A stretch of DNA of 64,000 bases from an uncultured Cetobacterium sp. (GCF_947072685.1 NZ_CAMTIK010000007.1:1-64000); one strand, 5' to 3'; counted from the first letter of the stretch, positions 1-64,000 are shown. Notes: generated by a model not told the origin, from the sequence alone. A program made the numbers and translations.

Positions 1-3000
1 TGTATCCACCACCAGTTCCAACACCAGCATGAGGATTGTTGGTACGTAGCCCTTGCCACATAATTCTTTTATATGGAATTGGTTCATCAAAAGCTTTATT
101 AGCTCCAACTAAGCTGTATAAAAAGTCTATGAATTCTTCTCTTAATTCAAAAGTATTTAAAAAATCCTCTTGCTTTATATTTCTTCTAAGCCATTCAACA
201 TCAACAGATACTACTGTATTTACCCCTTCTATATAAGCTAAATTAGAGTTGTGATGTTCATCCACTTCACTTTCTATTTTATCTTTAGTATATAAATCTT
301 TAAATGAATCATATCCATATCTATAAGTTAGTCCATTGTTTAACTCACTTAAAGTGTACATTTTGATCTCTTCAGATCTATCCCCAAGAAGGAATAACTG
401 CCCTTGATAGTTTCCAGGATTTATTACATTTATACCTTTTTTTAAATTCATATTGTAATTTGATGATGGTTTTCCTTGGAAAGTTAATAATGCACCTTGA
501 ACAGATTTATTTAAAACAAAAATATAATCTTGGTTTGGTTTTAAATAATGAGGTGTTAAAAATATTCCACCAGTATGATTTGCTTTTACTCTATTAAAAT
601 AGTGAGCTGAATTTTGTTCGATAGATTTTAGGCTAAGTGTATCAAAAGGTACCTTTCCATTATTGTTTAGAAAAAGTTTAGCCAATTCTAGCGCCACTAT
701 AAGTTCTTTATCTTCAGTTACATATTTTTCAATATCTTCAATATCTTTTATTCCTATTCCATCTTGTAATTTTGTAAAATCATCGTTGAATAGATTTTTA
801 ACTTTATTGTAAATCGGGTTATATATTTTAAACCATACTTCATATAATGAAACAGAGTTACTGCTCGATTCTAAAGTTCTAAGCATAACCTCTTTTGCTA
901 GAACAGGAGGGATTTCTAATATTTTTATATTCTTATTAGCAGAATTTGCGATTGAGAAGTTTGTTGCAAAAATCCATTCCTCTCCATCCAACTCTTTATA
1001 GTAGATTTCCCCGCTTTTTATATTTCCATTTCCAGAATTACAAACATACCTAAATTGATCTACAACTTTTGGACTTTCAAATATAAACTCAATATCTCCA
1101 ATACTTGTTCCATAAAAATTAGTGTCTAAATTGCCATCTAGAGCATTTTCGATAGGCTTATGAGCTCCACATCTAGATATACCCTTGATTGTATTTTGAG
1201 GTATTTCAGTGAATGTATCGTCAGTTATATAGTACTTGTTTTGATTGCATGGAACTATGTCTATAAAGTGTGGTTTCCACTGTTCCTTTTCTTCTAGATA
1301 TACTTTCACCTTGAAATTTTGAGTGTATATTGGGTTAAATGTAATATCTAAAACTCTTTCTTCAACACTGTATTTTAAATTCCTTGTAGTTCTTTCTATT
1401 CCCAAGCTATCGATGTATAAAATTGTTACTCCATATAAGCTATTTATATTGTTTTTTAATTGTAATTTAACATGATTTATAACGTTTAGATCACTACTTA
1501 AAAAAGCGGTGTCTTGTTGAGCAACAGTTTCTCTAAATAGATTTTTAGCCAACTCGATTTTGTCTTTATAATCTTGAGTTATAGAAACTCTTTTCTCAAG
1601 CTCTACTATATTTTCAAATGTTATACCAGTTTTTAAAGAGGTATAAGTTTTATCTGTAAAGATGGCATCGATATCATCTTCTAAGAAGTTTTGAATATAT
1701 ACGGAGATCTCTTCTTTTTTGATTCTTCTATTAGGAGTTCTAATAATCATATTAGACATAAATATTGGATTCATTTTAACAATTTTTTTATTATTTTCAC
1801 TATATAAATATTTTTCTTGTGTTAAGGTATTTTCATAGTATATAGCGAAATCATCTTCAAATGTTGTAGTTAATCTAGAGATTAATTTTTGTTCTGAAAA
1901 TTTTATCATATTATAAATAACACCATTTGTTGAATAATAGTCAATTGACATACTGTCTTTGTTATAACTTGTATCCACATCAGTATTAAAAGTATAGTTT
2001 TCTATATTTTCTTTAATAACTTCAACACCATAAATTTCAGTAGTTCCATAGATTAAAAGTTCAAAATTATTTGAATAAATCTCAGCGAATTTAAATATAT
2101 TTTTATTATTTTCTAAATTGGTGATTGAAATATTTTTTACTCTAAACTCTTTTCCTTGAGCATCATGATATCTGATATCAGCTCTTAAAATCTCATCCAT
2201 ACTTACAAAATTCACACCTGTAATAACAGAGTAACTGTCTAAATTTATGCTTTTAAATATATTTGGTTCGATACTTTCAATATATAAATTTTCGATTTCA
2301 TTATAAATAGAGATATACTCTTCAGTTCCGTTTAAAAGAGTTTTTAGGTATTTTAAATAGTCTAAATCTATACCATTAACTAAAGCTGTTTTATTCTCAT
2401 CTGTAAAACAATTCATCAAAGTATCGTAAAGACGATTGTATTTAAAAAATTCTGTTTCATATATTAAAACATGATCATCATTCCCTTTTGTAACTCTTAC
2501 ACACAATTCTTTAGCTAGGATTGGTTTGAAGTGAACATTTCTCCAATTCCCTGCCATTCCATCCATTAAGCATTGAGCTACTTCCATCCACTCATCTGTT
2601 GATGTTTCCTTATAAAATAAAGTATAGTTTTGAATTCTTCCCAAAGAGTTTGGTCTTGTCAATACATGAACTCTATCTATTACCTTTTCTTTTGTAAAAG
2701 AAAAATAAACGTCCCCATAACCTATTGAAGTGAATGGATTACTGTGAAATTGAGTAGAAGGATCTCCGTCCACAGCTCTTTGAGCTATTAAATGAGCATA
2801 GTTTCCGCACCCAGATGTAGCTGTGATTATTGATTTGTCTACTCTAGTATCTGTATCAATTTCACAGTAATAATCCTCTATGATTGGCTCGCCTACAACA
2901 GTAATATCTTCTTGATTATTTCCAAAAAGTTTAAATGATATATCCTTTGCAAAGAAGGGTGTAAATGTTACTTTGTCTCCATTGATTGAAAGAGGCGTTT

Positions 3001-3943
3001 TTTTAAAGATATTTCCATAGTAATCTTCATATTCTATTTCTATATATCCGTGAGACATATTTTTACTTAGAGAAAACTCTCTCCACATTTGGAACGTATC
3101 ATTTCTATATATCATCGTTTTCCCTTCCTCTTGTCCAGCTAATAGTTTTTTTGCTAAATTTAATTTTGCGATATATTCTTCTGTTACATATACCTTAGAA
3201 TCGATATTTTTAATGGTATTATATGTAACGCTTTCCTTAACTGCTGTAAAAGTATTATCTACAAAAAGAGAGTTAATCTCATAAGAGAGATAATTAAAAA
3301 TATAGATATTGGTATTTTCAAAGAACGCTACATCTAATGGGTTTACACTTCTTAAATACAATCTTTTTACCATTACTGGTAAGAAAGTATAAGTTCCACT
3401 ATCTCCGTCCATCTCAGCATTTATTTTTACAAACTCTTGATTATCTCCAGAAGAATAGAATAATTCAAATTCACCATTTGATAAAAATTCAATTCTGTCA
3501 ATTATTCTCGATTCATGAAGACCAAAATAGATATCTTTATTTTCATTTTCTTTACTAATTTTGATTTCATTAATTTTTATTCTTGTATCTACATCTTCAT
3601 TTTTATAGTATTTTTTACCATCCACAATAACTGGAGTTGCATTTATTATTGAAGCTTCTTCACCGTCGATTAAAATTTTTATCTCTTCCGTCAGGGCAGG
3701 ATCTAGCTCCCATTTTTGGATATTTCCTTCAGTGATTACTTCTTTAGCATTTAAACGAACAACATTTCCTAAAAAATCTTTAAATTCGATATGCAATGCT
3801 TTTGGGAAAATATAATTTTGACTTTCTAGAATCAAATTTTTTATTACAGAGTAATTGCTTAGTTTTAGGTTGAATACATTTGAACTTGGAGCATTTCCAT
3901 TTCTAACAAAATTTAATTCAGGTACAAATTCTTTTAAATCCAT
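1..3943 (-). CDS. Giant F5/8 type C domain protein, M60/enhancin-like, partial (C-terminus outside window)
   Basis: An open frame of 1314 codons continues past the window edge, so the C-terminus is missing. Two discoidin-like (F5/8 type C) domains are visible at roughly residues 358-504 and 914-1043, with the usual 'DGxxxTxF' opening and 'LAKELCVRV'-type ending; such domains normally bind carbohydrate or surfaces. Between them lies a repeated helical segment of about 45 residues, in four divergent copies near residues 226, 508, 760 and 1046. The last 200 visible residues align by eye with the end of the neighbouring protein and end in 'NPHAGVGTGGGY', which resembles the region before the HExxH zinc site of M60/enhancin peptidases. 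That catalytic motif would lie outside the window, so protease function is inference. There is no signal peptide. The ATG follows GGAGGG and lies 2 bases after the stop of the upstream gene, so the pair is co-transcribed. Confidence 0.72.
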   Translation of the reverse strand, partial: MDLKEFVPELNFVRNGNAPSSNVFNLKLSNYSVIKNLILESQNYIFPKALHIEFKDFLGNVVRLNAKEVITEGNIQKWELDPALTEEIKILIDGEEASIINATPVIVDGKKYYKNEDVDTRIKINEIKISKENENKDIYFGLHESRIIDRIEFLSNGEFELFYSSGDNQEFVKINAEMDGDSGTYTFLPVMVKRLYLRSVNPLDVAFFENTNIYIFNYLSYEINSLFVDNTFTAVKESVTYNTIKNIDSKVYVTEEYIAKLNLAKKLLAGQEEGKTMIYRNDTFQMWREFSLSKNMSHGYIEIEYEDYYGNIFKKTPLSINGDKVTFTPFFAKDISFKLFGNNQEDITVVGEPIIEDYYCEIDTDTRVDKSIITATSGCGNYAHLIAQRAVDGDPSTQFHSNPFTSIGYGDVYFSFTKEKVIDRVHVLTRPNSLGRIQNYTLFYKETSTDEWMEVAQCLMDGMAGNWRNVHFKPILAKELCVRVTKGNDDHVLIYETEFFKYNRLYDTLMNCFTDENKTALVNGIDLDYLKYLKTLLNGTEEYISIYNEIENLYIESIEPNIFKSINLDSYSVITGVNFVSMDEILRADIRYHDAQGKEFRVKNISITNLENNKNIFKFAEIYSNNFELLIYGTTEIYGVEVIKENIENYTFNTDVDTSYNKDSMSIDYYSTNGVIYNMIKFSEQKLISRLTTTFEDDFAIYYENTLTQEKYLYSENNKKIVKMNPIFMSNMIIRTPNRRIKKEEISVYIQNFLEDDIDAIFTDKTYTSLKTGITFENIVELEKRVSITQDYKDKIELAKNLFRETVAQQDTAFLSSDLNVINHVKLQLKNNINSLYGVTILYIDSLGIERTTRNLKYSVEERVLDITFNPIYTQNFKVKVYLEEKEQWKPHFIDIVPCNQNKYYITDDTFTEIPQNTIKGISRCGAHKPIENALDGNLDTNFYGTSIGDIEFIFESPKVVDQFRYVCNSGNGNIKSGEIYYKELDGEEWIFATNFSIANSANKNIKILEIPPVLAKEVMLRTLESSSNSVSLYEVWFKIYNPIYNKVKNLFNDDFTKLQDGIGIKDIEDIEKYVTEDKELIVALELAKLFLNNNGKVPFDTLSLKSIEQNSAHYFNRVKANHTGGIFLTPHYLKPNQDYIFVLNKSVQGALLTFQGKPSSNYNMNLKKGINVINPGNYQGQLFLLGDRSEEIKMYTLSELNNGLTYRYGYDSFKDLYTKDKIESEVDEHHNSNLAYIEGVNTVVSVDVEWLRRNIKQEDFLNTFELREEFIDFLYSLVGANKAFDEPIPYKRIMWQGLRTNNPHAGVGTGGGY

Positions 3944-3945
3944 AT

Positions 3946-5709
3946 CTATATTCTTCCCTCCAATTCAATTTTTTTCAAGTAACTTTGATTGAATAGTTCA
4001 ATCTCTCTTCTTGAAAATTCTTTATAGTTTTCAGATGTTATCTCATCTATATTTAAAAATAAATTTGGATAGATACTACACTTATCCAAAATATCTTGAG
4101 ATATCTCATAATCCATTTGAGAGAATAATGAACCGATATTTCTAAATAATAACTCACTCATCCAAAGAGCTAACATATCCATTGGTTTTTCGTTTGGTTG
4201 AAATTCGTGAGTATAATATTTTCTGAATAGTCTAGTCATAAATCTATCAGAATTTGAGTACATTAAAAGTTTTATAAAAGTATCTTTTTTTATGTCCTCT
4301 GTTAAAATTAAATTTTTATTATATTTTAATTCAAAAGTTTTAGAAAACCCTATTTTTAAGATATCTGCTAACTCATTTGGGAAAAATTTATCCGAAACCA
4401 TCTCTTCAGATGTTAGTGTAAATAATGTAGAGTTAGCTAAATTATGAATTCCTTTTTGGAAAAACAAACTTGCATCTCCACCAAAAGTAAGATAGCTCCC
4501 TATTTCGGAAGAGTTTGCGTTGCTACCAACTTCAGAAGTTCCTTGCCATAATAATCTCTTCACTCTATTTTTTTCATAAAATAAAGACATATCTAACAGA
4601 TTGTATAGATAGTCAAAGTATGTATCCAATGTGAGTATAGAATCTAAAAATCGATGCTCATCAAAATTAGTTGTGATCCATTCTTTTTTCATATTTGCGA
4701 TAAAGTTTTTTCCTTCCACAAATATATGGCTTCTATCTCCTTGTGCACTTAAAAATTGTGAGAATTTACTTTCTCCCATTTTAAAGATGCTTGTTTCACT
4801 TGCTCCATAAGTTTTGAAAATAATTTCTCCTTGGTTATTTCCAAGAGAAAATAGTTCTCCAGAATTTGGAATATATATTGTATTTAGACCGTTTTTTATT
4901 TTTAAAGTCTTACTGTATGTGGGTTGGTCTTTATGCTCTAAAAGTAATACTTCACAATCTTTATTAGATATTAAAAGTATATTTTGATTTCCTTGAACAA
5001 ATAAATTTAAAGAGTTTAGCTCTTCAGTTTCTTTTATTTTTAGAGTTTCACAAAATTCTTTTACATTTACTGATGTTTTTTTGATAAAACTATCTTTAGT
5101 TTCATTTATATCATGTTTTGATAAAAAATTATATTTTATAACCTCTATTATTTTTTGAGCTTCTTTATTTTCTGATAGTTCAGTAGCAATTTCATTAATT
5201 AATACAAGATCTAAATAATTTGGAAGATATAGCTTATCGTCAATTTGTTCAATTAAAGTCTGCATATCCATATCAAATTTTAAATTTTGATGTACTTTAG
5301 CTTCATTTATTGTTACAAAACCACCATTACTTGCGTGGACACGTATACAGATTTCTTTAGCAAAAACTGGTTGAAACTGTGCTGTTCTCCATCCAATATT
5401 TTTTTCTGCATCAGTTATTCCATGAACAGATACCCAATCAGATGTAGATATGTTATTTCGATATAAAATTTCATATCTTTGAACAAGTCCCCAGCCTTTA
5501 TTGTTGCTTGTATAAAACTCAACCCCCTCAATTGCTTTATGAGAAGAAAAAGTAAAATAGATATCGGCATAAGAACCAGCACCGTATTTTCCACTTGAAG
5601 CATAAATAGTTTCTAAATTTCCATCTAAAATATTTGTGATTTCATTATTTTCCTGATGAGATAATGTTGCGGATACTTTTGTAAATTCATTCGGTATTTT
5701 ATTATTCAC
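3946..5709 (-). CDS. F5/8 type C domain protein with M60-like C-terminus, probable pseudoenzyme
   Basis: A 587-residue protein starting at GTG, with AAGGAG six bases upstream; the overlapping ATG is followed at once by TGA. Residues about 10-150 form an F5/8 type C (discoidin) domain, starting at 'NILDGNLET' and ending at 'FAKEICIRV'. A helical stretch follows at about 155-210, then a beta-rich region, then an M60-like segment from about residue 330 that matches the end of the downstream gene ('RLLWQG' against 'RIMWQG'). Where M60 peptidases carry HEIGH this protein reads 'FFQKGIHN', so the first zinc-binding histidine and the catalytic glutamate are absent. It may therefore bind glycans or assist the larger partner rather than cleave. 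No signal peptide is visible, which is odd for a predicted glycan-binding protein. The domain calls are fairly sure; the pseudoenzyme reading is inference. Confidence 0.7.
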   Translation of the reverse strand: MNNKIPNEFTKVSATLSHQENNEITNILDGNLETIYASSGKYGAGSYADIYFTFSSHKAIEGVEFYTSNNKGWGLVQRYEILYRNNISTSDWVSVHGITDAEKNIGWRTAQFQPVFAKEICIRVHASNGGFVTINEAKVHQNLKFDMDMQTLIEQIDDKLYLPNYLDLVLINEIATELSENKEAQKIIEVIKYNFLSKHDINETKDSFIKKTSVNVKEFCETLKIKETEELNSLNLFVQGNQNILLISNKDCEVLLLEHKDQPTYSKTLKIKNGLNTIYIPNSGELFSLGNNQGEIIFKTYGASETSIFKMGESKFSQFLSAQGDRSHIFVEGKNFIANMKKEWITTNFDEHRFLDSILTLDTYFDYLYNLLDMSLFYEKNRVKRLLWQGTSEVGSNANSSEIGSYLTFGGDASLFFQKGIHNLANSTLFTLTSEEMVSDKFFPNELADILKIGFSKTFELKYNKNLILTEDIKKDTFIKLLMYSNSDRFMTRLFRKYYTHEFQPNEKPMDMLALWMSELLFRNIGSLFSQMDYEISQDILDKCSIYPNLFLNIDEITSENYKEFSRREIELFNQSYLKKIELEGRI

Positions 5710-5734
5710 ATCAAACTCCTTTTTAAAATTTTTT

Positions 5735-5744
5735 AAACATGTTT
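5735..5744. promoter_or_regulatory. Palindrome at the expected start of transcription of the M60-like operon
   Basis: AAACATGTTT is a perfect 10-base palindrome, with imperfect extension on both sides. It lies directly downstream of the -10 box, where a repressor could block initiation. Operator function is inference from position and symmetry. Confidence 0.35.
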
Positions 5745-5750
5745 GAATTA

Positions 5751-5779
5751 ATTTTACATAAACCTCTGTATTAAGTCAA
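5751..5779 (-). promoter_or_regulatory. Sigma-70-type promoter for the M60-like gene pair
   Basis: On the minus strand TTGACT (5774-5779) is followed after 17 bases by TAAAAT (5751-5756), about 40 bases ahead of the GTG start. Both boxes are close to consensus and the spacing is ideal. Confidence 0.6.
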
Positions 5780-5911
5780 CTTTTAATTTTAATTTTAAAT
5801 ATATTTTTGCACACTATGCCTTATTTGAATGGGATAATGTATGAAAAAAAGATTTGATATGAAGTTGAATATTGAGAATAAATTTTAAATAATTTGAATT
5901 AAACTTACAAA

Positions 5912-5951
5912 AATAAAAAAAGCTAATAATAATTTTAGTTATTATCAGCTT
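5912..5951 (-). terminator. Rho-independent terminator after the nhaC-like gene
   Basis: A 12-bp stem with one mismatch (5921-5950) is followed on the minus strand by a run of seven T. It closes the sulfotransferase operon and separates it from the M60-like genes. Confidence 0.8.
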
Positions 5952-5964
5952 GAGTAATTGAAAA

Positions 5965-7404
5965 TCAATTGTTATCAGATACAATTTCTTCCATTTCTTT
6001 ATCTTCTAAAATTGTAGATATATTTGTACCATTATCTTCAATGGTTATTCCAAAAATTCCATAAAATATTGAGATTATTGGACAAATTAAATTAAAAAAA
6101 CAAAATGGTGCGTACATATATGTCGGAACACCGAAAGTGGTTGCTACAAAAGCACCACAAACAGTCCATGGAACTAAAGGTGATGTGATTGTTCCACCAT
6201 CTTCCAAAGCCCTAGATAAATTTTTAGGTGCTAAATTAAAATCTTCATAATTTTTTCGGAACATTCTTCCGGTTATAACGATGGACATATATTGTCCTCC
6301 AGCACATAAATTTGTCAAAAAAGGTGTAATTACTGAAGCTACAACGAGTTTATTTTTTGTATTGGCTATTTTAGAAATTTCAAATGCTAATTTTTCTAAC
6401 ATTCCAGATTTTTCCATTATTCCTGCAAATGTAAGTGCTGAAATAATCAAAGATATTGTCATTAGCATTGAAGACATTCCGCCACGAGTTAAGAGATTAT
6501 CTATTGTTTTAATTCCAGTATTACTATTGTATCCAAATTGAAATACTCTCATAACATCAATCAAAGATCTATTTTGTACAAGAATTGAAGCTCCACCACC
6601 CAATAGCGCTCCTAAAAATAAACCAGGAAGAGCAGGAACTTTCTTTATGACTAATCCTATTGTTAATATTGGTATTAAAATTAACCAAGGTGTTATATTA
6701 AAATTTTCATTTAGAGTATTTAGCATTGAATTAATACCAATATCATTAACTGTTATTGCTGAGTATTTATTTCCTAAAATAACAAAACCTATTAAAGTAA
6801 ATAAATACGCCGGAACAGTAGTGTAGAGCATATGTTTTATATGATCAAATAGTTTTGCTCCAGCCATGAGAGGAGCTAGGTTGGTAGTATCTGATAGCGG
6901 AGACATCTTATCACCAAAATATGCCCCTGATAGAACTGCACCAACTATCACTTCTTTAGGCATACCTAAACCCTCTCCCATACCCATCAATGCAATTCCT
7001 ATCGTGGACATGGTTGTCCATGAACTTCCTGTTGAAATTGATATTAGAGAGCAACTGATTAATGCCACAGGCAAAAATATATTTGGGGTTATCATTTTTA
7101 ACCCATAATATATCATTGTCGGGACAACTCCAGATAGTATCCACGTTCCTATTGACATTCCTATAACGAGTAGTATCAAGATTGGGATAATAACTATTTT
7201 AAGAGTTTCAGAAATTCCAATCTCCAAATCTTTCCAATTGCATTTCAATAAAACTTTACTGACTAAAGCTGCAAACATTGCCGATGCAAAAACTGGAAAA
7301 TGTACGGGTAATTTTGCAATAATAACTGCGTAAAATATTACTATAAGTAAAAATCCTATCGGCAATAAAGCAATAGATAAAGGAATTTCATTTTTACTTT
7401 TCAT
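5965..7404 (-). CDS. nhaC: Na+/H+ antiporter, NhaC family
   Basis: A 479-residue polytopic inner-membrane protein of the usual NhaC length. The family motif 'GAYFGDKMSPLSDTTNLA' is intact near residues 160-180, and the chain is otherwise a series of hydrophobic helices. NhaC proteins exchange intracellular Na+ for external protons, or the reverse, depending on the organism. It is the last gene of the operon, 18 bases after a DASS transporter gene and before a terminator. Because DASS carriers are commonly driven by Na+, a plausible role here is to restore the sodium gradient used for uptake; that link is inference. An NhaC relative with another substrate, such as malate/lactate exchange by MleN, cannot be excluded. 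The ATG follows AGGAG. Confidence 0.85.
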   Translation of the reverse strand: MKSKNEIPLSIALLPIGFLLIVIFYAVIIAKLPVHFPVFASAMFAALVSKVLLKCNWKDLEIGISETLKIVIIPILILLVIGMSIGTWILSGVVPTMIYYGLKMITPNIFLPVALISCSLISISTGSSWTTMSTIGIALMGMGEGLGMPKEVIVGAVLSGAYFGDKMSPLSDTTNLAPLMAGAKLFDHIKHMLYTTVPAYLFTLIGFVILGNKYSAITVNDIGINSMLNTLNENFNITPWLILIPILTIGLVIKKVPALPGLFLGALLGGGASILVQNRSLIDVMRVFQFGYNSNTGIKTIDNLLTRGGMSSMLMTISLIISALTFAGIMEKSGMLEKLAFEISKIANTKNKLVVASVITPFLTNLCAGGQYMSIVITGRMFRKNYEDFNLAPKNLSRALEDGGTITSPLVPWTVCGAFVATTFGVPTYMYAPFCFFNLICPIISIFYGIFGITIEDNGTNISTILEDKEMEEIVSDNN

Positions 7405-7422
7405 AAATTCTCCTATTATAAT

Positions 7423-8856
7423 TTAATTTGATATTATTCCCAAAATATTCCACCAAGGATAGGCGATTCCTAATAAAACAATCAACCCAAATCCCATTCT
7501 AACAATAAGAATTTGTACTAATGTTTTCAACGAAACATATCCAGAAGTATAAACTAATAATAGTCCTGCAAATTCGTAAGGCAATAGATATTGATCCAGT
7601 GAAATTTGAAAAATGTATGTCATTATGTAGGGATTTATGTTGTTTTCGATACCAAGTTGTATCAAAGGTATTGTAAAGGATGACATAGCTGCTAATGGAG
7701 TCAGTAAAAAGTTTAATAAAATTCCAGATATATAAGATACCGTTATGATTGAAAAGATTGATCCTGAAAAAAATGGTTGAAGAAGATTTTTGATTATATT
7801 TATAGCTTGTGTTTCTGATGCTACAGATCCGATACTCATAGCACCCACAATAAATAAAAGCGAAAATAAGTTTATTTTTTTCAAACTGTCATTATTTAAT
7901 AAATCTATCTTAGGTATAAAAAATAAAGATGATAAAACGATTAGAATCCAAGCTGAATTTATTTTGTGGATGCTTTCGGTAGACATCAACAATAGCGCGA
8001 ATCCCATCATCAAGAACGCTTTTTTTTCTTGATTTTTAATTTTTCCTAAATCTAAATATTTCTCTTGTAAAAGTTCTATTTTTTCTTTTGTTAGAGGTTT
8101 TGTATTTTTTGAGAATAAAATTAAAATCCCTAGAGATCCAAACGTATAAAAAAGAACATAAGGCAAGTTATGTATTAAATACTGTGTCCAAGTTAAAACA
8201 CTTCCTGTAACTTGTTGTGCATAGTTTAAACCTATTATAATCCCAGAGTCTCCGGTAGCAAAACCTAATCTGAATGTAGATATAACAAAAAAACCAGCCA
8301 TTATGATAAGTGTAGCTTCTAAACTTTTTGGTTTATATCCTAGGGTTTCAATTAGTCCTATTGTAATAATATTAAAAATTATAATTTTGGCTATTACAGA
8401 TGGAATAAATGGTGTAATTATTATTCCTGCTAATGTTATCCCAAGTAAAATTGTTGAAAATGTTTTCCCAAATTTGGCAATACTCCAAATTCCTATTCTT
8501 CTGGCAACTCCAGTTTCATTTAGCATGGTAGAAATTAACATTGCAGCTAAAACTAACCATGGGATTGTTGATGTCCAGGCTTTAAATGCTACAGCAGGAG
8601 ATGAAACTTTGAATATGACGTATAAAGTTGGGAGTAGTAGCCCTGTTATCGCATCTGGTATTAGTGAAAAGCACCAGAGTAAAATTGCAAAGATAGTTAT
8701 AACGAAAAATATCGATGTTTTATAGTCTAGGCTGTATTTCTGCGTCAGTATCCAAACTATAGTTAGTGTGATAAAAGTTCCAATCCATTTGTAAAAATCA
8801 TCTTTTATTGTGTAGAAAGAGCCTTTTAAGGCTCTTTCACTCTCCATCTCTCTCAT
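7423..8856 (-). CDS. DASS (SLC13) family anion transporter, copy 1
   Basis: A 477-residue polytopic membrane protein with the organisation of the divalent anion:Na+ symporter family (CitT, SdcS, TtdT): hairpin-like 'PW' segments near residue 100, 'GFFVISTFRLGFATGDSG' at about 190, and a second hydrophobic half ending with 'LTPLAAMSSFTIP' and 'LLPYEFAGLL'. Members move dicarboxylates, citrate, tartrate or sulfate with Na+ or by exchange; the substrate cannot be told from sequence. It lies 12 bases downstream of the arylsulfotransferase-thioredoxin gene and 18 bases upstream of nhaC. A second, clearly diverged member (11859-13289) follows the other sulfotransferase gene, so each enzyme seems to have its own carrier. 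The start ATG follows AGGGGG. Confidence 0.82.
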   Translation of the reverse strand: MREMESERALKGSFYTIKDDFYKWIGTFITLTIVWILTQKYSLDYKTSIFFVITIFAILLWCFSLIPDAITGLLLPTLYVIFKVSSPAVAFKAWTSTIPWLVLAAMLISTMLNETGVARRIGIWSIAKFGKTFSTILLGITLAGIIITPFIPSVIAKIIIFNIITIGLIETLGYKPKSLEATLIIMAGFFVISTFRLGFATGDSGIIIGLNYAQQVTGSVLTWTQYLIHNLPYVLFYTFGSLGILILFSKNTKPLTKEKIELLQEKYLDLGKIKNQEKKAFLMMGFALLLMSTESIHKINSAWILIVLSSLFFIPKIDLLNNDSLKKINLFSLLFIVGAMSIGSVASETQAINIIKNLLQPFFSGSIFSIITVSYISGILLNFLLTPLAAMSSFTIPLIQLGIENNINPYIMTYIFQISLDQYLLPYEFAGLLLVYTSGYVSLKTLVQILIVRMGFGLIVLLGIAYPWWNILGIISN

Positions 8857-8868
8857 TTTTAATCCCCC

Positions 8869-10671
8869 TTAAAGGTTTCTTTCTATAAATTCTTCAACTT
8901 CGTCGATTGGGTTAAATCCGGAGAGTCTATCAACAACTTCATTATCTCTTACCAAAAGCAATACTGGAATTGATTTTAAATTATTTTTTGCCATGAAATC
9001 TTTATTTTTATCGGCATCTAAATGGAATGCTATCAGATCAGATTCCTCTTTGTAAATTGGAATCAGTTCTTCTAATATAGGTTGAAGAGCAAGACAATTT
9101 TTACATCTTTCGGCCCCTACAAATATAATTCCAAGATTGTCAATTTTAGATAGCTCATTCTCAATACTATTTTCATCTATATGTGCAAACAGAGAAGAGT
9201 TTATTTTAAATAGCTTTGGTTTTTCCTCCGTTTCATCTCCAGCCGCAACACAAGCGTTTAAAGCGTTCGATTTTTCCCATGCAGAAACACCTTCAACCTT
9301 TACTCTTGTAGCTCCACCTAAAGGTTTTGAACCAGGAACTCTAAAAGTTGAAACATCTATTTTATCAATTTTAGTTTCGATAGGTTTATCAAGTTGTGGA
9401 ACCCACTCATAAGGAACTCTATAGGCTCTATAAACCATATTCATATTCATTATCTCTTTATCCCAATATGGATTGATATATTCCCAAACAATTTCATAAC
9501 TTGAAGTAACTTCTAGGAGTCTACCATTTGATCCTTCTGTGATTAGAGTGTTTCCGTTTGCTAATCTTTGGGCACCACTGATGAATGGACTATAAAATTT
9601 TGAAGCATCTAATGGCATTACAAATCCAGCTTCTTTAGGTGTATATTGCCACACTATCTCTAGTGTAACTGGGTCTATTTCTAATATTCTTGAATAGTCT
9701 CTTCTGGCGTTTTTCTCTCCATATTTTGATTCTGGATTTGGAGAACCGTACCCAGCCCAACCACCGTTGTCGAATACTAAAACATTTCCCTCTCCAGGAA
9801 GCCCTCTAGGAATCATATGCGCGTGATGTTGACCTATGATGCATCCTAAGTGTTTTAATTCAGGAGTATTGTAATATGGACCGATTTGCCATGTGATTTT
9901 ACCAGTTGCTTTGCTGATGATAGCTATTATATTAGTCTCTCTTCCATCCCAAATTATATTGTCTGGATGGAATCTTTCGTCTCCTGCATCATACCATCTA
10001 TTTGGACCTAAAATTGACATGGAGTTAATGTGCATCCAATCTCCAATTTTTTCAGGTTCAACATTTCTTAAATTAGGATTTCTAAACAATACATTTTTAG
10101 CTTCTTCTGAAAATCCAAACTCATCAAAGTGTTCGTTACAAACCCATTCCCATATAATTTTTCCATTTTCATCAACTTCATAGATCACATCATCTAATAA
10201 CAATTTATCTGAAATTTTTAAATTTCTGACAGTTTTGTGTCCTAATATCATGGTCTTTCCACCGATTACCTTTGGTTCCATTCCAGGGACATAATATCCT
10301 ACTGGATTTCCTTCTCTTTGATAATCATGGTGTTGTCTTGCCATCCATCGAGGCTCCATTCCTTCATCGTGGATATGTTCGTATCTGTCAAATCTCCAAA
10401 CTTCATTTCCATCCCAATCTAATTGAACAACATCCTCATAATCTTGCATTCCAAATTTTGAACTTCGTTCTTTTTTACTACCTAAAACATATCCACCAGG
10501 AAACATTTTTGCAGGAAATCCTTTTAAATTTTCCCAAAGTCTTATTTCTCCTCCGTTCATATCGATTAACATAACTCCTTGTCCTTTTAAAGGAAAAAGT
10601 GTATAACCGCTCCATGCTTTTTCTGGATTATAAATTGTAGCTCCTGTTGGATAAATTGTTGGGTGACCCAT
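8869..10671 (-). CDS. Arylsulfotransferase (ASST)-like protein fused to a thioredoxin domain, copy 1
   Basis: A 600-residue protein in two parts. Residues 1-450 are a repetitive beta-propeller of the ASST type, with conserved histidine clusters 'RQHHDY' (112-117), 'MHINS' (213-217) and 'GQHHAH' (280-285) and the family phrase 'LVFDNGG'. In E. coli AssT a histidine carries the sulfuryl group taken from a phenyl sulfate; which histidine does so here is not certain. Residues 510-600 are a thioredoxin fold with CKNC at 523-526 and a cis-proline at about 569; the usual Trp before the first Cys is Arg. Cys 277 next to the His cluster and Cys 178 and 474 are shared with the paralogue at 13348 and could be redox partners. 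There is no signal peptide, so it appears cytoplasmic, unlike periplasmic E. coli AssT. The gene lies between the reductase gene and a DASS transporter gene. The actual substrate is unknown. Confidence 0.8.
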   Translation of the reverse strand: MGHPTIYPTGATIYNPEKAWSGYTLFPLKGQGVMLIDMNGGEIRLWENLKGFPAKMFPGGYVLGSKKERSSKFGMQDYEDVVQLDWDGNEVWRFDRYEHIHDEGMEPRWMARQHHDYQREGNPVGYYVPGMEPKVIGGKTMILGHKTVRNLKISDKLLLDDVIYEVDENGKIIWEWVCNEHFDEFGFSEEAKNVLFRNPNLRNVEPEKIGDWMHINSMSILGPNRWYDAGDERFHPDNIIWDGRETNIIAIISKATGKITWQIGPYYNTPELKHLGCIIGQHHAHMIPRGLPGEGNVLVFDNGGWAGYGSPNPESKYGEKNARRDYSRILEIDPVTLEIVWQYTPKEAGFVMPLDASKFYSPFISGAQRLANGNTLITEGSNGRLLEVTSSYEIVWEYINPYWDKEIMNMNMVYRAYRVPYEWVPQLDKPIETKIDKIDVSTFRVPGSKPLGGATRVKVEGVSAWEKSNALNACVAAGDETEEKPKLFKINSSLFAHIDENSIENELSKIDNLGIIFVGAERCKNCLALQPILEELIPIYKEESDLIAFHLDADKNKDFMAKNNLKSIPVLLLVRDNEVVDRLSGFNPIDEVEEFIERNL

Positions 10672-10700
10672 TTTGTAACCTCCTATTTTATTGTATGCTT

Positions 10701-11843
10701 TTATTTATTGATTATTAACTCAGGGCAAGTGATATTTTCTTTGTCAAAAAATTTAGCTAAATGTTTATTTTTTCTGATATCAACATAGATAAAATCATCA
10801 ATAGAGTTATTTTTTAACTCACTTTCTTTTTCGGAAAGATATTTTAATCCATCACTATCTAAAGAATTCCAAAATCCAATAGCTACTTTCTTATCTTTAA
10901 TTCTGTTTGTATAAATATTCATTTCTTCTAAGTATCTTTCGGCAGAAACGGCAGCAATAGCTCCATCTGCAGCAGCAGTTATAACCTGTTTTAAATATTT
11001 TTCTCTCACATCTCCCGCCACAAAAACTCCAGAGATTGATGAGTTTAATAGGGAATCACACTCTATATGACCTATATTATCAAGTTTTAAACTTGTGTCT
11101 TCTAAAAACTCTGTATTTGGAATCATTCCTACGAAGAAGAAAACACCTTTACAAGATAAATCTGTAATTTCTCCAGTTTTTAGATTTTTTATTTGTACTT
11201 TTTCAACAGATTCTTCACCTATAATTTCATTTAACGTTGAATTCCAAATAAATTCTAATTTTGTATTTTTAAAGGCCTCTTCGGCACTTAGTCTATTACA
11301 ATCTAAAATACCCTCGTCATGCAGCACAATAATTTTTACTTTCGAAGCGTATTTAGAGATGAACATTCCCTCTTCAATAGCTTGATCCCCACTTCCGATT
11401 ACCACCACTTCTTGATTCGAAAAAAATTCAGCATCACATGTAGCGCAATAAGCGACCCCTCTTCCTTTAAAATCTATTTCTCCAGGGATTCCTAAAACTC
11501 TAGGCCTAGTTCCAGTCGCAAATATAATACTTCTAGCTTTATATTCTTTTCTTCTACTTTTTAAAATTTTGATTTCACCTTCGAGTTCTACAGTTCTAAT
11601 ACTATCCCTTACAATTACTGCCCCTAAATTTTCAGCATGCTTAGACATAACTTCTCCAAGTCTTTCTCCTGAAGTCTTAGGTATTCCAGGATAATTGACT
11701 ATTTCTGTAGTTTTTGATGCCATTCCTCCAATAGTCCCTTTTTCTAAAATTAAAGTTTTCATTTTGGCTCTAGCACCATATACACCTGCAGCAAGTCCAG
11801 CTGGTCCAGCTCCAACAATTATTAAATCGTAGATATTTTCCAT
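10701..11843 (-). CDS. Thioredoxin-reductase-like flavoprotein with degenerate thioredoxin tail
   Basis: The ATG at 11843 is chosen over an upstream TTG because GGAGGAG precedes it. The 380-residue protein has an FAD-binding 'GAGPAG' near residue 10, the redox-active CATC at 133-136, a second dinucleotide fold 'GSGDQAIEEG' at about 150-159, and 'GVFVAGDVR' at about 272-280. E. coli TrxB ends near residue 320; here about 65 more residues (315-380) look like a thioredoxin fold ('AIGFWNS', 'YVDIRKNK', 'CPELIINK') without a CxxC. The basic HRRxxxR signature that binds the 2'-phosphate of NADPH in TrxB is replaced by 'LHDEGILDC', so NADH or ferredoxin may be the donor. It sits between the two ASST-thioredoxin/DASS pairs and is probably the reductase for their CKNC domains. 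The family is firm; the partner assignment is inference from context. Confidence 0.85.
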   Translation of the reverse strand: MENIYDLIIVGAGPAGLAAGVYGARAKMKTLILEKGTIGGMASKTTEIVNYPGIPKTSGERLGEVMSKHAENLGAVIVRDSIRTVELEGEIKILKSRRKEYKARSIIFATGTRPRVLGIPGEIDFKGRGVAYCATCDAEFFSNQEVVVIGSGDQAIEEGMFISKYASKVKIIVLHDEGILDCNRLSAEEAFKNTKLEFIWNSTLNEIIGEESVEKVQIKNLKTGEITDLSCKGVFFFVGMIPNTEFLEDTSLKLDNIGHIECDSLLNSSISGVFVAGDVREKYLKQVITAAADGAIAAVSAERYLEEMNIYTNRIKDKKVAIGFWNSLDSDGLKYLSEKESELKNNSIDDFIYVDIRKNKHLAKFFDKENITCPELIINK

Positions 11844-11858
11844 TTTCTCCTCCAATAT

Positions 11859-13289
11859 TTAAAGTAATCCAAGCATCCCCCAATAAGGAACACAAATAAC
11901 TAGTAAAAAAATTATACTTAATATCATTTTTAATAAATATATTTTTACAAACTCTTTTAAACTCATAACACCATAACTAAACATCATTAAAGGTAAGACA
12001 TATTCGTAAGGGAAAATGATTTGTTCCAATCCTATGGCGTATGAATTTATAATCACAGTTGGAGAAATTCCATTTTCAATAGCTGCTTCAATTAGCGGCT
12101 GTGTAAGTGCACTGGCAGCAGCCAAAGGAGTCAATAAAAAGTTAACAATAACTCCGATTAACCAGCTTATTGAAACAATTTCAAAACTATTTCCGTTTAA
12201 GTAAGTTGTTAAAATTTTACCTATGAATGCTCCTGCTCCTGTAGCCATTGAAACAGCTCCTATTGTCATTGCACCAGTCATCAATATAATCATTGACATA
12301 TTTATACTTTTTAAATCTGTTTCTTTGGCTACATCTATACCTGGTAAATAGAAACAAAAAGCGCCAATCGCAAATACCCAACCTGCAGATATATTGTGTA
12401 TACTGCTAGTACATAATATAGTGACCATAATTACTAAAACAAAGATTACTTTTTTTTCATTTGTATTTATTCTCCCCAATTTCAAGTACTCTTTTTCAAA
12501 ATATTCTTTTGTTTTGAAGTGATTTTCTTTTTTAAAAATATTAGCATTTCCTTTATAAAAAAATAAAATAGCAGCTATGTAAACTGCAGATAAGAAAAAT
12601 GTCATAATTCCCATTTCTTTCATATATTCTATCCATGTTAAGTTGACATTGAGAGTTCTTGCTATAGAGTAAGAAATTAAATTTACTCCATCCACAATTG
12701 TCCAAGGTGTTAATGCCATAAATGAGCTACTAGCCATTATAGCGATGGCTTCCTTAGAATTTTTTTTTAAATTTAAAGCGGTTATAATTCCATAAGCGAG
12801 AGGTAAAAATAAAGTTGTTCTCGCAGCAGTACTCGGTATTATTATACACAATATTAAACCAACAATTAGAAATCCTAAAAGAATGCCTTTGTATGTTCCA
12901 CCAGATATTTTTATTGCTGTAATTGCCATTCTATTCATTAGGCCTGTTCTTTCAAAAACACTTGATATGATCATTCCACCGATAAATAACCATGGCATCT
13001 CAGTTGTCCATGGAGAAAATGCTTGAGTAGGGGTAGCTAATCCTAAACTGATATAAACTATCGGTAAAACTAGTGCAGGAGCAGCTAAAGGCATAAGTTC
13101 GAAAGCCCAAATCATTATAACTAAAATTGTAATCATAAAGAATGTTCTGATACTATATGTGTAACTTTCGTTTATCTGTATTAACATAGGAGTAAACATT
13201 ATCATCAGTGAAATAACCCATTTTATAAATTTCTTTTTATCAAATTTACTTTCCTCTAATATATTGTCTAGCTTTGCAATATTTTCCAT
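11859..13289 (-). CDS. DASS (SLC13) family anion transporter, copy 2
   Basis: A 476-residue polytopic inner-membrane protein of the divalent anion:Na+ symporter family. It shares with copy 1 'PWLFIGGMIISS' near residue 100, 'LLTPLAAASALTQP' near 385 and 'PYEYVLPLMMFSYG', but much of the rest has diverged, which suggests an old duplication with a different substrate. It is translated from AGGAGG directly after a strong hairpin that follows the sulfotransferase gene, and its stop lies just before the Shine-Dalgarno of the reductase gene. The position implies uptake or exchange of the substrate or product of the preceding ASST-thioredoxin protein. The substrate (sulfate, sulfonate, dicarboxylate or aryl anion) is unknown. 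Confidence 0.82.
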   Translation of the reverse strand: MENIAKLDNILEESKFDKKKFIKWVISLMIMFTPMLIQINESYTYSIRTFFMITILVIMIWAFELMPLAAPALVLPIVYISLGLATPTQAFSPWTTEMPWLFIGGMIISSVFERTGLMNRMAITAIKISGGTYKGILLGFLIVGLILCIIIPSTAARTTLFLPLAYGIITALNLKKNSKEAIAIMASSSFMALTPWTIVDGVNLISYSIARTLNVNLTWIEYMKEMGIMTFFLSAVYIAAILFFYKGNANIFKKENHFKTKEYFEKEYLKLGRINTNEKKVIFVLVIMVTILCTSSIHNISAGWVFAIGAFCFYLPGIDVAKETDLKSINMSMIILMTGAMTIGAVSMATGAGAFIGKILTTYLNGNSFEIVSISWLIGVIVNFLLTPLAAASALTQPLIEAAIENGISPTVIINSYAIGLEQIIFPYEYVLPLMMFSYGVMSLKEFVKIYLLKMILSIIFLLVICVPYWGMLGLL

Positions 13290-13301
13290 AATATCCTCCT
13301 A

Positions 13302-13340
13302 TTTAAGAAGGTTACCCTTTTTTGAGGTAACCTTCTTAAA
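13302..13340 (-). promoter_or_regulatory. Perfect 15-bp intercistronic hairpin without a U-tract
   Basis: Two perfectly complementary 15-base arms (13302-13316 and 13326-13340) flank a 9-base loop between the stop of the second ASST gene and the AGGAGG of the transporter gene. On neither strand is it followed by a T-run, so it is not a standard terminator. It may stabilise the upstream message, be a processing site, or lower translation of the transporter; this is inference. Confidence 0.6.
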
Positions 13341-13347
13341 ATTAATA

Positions 13348-15135
13348 TTACTGCTCTAAGAACTCTTCTACCTCGTCAATTGAATGTGATCCTATCAATC
13401 TTCCCTTTAACTCCCCATTTTTATATAATAGTAAAGTTGGAATAGATTTTATTTTATTGTTTTCTAAGTATATCTTTTCTTTATCAGCATCAAGGTGATA
13501 TTGTTCAAATTGCCCCTCGAAATCAGGTAAAATCTCTTCGAGTATAGGTTGTAAAGCCCTACAGTTTTTACATCGCTCAGCTCCAACAAAAACAAGAATA
13601 TTTTTATTTTCACTAATAATGCTATCTAATTTTGTAGATGTAATCCCTGGGAATAGTTGTTCGTTTATATCAAATAATTTAGGCTTTTCTTGTACTTCAT
13701 CCCCGGCTGCAACACAAGCACTCAAAGCATCAGCCATAACATATGGAAGAGTACCCTCTACTTTTATCCTGCTAGAAACACCGCTAGGAGCTGCCCCAGG
13801 AACTCTAAATGTTGAAACATCTATTTTTTCTATAGGTATTTCGATAGGCTTTTCGATTTGAGGAACCCAGTCATATGGAGCTCTGTATGATCTATAAATC
13901 ATATTCATGTTCATGATTTCTTTGTCCCATCTTGGATTTATATATTCCCAAACAATTTCAAAGTCAGATGTCACTTCAATCAATCTACCATTAGATCCTT
14001 CTGTGATTAAAGTGTTACCGTTTGGTAATCTTTGAGCGCCACTAATGAATGGGCTGTAAAATCTTGAAGCATCTAGTGGCATCACAAATCCAGCTTCTAA
14101 TGGAGTATATTTCCAAACAATTTCTAATGTAAGTGGATCTATTTCTAGAACTCTAGAAAAATCTCTTCTTGCATTTTTTTCTCCAAATTTCGAAACAGGA
14201 TTTGGAGCACCATATCCTGCCCATCCGCCGTTATCAAAAACAAGTATATTTCCTTCACCAGGAAGTCCTCTTGGAATCATATGCGCATGATGCTGCCCAA
14301 TAATACATCCTAAATGTTTGAGCTCTTTTGTATTATAATCGGGACCTATTTTCCATACAATTTCTCCTGTTTTTTTACTTATTATTGCAATGATATTTGT
14401 TTCTCTTGCATCCCAGATTATATTATCTGGATGAAATCTTTCATCTCCTGCATCATAAAATCTATTTGGCCCCAATACAGACATTGAGTTAATATGCATC
14501 CAATCTCCTACTTTTTCAGGGTGAGTAGCTCTTAAATTAGGGTCTCTAAATAGGACGTTTTTAGCTTCTTCTGAAAAACCTAGTTCATCAAAATGTTCAT
14601 TACATGACCATTCCCAGATAACTTTGTTATTTTCATCCACCTCATAGATCACATCATCGTGTAATAGTTTATCTGAAATTTTATGGTTTCTAATATTTTT
14701 ATGCCCTAATATTAACGTTTTTCCACCACCTATTTTAGGCTCCATTCCAGGAACAAAATATCCAACTGGATTTCCTTCTCTTTGGTAATCATGATGTTGT
14801 CTTGCCATCCATCTAGGATTTTCGCCCTCATCTTCAACATGTTCATATTCATCAAATTTCCAAACAAGATTTCCATCCCAATCTAATTCAACTAAATCAA
14901 TTTGATCTTGCATTCCAAATTTAGGATTTCGTTCCCCTCTACTACCTAAAATATGCCCATTAGGAAAAAGTTTATTTGGAAATCCTTGTAAACCTTCCCA
15001 TAAACGAATTTCCCGACCATTCATATCAATTAACATTGCACCTAAACCAATTAAATTAAATACTGTGTAACCATTCCATGCTTTTTCTGGATTATAAATT
15101 GTAGCTCCTGTTGGATAAATCGTAGGATGACCCAT
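13348..15135 (-). CDS. Arylsulfotransferase (ASST)-like protein fused to a thioredoxin domain, copy 2
   Basis: A 595-residue paralogue of the protein at 8869, very similar by eye throughout the propeller and less so in the last 150 residues. The same histidine clusters occur at the same positions (RQHHDY 112-117, MHINS 213-217, GQHHAH 280-285), with the shared Cys near the last cluster. The C-terminal thioredoxin domain has CKNC at 522-525 and 'SIPTLLL' with the cis-proline. The linker phrase 'ACVAAGDE' is conserved between the copies, so the linker and its Cys probably matter. There is no signal peptide. It is the first gene of the operon, behind a 360-base upstream region. The two copies have presumably diverged in substrate, as have their transporters. 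The ATG follows GGAGG. Confidence 0.8.
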   Translation of the reverse strand: MGHPTIYPTGATIYNPEKAWNGYTVFNLIGLGAMLIDMNGREIRLWEGLQGFPNKLFPNGHILGSRGERNPKFGMQDQIDLVELDWDGNLVWKFDEYEHVEDEGENPRWMARQHHDYQREGNPVGYFVPGMEPKIGGGKTLILGHKNIRNHKISDKLLHDDVIYEVDENNKVIWEWSCNEHFDELGFSEEAKNVLFRDPNLRATHPEKVGDWMHINSMSVLGPNRFYDAGDERFHPDNIIWDARETNIIAIISKKTGEIVWKIGPDYNTKELKHLGCIIGQHHAHMIPRGLPGEGNILVFDNGGWAGYGAPNPVSKFGEKNARRDFSRVLEIDPLTLEIVWKYTPLEAGFVMPLDASRFYSPFISGAQRLPNGNTLITEGSNGRLIEVTSDFEIVWEYINPRWDKEIMNMNMIYRSYRAPYDWVPQIEKPIEIPIEKIDVSTFRVPGAAPSGVSSRIKVEGTLPYVMADALSACVAAGDEVQEKPKLFDINEQLFPGITSTKLDSIISENKNILVFVGAERCKNCRALQPILEEILPDFEGQFEQYHLDADKEKIYLENNKIKSIPTLLLYKNGELKGRLIGSHSIDEVEEFLEQ

Positions 15136-15243
15136 TGTTAAACCTCCAAATTATATTTTATTTTTAGTTACTCTGAAAAATTTCCAATTTTTAATTTTTA
15201 AAATGTATGTTTTCAAACCTTTTTGGTTATAAATATATTTAAA

Positions 15244-15272
15244 AGTTTAATTATATTTCATAGTTTTGTCAA
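15244..15272 (-). promoter_or_regulatory. Candidate promoter of the ASST-DASS-TrxR operon
   Basis: On the minus strand TTGACA (15267-15272) is followed after 17 bases by TAAACT (15244-15249). A better TATAAT lies only 11 bases after the -35, so the true -10 is uncertain. The leader to the ATG would be about 100 bases. Confidence 0.35.
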
Positions 15273-15345
15273 ATTATTCTTGAGGTCAATTTTATGCTTT
15301 TTTTTGGTTTAAATATATTCATTTTAGACAGATAATGACAAAACT
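15262..15345. repeat. 10-bp inverted repeat overlapping the -35 region
   Basis: AGTTTTGTCA at 15262-15271 and its exact complement TGACAAAACT at 15336-15345 are spaced 64 bases apart. The first arm covers most of the candidate -35 box. With a similar AATAAT flank on both arms, this could be a two-site operator; chance in AT-rich DNA is possible. Confidence 0.4.
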
Positions 15346-15445
15346 TTAATAATAATGAGCATATTCAAAATACAAATATATTAATATACTTGTATTTTTA
15401 GATTATTTTTTAATCTTAAATCTCATTTTTTATTATTCTGATATA

Positions 15446-15493
15446 TAAAAAAATGGAGATGTTTTGCTTAATTTAGCATAACTTTCTCCATTT
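15446..15493 (-). terminator. Terminator of the small Cys-rich gene
   Basis: Outer arms AAATGGAGA and TCTCCATTT close a long hairpin, followed on the minus strand by seven T. It directly follows the stop at 15499. Confidence 0.75.
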
Positions 15494-15498
15494 CTTAG

Positions 15499-15864
15499 TT
15501 AGAAAAGAACATTACAAGTTCTAAGATCTATATTTGAATGTATTAGTATATTTCTTTTTGTACAAGGGCACCCGTGAATAGCTTCACAAATTTTTTCAAA
15601 GTTACTATTTCTAACAATATAAGATTCTACACAAATATCTAAAGTTTTTCTCATATCTCTCAAATTACACGGGTATATGAGAACAATTTCACCTTTATTA
15701 ACATTTAATCCTTCTAAAACCTCAAGAGTAACATTGTTAATACTATTAAATTTATGAAGTATATTATTTTTAGTATCCAGAATAAATCCCTCTCCTATAT
15801 TAAAAAGATTCTCTTTTATAATATCTTTGTAAGAATTTGTAAGTTTTTCATAAGCTATAATCAT
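15499..15864 (-). CDS. Small Cys-rich protein of unknown function
   Basis: The ATG at 15864 is preferred because AAAGGGG ends eight bases before it; an ATG seven codons further upstream lacks such a site. The product is 121 residues, soluble, without signal peptide or membrane segment. Five cysteines lie in the C-terminal half outside the first 'YPCN' motif, including 'HGCPCTKRN' and one six residues from the end ('RTCNVLF'), which could bind a metal or form disulfides. I do not recognise the family. It has its own promoter and terminator and lies just upstream of the sulfotransferase operon on the same strand, so a redox-sensing or regulatory link is conceivable but not supported by any domain. 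Confidence 0.6.
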   Translation of the reverse strand: MIIAYEKLTNSYKDIIKENLFNIGEGFILDTKNNILHKFNSINNVTLEVLEGLNVNKGEIVLIYPCNLRDMRKTLDICVESYIVRNSNFEKICEAIHGCPCTKRNILIHSNIDLRTCNVLF

Positions 15865-15898
15865 GGTATCAACCCCTTTATTCATTTTATTACTATAG

Positions 15899-15927
15899 TT
15901 ATTACAACATGAAAACTATAAAGTCAA
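15899..15927 (-). promoter_or_regulatory. Promoter of the small Cys-rich gene
   Basis: TTGACT (15922-15927), a 17-base spacer and TAATAA (15899-15904) on the minus strand lie 35 bases ahead of the chosen ATG. Confidence 0.5.
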
Positions 15928-15955
15928 ATGTTTTCCTTCAATTTGAATCATGATT

Positions 15956-17449
15956 TTAATAAATAGTTCCTAATGAATAGTCATGGATAGGAATAGGATA
16001 CATCTCAAATCCTTTTACTTCACTGCTTATACCCCCATTTAAATCCCTGTAAAAAAGCATAACTTCTCCGTGGTTTTGTACGATTATCTCTTGTATTTCC
16101 ATGTAAATCTGATTTCTTTCATTTTGATTTAAAGTGTTTCGTGCTTTGTCGAGTAGTGAATCTACTCTCTCATTTTTAAAAAAAGTTCTATTTCCAGACG
16201 ACCCAAAAGATGTTGAATGATGAGTTGGATACAGGGCGTAGTCTGAATCTCCAGTAATACTTCCCCAAGAGCCTATAAACATATCAAACTCTCCTTGATT
16301 TGTTTTTAGCCAATATATATTATTATCTAAAACACTTATATTAACAGATATGCCAATCTCTTTTAAATACCCTGTAATTAATTCAGCTATCTGAATATCC
16401 ATACTATTATTCATTGTGGCAAGAGTAAGATTTATTTTACGATTATTCATCAATCTATTAGCCTTATCTTTATTATAAATTTCATTTTTTAAATTTTTAT
16501 TATACCCCTTAACTCCATCAGCAACTGGAGAGTTGGCAATTTTTCCTTGCCCATTTAAAACAACCTCCAGTATCATAGTTTTATCAACAGCAAGATCGAT
16601 AGCTTTTCTAATATCAATATCATTAAAAATAGTTTTATTTAAGTTTAATCCCATATAAGTATAAGAAAAAGATGGTTTTGAAATATATTTAAGTCTTGTG
16701 TTTTTATCAATAATCTTCTTGTCTTGTACGGGTAGAGAAAATGCTAAATCAGCTTCCCCTGTCTCTAGGCTAAAAGTTCTATTTGTCGCTAAAGGGATTG
16801 TTTTTATATTTATAATTTCATAGCTAGGTTTATTTTCAAAGTAGTTTTCAAATCTTTCTAAAACAACGCTTTCTCCAGGAATCCATTCTTTTAAAATATA
16901 TTTACCGCTTCCCATTGGTTTAGTTATTAAAATTTCAGGATTTCCTTCCAAATACTTCTTACTGACAATGCTTAGTGCAGGGTGAGTAAGCTGATCAATT
17001 ATAGGCGAAAATGGATTTGACAAAATCATAGTGAAGTTTTTCTCATCTTTTATGATAATATCTTGTACCGGTGGAAGAAATGCAGAAATTCTAGGAGAAT
17101 TCTTCATCCGTTCAAAAGAAAATTTAACATCATCTGATGTCAATTTATCTCCATTTTGAAAATAGATATCATCTTTTAATGTGAAATCAATATTTTTATT
17201 ATCAATAAATTTATAAGTTTTCACTATGCCAAGAGTAGTATTCATGTTAGAATCTTTCTCAAATAATCTGGAGTATATTAGACGGTTTATTCGAAGAGAA
17301 AAACCATCATTTCCAAAATGTGGGTCAAATGTTCTGGGGTCAGATTCTTGAACTACATTAAAGGTTTTATTTTTAATCGCAAGATCTTTACTGAATATGG
17401 TATTGCTAATCATAAAAATAAAAAATATGATTAGTTTTAGAGTGTACAT
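15956..17449 (-). CDS. Peptide/nickel-type ABC transporter substrate-binding protein (SBP family 5), orphan
   Basis: A 497-residue exported protein with an N-terminal signal peptide (hydrophobic residues 4-18, then 'NTIFSKD'). The mature part shows the family 5 pattern: 'DPRTFDPHFGND' at the start, 'DDVKFSFERM' near residue 123, 'GSGKYILKEW' near 180, and 'DIRKAIDLAVDK' near 275. Relatives such as DppA, OppA and NikA bind peptides, nickel-chelates or other ligands in the periplasm. No permease or ATPase lies nearby; instead the gene is 12 bases downstream of murI. An association with uptake of cell-wall peptides would suit that neighbour but is speculation. No lipobox is present, so it should be a free periplasmic protein in a diderm. 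Confidence 0.85.
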   Translation of the reverse strand: MYTLKLIIFFIFMISNTIFSKDLAIKNKTFNVVQESDPRTFDPHFGNDGFSLRINRLIYSRLFEKDSNMNTTLGIVKTYKFIDNKNIDFTLKDDIYFQNGDKLTSDDVKFSFERMKNSPRISAFLPPVQDIIIKDEKNFTMILSNPFSPIIDQLTHPALSIVSKKYLEGNPEILITKPMGSGKYILKEWIPGESVVLERFENYFENKPSYEIINIKTIPLATNRTFSLETGEADLAFSLPVQDKKIIDKNTRLKYISKPSFSYTYMGLNLNKTIFNDIDIRKAIDLAVDKTMILEVVLNGQGKIANSPVADGVKGYNKNLKNEIYNKDKANRLMNNRKINLTLATMNNSMDIQIAELITGYLKEIGISVNISVLDNNIYWLKTNQGEFDMFIGSWGSITGDSDYALYPTHHSTSFGSSGNRTFFKNERVDSLLDKARNTLNQNERNQIYMEIQEIIVQNHGEVMLFYRDLNGGISSEVKGFEMYPIPIHDYSLGTIY

Positions 17450-17460
17450 AGTCTCATCTC

Positions 17461-18234
17461 CTATAAAATAATTTTTCTAATATCTTTGATAGGTTGCTCT
17501 AAAAATTCTTCAGCTACTTTTTTAAATTTTAACAAATCTCCACTTACGAAAAAAGTTTTACTGACATTGATATTTTTTTCACCCTCTCCAATCAATTTTT
17601 TCAAAGATTTTGAGGTTTCATTTGCAGGATTAACGATATTTCCTAAAAAATGTCTTGATATATACTGACTTATAAGAGGGTAATGTGTACATCCTAAAAT
17701 AAGAGTATCAATATTTTCAGGAAAACTATCGATATAGCTTTTGATTAAATTGTTACTTTCTATCGAATCGACCCATCCATTTTCTATCAATTTTACAAGT
17801 TGTGGACATTCAACTTGAAAAACACTGCTCATTGGAGCAGCATTTAAAATTGTGTCATTATAAATGTTCATTCTAACAGTTGCGGGCGTAGCTATAATTC
17901 CGATAGAATTATTTTTTGTGATATTGAGAGCTTCTTTAACCCCGTTATTCACAACTCCAACGACGGGGAGGGTATATCTTGTTTGCATTATATCTATTGC
18001 AGCACCAGTTGCAGTATTACAAGCAATTACAAGAGCATCTACTTTTTTATTAAAAACTAAAAAGTCGGAAACTTTTAAACAGAGCTCTCTAATCTCATCT
18101 ATATTTTTATCTCCATAGGGAGCATATAAGCTATCTCCAAAATATATAATATTATCGTTTGGAAACTCGCACAAAATCTCTTTTAAAACTGAAATTCCAC
18201 CGACTCCGGAATCAAATACTCCAATTGTTCTCAT
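17461..18234 (-). CDS. murI: Glutamate racemase
   Basis: A 257-residue cytoplasmic enzyme that converts L-glutamate to D-glutamate for peptidoglycan. The start motif 'IGVFDSGVGG' and both catalytic cysteines are present, in 'ACNTATGA' (near residue 71) and 'LGCTHYPLI' (near 181), the pair typical of cofactor-independent racemases. Length is normal. The gene lies 24 bases after sbcC and 12 bases before the binding-protein gene, on the same transcript as sbcDC. The annotation is firm. Confidence 0.95.
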   Translation of the reverse strand: MRTIGVFDSGVGGISVLKEILCEFPNDNIIYFGDSLYAPYGDKNIDEIRELCLKVSDFLVFNKKVDALVIACNTATGAAIDIMQTRYTLPVVGVVNNGVKEALNITKNNSIGIIATPATVRMNIYNDTILNAAPMSSVFQVECPQLVKLIENGWVDSIESNNLIKSYIDSFPENIDTLILGCTHYPLISQYISRHFLGNIVNPANETSKSLKKLIGEGEKNINVSKTFFVSGDLLKFKKVAEEFLEQPIKDIRKIIL

Positions 18235-18257
18235 TAAAACCTCTCATTCTATAGTAT

Positions 18258-21245
18258 TTATATTAGTGTTATTGTACTTCCTTTTTCTCCAGGGATAGCT
18301 GAAGAAATCTCCAGTCTTCTTGGGATTCTAATTTTTAAGTCCTCGACATGACTAATTATTCCGATTTTCATTTTTTCTTTCCATTTAATCTCCTCAAGAA
18401 TTTCAATGACTCTATCCAAAAGAGTACTATCTAAAGTTCCAAAACCTTCGTCTAAGAAGAAAAATTCAAGCTGTATTTTTCCTTTAAGTTGAAGTTGGCT
18501 AGATAGTGCCAGAGCTAAAACCAAAGAGACAACAAATGTTTCACCGCCTGAAAGAGTTGAGCACTCTCTCGTAAAGTTACTATTAAACGCATCAACTATG
18601 TTGAAGTCACAATTATTGTCAATTGTTATTGTGTACCTACCTCTCGTAATCTGTTGTAATCTTTTAGAAGCTTGATACACGATATAGTTCAGCTTTTTTC
18701 TAGCTAAGAATTTCACAAATTTCTTACCTTCTAATTTTTTTTGAAGCATCAATATATCGTCTTGTTCTTTAGTAAGGACATCAATTTTATTTAAAAGTTC
18801 TTTTGCTTCATTAACTAAATTGTTTAATCGTTCTAAATTAGTTTTGATAGTGGTTATCTGCTCATTTAAAACCTTTTCATCATTTTTAATTTTAGAATAA
18901 TCCTCTTGAAGTTTTTCCCAATTTTCATTAGAGAAAATTCTTCCATCTAACTTTAATAGAGTTTCATCCATTAAACTTTTAAATCGAATCTCTTCATTGT
19001 AATGAGTTTCAATATTTTTTTTCAACTTAAGAACCAAGACGTCATTTAATATAAAAGTAAGAATTGAAGTTACTGATTCAAAATTTTTAGCCTTAATCTC
19101 ATCGTTTAAAGAGTTTTCGTCAGAATTTAATTTTATAGTTACAAGTTTTATATTTTCTTCTAATTTACCTGTGGTTAAGGTATTCTCCTGTAGTTTTTTC
19201 AGATTTTCAAATAGCTGATCTTTAATTTTTTTAAGACCTTCATCTATAGTTGTTTTTGTACTGATTAAGCTTCTACTTTCGTTATCCATTTGTTCTAAAA
19301 TATCTTTTCTATTTTCCATATAATCTAATGACTTATTTTCTAAATGAAGAGCATCTATTTTTTCTTGTTCGACAAGAATTTGTTTTTTAATATCCAATAT
19401 TTTATTATTTGTTTTTAAAATATTTTCTGAAATTTTGTCGTTGTCACTTTGAATATAGCTAATACTAGTCTTACATGTTAAGATAGTTTCCTCTAATTTT
19501 TTTTCCTCAATAGATACTCTATTAAATGAATCCTTTAAACTATTGATTTCTTCAATTTGCTCTAACAGAATATTTTTTAAAGTTTCAATATCTTTCAAGT
19601 TTTGTATAGATTTTAAATCATCTTTTATATGAAGTATCTTCGTTTGAGTAGTTATCAAGTTTCTTTCAAGATTTGCTTTATCTTCTCTTAAAGTTTTTAA
19701 TTTATTTGAGTCAATGTCACTTTGATTCGTTGCAATATATGGATGGTGTGTGGATCCACAAACAGGACATGAATTTCCATCAGCTAAGTGTTTTGCTAGT
19801 TCGGCTGCAAGATTATTCCTGCTAAGAGTTTCAAGATTTTCAAGCTCAAGATTTAGAGTATTTAAATTATTTTTAACACATTCTTCAGTAGTGTTTAAAT
19901 CTTCTAATTGTTGATTAGAACTATTAATTCTATCTATATCGCTTTTTAAACTAGCAATTTCTTCCATTTTCATTTCAATTTGATTACTATCAATTTTTTC
20001 TAGTTGCTCTTTTAATTTTTGATTTTTTAAAAGAGTCTCTTTTTGATTTTTTAAAGATTCATTGTTCTTATTTAATTGAAGATTAAACTCATCTAGAAAG
20101 GCACTAGAATCATTTAATTGATTCTCCCTATAGTGAAGAGCACTTAAAAGTTGAATCCCTATTCTTAATGAATCTAACTCGCTATAATCTATTTTAAGTG
20201 CATTTAGTTCGTTTGATATTTTGCTCAGAGAGTAAATCTTTTCCTTCTCATCTTCCTTTAAAGAGTTATTTTGAATATCAAGTTCAGCTTGAATCTCTTT
20301 ATTCTTTACAAGTTCAACATTTTTATTTTTTAAATCATACTTTGTTTGGTTTATATTCTCTATTCTTTCTTTAAAAAGCAAGGCATTTTCATGTTTTTGA
20401 ATATCAGATACATATTTTTTAATAGTGGATTCATTCAATTTTAAATTATTTAAATTTAAATTATACTTTTCAATATCTTGAGTTAGTTCTTTTACAGTTT
20501 TAGTTTCTTCATACAATGATTCAAGAGATTCTCTTCTTTTTTTGATAGAATCTAAATTTAATATTTTTTCAGTATAGTCATTTTCTAAATTGTTTATAAC
20601 CTCTACTGAGATATCTCCTTTCCCCTGAATTTGATTTTGTAGAGAAGAAATCTTATCTTTTAAGGTATTATTTTTAATTTTTATCTTTTCAGAAATTTGA
20701 GTTCCATACTTTTCTAGGTCAAAGATATTTTCCAACATAGTCATTTTTTCAGCACCTTTTAATTTTAAAAAATCGCTAAACTTACCTTGTGGTAAAACAA
20801 CTGATCTTGTAAAATCACTAACTCCTATTCCAAAATATTCTTCAATTTTACTTTCCACATTTTTTACTGTGTCCGCAATGACATCGCCATTTAAAATTAA
20901 AATTGGGTTTGACTGTTCAAATTTTTCTTCCCCTTTTCGAGTGAATTTTTTTTTATAAACTCTAGTTATTTCAAATATATCATTTCCAAGAGCAAATTTA
21001 AGATATACCTCTAAAATATCACTATCTTGATTTAAACAAGGTCTTATATTTTTCCCTTGTCGCCCCATAGTTCTTGGAATTTCGTCAAAAATAGCTAAAA
21101 TGATAGCATCCAGTATTGTAGATTTACCACTCCCAGTTTTTCCAAAGATTCCAAATAATCCTAAAGATGTCAGTTCATCAAAGTTTATAGTTTGTTTTTT
21201 AGAAAAGCTTTGTAATCCAGTTATCTCAAGTTTAATTGGTCTCAA
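18258..21245 (-). CDS. sbcC: Exonuclease SbcCD, ATPase subunit SbcC
   Basis: A Rad50-like SMC ATPase of about 995 residues that works with SbcD on DNA hairpins and double-strand ends. Walker A 'GKTGSGKST' lies near residue 35. Long coiled coils flank a zinc hook 'CPVC' near residue 492. The C-terminal head has the signature 'LSGGET' and Walker B 'FFFLDEGFGTLD'. The TTG at 21245 is preferred: it gives the family-typical start 'RPIKLEITGLQSF' and is preceded by a run of GGAGGGGGAGG. A further TTG 18 bases upstream has no separate ribosome site. The Shine-Dalgarno lies inside the end of sbcD and the frames overlap, so translation is coupled. Confidence 0.95.
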   Translation of the reverse strand: MRPIKLEITGLQSFSKKQTINFDELTSLGLFGIFGKTGSGKSTILDAIILAIFDEIPRTMGRQGKNIRPCLNQDSDILEVYLKFALGNDIFEITRVYKKKFTRKGEEKFEQSNPILILNGDVIADTVKNVESKIEEYFGIGVSDFTRSVVLPQGKFSDFLKLKGAEKMTMLENIFDLEKYGTQISEKIKIKNNTLKDKISSLQNQIQGKGDISVEVINNLENDYTEKILNLDSIKKRRESLESLYEETKTVKELTQDIEKYNLNLNNLKLNESTIKKYVSDIQKHENALLFKERIENINQTKYDLKNKNVELVKNKEIQAELDIQNNSLKEDEKEKIYSLSKISNELNALKIDYSELDSLRIGIQLLSALHYRENQLNDSSAFLDEFNLQLNKNNESLKNQKETLLKNQKLKEQLEKIDSNQIEMKMEEIASLKSDIDRINSSNQQLEDLNTTEECVKNNLNTLNLELENLETLSRNNLAAELAKHLADGNSCPVCGSTHHPYIATNQSDIDSNKLKTLREDKANLERNLITTQTKILHIKDDLKSIQNLKDIETLKNILLEQIEEINSLKDSFNRVSIEEKKLEETILTCKTSISYIQSDNDKISENILKTNNKILDIKKQILVEQEKIDALHLENKSLDYMENRKDILEQMDNESRSLISTKTTIDEGLKKIKDQLFENLKKLQENTLTTGKLEENIKLVTIKLNSDENSLNDEIKAKNFESVTSILTFILNDVLVLKLKKNIETHYNEEIRFKSLMDETLLKLDGRIFSNENWEKLQEDYSKIKNDEKVLNEQITTIKTNLERLNNLVNEAKELLNKIDVLTKEQDDILMLQKKLEGKKFVKFLARKKLNYIVYQASKRLQQITRGRYTITIDNNCDFNIVDAFNSNFTRECSTLSGGETFVVSLVLALALSSQLQLKGKIQLEFFFLDEGFGTLDSTLLDRVIEILEEIKWKEKMKIGIISHVEDLKIRIPRRLEISSAIPGEKGSTITLI

Positions 21246-22407
21246 CTTCCTCCCCCTCCTCAATAAGCTCTAAAAAAAGTTTCGTTATATTGCTATTTGG
21301 CTCTAATCCATCACTTTCTTCTTTAAAAAACTCAATAAAAGCTTCCTCTAAATTTTGTTCATTAGAATACGAAATTTCATTTGCAATCTCTTTTGTTTTT
21401 ATTATTGGAATTATTTCTAAAATGTTTTTATTATTTTTAATTTTTCTAATTTCTGAATTTGTTAAAGGTGTTTCTAAAGCTATATTTAAGTAAATCCATT
21501 CATTTATACCTAAAAGTTCTTCTGATTTTTCAATGGCCTCTTTAGCACCAATAACAGTATACTCTTTAATCGGTTTATAGTTATCTAAAAAAATATCTTT
21601 AACAATAGTCTTATTTTCTAAGATATCAACAACATAAACTTTTTTATCAAATTTATTTTCAGTAACTCTATATTCTAATGGAGACCCGCAATAATATGCA
21701 TTTTTTCTTTTAAAACTCATGGGTTTATGGACATGCCCCAGCGCTATATAATTAACATCTGGCAAATCATCTATGGCAATTGCTCTGGAACCCCCTAACT
21801 CTAATGCAACATCTCCTTCCCCCATAGATCCCGCAACGTATATATGAGTCATTATAACTGTAGGTATATTCTCTTTGTTTTGCTGTGCACCAAATTCTAG
21901 GATCTCTTTTATTCTTGCATTAAATTTAATATCATTGAATGTTTCATTAAGTGTTGCTTCACTAGGAAATGGTAAACTATATAAATATAATTTTTTATTG
22001 TTTTTCTCGATAAAAAGTCCACCTTGATTAGAGCTATATATATTAAAACAACCGTATTTACCAATAGGAATCTCCTGAAATGCTCGTTCATATATAATTA
22101 CACCATAATCTTTAGCTAAGGTAAAAATAGATGTTAAACGTTGAGGATTATCATGATTTCCTGGAATGATAACTATTCCCACCTCTCCATTTTTAGACAA
22201 TTTCTTTATACTATCGAAAAACAGTTTCTCGGCTTCTGCTGATGGATTATAGGTATCATAAATATCCCCAGCTAAAAGGATTAGATCAATTTTTTCTTGA
22301 TCCACAATTACTTCAAGTGCATCTATAAATTTTTTTTGTTCATTAAGTCTGGATTGCCCCTCCAATTTTTTTCCAAGGTGCCAATCAGAAGTATGAAGTA
22401 TTTTCAT
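21232..22407 (-). CDS. sbcD: Exonuclease SbcCD, nuclease subunit SbcD
   Basis: A 391-residue Mre11-type metallophosphoesterase. The metal-binding motifs are all present: 'HTSDWHLG' at the start, 'LLAGDIYD' near residue 47, 'IPGNHDNP' near 82, 'THIYVAG' near 187 and 'GHVHKP' near 223. It forms a complex with SbcC that cuts hairpins and protein-blocked ends. First gene of an operon with sbcC (overlapping), murI and a peptide-binding protein. The ATG follows GGAGATATTT. Confidence 0.95.
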   Translation of the reverse strand: MKILHTSDWHLGKKLEGQSRLNEQKKFIDALEVIVDQEKIDLILLAGDIYDTYNPSAEAEKLFFDSIKKLSKNGEVGIVIIPGNHDNPQRLTSIFTLAKDYGVIIYERAFQEIPIGKYGCFNIYSSNQGGLFIEKNNKKLYLYSLPFPSEATLNETFNDIKFNARIKEILEFGAQQNKENIPTVIMTHIYVAGSMGEGDVALELGGSRAIAIDDLPDVNYIALGHVHKPMSFKRKNAYYCGSPLEYRVTENKFDKKVYVVDILENKTIVKDIFLDNYKPIKEYTVIGAKEAIEKSEELLGINEWIYLNIALETPLTNSEIRKIKNNKNILEIIPIIKTKEIANEISYSNEQNLEEAFIEFFKEESDGLEPNSNITKLFLELIEEGEEVETN

Positions 22408-22490
22408 AAATATCTCCTTTATTCAAATCATATTATAATACTATTACAGTTTACCATTGAAAGTTTAAAAATTCAAATTTAAGCTGAGAA

Positions 22491-22525
22491 TTAAAAAATG
22501 GAGTTAAGATTATTCTTAACTCCAT
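22491..22525 (-). terminator. Terminator after the PTS gene
   Basis: Arms ATGGAGTTAAGA and TCTTAACTCCAT form a 12-bp stem with a 3-4 base loop, followed on the minus strand by six T. Confidence 0.85.
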
Positions 22526-22536
22526 CTATAATATTG

Positions 22537-23994
22537 TTACTTATTAGTTAATCTTTTTAATGCATTTGCTACAAATTCAACCTGTGTTCCTATGATGACC
22601 TGAACAGATGTTTTTCCAGGCTTTAACACACCACTAGTTATTTTTTTAATTTGAGCATCCTGAACAAGAGAGTTATCTTTTACTTCAAGTCTTAATCTTG
22701 TGATACAGTTATCAATTGATACAATGTTGTCCACTCCACCTAATAGAGGGATTAAAGCAGCAGCCAATTCATCATTTGAAGTTATTTTAACCTTAGAAGA
22801 CGAATCTGTCGAATCGGCATCTTCCTCCTCTCTTCCAGGTGTTTTTAAATTAAACTTATTTATAACAAATACAAATATAAAATAGTATAAGAAGAAGAAT
22901 ACTAATCCTTGAACAATCAACATATACCACTGTGTAGCTAAAGGATTTCTTGAAGATAGAAGCATATCTATCAATCCAGCAGAGAATCCAAATCCAGCAA
23001 TCCAATGCATACTAGCAGCTATAAATACAGATATTCCTGTCAGTATAGCATGAACTAGGTATAATCCAGGAGCAACGAACATAAACGCGAACTCTAAAGG
23101 TTCAGTAACTCCAGTTAAAAATGTAGCAAATCCAGCAGCAATCATGATAGATTTTATTTTATCTTTATTTTCTGGTTTAGCTGTTTTAACAAAAGCAGCA
23201 GCCGCTCCTAAAAGACCAAACATCATGATTGGGAAAAATCCTGCTTGATACATTCCTGTCACTCCAGGAATACCTGTTCCATTAGCTATAGATTGAGCTC
23301 CACCTAAGAATTTAGGTATATCATTTATTCCTGCTACATCAAACCAGAATACAGAGTTTAGAGCATGGTGTAATCCCACAGGAATTAGCAGTCTATTTAA
23401 GAATCCATATATTCCAGCACCAACGGCACCAAGACCACTTATAGACTCTCCAAATGTCACTAAACCATTATAAATACCTGGCCAAATATACATTAAAATA
23501 AATGCAACTATTATCATAACAAATGATGTAATAATTGGTACTAATCTTTTTCCGCTGAAAAAAGACATAGCTTTAGGAAGTTCAACATCGCTAAATTTAT
23601 TGTATAGAGCAGAAGAGATTACTCCTACTAATATTCCAATAAATTGATTGTTTATTTTACTAAAACCAACTGGAACATTATCAATTTTCATAATTTGTCC
23701 TACAGCTCCAGGCGATAGTAAGTTCGTAAGAACTAAAAATCCAACAAGACCTGTCAATGCAGCAGCTCCATTTTTATCCTTAGACATTCCAAATGCAACA
23801 CCTACTGCAAACAATATAGGCATTTGATCTATTATTGCAGCTCCTGATTTAATAAAAAATGCAGCGACAGCACTGTTTCCACCCCAAGCAACTGGATCTA
23901 TAAAATATCCTAATCCTAAAAGGATAGCTGCAGCAGGTAATACTGCAACAGGAACCATTAGAGCTTTACCAATTTTTTGTAAATAACTAAACAT
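22537..23994 (-). CDS. PTS glucose/N-acetylglucosamine-type transporter, IICB
   Basis: A 485-residue phosphotransferase permease. Residues 1-385 form the EIIC membrane domain, starting 'FSYLQKIGKALMVPVAVLPAA', with 'GVTEPLEFAFMFVAP' near residue 300. Residues about 405-485 form the EIIB domain with the phosphorylated cysteine in 'IDNCITRLRL'. There is no EIIA domain, so a separate IIA must donate phosphate. The sequence belongs to the glucose/GlcNAc superfamily (PtsG, NagE); which sugar is moved cannot be decided, though the EIIC reads more like NagE. It is a single-gene unit with its own promoter and terminator. Confidence 0.9.
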   Translation of the reverse strand: MFSYLQKIGKALMVPVAVLPAAAILLGLGYFIDPVAWGGNSAVAAFFIKSGAAIIDQMPILFAVGVAFGMSKDKNGAAALTGLVGFLVLTNLLSPGAVGQIMKIDNVPVGFSKINNQFIGILVGVISSALYNKFSDVELPKAMSFFSGKRLVPIITSFVMIIVAFILMYIWPGIYNGLVTFGESISGLGAVGAGIYGFLNRLLIPVGLHHALNSVFWFDVAGINDIPKFLGGAQSIANGTGIPGVTGMYQAGFFPIMMFGLLGAAAAFVKTAKPENKDKIKSIMIAAGFATFLTGVTEPLEFAFMFVAPGLYLVHAILTGISVFIAASMHWIAGFGFSAGLIDMLLSSRNPLATQWYMLIVQGLVFFFLYYFIFVFVINKFNLKTPGREEEDADSTDSSSKVKITSNDELAAALIPLLGGVDNIVSIDNCITRLRLEVKDNSLVQDAQIKKITSGVLKPGKTSVQVIIGTQVEFVANALKRLTNK

Positions 23995-24038
23995 ATGTAA
24001 TCCCTCCTAATTTTTTTTTGAAATAATATTTCTAATTA

Positions 24039-24067
24039 ATTTTATAACAAAAGAATTATTATGTCAA
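24039..24067 (-). promoter_or_regulatory. Promoter of the PTS gene
   Basis: TTGACA (24062-24067), a 17-base spacer and TAAAAT (24039-24044) on the minus strand lie 45 bases ahead of the ATG. Confidence 0.6.
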
Positions 24068-24170
24068 CTACATTTTATATTTATACAGAACATTTCAACT
24101 ATAATATATACATAAAAAATAATATTTCATATTTGGATATTGTTATGTTATAATATATATGAAATTAAAA

Positions 24171-24246
24171 TAGGCGATGGAGTTCGCCATTAAATGCACA
24201 AAGCTAATGACTCCTACTCATTTTGAGTAGGAGTCATTTTTTGTTT
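24171..24246 (+). ncRNA. Fluoride riboswitch (crcB motif) with terminator expression platform
   Basis: From 24172 the leader reads GGCGATGGAGTTCGCC, then a short A-rich joiner and 'AGCTAATGACTCCTAC', matching the crcB-motif consensus in order and spacing. A hairpin with arms at 24208-24220 and 24225-24236 is followed by a T-run; it shares its 5' arm with the conserved aptamer end, so ligand binding would be expected to prevent the terminator and switch expression on. A TATAAT box sits at 24149-24154, upstream of the aptamer. The antiporter start follows at 24263. Fluoride sensing is known for this motif; its use here is inferred. Confidence 0.92.
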
Positions 24247-24262
24247 AGGAGGGAGAAAATTT

Positions 24263-25465
24263 ATGTATTTAATTATTACCTTTATTTTTTTATTTTTTTT
24301 AACATTTTTTTCTAATTTTATGGGAGTGTTATTTGAAAAAATAAAATTACCATCTTTGATAGGAATGATGATAACTGGATTTATTTTGGGACCATTTGGA
24401 TTGGATAAAACACCGGATTTAATTTTGAAAATTTCTCCAACATTAAAGGATATTGCTCTTGTAACGGTTTTATTTATAGGAGGACTTGGAATTGGTGTTG
24501 AACAAGTAAAAAAAATAGGAAGACCAGCTATTTTACTGAGCATTGTTCCAGCAACACTAGAGGGTTTTACTATAGCTTATTTATCTACAATGTTTTTAAA
24601 TTTCACATTTACTCAAGGTGCAATTCTTGGATTTATAATAGCAGCTGTAAGCCCTGCAGTACTCATTCCGTCCATGGTTAATTTAATAGAAAAAAATATT
24701 GGACAAAAAAAATCAATTCCACAGTTATTATTGGTTGGAGCATCAGCTGATGACACAATAGCAATAACTTTGTTCACTACATTTTTAGCTGTATATTTTC
24801 AAAAAATACAGGGAGTTGAAGTCAGTTTTAAGTATCAGCTTATGATTATTCCAATTTCAATTATTTTAAGTATTTCTATCGGATGGATAGCAAGCTTTTT
24901 AATTAAAAATTTATATTTAAAAAATAATAAATATGGAAACAAAATATTTTTATCATTTGGTTGTTGTTTATTTTTAAGGTGGATAGAAAATAAATTTCAC
25001 TTTGAGTTATACAATTCTCTATTGAGTGTGATATCATTTGGATTTTTTATAAGGTTTTATGATTGTGATGGTTATAAAGAGATTCAAAATGGAATGAATA
25101 AAATTTGGAGATTTGGAAAGATATATTTGTTTACATTTGTAGGGATGGCTATAAACCCTATTCTAGTTGGGGGATATTTTTTTATTGGCATAACTATTCT
25201 TTTTTATTCATTAACAATCAGATCTATTGGAGTTTTATTATCTCTGATAGGAACAGACTTAACATTGAAAGAACGATTGTTTTGTATAATAGCATATCTT
25301 CCAAAAGCAACAGTCCAGTCAGCAAAAGCTGGTATACCTTTACAAATGGGTGTTGCAGGAGGCGAGATAATGCAAGCCATAGCTATTTTAAGTGTACTTG
25401 TAACAGCTCCGTTAGGGGCTATAGGAATAAATTCAACATATAGAAAGTTATTAGAACATTCGTAA
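24263..25465 (+). CDS. Cation:proton antiporter (CPA family) under fluoride riboswitch control
   Basis: A 400-residue polytopic membrane protein of the monovalent cation:proton antiporter superfamily. The N-terminal half has 'GVLFEKIKLPSLIGMMITGF' style helices, and 'GASADDTIAI' near residue 167 carries the Asp-Asp pair typical of transport in this superfamily. The frame follows a fluoride riboswitch and AGGAGGG. In other bacteria this riboswitch class controls Fluc/CrcB, CLC-type fluoride carriers and also Na+/H+-antiporter-like genes, so this protein is probably part of the response to fluoride, either exporting it or correcting the pH/sodium disturbance. Which of these applies cannot be read from sequence. 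Confidence 0.85.
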   Translation: MYLIITFIFLFFLTFFSNFMGVLFEKIKLPSLIGMMITGFILGPFGLDKTPDLILKISPTLKDIALVTVLFIGGLGIGVEQVKKIGRPAILLSIVPATLEGFTIAYLSTMFLNFTFTQGAILGFIIAAVSPAVLIPSMVNLIEKNIGQKKSIPQLLLVGASADDTIAITLFTTFLAVYFQKIQGVEVSFKYQLMIIPISIILSISIGWIASFLIKNLYLKNNKYGNKIFLSFGCCLFLRWIENKFHFELYNSLLSVISFGFFIRFYDCDGYKEIQNGMNKIWRFGKIYLFTFVGMAINPILVGGYFFIGITILFYSLTIRSIGVLLSLIGTDLTLKERLFCIIAYLPKATVQSAKAGIPLQMGVAGGEIMQAIAILSVLVTAPLGAIGINSTYRKLLEHS

Positions 25466-25511
25466 GGACCGTCGCAACATAGAGGAAGATATTTTTCTGG
25501 GATATTTTAAT

Positions 25512-25543
25512 AAAAAGTGAGGACTGTTAAGCCCTCACTTTTT
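25512..25543. terminator. Bidirectional terminator between the antiporter and the OpuC-type operon
   Basis: Arms AAAAAGTGAGG and CCTCACTTTTT form an 11-bp stem with T-runs on both strands. It lies between two convergent genes and reaches the stop codon of the minus-strand gene. The 45 bases before it hold nothing I recognise. Confidence 0.85.
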
Positions 25544-27095
25544 ACTTCAATATATGTTTTTCTTGTAAAAATTTATCGATAATAACTTCAATAGGTTCAG
25601 TTCCATCTATCGCTAATAGGTTTAAATTTTGCATCTCCTCTTCAGTTAAAGAATCGACAAGGGTATCTAATGCTTCTATCACTTGAGGTTCATCATATTC
25701 ATAACCTTTTCTTAAAGTTATTACAACTTCATAAGGCGGAAAGAATTTCAGATCATCATCTAACAACATCAAATTATGTTTAGCGATGAGTCCATCTGTA
25801 GAGTATACAAGAGCAACTTCTATTTTATCTGAAACAAGAGAGTTAATTACAAGTCCCTGATCCATAGATAAAATATTTTTAAATTTTATATTATAAGTTC
25901 TTTGAATGCCAATAAGTCCGTCTTCCCTCTCCATAAATTCATGAGGACCACTTAAAGTCATATTTTTAGCATATTTTTTTAAATCACTTATATTTTTAAT
26001 TCCATATTTTTTAGCAACTTCTGGCTTCATCGCAAATGCATATGTATTTTCAAATCCCATCGGATTTCTGATGTCTAAATTATGATTTGTATTATATTCT
26101 TCTTTAATAATATCAAAAACAGTTTTTGCATCAGCTTTTTCTTTTTTTCCTAAATAAGCAGCATAGGCTACTCCAGTATATTCCGGATAAACATCAATAT
26201 CTCCATTTTTTATAGCTTCAAATATAACTGTTCCTGTTCCAAGTTCAACAATTTTTGCTCTATATGGAGTTTTAGATTCTATAATTTTAGCCATCATAAT
26301 TCCTAAAATTCTTTGTTCATTGTAATTTTTATGTCCAACGATAATAGTAGGAATATTTTTTTCGACACTATTTTTATAAACTCTATATCCTGAACTTAAT
26401 AATATCAATACTAAAACACACTTTAATATAACAACATTTTTCTTTTTTTCTTTAGGATTTGCCAACATTCCAGTTGGAGTTAAAGCTTTTTCAAAAACAC
26501 CCAAGATATAATTTACAACAAATGCTAGCATTGCAGTAGGGATGGCACCTGTTAATACTAAATTATTATTACTTGTTGAAATTCCTCTAAAAATAAGTTC
26601 TCCTAATCCGCCAGCTCCAATAAGGGCTGCTATTGTAGCAGTTCCAATAGTAGCAACGGCAGAAATTCTTATCCCACCCATTATGACAGCAACAGCTATC
26701 GGTAATTTTATTTTTAATAGAACTTGAAAATTAGTCATACCCATTCCAATTGCAGCCTGAATTATAGAATTATCGACACCTTTTATTCCAATATAAGTAT
26801 TTGTTATAATAGGAAGTAGAGAATATAGGAACAAAACAAATACTGCAGGGGTTATTCCGATTCCTAAAACTGGAATAATTAACCCGAATAAAGCTAAACT
26901 TGGAACAGTTTGAAAAATTCCAGCTATTGTTAAAACTACTTTTGAAAGTTTTTCATTTTTTATAATAATGATTCCTAAAGGAACACCGACTAAAATTGCT
27001 AGTGAAACAGCTAATCCAGTTATTTCTATATGTTGAAATAATGCCAGTTTAACTTCCGGAAGTTTTTCTATAAAATACCTAATAAAACTATTCAT
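25542..27095 (-). CDS. Osmoprotectant-type ABC transporter, permease fused to substrate-binding protein
   Basis: A 517-residue fusion. Residues 1-210 form a binding-protein-dependent permease with about six helices and the coupling motif 'AAIGMGMTNFQVLLKIKLPIA'. A further helix at about 224-240 tethers residues 250-517, a glycine-betaine/choline-type (OpuAC/OsmoX) binding domain starting 'IIVGHKNYNEQRILG' and including 'DVYPEYTGVAY'. Such fusions occur in Firmicutes and Fusobacteria and take up betaine, choline or related compatible solutes; ligand choice is not clear. The ATG overlaps the end of the ATPase gene by eight bases, so the two are translationally coupled. Confidence 0.9.
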   Translation of the reverse strand: MNSFIRYFIEKLPEVKLALFQHIEITGLAVSLAILVGVPLGIIIIKNEKLSKVVLTIAGIFQTVPSLALFGLIIPVLGIGITPAVFVLFLYSLLPIITNTYIGIKGVDNSIIQAAIGMGMTNFQVLLKIKLPIAVAVIMGGIRISAVATIGTATIAALIGAGGLGELIFRGISTSNNNLVLTGAIPTAMLAFVVNYILGVFEKALTPTGMLANPKEKKKNVVILKCVLVLILLSSGYRVYKNSVEKNIPTIIVGHKNYNEQRILGIMMAKIIESKTPYRAKIVELGTGTVIFEAIKNGDIDVYPEYTGVAYAAYLGKKEKADAKTVFDIIKEEYNTNHNLDIRNPMGFENTYAFAMKPEVAKKYGIKNISDLKKYAKNMTLSGPHEFMEREDGLIGIQRTYNIKFKNILSMDQGLVINSLVSDKIEVALVYSTDGLIAKHNLMLLDDDLKFFPPYEVVITLRKGYEYDEPQVIEALDTLVDSLTEEEMQNLNLLAIDGTEPIEVIIDKFLQEKHILK

Positions 27096-28251
27096 AAACT
27101 ACCCCCTCACTATCATCAAATGTTGTAGGAGCAATTTTACTTATTGCATTGACAAGTCCCAGATTAGTTATAACTCCAGTTAAATGATTATTGTTGTCTA
27201 CAACGGGAATAACTTTAGCATTTATACTTGACATTTTATTTAAAACATCCAGTAGATTACTATCTTTATCTATCGTTAAAAAATCCTTATCCATAACATC
27301 TCGGACACGTGACAATCCATTTTCCATAGCATATATTAAATTTTTTCTAAAGATAATGCCTAGAGGTTCTAAATGTTTTCCTCCCTCTACTTCTGTTACT
27401 ATTAAAAAATCTATATCATGAGTTTTTAATAGGTTGAAAGCTCTTGATATATTACTTCTTTTTTCAATAGTCCAATATTGTTTTGACATTATATCTGAAA
27501 CTAAAAGTTTTCCTGGAGTTTTCCAGATTCGGTCCTTACCTATAAATTGTTCTATATACTCTGAAGCTGGATCTTTTAAAATTGCATCAGGAGTATCAAA
27601 TTGTAAAATTTCACCATCTTTTAAAAATGCAATTCGCTCGCCCAATTTAATAGCTTCATCCATATCATGGGTAACAAAAATAATTGTTTTACCAAGTTCC
27701 TTTTGTAGTTTTAAAACTTCATCTTGAATATTTTCTCTTGTAATTGGATCTAGCGCTGAAAATGGTTCGTCCATAAGTATGATATCTGGATTTACGGCCA
27801 ATGCTCTAGCAATTCCAACTCTTTGTTTTTGTCCCCCAGAAACTTCATGGGGATATTTATTATAGTATATTTCAGGATCAAGATTTAAAAGCGAAAGTAG
27901 TTCATAACTTCTAATCTTCCTTTTCTCTTCATTCCATTTTAGCAATTTTGGAACGATTTCAATATTTTCTCCAATCGTCATATGTGGCATAAGCCCCTCT
28001 TTTTGTATAACATACCCAATTCTTCTTCTTAAGGTTATAGGATTGACCTTACTTATATCCTCTCCATCAATTATCACATTTCCTTGTGTCGGATCTATAA
28101 GGCGATTCACTAATTTCATGGTGGTTGTTTTTCCGCATCCTGACTCTCCTATTAAAACGACGAATTCCCCTGTTTTTACTTTAAAATCTATATTTTTTAA
28201 TATAAGTGTTCTCTTATCATAAGATTTTGATACATTTCTAAACTCTATCAT
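27088..28251 (-). CDS. Osmoprotectant-type ABC transporter ATP-binding protein with CBS pair
   Basis: An ATPase of 387 residues from the ATG at 28251, chosen because GGGAGG precedes it; an upstream TTG would add 14 residues without a site. Walker A 'GESGCGKTT', signature 'VSGGQKQR', Walker B 'IILMDEPFSALD' and the switch His in 'IIFVTHD' are all present. The last 120 residues form two CBS motifs ('VSDIMSKQYWTI', 'VRDVMDKDFLTI'), which in OpuA-type systems sense ionic strength or cyclic-di-AMP. It powers the permease-binding protein fusion whose gene it overlaps. Confidence 0.92.
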   Translation of the reverse strand: MIEFRNVSKSYDKRTLILKNIDFKVKTGEFVVLIGESGCGKTTTMKLVNRLIDPTQGNVIIDGEDISKVNPITLRRRIGYVIQKEGLMPHMTIGENIEIVPKLLKWNEEKRKIRSYELLSLLNLDPEIYYNKYPHEVSGGQKQRVGIARALAVNPDIILMDEPFSALDPITRENIQDEVLKLQKELGKTIIFVTHDMDEAIKLGERIAFLKDGEILQFDTPDAILKDPASEYIEQFIGKDRIWKTPGKLLVSDIMSKQYWTIEKRSNISRAFNLLKTHDIDFLIVTEVEGGKHLEPLGIIFRKNLIYAMENGLSRVRDVMDKDFLTIDKDSNLLDVLNKMSSINAKVIPVVDNNNHLTGVITNLGLVNAISKIAPTTFDDSEGVVYE

Positions 28252-28337
28252 TCTTATATCCTCCCAGTATAAATTTTTATAAAATAAAAGCAACTAAAAC
28301 TTTATACCAAGAGAACCTACTTTTTCCTTTTTTATTT

Positions 28338-28370
28338 AAAAAAAAAGAGAAATCTTTTAAGATTTCTCAA
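28338..28370 (-). terminator. Terminator of the purine permease gene
   Basis: Arms GAGAAATCTT and AAGATTTCTC form a 10-bp stem followed by nine T on the minus strand. Confidence 0.85.
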
Positions 28371-28373
28371 AGT

Positions 28374-29702
28374 TTATAAAAGAATAAAATATCCCAGTAG
28401 TGGTAGTGTTAAAATTAATACAGGCAAATTAAGTTCTCGATACCTTTTAGTCAAAATTTTTATAATTACATGAGAAATAATACCCATGCTCATACCTGTT
28501 GCCATATTATCAGTAAATACAGTAAACATTATAGTTATTACAGCCGGAACAAACTCAGTCATATCCTCCATATCTATAAATTTTATACTTGTCATCATTA
28601 AAATACCTATAAAAATTAATGCTGGTGCTGTTGCGGCTGAAGGAATTACATAGACAATCGGTGTTAAAAAAATAGTAAATATAAAGCAAACTCCCGTTGA
28701 AATTGCAGTTAATCCTGTTCTTCCTCCCTCTTCAACTCCAGCAGCTGATTCCAAGAATGTTGTTATAGTTGTTGATCCAAATAATGCTCCAACAATTGTA
28801 GCTATTGAATCCACTAAAAATGGCTTATCCACTTCTGGTAAATTTCCATTTTCATCCAAAAGTCCAGCTTGAGCAGAGACTCCTAAAAGAGTTCCTAGAG
28901 TACAAAAGAAATCTCCTACAAAAAATGTAAAAACCAACGGTAGAAAACTAAATTTTAAAGCGTCCATAATATTTAGTTTAAAAAATATTGGCTCAATTGA
29001 TGGTGGTAATGAAAAAAATGATTCTGGGATTTGAGTAATCCCAAAAGGAACTCCTAAAAGAGTTGTAACAATAATTCCAATCAGTACCCCACCCTTAACT
29101 TTGTTCAAAACAAGAGTTATTGTTACAAAAAGTCCGATTAAAGATAATATTGTATGTGGATTAGATATACTCCCCATTGAAATTGTTCCACTGTTAATTA
29201 CCATTATTTGTCCATTTTTAAAACCTACCATAGCTATAAAAAAACCAACTGCCACACCTATAGCAAATTTCAGATTTTTTGGAATAGCTTCAACAATTAG
29301 ACCTCTTAAACCAAAGATAGTCAATAGTAGAAATCCAACTCCAGAGAGAAAGACCATCCCCATAGCGGTTTGCCAGTCAACAACTCCTCCTGCAACCAAA
29401 GTATAAGCGAAAAATGCGTTTCCTCCCATAGCTGGTGCCATAGCGAAAGGCCTATTTGTGTAAAGTCCCATCACTATAGAAAATAGAGCTGATAAAATAG
29501 CAGTTACAATAGTCACTGCTTTAACATCCATTCCTGCAGAGCTCATAAACAAAGGTTGAACAATAAGGATATATGCCATTGTCATAAATGTTGTAACCCC
29601 TGCTGTAATTTCTGTAGATACGGTTGTGTTGTAATAGCTAAGTTTGAAATAAGAATCAATAGCACTTAGCATACTATTACTCTTTGTTTTTATGTTTTCC
29701 AT
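28374..29702 (-). CDS. NCS2 family purine permease (adenine/guanine/hypoxanthine type)
   Basis: A 442-residue polytopic membrane protein of the AzgA-like branch of NCS2 (AdeP, GhxP, PbuG). Motifs include 'GVTTFMTMAYILIVQP' near residue 35, 'AMGGNAFFAYTL' near 90, 'FFVGDFFCTLGTLLG' near 260 and 'TTITTFLESAAGVEEGGRTG' near 305. It imports nucleobases with protons. The upstream purine riboswitch carries U at the position that selects adenine, which favours adenine or a derivative as the sensed ligand and perhaps the cargo. Single-gene unit. Confidence 0.92.
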   Translation of the reverse strand: MENIKTKSNSMLSAIDSYFKLSYYNTTVSTEITAGVTTFMTMAYILIVQPLFMSSAGMDVKAVTIVTAILSALFSIVMGLYTNRPFAMAPAMGGNAFFAYTLVAGGVVDWQTAMGMVFLSGVGFLLLTIFGLRGLIVEAIPKNLKFAIGVAVGFFIAMVGFKNGQIMVINSGTISMGSISNPHTILSLIGLFVTITLVLNKVKGGVLIGIIVTTLLGVPFGITQIPESFFSLPPSIEPIFFKLNIMDALKFSFLPLVFTFFVGDFFCTLGTLLGVSAQAGLLDENGNLPEVDKPFLVDSIATIVGALFGSTTITTFLESAAGVEEGGRTGLTAISTGVCFIFTIFLTPIVYVIPSAATAPALIFIGILMMTSIKFIDMEDMTEFVPAVITIMFTVFTDNMATGMSMGIISHVIIKILTKRYRELNLPVLILTLPLLGYFILL

Positions 29703-29711
29703 TTACTCCTC

Positions 29712-29774
29712 CTAATAATAAACCATTTACGGTGGTTTGTAGAAACTCCTGACCATATTTCAAGACTATATCAG
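29712..29774 (-). ncRNA. Purine riboswitch, adenine-type (U at the specificity position)
   Basis: The minus strand carries the purine aptamer. P1 forms between 29769-29774 and 29712-29717 (6 bp). 'ATATGG' and 'GTTTCTAC' are the conserved P2/J2-3 parts, and P3 has AAACCA/TGGTTT arms around the loop CCGTAAA. After P3 the joining strand reads ATTAT; the base that is C in guanine aptamers is T here, as in the adenine class. The 3' arm of P1 touches AGGAGG of the permease gene, so ligand-stabilised P1 could hide the ribosome site (off switch); the mechanism is inference. Confidence 0.88.
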
Positions 29775-29794
29775 TAAAAAAAATTTTACAGGGT

Positions 29795-29823
29795 ATTGTA
29801 CTATACTTCACAAACTTTGTCAA
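29795..29823 (-). promoter_or_regulatory. Near-consensus promoter of the purine permease gene
   Basis: TTGACA (29818-29823), exactly 17 bases, then TACAAT (29795-29800) on the minus strand. The transcript would start shortly before the riboswitch aptamer. Confidence 0.75.
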
Positions 29824-29847
29824 TTTATATTCAACTTTGTCAATTTA
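29813..29847. repeat. 15-bp direct repeat with 20-bp period at the permease promoter
   Basis: AACTTTGTCAATTTA occurs at 29813-29827 and again at 29833-29847. The first copy contains the -35 box. The two copies are two helical turns apart, so a protein could bind both on one face; alternatively the second copy is a duplicated -35 region. Confidence 0.55.
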
Positions 29848-30139
29848 GGTTTAACTTTAGATAATAAAGCTCTGTAAAAGTAAATATAGAAATATAAAAT
29901 ATTGTATGATATAAAGCGTTATATATAGATAACAAATCTTTATAGTATAATTACAGATATATAAAAATAATTATATTGTTACAAAACAAAACTTATATAA
30001 CTGCGTATAATAACTCTTATCTGAAGTTTTATTATCTTGATATAATTATTATTTTAAGTATATAAGTAATGATTGTAACTTCTTATTTAGTATGAGATAA
30101 TATAAAAATGTAACAATAAAAATAAATGGAGGTAAGTAT
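29848..30139. other. AT-rich divergent intergenic region
   Basis: About 290 bases with no ORF and no RNA that I recognise. A likely plus-strand promoter for the next gene is TTGTAA, 17 bases, GATAAT shortly before 30105. The 9-base inverted pair ATTGTTACA and TGTAACAAT occurs about 125 bases apart; its significance is unclear. Confidence 0.4.
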
Positions 30140-30553
30140 ATGTATGACTTAAATAGAGATATGTTGACTGAGGTTATTGCTGGATATATTGAATTAGCAA
30201 AGCAGATGAAGGGTGAATTAGTTATTTTAAATAAGATAGATGATGAAGCTGATGAATTTTTAATAACAAATTTAAAGGACTTTAATCTTATAAAAATAAG
30301 CGAAGGGGATTTAATAGAGTTAACAATATATGTCGATGATGAAGATGAGATTTATGAAGAATTTGTTGTTGGTGAAGGTCTGGATTATCCCAAATTTCAA
30401 AAAAATATTTCTGAAAAATTTCCTAAATATTTCAAAAAAATACCTACTGAAATAAAGTCCGATTCAATAAATTCTAGAAAACAAAAACCATTATTAACGA
30501 ATAAAGACTCTCAAACTAATCATTTTCAAAAATTCATGAAAAAAAATAAGTAA
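30140..30553 (+). CDS. Acidic small protein of unknown function
   Basis: A 137-residue soluble protein starting at an ATG preceded by GGAGG. Residues 1-100 are acidic (a run such as 'YVDDEDEIYEE' near 70) and look like a mixed alpha/beta domain; residues 105-137 are basic and polar and probably disordered. No signal peptide, membrane helix or catalytic motif can be recognised, and I cannot place the family. It stands alone between divergent and convergent neighbours with its own promoter-like sequence and a strong terminator, which supports it as a real gene. Confidence 0.7.
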   Translation: MYDLNRDMLTEVIAGYIELAKQMKGELVILNKIDDEADEFLITNLKDFNLIKISEGDLIELTIYVDDEDEIYEEFVVGEGLDYPKFQKNISEKFPKYFKKIPTEIKSDSINSRKQKPLLTNKDSQTNHFQKFMKKNK

Positions 30554-30560
30554 TTTTATA

Positions 30561-30612
30561 ATAAAAGAGCAGCTCCAATATTTCTCAATTTTGGAATTGC
30601 TCTTTTATTTTT
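30561..30612. terminator. Bidirectional terminator between the acidic protein gene and the bat operon
   Basis: Long hairpin with arms 30561-30578 and 30591-30608 (AAAAGAGCA...TGCTCTTTT outside, CTCCAA...TTGGAA inside). A T-run follows on the plus strand and a weaker one on the minus strand. Confidence 0.8.
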
Positions 30613-30641
30613 TATAAAAATTATTTTCTTTAATTAATAAT

Positions 30642-32039
30642 TTATATTTTTTTATGGTTTTTATATTTGTTTCTACCTAATACGAGGTATATTATTATAG
30701 CCATTTCTACTAAACATAGAAGTGAAACAATTCCAAAAGCTAATTTATAGATATTTTTAGCGGAAGTTTTCTCTGTTTCAAGAAGTTTTATATTAATTTC
30801 TTGTAAATTATTAGTTGATTTTCCAAAAGAAGCAATTTCATTTTTATTTGCCAAATTAACTTTTTCCATATTTTTTTGTATAGGTCTATTATTTGAGTAG
30901 GTTTCTGTCTGAAGCTTTTCTCCTGTAACTTTTATTTCTTGTGATAGAATTATCAAATTTTCATATTTTTCTGTTTTAGTATTAAAATACGGAATGACTA
31001 TTTCTGGAGTTTTTTCAACACCTCCTTTTTTAGGAATAAATGCTACTTCGAAGGTTTTTTCATTATAATAATTTTCACCTTTAATCTCTTCACTATAATT
31101 TTTAACACTTTGAAAAATATTAAAATCATTTTGATTTTCAATAGGCAAATTTTCTAATAAAGCTAGATTTCCGCTTCCAGATAGAGTTAGATTTAAAGTG
31201 GTAGCTTGTCCAACATTTACCTCTTTATTTTTCCAATTCTCTTTATAGGTAAGAGTTCCCACAATATCTTTAAAATTTTTAGGGGTATCTACAGGAAGCG
31301 GCTTAATATTTATTTTTAAATTATCTTCACCAACTAAAGTTGTATTTTCATAGAAAAAATCTCTTGTTGGTTCTCCTACTTTAACTTCACTTGTTATAAT
31401 ATTTTTTTCTCCACTACTATTAGCTTGCAAGATCCCTTTAAATATATTAAGCTCAATCGCTTGTTTTCCTTTATACTCTATTTGATTTTGTACATAACTA
31501 TTGTTATTATATTTAGTGATATCTTTTACTGAAAAATCTTGAAAATTTGGTGCTTTAACTTGAGAAAAAGAACTAATATTAACAGTGCTTATAAAGTTCT
31601 CTTGAAAAGGGATTTTTTCACCAAAATAATAACTTTTTTTAGGTATATCCACTTGTAAAGAAAATCTATCTTCCATAACTTTATCTAGCTGCTTATTTTC
31701 TCTTACATCTATCAAGAGAGCTTTTTCACTGCCTTTTTCAGTGATAACTTTTAACGTAAACTCTCCATCTTTCTTTGATTTCAATCTATAAACATCACTT
31801 TTTACTGATGTTGTTTTTCCATTAATTACATTATAGCTATTGCTAGAACCTTTGGATAAAACATCAAAATTTTTCAACCCCTCTATTCTATATCTTTCTT
31901 TATCTTCATTTACAAATGAAACTTCTAAATTAAAATCTTCATATTTTGTAGGAGATAAATTAGAAGAGTTTAATATTAATTCAGGAAAAGTTAATTTCCA
32001 AAGCATTAACATCATTAAAAATAAATTAAATTTTTTCAT
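30642..32039 (-). CDS. BatD-like membrane-anchored protein
   Basis: The ATG at 32039 is chosen because GGAGAG lies just upstream and the product then begins with a signal peptide ('KKFNLFLMMLMLW'). The 465-residue product is exported, with several Ig-like beta domains typical of BatD/'oxygen tolerance' proteins ('SGSGNLALLENLP' near residue 290), and has one C-terminal helix at about 433-458 followed by a basic tail. It should lie mostly in the periplasm, anchored to the inner membrane. Last gene of the moxR-bat operon. BatD proteins are linked to stress and oxygen tolerance in Bacteroides and Leptospira; the exact molecular role is unknown. Confidence 0.8.
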   Translation of the reverse strand: MKKFNLFLMMLMLWKLTFPELILNSSNLSPTKYEDFNLEVSFVNEDKERYRIEGLKNFDVLSKGSSNSYNVINGKTTSVKSDVYRLKSKKDGEFTLKVITEKGSEKALLIDVRENKQLDKVMEDRFSLQVDIPKKSYYFGEKIPFQENFISTVNISSFSQVKAPNFQDFSVKDITKYNNNSYVQNQIEYKGKQAIELNIFKGILQANSSGEKNIITSEVKVGEPTRDFFYENTTLVGEDNLKINIKPLPVDTPKNFKDIVGTLTYKENWKNKEVNVGQATTLNLTLSGSGNLALLENLPIENQNDFNIFQSVKNYSEEIKGENYYNEKTFEVAFIPKKGGVEKTPEIVIPYFNTKTEKYENLIILSQEIKVTGEKLQTETYSNNRPIQKNMEKVNLANKNEIASFGKSTNNLQEINIKLLETEKTSAKNIYKLAFGIVSLLCLVEMAIIIYLVLGRNKYKNHKKI

Positions 32040-32050
32040 TCTGCTCTCCT

Positions 32051-32572
32051 CTACCATCTATTTTCATTATTTTTATTTTCGCTTGTATTTAAAACTCTCT
32101 CATTATTTTTAAAAGCTTGTTTTTCGTTTCCTTCAAGTCTTTGCAGAATACTTCGCAACTCTTCTTCTTTTTGCTTCATAGTTTTCTCCTCTGGAGTTAA
32201 CTCTTTTGGAGTATTTTCTTTATTTTGTTCATTATTTTGCGTATCACTTTTCTTATTGCTATTTTGTGAGTCATTTTTATCTTCATTATTTTGTTCGTTG
32301 TTTTGTTGATCTTTTTGCTGATTTTGTTTTTTTTCTTCAACTTTATTTTTAACAATTTCAAAATTCTTTTTTATATTTATATCTCGATTGGTATCCATAG
32401 CTAATTTATACTCTTCTAAAGCTTCTTTAATTTTGTTTTCTTTTATTAGTGAGTTCCCATTCATAAATTTTAAATATCCAGGTTCTTCAATTACCTTATC
32501 TTTTTTTAATCTCATAACTCCAAATACAATTAAAGCTATTCCTAGAAGAAGAACTAATATTTTTTTAAACAT
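32051..32572 (-). CDS. BatC/E-like small membrane protein with TPR-like segment
   Basis: A 173-residue protein with an N-terminal membrane helix (residues 3-21), a TPR-like segment ('MNGNSLIKENKIKEALEEYKLA') at about 38-60, and then a long low-complexity tail very rich in Gln, Asn, Lys and Glu. Position between batB and batD matches the TPR gene (batC/batE) of other bat operons. It overlaps batB by eight bases. The low-complexity tail is probably disordered; its role is not known. Confidence 0.7.
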   Translation of the reverse strand: MFKKILVLLLGIALIVFGVMRLKKDKVIEEPGYLKFMNGNSLIKENKIKEALEEYKLAMDTNRDINIKKNFEIVKNKVEEKKQNQQKDQQNNEQNNEDKNDSQNSNKKSDTQNNEQNKENTPKELTPEEKTMKQKEEELRSILQRLEGNEKQAFKNNERVLNTSENKNNENRW

Positions 32573-33527
32573 ATTCCCCCTCCTTCTCTTTTCTTCTTAA
32601 AAAATAACCAATAAGTATTAATAAAAGTCCTATTTCTAGTGGATATTGATAGTATTGTTCATAAATGTTTAGTTTTTCATCTCTTTGAGAAGTTTTATCT
32701 AATTTACCAATATCAGCGATTAATTTTTGATAATTACCTGTATTTAAATTATTTAAAGAATAGTATTGTCCACCACTTTCTTTAGCTAACTCTTTTAAAA
32801 AATCATCATTTAATTTAGATACAACGATATTTCCACTGTTATCTTTTACAAATCCATTATCTAGTGGAATTACGCTTCCTTCATCAGTTCCAACTCCAAA
32901 GATAAAAGTCTTAATATGATTATCTTTAACATACTTTAAAATTTTAGAATTTCTATCTCCACCATCTGAAAAAATAATAATATTTTTATCTTTTGTATCT
33001 GCCTTTTCAAAAGAGTTATTTGCTAATTTTAAAGCTTCTAAAAGTTCTGTTCCTCCACCTGAAATAAGCTTACTATCTATCACATCAATATAATTTATTG
33101 CCATAAAATAATCATCTGTTAAAGGTATTTGAACATATGCACTATCCGAAAATGGAATAATTCCAACTCTATCTCCCTTAAGATTATTTAAAATCTCTTT
33201 TAACTCTTTTTTACTTATTTCCAATCTATTTGGATAAGTATCTTCAGCTAACATAGATTTAGATATATCCATTAGAACATAAATGTCACTTCCTTGAACC
33301 TCTATTTTCTCCTCCTCTTTTAACTTTTGCGGTGAAAGCAGTGCTATAAATACTAAAATTCCACCTAGAGAAAGAAAAAGTGTTTTAATAACCATAATCA
33401 TGGTATCCTGTTTCCAACCCATTTTCTCCAATATATTCTCTCTTTTTCTTACTCCTAATATTAAAAATAAAATAATTAAAATAGGGAAAACTATAAATTT
33501 AATACTAGCTGTATTTCCAAACTCCAT
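32565..33527 (-). CDS. BatB-like von Willebrand factor A protein
   Basis: A 320-residue membrane protein with an N-terminal pair of helices (about 8-25 and 45-65), a vWA domain with the MIDAS start 'VLMDISKSM' near residue 85, 'SDGGDRN' near 190, and a C-terminal helix near 300-313. The metal-site residues are intact, so divalent-ion-dependent binding of a partner is likely. Follows batA by 12 bases and overlaps the TPR gene. Confidence 0.88.
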   Translation of the reverse strand: MEFGNTASIKFIVFPILIILFLILGVRKRENILEKMGWKQDTMIMVIKTLFLSLGGILVFIALLSPQKLKEEEKIEVQGSDIYVLMDISKSMLAEDTYPNRLEISKKELKEILNNLKGDRVGIIPFSDSAYVQIPLTDDYFMAINYIDVIDSKLISGGGTELLEALKLANNSFEKADTKDKNIIIFSDGGDRNSKILKYVKDNHIKTFIFGVGTDEGSVIPLDNGFVKDNSGNIVVSKLNDDFLKELAKESGGQYYSLNNLNTGNYQKLIADIGKLDKTSQRDEKLNIYEQYYQYPLEIGLLLILIGYFLRRKEKEGEYV

Positions 33528-33538
33528 AACTATCCCTC

Positions 33539-34498
33539 CTAAGGTATTCTTATATATTTAAAATATTCGAAAAATACACCTAATAATAATAAAATTAAGG
33601 CAATTTTTAATAATTCCTCAAAATATTCTGTGATGTCATAGATACTTCGACTATCTATCTTACTTTTTTCTAAATTATTTATTTCGTTAAAAATATTTTG
33701 AAACTCTTTAGAATCACTAGCTCTAAAATATTTTCCATTTGTTTTTTCTGCAATAAGATTTAAAAGATTTTCATCAAGTTCTTTATTTTCAATATATGAA
33801 GTTCCAAAAAATCCTGGAATTGCAATCTCTTTAGCTCCAATTCCAATAGTATAAACTTTTATTCCTAACTCTTTAGCTATTTTAGCAGCTCCTATAGGGC
33901 TCATTTCACCAGAGTTATTTTCACCATCTGTCATTAATATGATAACTTTAGATTTTGAATCAGAGTCCTTTAATCTATTTAATGCTACTCCTAATCCCAT
34001 ACCAATAGCAGTTCTATTGTTACTTGTTATATCATCAGTTGTTATATTTGAAATCATATTTTTTAATACACTGTGGTCAAATGTTAATGGAACCTTTGTG
34101 TATGCCTCTCCTCCAAACACAACTAGAGATAATCTATCATTTGGTCTTTTATCAATAAATTCTTTTAATAACTCTTTAGATTTTTCTAGTCTATTGGGAT
34201 TAAAATCTCTAGCTTCCATAGATTTAGAAAGATCTAAAGCTATAGCTATATCTACACCATCTTTTTTTACAACTTTACCCTCTTTTGTAAATTGAGGACG
34301 AGCCAAAGCTAAAATCATAAATATAGTAGATAGATATATAAAAAATCGTCCTAATAGATGTTTTTTGCTTCCTTTTGAATATTTTTTAATAATTTGTATT
34401 CCTGGAACCTTAATAGCACCTTGAGATCTTTTTCTAAAAAAAAGATAGGTAACTATAGGAATCAGTATCAATATATATGGCATCTTAAAGTTATACAC
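33539..34498 (-). CDS. BatA-like von Willebrand factor A protein
   Basis: A 319-residue paralogue of the next gene. N-terminal membrane helices frame 'KVPGIQII'; the vWA domain has 'IALDLSKSM' near residue 85 and 'ILMTDGENNSG' near 190; a C-terminal helix lies near 295-312. The MIDAS residues are intact. The start overlaps the end of the preceding gene by eight bases. BatA and BatB are thought to form a complex in the inner membrane. Confidence 0.88.
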   Translation of the reverse strand: MYNFKMPYILILIPIVTYLFFRKRSQGAIKVPGIQIIKKYSKGSKKHLLGRFFIYLSTIFMILALARPQFTKEGKVVKKDGVDIAIALDLSKSMEARDFNPNRLEKSKELLKEFIDKRPNDRLSLVVFGGEAYTKVPLTFDHSVLKNMISNITTDDITSNNRTAIGMGLGVALNRLKDSDSKSKVIILMTDGENNSGEMSPIGAAKIAKELGIKVYTIGIGAKEIAIPGFFGTSYIENKELDENLLNLIAEKTNGKYFRASDSKEFQNIFNEINNLEKSKIDSRSIYDITEYFEELLKIALILLLLGVFFEYFKYIRIP

Positions 34499-35198
34499 TG
34501 TTCTTTTTCTCCCTTCTTAATCTCTCTACTATGTCAAAGGCTTTCTTTTTATATTCTAAATAATCACCATCTCTATTAGGTCCAAATTTTAAATAATCCA
34601 TACTTTTAATAAAGTCAGTATCTTTTTCTGTTATAGGATAAATAGCTTTGTATTCTCCACCTAAAAAATTAGTTCCATACATACCATCTATATACCTCCG
34701 TAATTCTAAACTAATTTTCTCCTTCCAATTAGATCCATTAACTTTAGACATCTCTTTTTTCAATATAATATACGGATCTTTAGCTCTATCTACTAAATGC
34801 ATAAAAAATGCTGTTATAACTGCAATTATTCCTGCTATAGTTGCTAAAATTCCCATATGTGGATAATCAGTTTCTATATATGTATTATTTGGATTTGAAA
34901 GAGCTTCGTAAATATCTTTTTCAGAAGGTTCTATTGTTGAAACTACATCTATTTTTAGTTTTTTATTTCCGATTTTAATTTCATTTTCACCAACTTTATA
35001 TATAGTAAATGTTACAACATAAGAGCCATCTTTATCCTTTTCTAAGGATGATATTTTATAACCTTCTAAAGCTTTCTCAATTTCACTTTCATTGATAGCA
35101 CCCTCTATTTTTAGAGTTATTTTATCACCAATATTATATTCTTTGCTAAAAGATAGTAGAGAAAGTAAAAGAAAAATCCCAATAGTTATTTTTTTCAT
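34491..35198 (-). CDS. Bat-operon membrane protein of unknown function
   Basis: A 235-residue protein with a signal peptide (residues 1-18, 'LLSLLSFSKE'), a beta-rich periplasmic part, one membrane helix near 118-137 and a cytoplasmic C-terminal part rich in basic residues ('RRYIDGMYG', 'RLRREKK'). It occupies the place between the DUF58 gene and batA where other bat operons have DUF4381-like proteins, which it resembles in layout. Overlaps the DUF58 gene by four bases (ATGA). Confidence 0.7.
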   Translation of the reverse strand: MKKITIGIFLLLSLLSFSKEYNIGDKITLKIEGAINESEIEKALEGYKISSLEKDKDGSYVVTFTIYKVGENEIKIGNKKLKIDVVSTIEPSEKDIYEALSNPNNTYIETDYPHMGILATIAGIIAVITAFFMHLVDRAKDPYIILKKEMSKVNGSNWKEKISLELRRYIDGMYGTNFLGGEYKAIYPITEKDTDFIKSMDYLKFGPNRDGDYLEYKKKAFDIVERLRREKKNSV

Positions 35199-36025
35199 CG
35201 CACTCTCCCTCTATTAAAAAATTTTGAAATCTCTTTTACATAATCCTCTCCAACATATAAATTTATTCCATTAGAAATATTATTTATATTTATATCACTA
35301 CTATTCTCTTTATAATTTTCAACAACTATTTGTTCACCAGTTTCAGCATCTTCTAAAGTGAAAATAGCTCCAATTGGAAGTGATTCATATTTTTTATCGC
35401 CAATTCTTACCGGTATAATTTCATGTCGCTGAGATAGGATTTTCAATTCTTTTTCATAGTTAACATCTAAAAAGTCTGATATTAGAAAGATAACGGATCT
35501 TCTTTTGAAAACTTTTCCAAAGTATCTTAAAGCCGTAGCAATATCTGTTTTATCTCCTTTAGGATTAATCGTCAATAGGTTTTCAATTATAGATAGCGTA
35601 TGTTTTTTCCCTTTTTTTAAAGGGATAACTCTCTCAATTTGATTAGAAAAAAACAGTGCTCCGACTCTATCACTATTTTTGTTAGCACTAAATGCTAAAC
35701 TTCCAACTAATTCTGTTATAAGATCTAACTTTGCTTTAAATCTATTAGATGCTGATATGTCAACTAGCAAAAAAATAGAAAGTTCTCTTTCCTCTACAAA
35801 CTCTTTAACATATGCTTTCCTTTGTTTAGCAGTAACTTTCCAATCTATTTTTTTCACATCATCTCCTGGAGCATATCTTCTAATATCAGAGAACTCCATT
35901 CCATTTCCTTTTAAACAAGATTGATACTGTCCTGCAAAAATATTGTCAGATAAAATAGTAGCTTTTATTTCAATACTCTTTATCTTTTTTAAAAGTTCCT
36001 TTTTACTCTCTAATCTATTATCCAT
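35195..36025 (-). CDS. DUF58 domain protein
   Basis: A 276-residue soluble protein. The DUF58 signature 'MEFSDIRRYAPGDDVKKIDWKVTA' region is present near residues 39-62, and a vWA-like fold follows ('LLVDISASN' near 85, 'FLISDFLD' near 180). DUF58 proteins are regular partners of MoxR ATPases. It is the second gene of the operon, 9 bases after moxR. Function in detail is unknown. Confidence 0.9.
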   Translation of the reverse strand: MDNRLESKKELLKKIKSIEIKATILSDNIFAGQYQSCLKGNGMEFSDIRRYAPGDDVKKIDWKVTAKQRKAYVKEFVEERELSIFLLVDISASNRFKAKLDLITELVGSLAFSANKNSDRVGALFFSNQIERVIPLKKGKKHTLSIIENLLTINPKGDKTDIATALRYFGKVFKRRSVIFLISDFLDVNYEKELKILSQRHEIIPVRIGDKKYESLPIGAIFTLEDAETGEQIVVENYKENSSDININNISNGINLYVGEDYVKEISKFFNRGRVR

Positions 36026-36034
36026 AGTCTCTCC

Positions 36035-36964
36035 TTATGGTAAAACAACTGTTTTTAGTATATCATCTATTATATCTACTACCTTTTTGTCCTCTGCTTC
36101 AGATTCATATGTTAAAATAAGTCTGTGACGTAAAACATCATAAATAACTTTTCTTATATCTTGTGGCATTACAAAATCTCTTCCATCTAAAAATGCAGCA
36201 GCTTTAGATGCTATGACCAAACTTATACTAGCTCTAGGTGAAGCTCCACAAGCAATATAATCGGAATGTTCTCTAGTTTTAAATACAATATCTAAAATAT
36301 ATTTTTTTAACTTTTGATCTATAACAACTTTTTTAATTATTTCTTTTATCTCTTCCAAATCTTGTAGAGATATAATTGTATTTATTCGAATATCTGAAAA
36401 TTCTTTTTCACCTGTTAGTAAATCAAGCATTTCCATCTCCTCTTCATATGTTGGGTACTCTATTTTTACTTTCATTAAAAATCTATCTTGCTGAGCCTCT
36501 GGTAGTGGATATGTCCCATCTTGCTCTATCGGGTTTTGAGTTGCTAAAACTATAAACGGTTTATCTAGTTTAAATGTTTCACTAGCAATTGTAACTTGTT
36601 TCTCTTGCATAGCTTCTAAAAGAGCAGATTGAACTTTTGCAGGAGCTCTATTTATTTCATCAGCTAGAACTATATTGGCAAATATAGGTCCTTTTTTTAC
36701 ACTGAAATCTCCAGTTTTTTCATTATATATCTCTGTTCCTACAATATCGCTCGGTAACAAATCTGGAGTAAATTGAATTCTTGAAAAACTTAATCCCAAA
36801 GTCTCTGCTATTGTAGAGACTGTTAGTGATTTTGCTAACCCAGGAAGACCCTCCAATAGAATATGGTTTCCTGTTAAAATTCCAATAAGAATTTTCTCAA
36901 CCATATCATTTTGTCCAATTACCTTTTTAGAAATCTCTTTTTTTAAAGTATTAATTCTTTCCAT
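36035..36964 (-). CDS. MoxR family AAA+ ATPase
   Basis: A 309-residue AAA+ ATPase. Walker A 'LEGLPGLAKSLT' near residue 36, Walker B 'VLADEINRAPAK' near 105, sensor 1 'ATQNPIEQDG' near 149, and 'SPRASISL' near 247 are intact. MoxR ATPases act as chaperones in maturation of protein complexes together with vWA proteins, which are encoded downstream. First gene of the seven-gene operon; the ATG follows AGGAG. Confidence 0.94.
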   Translation of the reverse strand: MERINTLKKEISKKVIGQNDMVEKILIGILTGNHILLEGLPGLAKSLTVSTIAETLGLSFSRIQFTPDLLPSDIVGTEIYNEKTGDFSVKKGPIFANIVLADEINRAPAKVQSALLEAMQEKQVTIASETFKLDKPFIVLATQNPIEQDGTYPLPEAQQDRFLMKVKIEYPTYEEEMEMLDLLTGEKEFSDIRINTIISLQDLEEIKEIIKKVVIDQKLKKYILDIVFKTREHSDYIACGASPRASISLVIASKAAAFLDGRDFVMPQDIRKVIYDVLRHRLILTYESEAEDKKVVDIIDDILKTVVLP

Positions 36965-37039
36965 ACTTTCCTCCTAAGTTTTATTTAACATAATAAATCA
37001 TTATACGGCGTTTTTGTTAAAATCCCTAAATTTTTTGAT

Positions 37040-37077
37040 AAAAAAAGAAGAGAAAAAGTTTTATCCTTTTACTCTTC
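37040..37077 (-). terminator. Terminator of the GGDEF-EAL gene
   Basis: Arms GAAGAGAAAAAG and CTTTTACTCTTC pair with one mismatch and are followed by seven T on the minus strand. Confidence 0.8.
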
Positions 37078-37086
37078 GATCTATTA

Positions 37087-39444
37087 TTATAATATAGTTT
37101 CCTCTAGAATATGTTTTGGTAAAGGTCTAGAAAATAAATACCCTTGAATTAGATCTACTTTCATCTCTTTTAACAACTCTAAATCCTCAACTGTTTCAAC
37201 CCCCTCAGCAATAACTTTTAAATTTAAAGCATGGGCTGTATCGATACATAATTTTACTAAAGTTCTATATTCTTCACTGTCTTTCATTCCCCAAATAAAA
37301 TTTTTATCAATTTTTATATTAGAAAGCGGTATTTTTACAAGATAACTAAATGAAGAATATCCAGTTCCAAAATCATCTAGCGATATTTTAATTCCAATAT
37401 CTTTTAGTTCTTTAATTTTTAAGATATTTTCACCTATATTTTGTAATAATACTGTTTCTGTAATCTCGATTCCAACATTATTTGGTTCTACACCTGTTTC
37501 AAATATTATTTTTTTAATAGTTCTAACAAAATTATGCTTCATTATTTGAACTGCAGATATATTGACAGAAACAATTATTTTATTTTCTCTATTTTCATTG
37601 ATTTTTTTAGCAAAAGAAAATGCAGTTTTTATTATAAATTTACCTATTTCATCTATCAAAGTAGATTTTTCCATAATATTTATAATATCCACTATCGGCA
37701 CTTTTCTATACTTATCATTGTTCCATCTCAACAATGCTTCTAATCCCACAAGTCCCTTATCACATGTATACTGTGGTTGATAATATAGTTCAAGTTCCTC
37801 TTTCTCTAAAGCATTTCTTAAATCCTGATTAATTTCTTCATCCAAACACCTTTTTTTATCTAAATCTGAATTGTAGAATATATATTGATTTTTACCTTGA
37901 TCTTTCGCTTTGTAAAGTGCTAAATCTCCCTTAGTTAAAAATGAATCAGTACCTTCTTCACCTATATTACCAGTAACTATACCTATACTAGCAGATATTT
38001 TATTATATTTACCTTTATTCCCATTTCCTGTTAAAAGATTTAAAATTTTATCAGCTACCTCTATAATTTTTTCACTAGACATTTCACCTTTCCAAACAAT
38101 AACGAATTCATCTCCACCTATTCTAGATACAAATCCATTTTTACAAACTTCTTGTAACTCTTTTGCAAAAGTTATCAATACTTTATCTCCATACAGGTGT
38201 CCAAAATTATCATTTAAATATTTAAAATTATCTAAATCCATAAACATAATTGTAGCATCCAAATTATTACACGATAGTTCAAGATCTATATAATTATATA
38301 ATCCTCTTCTATTGGCTAATCCTGTTAATGAATCTGTATATGCCATTTTTCTTATTTTAGCCTCTTGACTCTTCATATCTGTAATATCTCTCATTGTACA
38401 AACAATTCCTATAACTTCTCCTGAAATATCTATTATTGGAGATTTATGAACTTCTAGTGCTTTTTCTCCATCATTTGTCAAAATTGTTTTTACAAGATGA
38501 ATATTTTTTTTACTAAAAATAACCTCATTATCCTCTGCTATGATATTTTCTATATGATCTTCTCCTAAAAAATAATCCTCTTTGACATCGAAAGAAGATA
38601 GAGGTGTTACGTCCATTAATTTAAAAAATGTGCTATTACTTTTAATAATAAACCCCTCTCTATTTTTAGTAAAAACTGCAAACGGCATATTTTCTAACAT
38701 TATATCAAATTTCACATCTTTATTTTTTAAATCTGTTATATCTTTAGCTATTCCCATAGTTCCAATGACAGAGTTATCTTCCCCAACTACTGGTACTTTA
38801 TAAATATTAAAATGCTTGTAACCTTTTTTCCCAGGGATAACCTCATCAAAAATAATCTGCTTTCTTTCGTTCATAACCTGAAGATCATATAATCTACAGT
38901 TTTCACCTATCATTCCATCCCAAACGAAATGATCTCCTCTTCCTCTAATAGTTTCAATATCTTTTCCACAATGTTCTTTAAATTCATTATTTACAATCAT
39001 GTACTCACTATCTTTATTTTTAAACCATGCCATGTAGGGTATATTATCTAAAAGAGTAAAAAATTTGCGTTTATTTTCATCCGCTTCACTTTTAGCTACT
39101 ATAGTTTCCCTTAGTTTTTCCAATGTTAATCGGATTTCTTTCAGAGAGTAGGGTTTTAAAAAAAAGTTAACAGCCCCTTTTTTTATATAGTCTGAAGGTC
39201 TCTCCTCTTTTAATATATCAACAGATATTATTAATTTTTCAAGAGAAGATTTAAAATATTCAAAAAGATATTCATTATATGTATCAAAAATTATAAAATC
39301 AAAATCTTCTAAATTAACTTTAAGATAATCTGAAAAATTTATAAATTCAAAATGATACTCCTTTAAAAGTAGCACTCCTAATTCTTTTAAATTTTGTGTG
39401 GTTATTTCCTTTTCTTGTAAAATCAAAATTTTTAGTTTTTTCAT
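37087..39444 (-). CDS. PAS-GGDEF-EAL cyclic-di-GMP protein with receiver-like N-terminus
   Basis: A 785-residue cytoplasmic signalling protein. Residues 1-118 resemble a response-regulator receiver, with the central Asp ('FIIFDTY') and Lys ('FFLKPYS') kept, but the paired N-terminal acids are replaced by 'LQEKE', so phosphorylation is doubtful. Two PAS domains follow (about 130-245 and 250-365). The GGDEF domain (about 370-530) has an intact 'GGDEF' near 440, and the EAL domain (about 540-780) keeps 'EALLRW', 'DDFGTGYSS' and 'IAEGVET', so both synthesis and breakdown of c-di-GMP are possible. No membrane helices. Single gene with its own terminator; the signal sensed by the PAS domains is unknown. 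Confidence 0.93.
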   Translation of the reverse strand: MKKLKILILQEKEITTQNLKELGVLLLKEYHFEFINFSDYLKVNLEDFDFIIFDTYNEYLFEYFKSSLEKLIISVDILKEERPSDYIKKGAVNFFLKPYSLKEIRLTLEKLRETIVAKSEADENKRKFFTLLDNIPYMAWFKNKDSEYMIVNNEFKEHCGKDIETIRGRGDHFVWDGMIGENCRLYDLQVMNERKQIIFDEVIPGKKGYKHFNIYKVPVVGEDNSVIGTMGIAKDITDLKNKDVKFDIMLENMPFAVFTKNREGFIIKSNSTFFKLMDVTPLSSFDVKEDYFLGEDHIENIIAEDNEVIFSKKNIHLVKTILTNDGEKALEVHKSPIIDISGEVIGIVCTMRDITDMKSQEAKIRKMAYTDSLTGLANRRGLYNYIDLELSCNNLDATIMFMDLDNFKYLNDNFGHLYGDKVLITFAKELQEVCKNGFVSRIGGDEFVIVWKGEMSSEKIIEVADKILNLLTGNGNKGKYNKISASIGIVTGNIGEEGTDSFLTKGDLALYKAKDQGKNQYIFYNSDLDKKRCLDEEINQDLRNALEKEELELYYQPQYTCDKGLVGLEALLRWNNDKYRKVPIVDIINIMEKSTLIDEIGKFIIKTAFSFAKKINENRENKIIVSVNISAVQIMKHNFVRTIKKIIFETGVEPNNVGIEITETVLLQNIGENILKIKELKDIGIKISLDDFGTGYSSFSYLVKIPLSNIKIDKNFIWGMKDSEEYRTLVKLCIDTAHALNLKVIAEGVETVEDLELLKEMKVDLIQGYLFSRPLPKHILEETIL

Positions 39445-39609
39445 CTATATTTCCTTTTTCTATTTAATATATTAATATTTTAACATATTTTTCAATCATT
39501 TGAAAGATTTATGAATTTTTTATTCTAAAATATAACGTTGAATTTATATCAAGTTAATAATATAATACTCTTAGTGCTTTTTATGTGAATTTAATATGAG
39601 GAGGGGTAT

Positions 39610-40398
39610 ATGTATAAATTAGTCATCTCAGATTTAGATGGAACTCTTGTTGATAGCAATAAGAATCTTTCTGATTATACAAAAAAAACTATTAGTAAAC
39701 TTAAAGAAAATGGGGTATATTTTGTAATTGCGACAGGTAGAAATTATAGAGGAGCTAAAAAAATAGCGGATAGTTTGGGATTAGATTCTGAAATTATTTG
39801 TAATAATGGTTCAACAATATATAATAACCAAGGTGAATTAATATTTCAAAAAACTATTTCCAATACAACAGCTAAACAAATATTTAGAGAAATAGAGAAT
39901 ACTGAAAGTATTTTTTTTGCTAGCTCTGGAAATAATATTTATATACAGAAAGGAAAAGTCGAGGAAGCATCTCTATTTCTTTTATCTCCTCCTGAAAATC
40001 CGATAGAAATAACTCTAGAAAATGTAGAACATTACAATTTTGAAAAAATTGTAATAATCAATCATAATAATGATATCTTAAAAAAATTATCAGAAAATTT
40101 CAATAAAACAGATGATATTAACGCTTTCATTTCACAGGACTGTTATCTAGATATTGTCCACTACCAAACATCTAAAGGGATTGCTTTAAAATTTTTAGCA
40201 AAATTAAAAAATATTGATTTAAAACATACTCTTGCTTTCGGGGATGCTTTTAATGATTATGATATGCTTAAATTTGCAGGAAAAGGACTTGTTATGGCCA
40301 ACGGATTTGAAGAGCTAAAAAATGAATTTGAAACATTAAAGTTAAGTAATGACGATAGCGGTGTGGCAAACTATCTTTCAACAATTTTTGAACTTTAA
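39610..40398 (+). CDS. HAD superfamily phosphatase, Cof family
   Basis: A 262-residue HAD-IIB hydrolase: motif I 'ISDLDGTLVDS' at residue 5, motif II 'IATGRNY' near 40, and motif IV 'AFGDAFNDYDML' near 217, with the Cof-type cap between. Such enzymes remove phosphate from sugars or cofactors such as FMN and PLP with broad specificity; the substrate here is not clear. Single gene with an ATG after GAGGAGG. Confidence 0.92.
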   Translation: MYKLVISDLDGTLVDSNKNLSDYTKKTISKLKENGVYFVIATGRNYRGAKKIADSLGLDSEIICNNGSTIYNNQGELIFQKTISNTTAKQIFREIENTESIFFASSGNNIYIQKGKVEEASLFLLSPPENPIEITLENVEHYNFEKIVIINHNNDILKKLSENFNKTDDINAFISQDCYLDIVHYQTSKGIALKFLAKLKNIDLKHTLAFGDAFNDYDMLKFAGKGLVMANGFEELKNEFETLKLSNDDSGVANYLSTIFEL

Positions 40399-40442
40399 AA
40401 AAACAAACACTTGAATATAACAGATTCAAGTGTTTGTTTTTT
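40397..40442. terminator. Bidirectional terminator between the HAD gene and the outer-membrane protein gene
   Basis: Arms 40397-40415 and 40424-40442 form a near-perfect 19-bp stem with poly-A/poly-T ends on both strands. It serves the two convergent genes. Confidence 0.92.
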
Positions 40443-40450
40443 ATAATAGA

Positions 40451-40954
40451 TTAAAAGAAATTATACCCTAATGTAAAACTAACTTGCTTTAAATCATCAT
40501 TACCTCTTCTATCACCATCAATTTTAGTAACTGAATATAAAACCTCTCCTTGTAAAGAGAAGATATCCATACCAACTCCTGCTCCATAGAAATAATCACC
40601 ATCTGGATTTGATCTAGAAACATTATCACGAGTATATAATACCTTTCCAACTTTTCCTACTAAATAGGGTTTTATAGCAATCGGAAACAGATTTACCTTT
40701 ACCAATCCATAGGCAGGAATTGTTTCTATATCTGTTCCTGAAGTTTTTCCATTATAAGCGATTCCAACTCCAACATCTGCCAGAAGCAATGTCTGAGTTA
40801 ATTCTAAACTTACTGTGGGTGCATAATTTTCAAATGTTTTTTCCTCTTTATTATAAGAACTTGCATTTGTTATTGCTCCAAATCTAGCATGTGCATCTAA
40901 TGCAAATACTGAACTTGCTCCTAATAAAAATAATCCTAAAATTTCTTTCTTCAT
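40451..40954 (-). CDS. Small outer-membrane beta-barrel protein
   Basis: A 167-residue exported protein with a clear signal peptide (residues 1-23, 'GLFLLGASSVFALDAHA'). The mature part alternates polar and hydrophobic residues, with glycine- and tyrosine-rich strands, and ends in 'FTLGYNFF', an aromatic terminal residue as in outer-membrane barrels recognised by BamA. About eight strands are possible. Function unknown; ligand or adhesion roles would be guesses. Confidence 0.8.
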   Translation of the reverse strand: MKKEILGLFLLGASSVFALDAHARFGAITNASSYNKEEKTFENYAPTVSLELTQTLLLADVGVGIAYNGKTSGTDIETIPAYGLVKVNLFPIAIKPYLVGKVGKVLYTRDNVSRSNPDGDYFYGAGVGMDIFSLQGEVLYSVTKIDGDRRGNDDLKQVSFTLGYNFF

Positions 40955-41115
40955 TTTGTTCTCCTTTATTTTAAGTATTTACACTATATATTACACTATT
41001 TTTAATTAAAGTACCATATTATTTTGCATGAATCTTTGTATTTACAAATAAAAGTTGATGATATCTATTTTTTAAACTATAATAAATATGTATTATTTTA
41101 ATAAAGGAGGATTTT

Positions 41116-42810
41116 ATGAATTTTTCAGATTATATTTATATAAGACCGGACTACAACAAAATAAAAATTAATTTTCTAAATTTTATTCAAAAAATCAATG
41201 AATCAAAAAACTTAAGCGAACAATTAGAGATTATAAAAGACATCAATAAAATTAGAAACTCTATTGATACCATGTCAAATTTATCTCATATAAGACATAC
41301 AATAGATACTGAGGATTCTTTTTACAATGAAGAAAAAGCTTACTGGGATGATATTGCCCCGTTGTTCCATGAACTGGATACATTGTTTTATAAAGCTTTA
41401 ATCTCTCACCCTAATAAAAATCAAATAAAAGATGTCTTAGGAAATCAATTTTTCAAACTTATAGAAAATAGTTTGAAATCATTTTCATCTGATATTATCG
41501 AAGATTTACAGGAGGAAAATAAAGAAGTTTCAAAATATGTTAAACTTCTAGCTTCAGCTAAAATTTTATTTGAAGGCGAAGAAAGAAACCTTTCTGGAAT
41601 GACCCCATTTATCTTATCGCAAAATAGAGATATTAGAAAAAACGCTCAAGAAGCTAAATATTCATTTTTCAAAAAAAATGAATCTAATTTTGATGAAATT
41701 TTTAATAATTTAGTTATAATTAGAGATCGTATCGCGAAAAAACTAGGTTTTAATAATTTTATAGAATTAGGGTATATTCGGATGAATCGTATAGATTATT
41801 CAAGTGATATGGTCGCTAACTTCAGAAAGCAAGTTATAGAAGAGATTGTTCCAGTAGCAACCTCCCTTTATAAAAAACAAGCTAGAAGACTTAACCTAGA
41901 TTCTCTTAGTTACTACGATGAAAAATTTGAATTTAATACTGGAAATGCTATTCCTAAAGGAGATACAAATTGGATTATTGAGCAAGGGAAACAAATGTAT
42001 CATGAGATGTCTCCAGAGACATCTGAATTTATAGATTACATGATCGAACATAATCTTATGGATTTAACTACTAAAAAAGGTAAAGCCGGTGGAGGATATT
42101 GCACTTTTATTGCTGATTATAAGTCTCCATTTATTTTTTCAAATTTTAATGGTACAAGTGGAGATATAGATGTTCTCACTCATGAAGCTGGACATGCATT
42201 TCAAGTATATAGATCAAAGTGGATTGAAACTCCAGAACTATTGTGGGCTACTTACGAAAGTTCTGAAATTCATTCTATGAGTATGGAATTTTTTACTTGG
42301 GATTGGATGAAAAATTTCTTTAAAGAGGATACAGAAAAATATTTTTATACTCATCTGGGTGGGGCTATTAAATTCATCCCATACGGCTCTCTTGTTGATG
42401 AATTTCAACATGAAATCTATAAAAATCCTACTTTGACTCCAAATGAAAGAAAAACTATTTGGAGAGATTTAGAAAAATTATATAAACCTCATTCTGATTA
42501 TTCTGAAAATTTATTTCTTGAAAATGGAGGATGGTGGATTCAGCAAGCTCATATTTTTGAAGTTCCTTTTTATTATATTGATTATGCTTTAGCTCAAGTC
42601 TGTGCATTACAATTCTGGAAACATATGAAGGTTAACAGACAAGAAGCTTGGACTGATTATATCAATCTATGCAATATAGGTGGAACTAAATCATTTTTGG
42701 ATCTCTTAAAACACGCAAATTTAGTGTCACCTTTTGAGAATAATTGTATCAAAAATATATTGAAGCCTGTAAGAGAATATCTAGAGAATATCAATGATAA
42801 ATCTTTGTAA
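41116..42810 (+). CDS. M3 family oligopeptidase (PepF-like)
   Basis: A 564-residue cytoplasmic zinc peptidase. The metal site 'THEAGHAFQ' lies near residue 355 and the third ligand in 'SSEIHSMSMEFF' near 381. The C-terminal 'FYYIDYALAQVCALQFW' is typical of the oligoendopeptidase F/M3 group. It degrades short peptides. Length is typical of the M3 group. It is followed after about 50 bases by an oxidoreductase gene on the same strand, perhaps co-transcribed since no terminator lies between. The ATG follows AAGGAGG. Confidence 0.93.
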   Translation: MNFSDYIYIRPDYNKIKINFLNFIQKINESKNLSEQLEIIKDINKIRNSIDTMSNLSHIRHTIDTEDSFYNEEKAYWDDIAPLFHELDTLFYKALISHPNKNQIKDVLGNQFFKLIENSLKSFSSDIIEDLQEENKEVSKYVKLLASAKILFEGEERNLSGMTPFILSQNRDIRKNAQEAKYSFFKKNESNFDEIFNNLVIIRDRIAKKLGFNNFIELGYIRMNRIDYSSDMVANFRKQVIEEIVPVATSLYKKQARRLNLDSLSYYDEKFEFNTGNAIPKGDTNWIIEQGKQMYHEMSPETSEFIDYMIEHNLMDLTTKKGKAGGGYCTFIADYKSPFIFSNFNGTSGDIDVLTHEAGHAFQVYRSKWIETPELLWATYESSEIHSMSMEFFTWDWMKNFFKEDTEKYFYTHLGGAIKFIPYGSLVDEFQHEIYKNPTLTPNERKTIWRDLEKLYKPHSDYSENLFLENGGWWIQQAHIFEVPFYYIDYALAQVCALQFWKHMKVNRQEAWTDYINLCNIGGTKSFLDLLKHANLVSPFENNCIKNILKPVREYLENINDKSL

Positions 42811-42861
42811 TTTTTCATATTATTTTTTAATTATAGGTCTTTTAATTCCAGGAGTGTGTCT

Positions 42862-43818
42862 ATGAACATCTTTGCACCAATAACAATTAAAAATATTACA
42901 ATTAAAAATCGAATTGTTCTTCCTCCTATGGTTCGTTTTTCCATGATCAAAAAAGATGGACTTGTCACAAAAACTCTTTTAGATTGGTATGAATCCATTG
43001 CTTTTAATGGGGTTGGTATGATTATTGTCGAAGCTTGCTGTGTTTCTCCAAATGGCAAGCTTAGAGAAAATCAACTTGGAATTTGGAACGATTCTTTTAT
43101 TCCAGGTCTCAAAGAATTAGCTTTTCGATGTAAAAAACACGGTTGTACTACATTAATTCAAATTCATCATGCTGGATTTTTAAATAATTTAAACAATATT
43201 TCTGAAAATAAAATTGATTCAATTCTTGATGATTTTATAGACGCTTTTTATCGTGCTAAACTCTGTGGATTTGATGGTATAGAAATACATGCTGCTCATG
43301 GTTATCTTCTCTCTCAATTGATGTCTAAACTTGAAAATAACCGAATAGATAAATATGGTGGTTCTTTAAAAAAAAGAATGTTTTTTATAACTCAACTTCT
43401 AATAAAAACTAAAAATATTTTTGATGGTAATTTTATTTTAAGTTGTCGAATAGGGGGAAATGAACCATCTTTAGAAGATGGTATTAATAATGCCAAATAC
43501 TTAGAAAATTTAGGGGTAGATATAATACATGTTTCACACGGAATACCTGATCCAAATTTCAAAAGTCAGGCAAAAATATTTTTTCCTAAAGATTTTAATT
43601 TTGATTGGGTGATATATATGGGAATGGAAATAAAAAAATGTTTAAAAATTCCAGTTATAGGAGTTCGGAAAATAACTAATGAAAATCAAGCCAGTTATTT
43701 AGTCGAAAATAATTTACTTGATTTTGTTGCTGTTGGTAGAGCTATGATTGGAAAACCTCTATGGATAAAACAGGCATTAGCTAGTTACAATTTGCGAAAA
43801 AAAGATATCAGTTTTTAA
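42862..43818 (+). CDS. NADH:flavin oxidoreductase, old yellow enzyme family
   Basis: A 318-residue FMN-binding barrel enzyme from the ATG at 42862 (GGAG lies 7 bases upstream; the GTG two codons earlier is too close). Family motifs: 'NRIVLPPMVRFSM' at the start, 'GFDGIEIHAAHGYLLSQ' near 135 with the substrate-binding His pair, 'NRIDKYGGS' near 160 and 'DFVAVGRAMIGKP' near 290. It is the short, single-domain form without the Fe-S and second flavin domains of enoate reductases. It reduces activated C=C bonds of unknown substrate. Confidence 0.9.
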   Translation: MNIFAPITIKNITIKNRIVLPPMVRFSMIKKDGLVTKTLLDWYESIAFNGVGMIIVEACCVSPNGKLRENQLGIWNDSFIPGLKELAFRCKKHGCTTLIQIHHAGFLNNLNNISENKIDSILDDFIDAFYRAKLCGFDGIEIHAAHGYLLSQLMSKLENNRIDKYGGSLKKRMFFITQLLIKTKNIFDGNFILSCRIGGNEPSLEDGINNAKYLENLGVDIIHVSHGIPDPNFKSQAKIFFPKDFNFDWVIYMGMEIKKCLKIPVIGVRKITNENQASYLVENNLLDFVAVGRAMIGKPLWIKQALASYNLRKKDISF

Positions 43819-43833
43819 GCTGATATCTTTTTT
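43797..43833 (+). terminator. Terminator overlapping the end of the OYE gene
   Basis: Arms AAAAAAGATATCAG and CTGATATCTTTTTT form a strong hairpin with a T-run; the left arm is inside the last codons of the gene. Confidence 0.85.
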
Positions 43834-43902
43834 ATATTTAAAGGATTTTTAAAAAAAAAATTGAATATTTCCTTATACAAATATTTTAAAGGGAGGGTTT
43901 TC

Positions 43903-46083
43903 ATGAAAGAAATTTTAATACTATTATTTCTAGTTAATATTTCTGTTTTTTCTAAAGTTCTTGATGTTGGAGTTGTCTTAGAAAACAATTCAGCTTGTTC
44001 AAATAATGCTTTAAAAGTCCTACAAGATGAACTTAATAAAAATTTTAGTGGAACAGAATATTCACCTAAAATAACAGAAAAATTTTATTTAACTAATCAC
44101 AATATACAGGAGGGAGTAAATAATTTAAATTCAAATAAAAAAATTGATGCTATTTTTATTTTAACATGTGCACCATTAGAAAATATAAAAAATGTTGATA
44201 AAAACAAATTTTATTCTATCCCATTTGGATTTGGAGAGAAAAAAGCAATTGCCCCATCTAATGTTAACTATATCTACAGTAAAATTAATTTAAATGATTT
44301 TATCTCTGTCTTTAGGGAGATTGATCAAGTCAACGAAGTCAATGTTTTAATCTCCAATATGGATTCTAATAATTTAAAAAAACTTGAACAAAATACTAAA
44401 ATTGATGGTTTAAAAGTAAATGTTCTTAATTCAAGTGAAACAAATCTTATCAATAGTATTAATAACGGTATTCCCAGTTTTTTAATAGATTTTAATGCCA
44501 GTTTAAAACCTCTTGCTTATTCTGGATTAAACTTAGACAATGAGATGATGAAAAGACTCCGTGCAGCTTCTCTTAACTATATGTTTTTTAAAACAGGAAG
44601 AGGGATGGGGAAAATTATTGAGGTAGATGAACCTAGAAAAGATATCTATCTTAACTCTGCTATTGCTTCAAAAATTGGAATTTTCCCAAATCTAATTTTT
44701 TTACAAGAAATGTCAGAAATTAATTTGAAAAAGACTGAAAATCCTAAACTTTCTCTAAAAGGAGCTGTTCAAAGAGCACTTAATTCCAATGTAGATTTAT
44801 TGCAAATTAAACAAAACATATTCACAAATTTTTACAGCACTAAAGTTGTAAACTCGCAACGATTACCCCAATTATCTGCTAATATGAACTATAGCGCTCT
44901 TGACAGTCGCTCACCAGCATTTGAACAGGGAGCTGCTACAAATAGTGTAAATTCATTTTTAAAATTATCTCAAGTTATTTTTAGCGACCAAATTAATGCC
45001 AGCGTATATATTGAAAAACTAGCACTCGATTCTAGTAGAAAACAATATGATCAAGAAAAATTAAATGTCATCTATTATGTGGCATCAACATATGTTAATA
45101 TACTTCAACTACACGCTCAATTAAAAATACAAATGAGTAACTATAAACTTTTAAAAGAAACTTTAGATATCGCAAAAATCAACTATCGTGTGGGCTCTGG
45201 TGGATTACAAGACGTCTATCGATTGGAATCTGATGTAGCTAGTGCACTTGCTGATATTGCCAATGTGAAAGGTGAAATTCGTTCTCAAGAGCTGTATCTC
45301 AATAATCTTTTGAATTATCCTGAAGCAAATACATATACATACCAGACTTTGTCCGATATTGCTCCATTCTTTTTGCTGAGTGATAATCTAAGCAAAAATT
45401 TCTATCTAGAATCTGATAGATCTAAAAAAATACAAAACTTTCTAATCGAAGGAGCTCTTTCAAACTCTAATACGCTACAACAGTTAGACAACACTATCAA
45501 AGGAACAGAAAGACAATATACATCTTCAAAAAGAGAACGTTACATTCCAACTGTAGAAGCTTTTGGTAATTACAATAAAAACAATATAATTACACCTTGG
45601 GGTAAAAACTCTGATAATAAATTTCCAAATGAATATTGGGAAGCTGGGGTATCTGTCAGTTTACCTCTAATCAGTGGTGGTGAAATTTACTATAACAACA
45701 AAAAACTTGAAAGTGAACTTAAATCTTTAGAATATAATAAATTATCTTTAAAAAATCAACTAGCTCAACAAGTTTTGCAGACATACACACAACTTCTTAC
45801 AAATTTTGTTCAAAGCTATACTACAAAAACATCCGCTGATGTTGCCCAAAAAAATTTAAATATTGTTAAAAATCTTTATGCAGAAGGGAGCATCACCATA
45901 ACTGATTTCTTATCTGCTCAAAATAACACTTTAACACAAGAGCTGAAATATGTTATCGATAACTTTAATCTTATAAACTCTACTCTTCAGCTAGAGAACC
46001 TTTACGGTAAGTCATCTTTAACAATAGATGAATCTGAAAGAAAAAATATTTTAAATGCACTTCAGCGAGAGATTGAAAATTAG
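43903..46083 (+). CDS. TolC-family outer-membrane protein with extra N-terminal binding-protein-like domain
   Basis: The ATG at 43903 follows GGGAGG and gives a signal peptide ('KEILILLFLVNISVFS'); an in-frame TTG upstream is ignored. The product has 726 residues against about 430-500 in usual TolC proteins. Residues 20-270 form an extra domain that resembles the periplasmic ABC substrate-binding fold (alternating strands such as 'KVLDVGVVLENN', 'KIDAIFILTCAP', 'VNVLISNMDSNN'). Residues 280-726 are the TolC channel, with coiled-coil heptads, 'NYRVGSGGLQDVYRLESD' near 440 and 'YAEGSITITDFLSAQNN' near 665. It is the first gene of an RND operon and overlaps no other gene. The role of the added domain is not known. 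Confidence 0.88.
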   Translation: MKEILILLFLVNISVFSKVLDVGVVLENNSACSNNALKVLQDELNKNFSGTEYSPKITEKFYLTNHNIQEGVNNLNSNKKIDAIFILTCAPLENIKNVDKNKFYSIPFGFGEKKAIAPSNVNYIYSKINLNDFISVFREIDQVNEVNVLISNMDSNNLKKLEQNTKIDGLKVNVLNSSETNLINSINNGIPSFLIDFNASLKPLAYSGLNLDNEMMKRLRAASLNYMFFKTGRGMGKIIEVDEPRKDIYLNSAIASKIGIFPNLIFLQEMSEINLKKTENPKLSLKGAVQRALNSNVDLLQIKQNIFTNFYSTKVVNSQRLPQLSANMNYSALDSRSPAFEQGAATNSVNSFLKLSQVIFSDQINASVYIEKLALDSSRKQYDQEKLNVIYYVASTYVNILQLHAQLKIQMSNYKLLKETLDIAKINYRVGSGGLQDVYRLESDVASALADIANVKGEIRSQELYLNNLLNYPEANTYTYQTLSDIAPFFLLSDNLSKNFYLESDRSKKIQNFLIEGALSNSNTLQQLDNTIKGTERQYTSSKRERYIPTVEAFGNYNKNNIITPWGKNSDNKFPNEYWEAGVSVSLPLISGGEIYYNNKKLESELKSLEYNKLSLKNQLAQQVLQTYTQLLTNFVQSYTTKTSADVAQKNLNIVKNLYAEGSITITDFLSAQNNTLTQELKYVIDNFNLINSTLQLENLYGKSSLTIDESERKNILNALQREIEN

Positions 46084-46093
46084 GAGGGGACAT

Positions 46094-47185
46094 ATGAAAA
46101 ATAAATTTATTATTTTTACTAGTATTATTCTTTTACTTGCCTGTGGTAGATCTAAAAATGGCAATCAAGAAGAAGCACCAAAATCTGTCGTATTTGAGAT
46201 TGTTCAACCCAGGCTTGATGTAATTAAAAGAACTTATTCAGGTAGTGTTAGTACGGAAGCGCTTTCAAACTTAAGTTTTAGAGTATCCGGTACAATAAAT
46301 AACAGAATTGCACGTTTAGGAGATGTTGTTCATAAAGGAGATCTTCTTGCAACTTTAGATCCTATTGAATATCAAGTTAATTACCAAAAAGCTTTAGCTA
46401 ATTTAGACCAAGGAAAAGCCTCTTTAACTGAAGCCAGTGCTAACTTTAAAAGAGCTGAAACACTCTATTTAGAGAACAGTATCTCTAAAGCTTCCTATGA
46501 CAGCGCTACAGCTAGTTATAAATCGGCAATTTCTTCTGTCAATGCACTTCAAGAAGGGCTTAATCTCGCTAAAATCCAATTGGGATATACATTCCTAATT
46601 GCTCCTACTAATGGAAGTATTGGAGAAGTAAAAAGTGAAGTTAATCAAAGTATTACCCCAAATACCACTGTATTTGTTTTAAATACATCTGGAGAAAGGT
46701 TTGTTGAATTTAATGTTTCTCAATCAGTTGTTGGTGATTTAAAATTAGGAGATAATGTCGATATTGATATAACATCTCTCAATAAAACTAACGTAAAAGG
46801 TGTAATTACAAATATTGGTACTCTATCAGTTGGATATGGTAGCACATATCCTGTTAAGGCCAAAATTATCGACCCTTCAGATATTGTTAAAGTTGGGATG
46901 ATGGCTAAAGTTACAATTAATTCCTATGCTGAAAAGGGAGAGATTATTTCGGTTCCACTGACTTCTGTTTTAACAGCACCTGATGGTTCTAAATATGTAT
47001 TTGTAGTGACAGATATTCAAAATAACACTGGAATTATAACGAAAAAAATTGTTACTCTTGGATCAAATACAAAAGAAGGAGTTCAGATTACTTCTGGATT
47101 AACACGCGGAGAATATTTTGTGACTAAAGGGAGCAATACAGTCCTTGAAAATCAAAAGGTCTCTCTTGTAAAAGGGGCTGAATAA
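46094..47185 (+). CDS. RND efflux periplasmic adaptor, lipoprotein
   Basis: A 363-residue protein from the ATG at 46094, which follows GGAGGGG. The signal peptide ends in a lipobox 'LLLAC' (Cys near residue 18). The membrane-fusion layout is clear: barrel strand 'VIKRTYSGSV', lipoyl half 'GTINNRIARLGDVVHKGDLLATLD' near 70, a short coiled coil at 100-160, the second lipoyl half, and beta-barrel domains. It joins the inner-membrane pump to the TolC protein encoded upstream. Located 10 bases after tolC and 2 bases before the pump gene. Confidence 0.93.
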   Translation: MKNKFIIFTSIILLLACGRSKNGNQEEAPKSVVFEIVQPRLDVIKRTYSGSVSTEALSNLSFRVSGTINNRIARLGDVVHKGDLLATLDPIEYQVNYQKALANLDQGKASLTEASANFKRAETLYLENSISKASYDSATASYKSAISSVNALQEGLNLAKIQLGYTFLIAPTNGSIGEVKSEVNQSITPNTTVFVLNTSGERFVEFNVSQSVVGDLKLGDNVDIDITSLNKTNVKGVITNIGTLSVGYGSTYPVKAKIIDPSDIVKVGMMAKVTINSYAEKGEIISVPLTSVLTAPDGSKYVFVVTDIQNNTGIITKKIVTLGSNTKEGVQITSGLTRGEYFVTKGSNTVLENQKVSLVKGAE

Positions 47186-47187
47186 CT

Positions 47188-50100
47188 ATGAAATTAACGG
47201 AATTAGCAATTAAAAATAAAGTTACAACCTATCTCATAATTTTTCTATTGCTTGTTATGGGATATAGATCTTATAATAGCTCTGAAAAATCTCAGGATCC
47301 AGGCTTTACTATAAAAGTTGCTCTCATAACAACAAACTGGCCCGGTGCTACCGCAAAACAAATGGCTGATTTAGTTAGTAAACGTATTGCTGAACAAGTA
47401 CAAAATATGGATTCTCTTTGGTATGTTAACTCGACAAATACCGATGGCCAATCTAATGTATATGTTAATATCAAAGCTGAGTATAAAGATATTCAGCCTG
47501 TTTGGCAAGAGTTAAGAGACAGAATAAATACTTTCGTGGTTCCCTCTCTTCCAAGCGGGATACAAACACCTCAAATAAATACTTTCTATGGAGATATCTA
47601 TGGAACATTACTAGCTATTGGTGGAGACGATTACTCGTATGAAGAACTCTATCAAACTGCTGAACAGCTAAAAGAAATTTTGATTTTTAATGTTCCACAA
47701 ATAGGAAGTATTGAAATTACGGGAGTTCAAAATGAAGCTATCTATCTTGATATTGACAATAAAGTCCTGTCTCAAACAGGGATTACTTTAGACAATATTC
47801 TTAACACACTTAATAGTTTAAATGTTATTATTAAGGGTGGAGATTTAGTCGTAAATCAAAATCGTTTAAAAATTACACCTTCTGGAAATTTTAAAAGTAT
47901 TGATGATATCTCGAATACAATTATAACTAGTCCTGACGGGAAATCAAGCATATACCTTAAAGAGGTCGCTAATATTTATAAAGGCTATCAAGATCCCTCT
48001 CCATACTCTGTCGATTTCAACGGCAACCAATCTCTTGTATTGGGAATTTCTTTGGGTAGCGGTGAAGATGTTCTTTTAATGGGAAGAGGTATACAAGAAA
48101 CTTTGAAAAAATTTAAACATGATATTCCTATTGGATTAGAAGTCGGTGAAATCTATTATTTACCTGATTTAGTTCAAACTAATGTAACTTCCTTTATCGT
48201 TAATCTTTTTCAAGCAGTTACTACTATTGTTTTAGTTATGCTTGTTTTTTTAGGTATTCGATCTGGATTAATTGTTGCTGCATTAACCCCAACTTCAATA
48301 GCTTTTGCACTTATAGGCTTATATTATATGGGTTATGGAATAAATCAAATTACTCTTGCCGGCCTTATAATAGCTTTAGGAATGCTTGTTGACAACGCTG
48401 TTGTTATGTCTGAAAATGTTATGGTTTTACTAGAGGAAGGACAAAGCCGAATGGATGCCTGCTTAGAATCATCTAGAACCTTAGCTATTCCTTTACTTGT
48501 AAGTTCTTTGACAACAATTATGGCATTTTCACCCATTATTTTAAATAAACAGAATATGGGTGAATACGTGGGGCCATTAACTATTGTTGTTATGCTTGCT
48601 CTACTTGGTTCATGGTTAATAAATCAAACTTTTATTCCTCTACTTTGTTATGATTTTATAAAAATAGATCCTGGGAAAAAACAAAACTTAAATAGTAAAC
48701 CATACCTTGCTTATAGAAATATTCTTATAACTTTATTAAAAAATAAAAAAACGACACTTATACTAACTTCTTTATCTTTCGTATTTGGAATTTGGCTACT
48801 AACATTAGCACCTAGCAATTTTATGCCAGGTTCTACAGACCCTGTTATGTCAACATATATTACCCTTCCTAAGGGAACAGATGTGAATTTTACCCGAGAA
48901 GTTGTTCAAGATCTCAATAAATATATTGAAACCAATTATAGTACCGGCTCTCAAAGTCCTCTTCCACCTGGAATTTGGAATTATATAACTACTGGTGGTA
49001 CATCTAAAACGTATAAAAAAGATGGTGTTTTAAGTTGGGGGTCTTTCATTGGGGGTGGAGCTCCTAGATTTTCAACAGGTTATTCTCCACAAAGCAATCT
49101 CCCAGAATATGCATATATTATGTATAACCTGACTGATTACAAACTTATCCCTAAAATTAGTGCCGATATAAACTCTTACCTCCTAAATAAATATCCTCAA
49201 ATTGATGTTGTTTCAAAAGGTCTTGGAAGTGGAGTTTCACTAGCTAAAGATTTAGGATATGTATTTTCGTCAAGAGATATAAAAACTCTAAAAAAAATAT
49301 CTGAGGAAGTTCGTAATAAATTGACTTCACTTGATGGTACATACGCTGTTACAGATACTTGGGGAGTTGAAGTTCCTAAAATATATATTGAAATTGATTC
49401 AGAGAAAGCCCAAATGGCTGGATTTTCAAATGAAACTATTGGAAGAGATTTACAATTTGTTCTACAAGGCTATAATGCCAGTATTTTTAGAAATTTTGAA
49501 GCTCCTCCTAAAAGTACTATTATTCCCATAGTTTTAAGAGGAACTGACAAATATAATAACGATATTAATTCAATTCAATCTATTGAATTAATAAATTCAA
49601 AAGGAGAAAATGTTCCTCTAAAACAAATTGCAAATATCTCTTTAGAATATAATGAAAGTCTAGTTTCTACCAGAAGTATGGCCTATTCTATCGAAGTAGA
49701 TGCGGCTGTAGAATCAAGTACAACTCCACTTGAAGTAAATAAACTATTTATGCCTTGGCTTGAAGAGAAATTAAAGGAATGGGGTCCTGATGTAAAATAT
49801 TTCTCATCAGGTATAATGCAAACTTCTGAACAAAACCAAGAAGCACTATTTCAACAAGTTCCTTTAGCTATTCTTGGAATGTTCTTTCTAGTTGTTGCAC
49901 AGTTCAATTCCATAAGAAAAGGACTATGTATAATGCTTGTTATTCCTTTATCTATCCCTGGAGTTGCTATCGGTCTACTTCTAACTGGAACAGACTTAGG
50001 ATTTATGGCTATGATTGGTATTATCTCCCTTGCTGGAGTCGTTCTTAATCACGCTATCATTCTGGTCGATAAGATGACAATAGAAAAGGAAGAATTGAAT

Positions 50101-50373
50101 CGAACGGATCAGGATGCAATTGTATTTGGATGTCAGTCTAGACTTAGACCTATATTTTTAACCGTTGCTACAACTCTAGTTGGTCTACTTCCTCTATACT
50201 TCTTTGGAGGTCCTCTTTTCCAACCAGTAGCTGTTGTATTAATATTTGGACTTGTTACAGACACATTTCTTGCCCTTGGGGTAATCCCAGTAATCTATGC
50301 AGTATTTTTTAATACTAGCTTTAAAGATTACGAGTATGATGAAGCGGTTTTACTAGAACATAAAAGTATCTAA
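47188..50373 (+). CDS. RND family multidrug efflux pump, inner-membrane transporter
   Basis: A 1061-residue proton-driven pump with the AcrB layout: a first helix, a large periplasmic porter half, six helices, then the repeat of this pattern. Helix 4 carries 'GLIIALGMLVDNAVVMSENV' near residue 395, with the Asp of the proton relay, and the second half has 'LAGVVLNHAIILVDK' near 955. Together with the adaptor and the TolC protein it forms a tripartite exporter. The start is 2 bases after the adaptor stop. Substrates cannot be inferred. Confidence 0.94.
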   Translation: MKLTELAIKNKVTTYLIIFLLLVMGYRSYNSSEKSQDPGFTIKVALITTNWPGATAKQMADLVSKRIAEQVQNMDSLWYVNSTNTDGQSNVYVNIKAEYKDIQPVWQELRDRINTFVVPSLPSGIQTPQINTFYGDIYGTLLAIGGDDYSYEELYQTAEQLKEILIFNVPQIGSIEITGVQNEAIYLDIDNKVLSQTGITLDNILNTLNSLNVIIKGGDLVVNQNRLKITPSGNFKSIDDISNTIITSPDGKSSIYLKEVANIYKGYQDPSPYSVDFNGNQSLVLGISLGSGEDVLLMGRGIQETLKKFKHDIPIGLEVGEIYYLPDLVQTNVTSFIVNLFQAVTTIVLVMLVFLGIRSGLIVAALTPTSIAFALIGLYYMGYGINQITLAGLIIALGMLVDNAVVMSENVMVLLEEGQSRMDACLESSRTLAIPLLVSSLTTIMAFSPIILNKQNMGEYVGPLTIVVMLALLGSWLINQTFIPLLCYDFIKIDPGKKQNLNSKPYLAYRNILITLLKNKKTTLILTSLSFVFGIWLLTLAPSNFMPGSTDPVMSTYITLPKGTDVNFTREVVQDLNKYIETNYSTGSQSPLPPGIWNYITTGGTSKTYKKDGVLSWGSFIGGGAPRFSTGYSPQSNLPEYAYIMYNLTDYKLIPKISADINSYLLNKYPQIDVVSKGLGSGVSLAKDLGYVFSSRDIKTLKKISEEVRNKLTSLDGTYAVTDTWGVEVPKIYIEIDSEKAQMAGFSNETIGRDLQFVLQGYNASIFRNFEAPPKSTIIPIVLRGTDKYNNDINSIQSIELINSKGENVPLKQIANISLEYNESLVSTRSMAYSIEVDAAVESSTTPLEVNKLFMPWLEEKLKEWGPDVKYFSSGIMQTSEQNQEALFQQVPLAILGMFFLVVAQFNSIRKGLCIMLVIPLSIPGVAIGLLLTGTDLGFMAMIGIISLAGVVLNHAIILVDKMTIEKEELNRTDQDAIVFGCQSRLRPIFLTVATTLVGLLPLYFFGGPLFQPVAVVLIFGLVTDTFLALGVIPVIYAVFFNTSFKDYEYDEAVLLEHKSI

Positions 50374-50406
50374 AAAATAGCAGAGTCGGTTGACTCTGCT
50401 ATTTTT
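50372..50406. terminator. Bidirectional terminator after the RND operon and the tiny lipoprotein gene
   Basis: Arms AAAAAATAGCAGAGTC (50372-50387) and GACTCTGCTATTTTT (50392-50406) form a near-perfect stem; A/T tails on both sides fit use from both directions. Confidence 0.9.
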
Positions 50407-50414
50407 CAATCCTA

Positions 50415-50531
50415 TTAATATTTTTGAGTTGTACTCTTTGATGCCCCCCCTGTTTCCATCTCTAAAGATGAACATGAAGTTACAGTTAAAAGCAAAGTTA
50501 TAAATACTAATAATATTCCTAATTTTTTCAG
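50415..50531 (-). CDS. Tiny lipoprotein with CTG start (38 residues)
   Basis: This gene is too short to be found by length alone. From a CTG at 50531 preceded by AGGAGG at six bases, the frame reads a basic start (KK), a hydrophobic helix 'LGILLVFITLLL', the lipobox-like 'TVTSC', and then 17 polar residues ending 'STTQKY'. This is the layout of entericidin-like small lipoproteins. ATT one codon upstream is the only other nearby start and sits too close to the ribosome site. It lies 28 bases after gltS and before a terminator, so it is probably co-transcribed. The non-ATG start means it could also be a decaying gene. Confidence 0.6.
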   Translation of the reverse strand: MKKLGILLVFITLLLTVTSCSSLEMETGGASKSTTQKY

Positions 50532-50559
50532 AATAAGCCTCCTTTTTTCAGAAAATTTA

Positions 50560-51783
50560 TTATTTAAACATATTTATTGCACCAATAATTATTGGCATTT
50601 GAAATATATCTATTAAAAAAGCTCCAGTCAGAGTCACTATTAAATACGGATTAACCGTATATCCGTGTCTTTCAGAAACCTCTCCCATATTTAGCATAGC
50701 ATTGGTTGTAGCCCCTAATCCTGAACCACACATCCCCGAAACCATTACAGCCGCATCATAATCTTTCCCCATCACTTTAAATAAAACCTGACTTGTAAAA
50801 AAAGCCATAAATAAAACTTGGGCAAATAAAATTAAAAACATTGGTATGGCTAACGATGCTAACTCCCACAACCTTAAAGAGATTAAAGCCATAGACAAAA
50901 ATATATTTAAAGATGTTATTCCTAGTATATCTATCAAACTTCTATTTATTTTAACAAAATTATATTTTACATTGAAATTATTAAAAACTATTGCAACAAA
51001 CATAGCCCCAACATAGGACGGAAGAGCTAAATCAAATTTTGTTTTTAACAAAGATGAAAATGATGTTCCAACCATCATAATTACCGAAAGAATTGCAACA
51101 TGCTTTAAAAGCTCATCTGCTGTTATATTTTGATGTGAAGAATTCTCTTCAAAATTTACATCATCTTTTCCTACTATATTTATTGCCTTTAAATTATTTT
51201 TTCTTATTAAATATAAAGCTAGAGGTGCTCCTAAAAGTCCTCCTGCTAACAGTCCAAATGTTGCAGAAGAAAGTGCCATAGTACTTGCACCCATAACACC
51301 TAATTGCTCGACTGTTTTTCCAAAAGCTCCTGCTGATCCATGCCCCCCACTCATAGAAACAGACCCTGCTAAAACTCCATATAAGGGGTGGATATTTGTT
51401 GCTTTAGCAATTCCCACCCCAATAACAGTTTGCATAAAAGTCATTATACCACTTAATAACCAAAATATTACTAAAAGTTTCCCACCTTTTTTTAATGCAC
51501 TAATAGATGACCCTATTCCAATCGTTGTAAAAAATACTACCATGAAAGGATCTTGAAGAGTTGTATCATATTTTATACTCCCTATCCCTAACTCTCTAAT
51601 AAATAGATGAACTACCGCAAAGAGTATTCCTCCTATAACTGGGGCAGGTATTCCAAATTTATTAAAAAATTTAAAATTATTCTTTATATATAATCCTATA
51701 TATAAAGATACTAAGCCTATTGCTAATGTTCCAATCATATTAAAGTTAATTAAAAATCCAAAATTATCACTTGAAAAATTCAT
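50560..51783 (-). CDS. gltS: Sodium/glutamate symporter
   Basis: A 407-residue polytopic inner-membrane protein of the GltS family. Typical motifs are 'GSVSMSGGHGSAGAFG' near residue 142 and 'SGMCGSGLGATTNAMLNM' near 350, the two glycine-rich loops of the family, with about ten helices around them. It takes up glutamate with Na+. Relevant to an amino-acid-fermenting anaerobe. Own promoter; the tiny lipoprotein gene follows. Confidence 0.93.
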   Translation of the reverse strand: MNFSSDNFGFLINFNMIGTLAIGLVSLYIGLYIKNNFKFFNKFGIPAPVIGGILFAVVHLFIRELGIGSIKYDTTLQDPFMVVFFTTIGIGSSISALKKGGKLLVIFWLLSGIMTFMQTVIGVGIAKATNIHPLYGVLAGSVSMSGGHGSAGAFGKTVEQLGVMGASTMALSSATFGLLAGGLLGAPLALYLIRKNNLKAINIVGKDDVNFEENSSHQNITADELLKHVAILSVIMMVGTSFSSLLKTKFDLALPSYVGAMFVAIVFNNFNVKYNFVKINRSLIDILGITSLNIFLSMALISLRLWELASLAIPMFLILFAQVLFMAFFTSQVLFKVMGKDYDAAVMVSGMCGSGLGATTNAMLNMGEVSERHGYTVNPYLIVTLTGAFLIDIFQMPIIIGAINMFK

Positions 51784-51825
51784 AAATCCCTCCCTTTTCT
51801 TTTATAAAAATTTTACTTAGTATTC

Positions 51826-51854
51826 TATGTACTTTATTTTTTTATAAAAGTCAA
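51826..51854 (-). promoter_or_regulatory. Candidate promoter of gltS
   Basis: TTGACT (51849-51854), a 17-base spacer and TACATA (51826-51831) on the minus strand, about 40 bases ahead of the ATG. Confidence 0.4.
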
Positions 51855-51900
51855 TGGGCAAAGGTTAATACACTTTACAATTGAAATTTATCAAAAATAA

Positions 51901-51934
51901 AAAACCTATCTAAAAAATTCAGATAGGTTTTTTG
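51901..51934. terminator. Terminator of the flavoprotein gene
   Basis: Arms AAAACCTATCT and AGATAGGTTTT with a 9-base loop; A/T tails on both sides. It directly follows the stop at 51936 on the minus strand. Confidence 0.88.
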
Positions 51935-51935
51935 T

Positions 51936-53615
51936 CTATTTCTTTATATATTTTACTGCATTTTCTCCAGCTATACGACCAAATATTACAGACGCACTAT
52001 ATGCAGCACTACTGTTGGTAACTTCTCCCGCTGCATATAACCCAGGAACAACATCTCCTTCAATATCTATAACTTCTGTTTTTTCATTAGCGGCTACTCC
52101 ACCTCTTGTCATATGTACTGCTGATTCAACTTGAACCCCATAATAAGGTCCTTCCATTTTAAATTCTCTTTTAAATGGTTTATCTCTAAATTCATCTTTA
52201 ATTTCTCCACGAACTGCATTATTAAAACTATCTCTAGTTTCAACTAATTCCTGCGAAGGAACTCCTAATTTTTTTGCTAACTCCTCGATTGTATCAGCTT
52301 TTATATGATATCCTTTTGCCACATGTTTCTGTAAACGGTAACTAGAATTGTATAAATTTTGATCATATATATAAAAAGCTTTCCCTTCCGGTTGAGCTAA
52401 AATTGTATTTGCGGCTTCAAATCTCTTATTTTTAGATATACTCTCGCTCATAAATCTTTTTCCTGTTGAGTTTACAAGCATAAACCCATCTCCACCACCT
52501 GTTAAATCTCTGGTAGATCTAATTATAAATGGAAATAAATTTAACTCCTCTAGATTTTCTAATTTTATATTATTTTTTTCAAATACAGGGATAAAATCAC
52601 CCGTTGCTCCTAACTGATTTGATGTTTGAAATTTTTCTGTTCCTGGTGAATATTTTGCAAGTAATTCTTTATTTGAAGAAAATCCTCCAGTTGCAACTAT
52701 AATTGCCTTTGAATGGATATCATAAAAAGTATTTCCATTTTGAACCTTTACCCCTGTAATCGCTCCATCTTTAACGATTAAGTCTGTTCCTTTTGTTCCT
52801 GTTCTAACATCAATTCCTAAACTTTTTACTTTTGCTTCCATTCCATTTTGAACTTCTTCTCCCGCATAGGCATCTTTTTCAGCCATATGTCCTCTTTTAC
52901 CATAGTAATGGTTAAGTTTTATTCCCATATCTCTTAACCAAGAATCAAGTTTTATAGCTCCTTCAGCTTGAGCTCTTGTTCTTTCTAGCGTATCCATCGG
53001 ATTTGTATTATCTTTTATTAACTTTTCAACAGAATCTTCTACACCGGCTTTTTTTTCTGCTTCAGAATTTATCAGATCATAAAAGTTCATATCATACTTT
53101 CCATTTCCACTTAAAATATCTAACTTCTCAATTAAAATTATATTATTTAAACCATTCTCTTTTGCAGTAATTGCAGCAGCTAATCCAGCTGGTCCTCCTC
53201 CCACAATAACTAAATCTGTCATTATAGGTTCTAAGTTAGTCACAGGCTTTTCTGGTCCTTTAGTCCTTATTGTAATTCTTCCAAAATCTTTACCACCTTC
53301 TTTTAACGCTGCAGCTATAGCTCTTTTAATTCCTAGTGACGTGTATGTTGCTCCTGAAACATTATCAACAATTGGTGATTGTTCCTTCAATATTCGCTCT
53401 TTCAAAATTGGAAAAGCTCTTGAAATTATGTGAGATGTTTCATTATCTTCAACTAACTCTAACTCTTTTATTTTGTCATTTTCTGTTATTACATTTACTT
53501 TCACTTCTCCAGAAAATCCATTTCCTTTTCCGATTATTGATTTTTCTTTTGCTCCACAAGCTAGCATAATTAAGCTCGTTAAAACTATTGTTAGTACATT
53601 TCTTTTGTTTTTCAT
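51936..53615 (-). CDS. FMN-binding/FAD-dependent fumarate-reductase-like lipoprotein
   Basis: The ATG at 53615 is chosen because it yields a lipoprotein signal ('IMLAC', Cys 20). Residues 35-110 are an FMN_bind domain; 'VSGATYTS' places the Thr that ApbE would link to FMN at residue 90. Residues 125-559 form the FAD-binding reductase of the fumarate/urocanate family ('IVGGGPAGLAAA' near 130, 'IVATGGFS' near 340, 'GLYAAGEV' near 530). At the substrate site the usual 'HHTMGG' reads 'HMTRGG', so fumarate itself may not be the acceptor. It should face the periplasm and reduce an external organic acceptor, with electrons from a membrane donor not encoded here. Related enzymes support anaerobic respiration. 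Confidence 0.85.
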   Translation of the reverse strand: MKNKRNVLTIVLTSLIMLACGAKEKSIIGKGNGFSGEVKVNVITENDKIKELELVEDNETSHIISRAFPILKERILKEQSPIVDNVSGATYTSLGIKRAIAAALKEGGKDFGRITIRTKGPEKPVTNLEPIMTDLVIVGGGPAGLAAAITAKENGLNNIILIEKLDILSGNGKYDMNFYDLINSEAEKKAGVEDSVEKLIKDNTNPMDTLERTRAQAEGAIKLDSWLRDMGIKLNHYYGKRGHMAEKDAYAGEEVQNGMEAKVKSLGIDVRTGTKGTDLIVKDGAITGVKVQNGNTFYDIHSKAIIVATGGFSSNKELLAKYSPGTEKFQTSNQLGATGDFIPVFEKNNIKLENLEELNLFPFIIRSTRDLTGGGDGFMLVNSTGKRFMSESISKNKRFEAANTILAQPEGKAFYIYDQNLYNSSYRLQKHVAKGYHIKADTIEELAKKLGVPSQELVETRDSFNNAVRGEIKDEFRDKPFKREFKMEGPYYGVQVESAVHMTRGGVAANEKTEVIDIEGDVVPGLYAAGEVTNSSAAYSASVIFGRIAGENAVKYIKK

Positions 53616-53690
53616 TATGACCTCTTCTCTTTTTATTGAATTATTATTCAACAATTATAATATCACATAATGAATTTTTTATCAATATTT

Positions 53691-54959
53691 TCAACTGTTT
53701 TTCAGTAATTTTTCTAAATAAATTGACCTGATTTGCTCACTTGCCATTATTTTTTGAACAGATGATAGTTTTAAAATTGTACCTAATATTGCAGCCATAG
53801 CTCTATGGCTATAGAGAGCTTTATTATCAAAAATTAAATCTTGTAACATCCCTTTTTCTATTGCCATAAGAACAGATCTATGGACAGAGTTTATAGGAGT
53901 AATAATTTTATTTTCTCTGGGCATCAATAATATACAATTCTTAGGGCATATTCTCCCACAAACTCCACATCCTAAGCATAGTTCTTCTTGAATAACTACA
54001 ACTCCATTTTCTTTTTTTATTGCATTTACTGGACAAGTTTTAAAACATTTCCCACAATTTATACATGTTTCATAATTTATTTTAGGTATAAAACTTGTTG
54101 TTTCAACAGGGTGAAGTACTCCAAATTTTTTAGCAGCCACAAGTGCTTCACAGCAACATCCACAGCAGTTACATATAAATGTGACTCCTTCTCTAACATT
54201 CTCTCCACATTGAACTAAATTGCTTTCATATGCTTGTTGAAGCAAATCTATTCCCTCTATTTTATCAACTCTTCTTGCATAACCGTTGTTTATTAAGGAG
54301 TTAGCTACATTTCCAAATGTCATACAAATATCCATAGGTGCATCACATGCTTTTCCTACATGCTGCATTTTATGTCTACAATAGCACATACTTACTCCCA
54401 TATGTTCAGAACTCCCGATGATATGTGAAGCTCTTTCATAATCCAAAATTTGTACTAGATTTTCCAACTCTTTTGAATCTTCAGATTTTTTTAAAGCATC
54501 CTCATTTACAAAAACTCTTCCCAACTTTGTTTCAGTACTATAAAAAAGATCTTTTATAAAATCTTCCTCCACATTCATATACTGATAGAGTAATTCTCCC
54601 AAAAGATGCTGGTCTATGTCTCCTCTAGTTCTCATCATTGAAAACTCTATAAATCCTGCCATAGGTGGGGGCAATATATATGTTTGAACACCTTTTTGAA
54701 CAATATCTAAAATTATAGCTTTAGAGGCCAATCCATCCAAAATATTTTTAGCATCTTTTTCCGATATTTTCCATATTGTGGCTGCTTTTTTTAAAGTGAA
54801 TGGTTTTATTGGAAGTTGAGCTACAAGAGATGCTTCTTTCTCTGAAAAAAGAATCTCTAAGATTTGGTATAAAACTTTTGATGGTGGTGCTCCTTGAGGG
54901 AATCTGTTTAATCTCTCCTCCAAACTTTTATATGCGGATTTTCCTACTATATGACTCAT
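53691..54959 (-). CDS. 4Fe-4S dicluster protein with N-terminal helix-turn-helix-like region
   Basis: A 422-residue cytoplasmic protein. Residues 1-110 are helical and look like a winged-helix region; residues about 195-275 hold many cysteines ('MCYCRHKMQHVG', 'CNCCGCCCEAL'); residues 290-350 contain two classic ferredoxin motifs ('CINCGKCFKTCP', 'CLGCGVCGRICP') for two 4Fe-4S clusters. Such proteins carry electrons or sense redox state, but I cannot name a specific partner. It is preceded by a DMT transporter gene 14 bases upstream and followed by the flavoprotein gene 75 bases downstream, all on the minus strand. Cofactor binding is sure; function is not. Confidence 0.82.
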   Translation of the reverse strand: MSHIVGKSAYKSLEERLNRFPQGAPPSKVLYQILEILFSEKEASLVAQLPIKPFTLKKAATIWKISEKDAKNILDGLASKAIILDIVQKGVQTYILPPPMAGFIEFSMMRTRGDIDQHLLGELLYQYMNVEEDFIKDLFYSTETKLGRVFVNEDALKKSEDSKELENLVQILDYERASHIIGSSEHMGVSMCYCRHKMQHVGKACDAPMDICMTFGNVANSLINNGYARRVDKIEGIDLLQQAYESNLVQCGENVREGVTFICNCCGCCCEALVAAKKFGVLHPVETTSFIPKINYETCINCGKCFKTCPVNAIKKENGVVVIQEELCLGCGVCGRICPKNCILLMPRENKIITPINSVHRSVLMAIEKGMLQDLIFDNKALYSHRAMAAILGTILKLSSVQKIMASEQIRSIYLEKLLKNS

Positions 54960-54973
54960 ATCTGCCTCCTATT

Positions 54974-55837
54974 TCAACTTTTTCGTAACTCTGTTAAAAT
55001 TATTGATAGAAATATTAAAAGACCACCTATAACAAGCTGGAGATTTAACTTATCTCCCAGTATAAGAACTGAAAAAATAGCACCAAATATTATCTCAGTT
55101 GTAAGTATAAGAGATACTTTAGATGGTTCTATATCTTTTTGAGCAAATGTCTGAATAGAATAGCAAATAAATGTATTAAAAGTTATTATATAAATAAGTG
55201 CTATCATCTGCTTTAAATCATAATCCCTTGTCAAAATTGTGGTATTTTCAAAAAGTATATTCGCAACAATTGAAACTATTCCTGCTGATAACATCTGGAA
55301 TGTATTTATTGCAAACGGATTTCTTCCTTTAATTTTACTCCCTATTGCAGATATCTGAAGAGCAAAACATATCGCACATAAAAATGTTAGAAAATCCCCA
55401 AAATTAATTGCTAAATTATTCTCAAAAGATAAAACTCCTATTCCTAAAAAACAGATTACAGAGGATACATAATAGATTAACTTAGGTTTTTGTTTAGTCA
55501 GTATCCATGTTATATATGGAACAAATATAACATTTGCTCCAGTTATAAATGCATTTTTAGAAGATGTTGTATAAACCAATCCTATCGTTTGAAAACTAAA
55601 AGCAGCAAAAAGTATAATTCCTGCGACTCCTCCAATTATAAGCTCATCTTTTTTCACCTTTATTTTTTTTATTTTCATAATTACTACCATTATTAAAGCT
55701 GTTATAAAAAATCTAATTGCTAAAAATTCAAAAGGTTTTATTCCACTTTCTAAAATTATTTTTGTTGCTGGAAACCCACTCCCCCATATCATAGCCACCA
55801 ACAGTAATAATAACTTACTCGAATTTTCTTTTTTCAT
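54974..55837 (-). CDS. EamA/DMT family transporter
   Basis: A 287-residue protein with ten predicted helices and two EamA repeats (the first starting 'LLLLVAMIWGSGFPATKI', the second near residue 148). Members export amino acids, nucleosides or other metabolites. The substrate is unknown. Its start lies 38 bases after the disulfide oxidoreductase gene; its end lies 14 bases before the Fe-S protein gene. Confidence 0.9.
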   Translation of the reverse strand: MKKENSSKLLLLLVAMIWGSGFPATKIILESGIKPFEFLAIRFFITALIMVVIMKIKKIKVKKDELIIGGVAGIILFAAFSFQTIGLVYTTSSKNAFITGANVIFVPYITWILTKQKPKLIYYVSSVICFLGIGVLSFENNLAINFGDFLTFLCAICFALQISAIGSKIKGRNPFAINTFQMLSAGIVSIVANILFENTTILTRDYDLKQMIALIYIITFNTFICYSIQTFAQKDIEPSKVSLILTTEIIFGAIFSVLILGDKLNLQLVIGGLLIFLSIILTELRKS

Positions 55838-55875
55838 TTCTTCCCCCCAAAAATCTAACTATCATATCTTGTGCT

Positions 55876-57207
55876 TTATAGTTTAAATGATATTATTTCT
55901 TTCAAATAATCTCCATAAGCTTTTTTCGCAAGTTTTCTTACTGAATCTCCATATGTTGGATACGCTTGTACTGAATTTACCATTTTATAAAATTTTAAAT
56001 TTTGACTTTTTAAAAGTTGAAGTAAATTTATTATTTCACCTGCTCTTTCACCAATACAACTGGCTCCCAAGATATTAAATTTACTATCACAAATTACTTT
56101 TAACTTAAATTGATTTTCAAGAGACACAATACTTCTATCATTTTCACTTTCTAAAAGAGTGTAAACTCTAATTCTTAAATTTTTACTCCTCGCCTCCTCT
56201 TCACTCATCCCAACTCTTGAAAATTCCGGATTGCTAAAGATAGCCCAAGATATATTTTCATACTCAGCTTTTTTCTTTATATATGGAAAAATTATATTTC
56301 TTATTACTATCTCACCATGGTATCCTGCAATATGAGAAAACCTATACGGTCCTACAACATCTCCAACTGCATATACCTCTTTTACTGTTGTCTGAAGATA
56401 TTTGTTCACAAAAATTCCTTTTTTATCAAATTTAATTCCAATTTTTTCTAAATCCAGCTCTTCTAAATTAGCTGCTCTTCCAACTGATAAAAATAATTTT
56501 TCTGTTTCAAATTCTCTCTCAGCACATTTTACGACAGTCTTCTCTCCATGTTTTTCAATCTTTATCTCACCACAATCCAATATTAATTTTATTCCCTCTT
56601 GGGATAACTTCTCCTTATAAAAATCTCCTACTTCAATATCCTCCATCGGAAGAAATCTTTTTCCAAGTTCCAATATAGTTACATCTATACCAAATTTTTT
56701 CAAAGCAAACGATAACTCTAAAGATATCACTCCACCACCAATCATCACAATACTTTTAAAGTTATCTGTCTCTTTAAAAAAGTTTTCATTTGTCAGAAAT
56801 TCTACTTTTTCCAATCCGCTTATTTTAGGTATGTACGGTCTGCTCCCTGTGGCTATAACTATATTTTTCCCACTATATATTTCCCCATTAACCTTCACCT
56901 CGGTTTTAGATATAAAAACAGCTTTTCCTTTTACAAAATCAATCCCTTTTTTCATGATCACATCTGAATTTTCTGCTCTGGCTATCTCAAATATTTTTTC
57001 CCTTACTTTTTCTAAAGCAACTTTTAGATCTATCCCTGTTTTTGAATATGAAATAAAACTTTTAGAAGGTATGCAACCATTCCAAGTACACTCTCCACCT
57101 GGCTCATCTCTTTCAATTATCAGTATTTTTTTTCCAGCTGTTTTTAATCCAAAAGATACTGTTAATCCAGCCGCACCACTTCCAATTACAATACAATCAT
57201 AAATCAT
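55876..57207 (-). CDS. FAD-dependent pyridine nucleotide-disulfide oxidoreductase (class I, MerA/Lpd-like)
   Basis: A 443-residue flavoenzyme. FAD fold 'IGSGAAGLTVSFGLK' at residue 8, redox Cys pair in 'GGECTWNGCIPSK' near 42-47, NAD(P) fold 'IGGGVISLELSFAL' near 158, 'VYAVGDV' near 267 and a dimer domain, ending at about 443. The active-site base region, usually HxxxxE near the C-terminus, reads 'QAYPTYGDS'; the His is replaced by Gln, so it may not use a normal dithiol substrate. Family members include mercuric reductase and lipoamide dehydrogenase; the true substrate is unknown. Starts close after the terminator of minE. Confidence 0.85.
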   Translation of the reverse strand: MIYDCIVIGSGAAGLTVSFGLKTAGKKILIIERDEPGGECTWNGCIPSKSFISYSKTGIDLKVALEKVREKIFEIARAENSDVIMKKGIDFVKGKAVFISKTEVKVNGEIYSGKNIVIATGSRPYIPKISGLEKVEFLTNENFFKETDNFKSIVMIGGGVISLELSFALKKFGIDVTILELGKRFLPMEDIEVGDFYKEKLSQEGIKLILDCGEIKIEKHGEKTVVKCAEREFETEKLFLSVGRAANLEELDLEKIGIKFDKKGIFVNKYLQTTVKEVYAVGDVVGPYRFSHIAGYHGEIVIRNIIFPYIKKKAEYENISWAIFSNPEFSRVGMSEEEARSKNLRIRVYTLLESENDRSIVSLENQFKLKVICDSKFNILGASCIGERAGEIINLLQLLKSQNLKFYKMVNSVQAYPTYGDSVRKLAKKAYGDYLKEIISFKL

Positions 57208-57232
57208 AACTCACCTCTTTTATAGATATTAA

Positions 57233-57264
57233 AAAAAAATAGTACTTAAAAGTACTATTTTTTT
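57233..57264 (-). terminator. Terminator of the minCDE operon
   Basis: Arms AATAGTACT and AGTACTATT with poly-A/T extensions form a hairpin with a TAAA loop; on the minus strand it ends in nine T. It overlaps the stop of minE and lies just ahead of the next gene, leaving little room for that gene's own promoter, so some read-through is likely. Confidence 0.85.
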
Positions 57265-57509
57265 ATTCTTATCGGTATATTTGCAATTAACGCTGTTTCT
57301 CTTCCTACTTCTGACTCTTGAGAAACCTCTATATTCAAAGCTTCTCTGTCAATATCCACATATTTTGAAATCACTGCAATAAGTTCATCTTTCAACATTT
57401 CAAGTACCTTAGGAGACAACATAGCTCTATCATGAATTAAAACTAATTTTAATCGATCCTTAGCCACTGAGCTAGACTTCTCTTTGTTAAAGAAATTTAA
57501 AATTCCCAT
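57255..57509 (-). CDS. minE: Cell division topological specificity factor MinE
   Basis: An 84-residue protein of normal MinE length. The N-terminal 'FFNKEKSSSVAKDRLKLVLIHDRA' region, split between membrane-targeting and MinD-binding parts, is typical, followed by the dimerisation domain. It drives pole-to-pole movement of MinD and so keeps the division site at mid-cell. Third gene of minCDE, 12 bases after minD. Confidence 0.95.
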   Translation of the reverse strand: MGILNFFNKEKSSSVAKDRLKLVLIHDRAMLSPKVLEMLKDELIAVISKYVDIDREALNIEVSQESEVGRETALIANIPIRIKK

Positions 57510-57521
57510 CTTTCTCCCTCC

Positions 57522-58313
57522 TTACTTTTTAAATATTTCTTTTATTTTATGGAAAAAACTAACTTTAGGATCTAAATCTAAAAATTCAACAGTCTGCCCT
57601 AAAGTTCTTGTCGCTATATTTGTATAAGCTTTTGCTGCTAAAGAATCTCCTCTGTATACCAAAGGTTCTCCTTTATTTGTAGATATAACTATATTTTCAT
57701 CATCTGGTACTATTCCAATAGGCTTTATTCCTAAAATATCTGTGACATCCTGCACACTAAGCATATTTCCATCTCTAACCATATCTACTCTCAAACGATT
57801 TACAATCAGTTTTGGATTTCTTATTTCATTTGCCTCTAGTAATCCAATAATACGATCTGCATCTCTAACAGCTGAAATTTCAGGTGTTGTCACTACATAA
57901 GCTTCCTCTGCTGCTGCGATAGCATTTTTAAAACCTTGCTCTATTCCTGCAGGACAATCAACTAAAATATAGTCAAACTCCTCTTTTAAAGACTCTATTA
58001 ACTCTTTCATTTGTTCAGGTGTTACTGCATTTTTATCTTTTGACTGAGCAGCTGGCAAAAGATGTAAATTCTCATTTCTTTTATCCTTAATGATTGCTTG
58101 TCTTGGTTTACAGTTCCCCTCTATAATATCTATCAAATCATATACTATTCTATTCTCTAATCCCATCACAACATCTAAATTTCTTAATCCAATATCTGTA
58201 TCAATTAAAAGCGTCTTCTGATTTTGCATAGCTAAAGCTGCACCTAAATTAGCACTACTTGTTGTCTTTCCTACTCCGCCTTTTCCTGAAGTAATTACTA
58301 TAACTTTTCCCAT
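57522..58313 (-). CDS. minD: Septum site-determining ATPase MinD
   Basis: A 263-residue ParA/MinD ATPase with the deviant Walker A 'SGKGGVGKTT' at residue 9, 'LIDTDIGLRNLD' near 37, Walker B 'VDCPAG' near 118, and a C-terminal amphipathic helix ('FFHKIKEIFKK') that binds the membrane. It recruits MinC and is stimulated by MinE. The gene lies 16 bases downstream of minC. Confidence 0.97.
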   Translation of the reverse strand: MGKVIVITSGKGGVGKTTSSANLGAALAMQNQKTLLIDTDIGLRNLDVVMGLENRIVYDLIDIIEGNCKPRQAIIKDKRNENLHLLPAAQSKDKNAVTPEQMKELIESLKEEFDYILVDCPAGIEQGFKNAIAAAEEAYVVTTPEISAVRDADRIIGLLEANEIRNPKLIVNRLRVDMVRDGNMLSVQDVTDILGIKPIGIVPDDENIVISTNKGEPLVYRGDSLAAKAYTNIATRTLGQTVEFLDLDPKVSFFHKIKEIFKK

Positions 58314-58329
58314 AATTCCTCCCTTTTCC

Positions 58330-59019
58330 TTATATTTTTACCATGTAATCTAAAGTAGTCTTGTTAAATTTTTCTATAAATATATTCCCATCTTTTAAAA
58401 ATGCAATTTCAAAATCAGTTGTTTTCTTTACTTTATTTGCATCTAATATATTTGAACTCGGATTTTTAGCTATTATCTGTCCTATTTTTATTTGAATTGG
58501 ATTTAATGAAAAAGCTCCTACAAATGCCTCTGTTCCCTCATCCTCTCCAGCATAAACAGTCCCATTTAGATAACCCAAAACAAGCACATTCCCTTTTGAT
58601 TTTATGACAGCCCCTGGATTTACATCTCCTAAAACAACAACATTTCCATCAAATTCAAGATTGTGCCCAGAACGAAGAGTCCCTTTATAAAATTTTGTCG
58701 CCCCTTCATCTGTAACATCTTTTATTGAATTAAAAAGTAACTTTGTTGTAGGCAATTCAGAAAAAATTGATTTTTCGGAAAAAATAAATGCTATCTCTAT
58801 GCTAGTCTCTTTATTTATTATATTTATTAAAATATTTTCTTCTACTTCAGTTAATTTTCTATTAGTAAATTCTATAGCTATTTTCGCACTCCCTATAAAT
58901 GATTCTGCCTGTTTAATCTTTTCAGAAAACTTATCTTTTAAAGATCCAAAATCAATATTGCTGTCTAATTGTACAATTAATCTGTCTTTTTTTCCTTTTA
59001 AAATTACACAGTCATTCAT
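58330..59019 (-). CDS. minC: Septum site-determining protein MinC
   Basis: A 229-residue FtsZ-ring inhibitor. The N-terminal domain (1-105) is typical in size but diverged; the C-terminal beta-helix is clear, with 'LRSGHNLEFDGNVVVLGDVNPGA' around residues 115-137 and 'VLGYLNGTVYAGED'. It acts with MinD at the poles. First gene of the operon. Confidence 0.94.
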   Translation of the reverse strand: MNDCVILKGKKDRLIVQLDSNIDFGSLKDKFSEKIKQAESFIGSAKIAIEFTNRKLTEVEENILINIINKETSIEIAFIFSEKSIFSELPTTKLLFNSIKDVTDEGATKFYKGTLRSGHNLEFDGNVVVLGDVNPGAVIKSKGNVLVLGYLNGTVYAGEDEGTEAFVGAFSLNPIQIKIGQIIAKNPSSNILDANKVKKTTDFEIAFLKDGNIFIEKFNKTTLDYMVKI

Positions 59020-59123
59020 ACCTTTTCTCTCCTAACTATCCTTTTTTACACAATTACTGAATTATATCATTTTCCTGTTCAAACTTCAATCACTTTATCA
59101 ACATTTGGTTTTCGTAATTAAAC

Positions 59124-59154
59124 AAAGAGAGACTTTTTTTCAAAGTCTCTCTTT
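59124..59154 (-). terminator. Hairpin after the MalK-type ATPase gene
   Basis: A perfect 13-bp stem (59124-59136 and 59142-59154) with a 5-base loop. The T-run after it is interrupted on the minus strand, so termination may be partial. Confidence 0.65.
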
Positions 59155-59171
59155 AATTTGTTTTTTACATA

Positions 59172-60299
59172 TTAAATTGTAATGTTTTTTTCAGTTTTAA
59201 TATCAAATATATGACATTTATTCATATCAAAATAAAAATATTCGTTTTGATTAAAATTAGCTCCCGTCGATTTCTCTACAGGTATTCTTGATGTATATTG
59301 TGTATCGCCAATCATAAAATAGATGAACTCTTCATTTCCCATCTGTTCTACTATATTTATCTTTCCTGAGATATATTTTTCACTCTCATTTAACTCCATA
59401 TTTTTATTTCCAATATTTTCTGGTCTTATACCAAACCATACGTCTTTTCCAACTTGCTCTTGGACCTTATCCGCTTTCTCTTTTGGTAGTTTTATTCTAT
59501 CTTTATTTGATAATTCTACGTAAATAGAATCATTTTCTCCAATAAGTTTTGCCTTTACAATATTCATTGCCGGAGAGCCTATAAACCCAGCTACAAATTT
59601 ATTTGAGGGCTTATTATAAAGATTTAATGGTGTATCCACTTGCATAATTTTACCATAATTCAACACACAGATTCTATCTCCCATAGTCATGGCCTCAACC
59701 TGATCATGAGTTACGTAAATCATAGTTGCATTTTGCCCCTCTTCTTTCAATTGCTTATGAAGCTGTGTAATTCTCACCCTCATGGAAACTCTCAGTTTTG
59801 CATCTAAATTTGATAGTGGTTCATCAAATAAAAATACATCCGGTTTTCTAACAATTGCTCTTCCTACAGCGACCCTCTGCCTTTGCCCACCTGACATCTC
59901 TTTAGGTTTTCTATCCAATAAATCTGTTATCTCCAATTTATCAGCAGCTTCTCTAACTCTTTTATCAATCTCTCCCTTTGGAACTTTAGCCATTTTTAAT
60001 CCAAAGGCCATATTATCATAAACTGTCATATGAGGATATAGCGCATAGTTTTGAAACACCATTGCAATCCCTCTATCTTTTGGAGGTAAATCATTAACGA
60101 GCTTATCTCCTATAAAAACTTCTCCACCTGTAATCTCTTCTAATCCAGCTACCATTCTAAGTGTTGTTGATTTTGCACATCCTGATGGTCCAACAAAAAC
60201 CATAAACTCTCCATCTTTAATCTCAAGATCAATTCCGTGAACTGCTTTAAATCCATTAGGATAACTTTTTTCAACATTTTTTAATATTACTTCTGCCAT
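59172..60299 (-). CDS. Sugar ABC transporter ATP-binding protein (MalK/UgpC/MsmK type), orphan
   Basis: A 375-residue ATPase with the C-terminal regulatory (TOBE) domain of the CUT1 group. Walker A reads 'GPSGCAKST' (Ala in the place of the usual Gly, a variant I recall from similar Clostridial and Fusobacterial proteins), signature 'MSGGQRQR', Walker B '[12 protein letters not shown]', switch 'IYVTHDQ'. No permease or binding protein lies near it; such single ATPases (MsmX, MsmK) often serve several sugar importers. It lies downstream of galM with its own promoter, so a link to galactoside uptake is possible. Confidence 0.92.
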
Positions 60300-60339
60300 A
60301 TTAATAATTCCTCCTTTTATATTTACTAAATATGAGGAT

Positions 60340-60367
60340 ATTATACACTCTTTTTATTTTTTTTCAA
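60340..60367 (-). promoter_or_regulatory. Promoter of the MalK-type ATPase gene
   Basis: TTGAAA (60362-60367), a 16-base spacer and TATAAT (60340-60345) on the minus strand, about 40 bases ahead of the ATG. Confidence 0.6.
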
Positions 60368-60393
60368 GTTTTTTGATTATTTTTAAAACTTTT

Positions 60394-61401
60394 TTATAGT
60401 ATATCGAACAAAAACTCTGTATTTTGTTGATATGGTTTGCTTTTATTATAGATTTTTATTTTTGTAGGCATAAAATTTTGAATATCTGGATAATCTTGCA
60501 TTTCAAAACATATCCCATTATATTTTTCCTCTAAAAAATTCCCCGTATATATTACTGCTACAGGCTGATCACTTTTTACAAATAAAACTCTACCACTCTT
60601 TTCATCTTTTAGAGAAACGTCATAGTTGTCTAATTTAGATAAAATAAAGGGGTGATCAATCCCGCCACCTACTATCTCCACTTGTGAGTGTTTAGATTTT
60701 ACTATATCATTTAACTTTGAATATTTAGACATTTTTACAAATAAATCCTCTTTCTCCACAGATACTGGGAGTGTTTCATTATCAACTTTTCCATATCCTA
60801 TTCCATTTATTAAAACCTCTTGAAATAGTATTTTTTCTTTAGCATTTCCAGAAAGATTAAAATAAGCATGATTTGTTAAATTTAAATACGTCTCTCTATC
60901 TGGATACCCTACATATTCAATCACCAATTTATTTTTTTGAATTCTGTAGATCACTTTAAATTCAACATTCCCAGGAAAACCCTCCTCCAAATGAGGACTG
61001 AAAGTTTCCAATGTTAAAATACCCTCATTGTCTACAACTTCTCCACATGCCCTCCAATTCCTATTATGAATTGTATTTTCTCCACCGTGAAGATTATTTT
61101 TTCCATTATTTTTAGAAAGGGGATATTTCTTTTCGTTTATTTCTAGTACTGCATCTTTTGTTCTTCCAGCAACTCTTCCAGTTATACAAGCATGATGGCA
61201 CAAATCATTTTCATATTCTCTGAAACTTTCATAACCTAGAACAACATTTTCAAATATCCCGTATCTATCTGGTACCTTTAAACTTTTTATAATCCCACCA
61301 TATGATAATATCTCAACGTCTATATATTCATTTAAAAAGTTATACAAAAGAACGTCTTCTCCATCAGATGTTTTCCCAAATATTGATATTTTCAACTCCA
61401 T
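60394..61401 (-). CDS. galM: Aldose 1-epimerase (mutarotase)
   Basis: The ATG at 61401 is chosen because GGAGGAG ends just before it; an upstream TTG inside that site is rejected. The 335-residue enzyme interconverts alpha and beta galactose or glucose. Its active-site residues are visible: 'NNLHGGENTIHNR' near 95, the catalytic His in 'LTNHAYFNLSG' near 172, 'GIDHPFIL' near 240 and the catalytic Glu in 'ICFEMQDYPD' near 300. It starts just after the ROK regulator gene and probably shares its transcript. Confidence 0.93.
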   Translation of the reverse strand: MELKISIFGKTSDGEDVLLYNFLNEYIDVEILSYGGIIKSLKVPDRYGIFENVVLGYESFREYENDLCHHACITGRVAGRTKDAVLEINEKKYPLSKNNGKNNLHGGENTIHNRNWRACGEVVDNEGILTLETFSPHLEEGFPGNVEFKVIYRIQKNKLVIEYVGYPDRETYLNLTNHAYFNLSGNAKEKILFQEVLINGIGYGKVDNETLPVSVEKEDLFVKMSKYSKLNDIVKSKHSQVEIVGGGIDHPFILSKLDNYDVSLKDEKSGRVLFVKSDQPVAVIYTGNFLEEKYNGICFEMQDYPDIQNFMPTKIKIYNKSKPYQQNTEFLFDIL

Positions 61402-61403
61402 AC

Positions 61404-62570
61404 CTATCTCCTCCAAATATTTTTTCTAAAAATATTATGTATTACAACAGCTAAAGGATTGTATATGTGTATCTCTTCCAATAGCTTTGATACAACAAGC
61501 TCATATTTTTGTTCCTCTAAAGTCACTTTTTGTAACTCTAATTTTAAAGTGTTCAACAGGTACTTTTCATTAAACAACTCTCCAAATAAAATTATTTTTT
61601 CTGGATTTAGTATGGAAATAATCATATCTATACTATGAGCTATTATCACTATAGCCTCTGTTGCTACTTTTGTGCTCAGAAAGTCTCTTTTATTTACCGC
61701 TTCAACAATATCATTTATATTAATTTCGCCATTCTGTTTTAACCGTTCTTTCAAACTGCTATAATTATTTAGTTTAATCATTGAAAATATCTTATTTATT
61801 ATCGCTTTGTTTGATGCTTCTGCTTCTAAACATCCTCTTTTCCCACAAGAACATTTTCTTAAACTAGATCTATCCATAACTACATGCCCTATTTCTCCAG
61901 ACATAAAACCATAGCCTGCTAATAAATCTTCACCTACGAAAATCGAGCTTCCTATCCCCTCAGAAACATTCAAAACCACAAAATTATTAGATTCTTTCGA
62001 GGTGTTAAAATACCTCTCGCTCAACGCCATAGCTCGTACATCATTTTCTATCAATATCGGAATTTCAAACTCTTTCCCAAGTAACTCTTTTATATTAACT
62101 TTCTTCCAATTATAGTGAGGAGAAAAGATCAATACTCCATTGTCTGAATTGATCAACCCTGTCAGCACTAAAGATATGACTTTTATTTTTTGTTCTGCAA
62201 GTAACTCTTCTCGTATAATTTTTTTTAAAAATTTAACTAAATCATCTGAATCTAAAATTTCATAACTTTTACTCTTATAAATATTCCCCGATATATCACC
62301 AACAGAGATAATTAAGGCTGTAGGTGTTAACGATATACCCAAAACCGCTCCTAGCCACTCTCTATTCAAAATTAATTCTATCGGTTTTCTTCCCCCAGTA
62401 GATTCCCCCTCCGAATCTTCTAAAACAACTCCTAATTTCAAAAGTGGATTAATAGATTTTGTTATAGCAGCGGGAGTTAATCTTAACTCTTCAGCTATTT
62501 TCTTCCTAGATATTCTCTTTTTATTTTTTATCATCTCTAAAATTCTCAATTGAGAATGAGTAAAATCCAT
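61404..62570 (-). CDS. ROK family transcriptional regulator
   Basis: A 388-residue regulator of the NagC/XylR type. A winged-helix DNA-binding part occupies residues 1-65 ('SRKKIAEELRLTPAAITKSINPLLKLG'), and the ROK sugar-sensing domain follows, with the zinc motif 'CSCGKRGCLEAEAS' near residue 243. Position between galM and divergent galK makes galactose or a derivative the likely signal; that is inference. It probably controls the shared region 62571-62744. Its stop is directly before the galM start. Confidence 0.9.
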   Translation of the reverse strand: MDFTHSQLRILEMIKNKKRISRKKIAEELRLTPAAITKSINPLLKLGVVLEDSEGESTGGRKPIELILNREWLGAVLGISLTPTALIISVGDISGNIYKSKSYEILDSDDLVKFLKKIIREELLAEQKIKVISLVLTGLINSDNGVLIFSPHYNWKKVNIKELLGKEFEIPILIENDVRAMALSERYFNTSKESNNFVVLNVSEGIGSSIFVGEDLLAGYGFMSGEIGHVVMDRSSLRKCSCGKRGCLEAEASNKAIINKIFSMIKLNNYSSLKERLKQNGEININDIVEAVNKRDFLSTKVATEAIVIIAHSIDMIISILNPEKIILFGELFNEKYLLNTLKLELQKVTLEEQKYELVVSKLLEEIHIYNPLAVVIHNIFRKNIWRR

Positions 62571-62744
62571 ATATTCCCCCCCAACCTTTTGTTTTTATAA
62601 TACCCTTTATATTTTTTTTAGTCAATGTCTATCGCACATACTTTTTTTACTTTTTTAAATAAGTTTATATTAAAAATCAATTTCATTCTTCTAATATAAC
62701 CTCTTTTGAAGTATACTCAAATAAAAATGATTGGAGAGTGAGTT
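62571..62744. promoter_or_regulatory. Divergent control region between the ROK regulator and galK
   Basis: A 174-base AT-rich stretch with outward genes on both sides. A 16-base near-palindrome at 62649-62664 (ACTTTTTTAAATAAGT, one mismatched pair) is a possible ROK operator. A galK promoter is suggested by TATACT near 62712, with only a weak -35. Confidence 0.5.
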
Positions 62745-63926
62745 ATGAAAATTATAGATACTTTAGTGGAGAGGTTTAAAAAAGAGTTTGATACAAATGA
62801 TTCGGTAGAAGTTTTTTTTGCACCTGGAAGAGTCAATCTAATTGGTGAGCATATCGATTATAATGGTGGAAAAGTTTTTCCATGTGCTTTAGATTTTGGA
62901 ACTTATGCCGTGGTTAAGAAAAGAAAAGATAAAACATTTAGAATGTTTTCTGAAAATTTCAAAAGTTTAGGTATTGTTGAATTTTCTCTTTCTGACTTAT
63001 GCTACAAACTGTCTGATGATTGGGCAAACTACCCAAAAGGAGTTATAAAGACATTTCTAGATTCTAATTTCAATATAGATTTTGGGTTCGACATCTTATT
63101 TTTTGGAAATATTCCTAACGGTGCTGGACTTTCTTCATCCGCATCAATAGAAGTTCTAACTGCTGTTGTTTTAAAACATCTTTTTAATTTGGATATTTCC
63201 ATGGTAGAGATGGTTAAATTAAGTCAAAAAGCTGAAAATGAGTTCATCGGAGTTAATTGCGGTATTATGGATCAATTTTCTATTGGAATGGGGAAAAAAA
63301 ATCATGCTATTCTTTTGGATTGTAATACTTTAGATTATTCATATGCCCCTTTTATACTTAAAGATTCTTCCATAATAATTGCTAATACAAATAAAAGAAG
63401 AGGATTGGGAGATTCAAAATACAACGAAAGAAGATCTTCTTGTGAGGAGGCATTAAGTGACCTAAGAAATAATGGGGTTAAAATTACATCTCTTTGTGAT
63501 ATGGACAACACTTCTTTTGAGAAATATAAACATTTTATAAAATCTGAAGAAGCTCAAATTAGAGCACAACATGCTGTTACTGAAAACTACAGAGTCTCAG
63601 AAGCTATGAAAAGTTTAAAGAATGGAGATCTTGAAAATTTCGGTTCACTTATGAATCAGTCACATATCTCTTTAAGAGATAATTATGAAGTTACAGGTTG
63701 GGAATTAGATAGCTTAGTTCAAGCTGCATGGGAGGAAGATGGGGTTATAGGATCAAGAATGACTGGAGCTGGTTTTGGTGGATGTACAGTTTCCCTTGTA
63801 AAAAACAATTGTATAGATAATTTTGTTCAGAATGTTGGAGATAAGTATAAAGAAAAAACGGGTTTAGAAGCCACATTCTACATCGGTAATCCTGGAGATG
63901 GAGCTAGAAAGTTAGGTGATTTTTAA
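62745..63926 (+). CDS. galK: Galactokinase
   Basis: A 393-residue GHMP kinase. The substrate motif 'GRVNLIGEHIDYNGG' near residue 28, the ATP-binding motif 'PNGAGLSSSASIEV' near 125, and the third motif 'GSRMTGAGFGGCTV' near 340 are all present. It phosphorylates galactose at C1 as the first step of the Leloir pathway. The ATG follows GGAGAG; the end overlaps galT by one base. Confidence 0.97.
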   Translation: MKIIDTLVERFKKEFDTNDSVEVFFAPGRVNLIGEHIDYNGGKVFPCALDFGTYAVVKKRKDKTFRMFSENFKSLGIVEFSLSDLCYKLSDDWANYPKGVIKTFLDSNFNIDFGFDILFFGNIPNGAGLSSSASIEVLTAVVLKHLFNLDISMVEMVKLSQKAENEFIGVNCGIMDQFSIGMGKKNHAILLDCNTLDYSYAPFILKDSSIIIANTNKRRGLGDSKYNERRSSCEEALSDLRNNGVKITSLCDMDNTSFEKYKHFIKSEEAQIRAQHAVTENYRVSEAMKSLKNGDLENFGSLMNQSHISLRDNYEVTGWELDSLVQAAWEEDGVIGSRMTGAGFGGCTVSLVKNNCIDNFVQNVGDKYKEKTGLEATFYIGNPGDGARKLGDF

Positions 63927-64000
63927 TGTCTATCTTTTCTCTCATACAAGAAGTTCTCAACTATGGAATAGATAAAAAATTTATAGACAAAGAGGATGAA
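63926..64000 (+). CDS. galT: Galactose-1-phosphate uridylyltransferase, class II, partial (N-terminus only)
   Basis: The ATG overlaps the galK stop (TAATG). Only 25 codons are visible, and their product starts 'SIFSLIQEVLNYGIDK', the typical opening of the class II GalT of low-GC bacteria. Order galK-galT fits the Leloir pathway. The assignment rests on this short piece plus context. Confidence 0.8.
   Translation, partial: MSIFSLIQEVLNYGIDKKFIDKEDE

Follow-up and report, generated by a model that had tools for sequence, protein, structure and literature searches.

A putative thiol-coupled family of cytoplasmic arylsulfotransferases, encoded twice in a Cetobacterium operon, that may release sulfite from organic sulfate esters

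The stretch of DNA analysed here, 64,000 nucleotides from an uncultured Cetobacterium sp. (hereafter the window), holds a six-gene operon on the minus strand (Table 1). We consider it reasonably probable that its two fusion proteins are variants, for different substrates, of a cytoplasmic, thiol-coupled arylsulfotransferase (ASST), which would convert organic sulfate esters to an alcohol or phenol plus sulfite. For the wider family, the chances seem a little better than even that its members form a putative, so far undescribed enzyme class, the reductive sulfatases (or organosulfate reductases), in which a His-to-Cys sulfuryl relay coupled to a dithiol (thioredoxin, or glutaredoxin-like or lipoyl proteins) would let anaerobes of at least four phyla supply sulfite respiration and assimilation without spending ATP. 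ASST chemistry, the cysteine tail of APS reductases, and thioredoxin (Trx) are known parts; what would be new is their combination to yield sulfite from organosulfates without ATP, and, if confirmed, this would be a new pathway. A literature search, with most subscription papers outside its reach, found no published description of such a pathway. On the usual view, sulfate reducers and assimilators must invest ATP in activating sulfate before they can reduce it. If our reading is true, direct reduction of an ester's sulfuryl group, which is activated already, would bypass this cost and be a source of sulfite, and hence of H2S, for organisms that do not activate sulfate, including Cetobacterium and gut Lachnospiraceae. 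It would also link sulfate conjugates from hosts or plants to sulfide production by bacteria, and put right the “aryl-sulfate sulfotransferase” label that these genes now carry.

Table 1. Genes of the operon and landmarks within fusion 1 (window coordinates).
Feature	Coordinates	Strand	Remarks
ASST-Trx fusion 1, 595 aa	13348..15135	-	Cytoplasmic arylsulfotransferase propeller, Cys tail, and C-terminal thioredoxin domain (Pfam)
DASS-type (SLC13-like) anion carrier 1, 476 aa	11859..13289	-	
TrxR-like flavoprotein	10701..11855	-	CATC at 11436-11447; extra C-terminal extension of ~75 aa
ASST-Trx fusion 2, 600 aa	8869..10671	-	H282 in 9817-9837; C474 in 9238-9252; CKNC at 9094-9105
DASS-type anion carrier 2, 477 aa	7423..8856	-	
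NhaC-family antiporter, 479 aa	5965..7404	-	
IGQHHAH, residues 279-285 of fusion 1	14281..14301	-	H282 corresponds to His436, the nucleophile that is sulfated in E. coli ASST
MHINS, residues 213-217 of fusion 1	14485..14499	-	H214 and N216 correspond to His356 and Asn358 of the E. coli enzyme
CVAAG of fusion 1, holds C474	13702..13716	-	Low-confidence (flexible) tail
Thioredoxin domain of fusion 1, about residues 500-594	13354..13638	-	CKNC at 13561-13572

The first-pass annotation of this DNA had described six tightly spaced genes with these family assignments, and both the assignments and the spacing (gaps of 3-58 nt) hold. Each fusion is built from a propeller of ~460 residues, a tail of ~40 residues, and a Trx domain; both begin MGHPTIYPTG and, as had been claimed, both carry CKNC. 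They score 73.4 and 75.8 bits with Pfam Arylsulfotrans (PF05935; gathering cut-off, 24.2) and 52.1 and 40.3 bits with Pfam Thioredoxin (PF00085; gathering cut-off, 23.5). The proposed absence of an export signal is borne out, with no signal peptide seen at the start of either protein. The thioredoxin reductase (TrxR)-like protein has its CATC motif and scores 341.5 with NCBIfam TIGR01292, for which the cut-off is 343.45. Both DASS proteins pass Pfam PF00939 and reach 76-78 with TIGR00785, below its cut-off of 198.6; on these scores, they are distant members of DASS. The NhaC protein lies above the TIGR00931 cut-off (447 vs. 370). Promoter and terminator scans gave matches no better than chance. 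The operon is flanked downstream by a gene for an F5/8 type C domain protein (window 3946-5709) and upstream by a 128-aa open reading frame without a confident family match (window 15499-15885).

The earlier description of a duplicated operon was right in substance. Because other Cetobacterium genomes have both units as separate loci, the window holds two neighbouring paralogous units with one common TrxR. The window's own genome is of Cetobacterium type and 2.15 Mb in size. The unit TrxR, ASST1, and DASS1 stands separately in Cetobacterium genomes G005, G009, and G006, and the unit TrxR, ASST2, DASS2, and NhaC in G005, G004, and plasmid p2 of C. somerae. That there are two paralogues, each with its own DASS carrier, suggests two substrates.

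To align the active site, we used E. coli ASST (L107 43857-45653) as the reference. Its His436 is the residue sulfated during catalysis (PMC13426309) and corresponds to H282 of the family; His356 corresponds to H214, Asn358 to N216, Arg374 to R244, and His252 to the H114/H115 pair. In an alignment of 90 rows (the first 76 members plus 14 Lachnospiraceae rows, where L124 repeats L028 and L131 and L132 are near-identical), H282, R244, N216, H114, and H115 each occur in 90/90 and H214 in 89/90. Thr501 of the E. coli enzyme is not kept; its place is taken by I364 in 86/90 rows, next to S365 in 90/90. The predicted structure of fusion 1 (mean pLDDT 87.8) gave Foldseek matches of its propeller to 9kf6, 3ets, and 3elq with a probability of 1.00, the best fold matches being Cpz4 and E. 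coli ASST. The propeller histidines had already been noted as retained, and the alignment finds the sulfuryl-transfer site intact. Since the site residues of E. coli ASST are kept and the predicted fold matches Cpz4 and E. coli ASST, sulfuryl transfer is the likely chemistry of the family.

A second feature is a cysteine in the tail. The first-pass annotation left it out, as it did the likely product, sulfite, and the connection with sulfite reductase. C474 is the sole invariant Cys across the first 76 members (76/76), and it is present in 89/90 rows once Lachnospiraceae are added; the divergent member L138 has no aligned C474. Three Lachnospiraceae members (L125, L129, and L135) have no other Cys at all. 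In most unfused members, the protein ends ~10 residues after C474; in fused ones, C474 lies shortly before the Trx domain. The model gives this segment a pLDDT of 45-77, and the tail is predicted to be disordered or flexible. C474 resembles, as an analogous feature only, the conserved Cys on the mobile C-terminal tail of APS/PAPS reductases, and no tail of this type is found in E. coli ASST or in the secreted relatives from Calothrix and Mailhella. A tail Cys so invariant, together with several alternative dithiol partners, suggests a catalytic role.

These partners take various forms. Trx is fused in 29 loci. We scored 44 unfused loci for dithiol genes within 7 kb of ASST and found a glutaredoxin (Grx)-like CxxC protein (cluster 5) in 18, GcvH in 9, and dihydrolipoyl dehydrogenase (Lpd) in 9, with LipA and LipB also present in 3; the GcvH and Lpd representatives are above their NCBIfam cut-offs. 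The scored types were absent within 7 kb in 25/44, Bacilli included. Loci of Bacillaceae and Paenibacillaceae have an ABC transporter only, and cellular Trx would therefore have to serve. Near the unfused ASST of locus L046 lie genes for a free Trx, for a relative of the window's TrxR, and for the Grx-like protein. Most Lachnospiraceae loci have a free Trx and/or TrxR adjoining ASST, with free Trx beside or near it in L129, L131, L132, and L134-L137 and TrxR in L126-L128, L131-L133, and L136. Comparison supports the idea that a reductase of its own serves the dithiol step, with Trx and TrxR recurring, fused or adjacent, across phyla. In L021, L029, and L030, genes for GcvH, Lpd, LipB, and LipA lie next to ASST, and no glycine-cleavage P or T genes were seen near ASST in these loci, which suggests a dedicated lipoyl redox carrier. 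The cluster 5 protein (L029:2489-3331 and 20 relatives) has a Grx-like CxxC N-terminus and an NrdG2-like C-terminus that seems to be without the cluster cysteines; no Pfam match was listed for it at E 1e-4.

Sulfite as the product is suggested by the company that ASST keeps in Lachnospiraceae. A siroheme sulfite/nitrite reductase lies within the ASST cluster in 4/15 Lachnospiraceae loci. For example, it begins 21 bases after ASST in L125, although this protein could be a nitrite reductase instead, and it lies ~2.5 kb from ASST in L131 and L132. In the fourth, L134, the order is ABC transporter, ASST, OAH/OAS sulfhydrylase-like protein, AsrC-like reductase, TusA, Trx, ThiF, and JAB protein; the part from the sulfhydrylase-like gene through the JAB gene (L134:8203-12515) looks like a compact sulfur-assimilation cluster. 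Proximity to a siroheme reductase is expected by chance at roughly 0.7% per locus vs. the 4/15 observed, for which a rough chance estimate is 3e-6, or 1e-4 with the near-identical L131 and L132 counted once. The ATP sulfurylase domain (PF01747) is absent from 14/14 Lachnospiraceae carriers. In the window's genome, neither PF01747 nor PF01507 (CysD/CysH) was found, and AsrA, AsrB, and AsrC are above their cut-offs. Sulfite made by ASST would, we infer, feed AsrABC or the clustered reductases. AsrABC was rejected as specific proof: Cetobacterium without ASST also have sulfite-reductase genes, and the link is consistent rather than specific. Similarly, a sulfite reductase occurs in 46/49 carrier genomes, a count that discriminates little because most carriers are sulfate reducers or enterics.

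Taken together, the route could run as follows. An organosulfate anion would be imported by DASS, possibly by NhaC, and its sulfuryl group would pass to H282 in ping-pong fashion, as the conserved residues suggest by homology with the E. coli enzyme. The mobile tail would then carry C474 to the active site, where C474 would accept the group as Cys-S-SO3- (an S-sulfocysteine thiosulfonate); we infer this step from the invariance of C474, its position in the tail, and the parallel with APS/PAPS reductases. The CKNC of the fused Trx would attack the thiosulfonate, free sulfite, and become a disulfide, which the TrxR-like protein would re-reduce; both partners are encoded in the operon. Sulfite would finally pass to AsrABC, whose genes are present. 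Because the sulfuryl group would never leave as sulfate, ATP sulfurylase and APS/PAPS reductase would be bypassed. There is precedent for the release: Trx frees sulfite from an enzyme thiosulfonate in bacterial and plant APS/PAPS reductases, with a fused C-terminal Trx-fold domain doing so in plant APR (PMC6827007), and glutaredoxins release sulfite from free S-sulfocysteine (PMC3528435).

Anion importers had been proposed beside the enzyme, and DASS genes do adjoin both fusions. Across the loci, the transport partners include DASS, NhaC, SsuABC-like ABC, TTT (TctA/TctC), TRAP, and MFS carriers; the property that they share points to an organic anion, and their variety suggests several different esters. 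The role in sodium recycling given to NhaC by the first-pass annotation was set aside: NhaC adjoins ASST in L013 and L022, two clostridial loci that showed no DASS gene, and a carrier of substrate or product fits at least as well. That annotation stands in part: as to the missing export signal, the sulfuryl site, the dithiol step, the importers, and the neighbourhood, but not as to NhaC. The SsuA/SsuC-like ABC partners and the breadth of transporters (DASS, TTT, TRAP, ABC, and MFS) would also suit a different donor, either an S-S or other activated sulfonyl compound (thiosulfate-like, S-sulfo-thiol, or sulfamate) or a sulfonate brought in by SsuABC-like carriers, with the same His-Cys-Trx relay to sulfite. 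We regard this as unlikely, since the donor site of E. coli ASST is intact in the family and alkylsulfatase-like genes lie near two loci. As for sulfonates, sulfuryl transfer is, on general chemical grounds, not known to cleave unactivated C-S bonds; SsuA-type binding proteins, moreover, have sulfate esters among their ligands too. The alkylsulfatase-like metallo-beta-lactamase proteins (PF14863) are found in Desulfosporosinus (L047:8237-9526) and Mailhella (L078:11982-13301), two unrelated lineages, and point to sulfate esters as substrates.

It is also conceivable, if rather improbable, that these are ordinary ASSTs with a small-molecule acceptor, in which C474 and Trx serve in redox protection or regulation. 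The active-site set matches that of characterised ASSTs. However, genes for making an acceptor are not conserved at the loci, sulfite-assimilation genes cluster with ASST in Lachnospiraceae, and C474 with its alternative dithiol partners suggests catalysis. Least probable, and doubtful, is that the Trx domain reduces another organic product or that sulfur is passed on as a persulfide, sulfuryl transfer being lost or incidental: TusA, ThiF, and the JAB protein of L134 and the use of lipoyl proteins as carriers in sulfur-oxidation systems would fit, but every sulfuryl-site residue is kept except the Thr501 equivalent.

Among known systems, we keep the family near ASST because it shares the fold of that enzyme and, probably, its first half-reaction. 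E. coli CFT073 ASST (PDB 3ELQ/3ETS) shares the propeller fold and H252, H356, N358, R374, and H436. However, it is periplasmic, with an N-terminal beta-sandwich, a Dsb-dependent disulfide, and phenol acceptors, whereas the window proteins start at the propeller and, in the alignment, lack the segments for the signal peptide, the beta-sandwich, and the disulfide pair. Conversely, the window family has the Cys tail and Trx that the E. coli enzyme lacks. The best structural match, Cpz4 of Streptomyces (PDB 9kf4/9kf6), is a PAPS-independent sulfotransferase with only 18-20% sequence identity to the family; its product is a sulfated antibiotic, and we know of no Trx linked to it. APS/PAPS reductases, including plant APR, have a proposed enzyme-Cys thiosulfonate from which Trx or a fused Trx-fold domain frees sulfite (PMC6827007), as proposed here, but their fold is unrelated and their substrate is ATP-activated sulfate rather than an organic ester; PF01507, the APS/PAPS reductase domain, had no match in the operon proteins. 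Aryl and alkyl sulfatases also free the alcohol from sulfate esters, but they hydrolyse to sulfate, and re-use of that sulfate needs ATP sulfurylase and APS/PAPS reductase, both missing from the window's genome. In the IslA (isethionate sulfite-lyase) pathway of Bilophila, the sulfite that is reduced anaerobically also comes from an organic sulfur anion, but through glycyl-radical C-S cleavage of a sulfonate.

The family extends well beyond the window, and a conserved neighbourhood, the absence of which had been set beforehand as grounds for rejecting the first reading, was found in other genomes. Our genome scan gave 79 loci, from Fusobacteriota, Bacillota, Desulfobacterota/Myxococcota, and Enterobacterales; the carriers include gut, soil, and plant-associated bacteria. 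Among 61 Fusobacteriaceae genomes, the family occurs in 6/12 of Cetobacterium and in no other genus. The fused form (~595 aa) is found in Cetobacterium, Lachnospiraceae, and Enterobacterales, the last comprising Pectobacterium, Brenneria, Yersinia, Klebsiella, Raoultella, Enterobacter, Kluyvera, and one Serratia assembly; for the Klebsiella-type fused gene, E. coli genomes gave no close match at the DNA level. The form without Trx (~480 aa) reaches 72% identity with ASST1 and is known here from Moorella, Desulforamulus, Desulfosporosinus, Desulfovibrio/Mailhella, Desulfobacterales, Myxococcota, Paenibacillus, and Neobacillus. In a quickly built tree, the label switches between fused and unfused at least two times, but the linkers resemble one another (PKLF). 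Secreted relatives without the Cys tail, 33-45% identical to ASST1, were seen at L075:12364-13653, L081:4277-5662, and L005:7854-9314; in the Mailhella locus L081, the secreted relative is encoded near the cytoplasmic form.

The TrxR partners also differ among loci. Those accompanying mostly fused ASSTs (window 10701-11855, L126, L127, L128, L133, and L046) have a C-terminal extension of ~75-90 aa, and those adjoining a free Trx (L131, L132, and L136) are without it. The extension resembles a degenerate Trx half-fold without CxxC, and it is possibly a docking domain.
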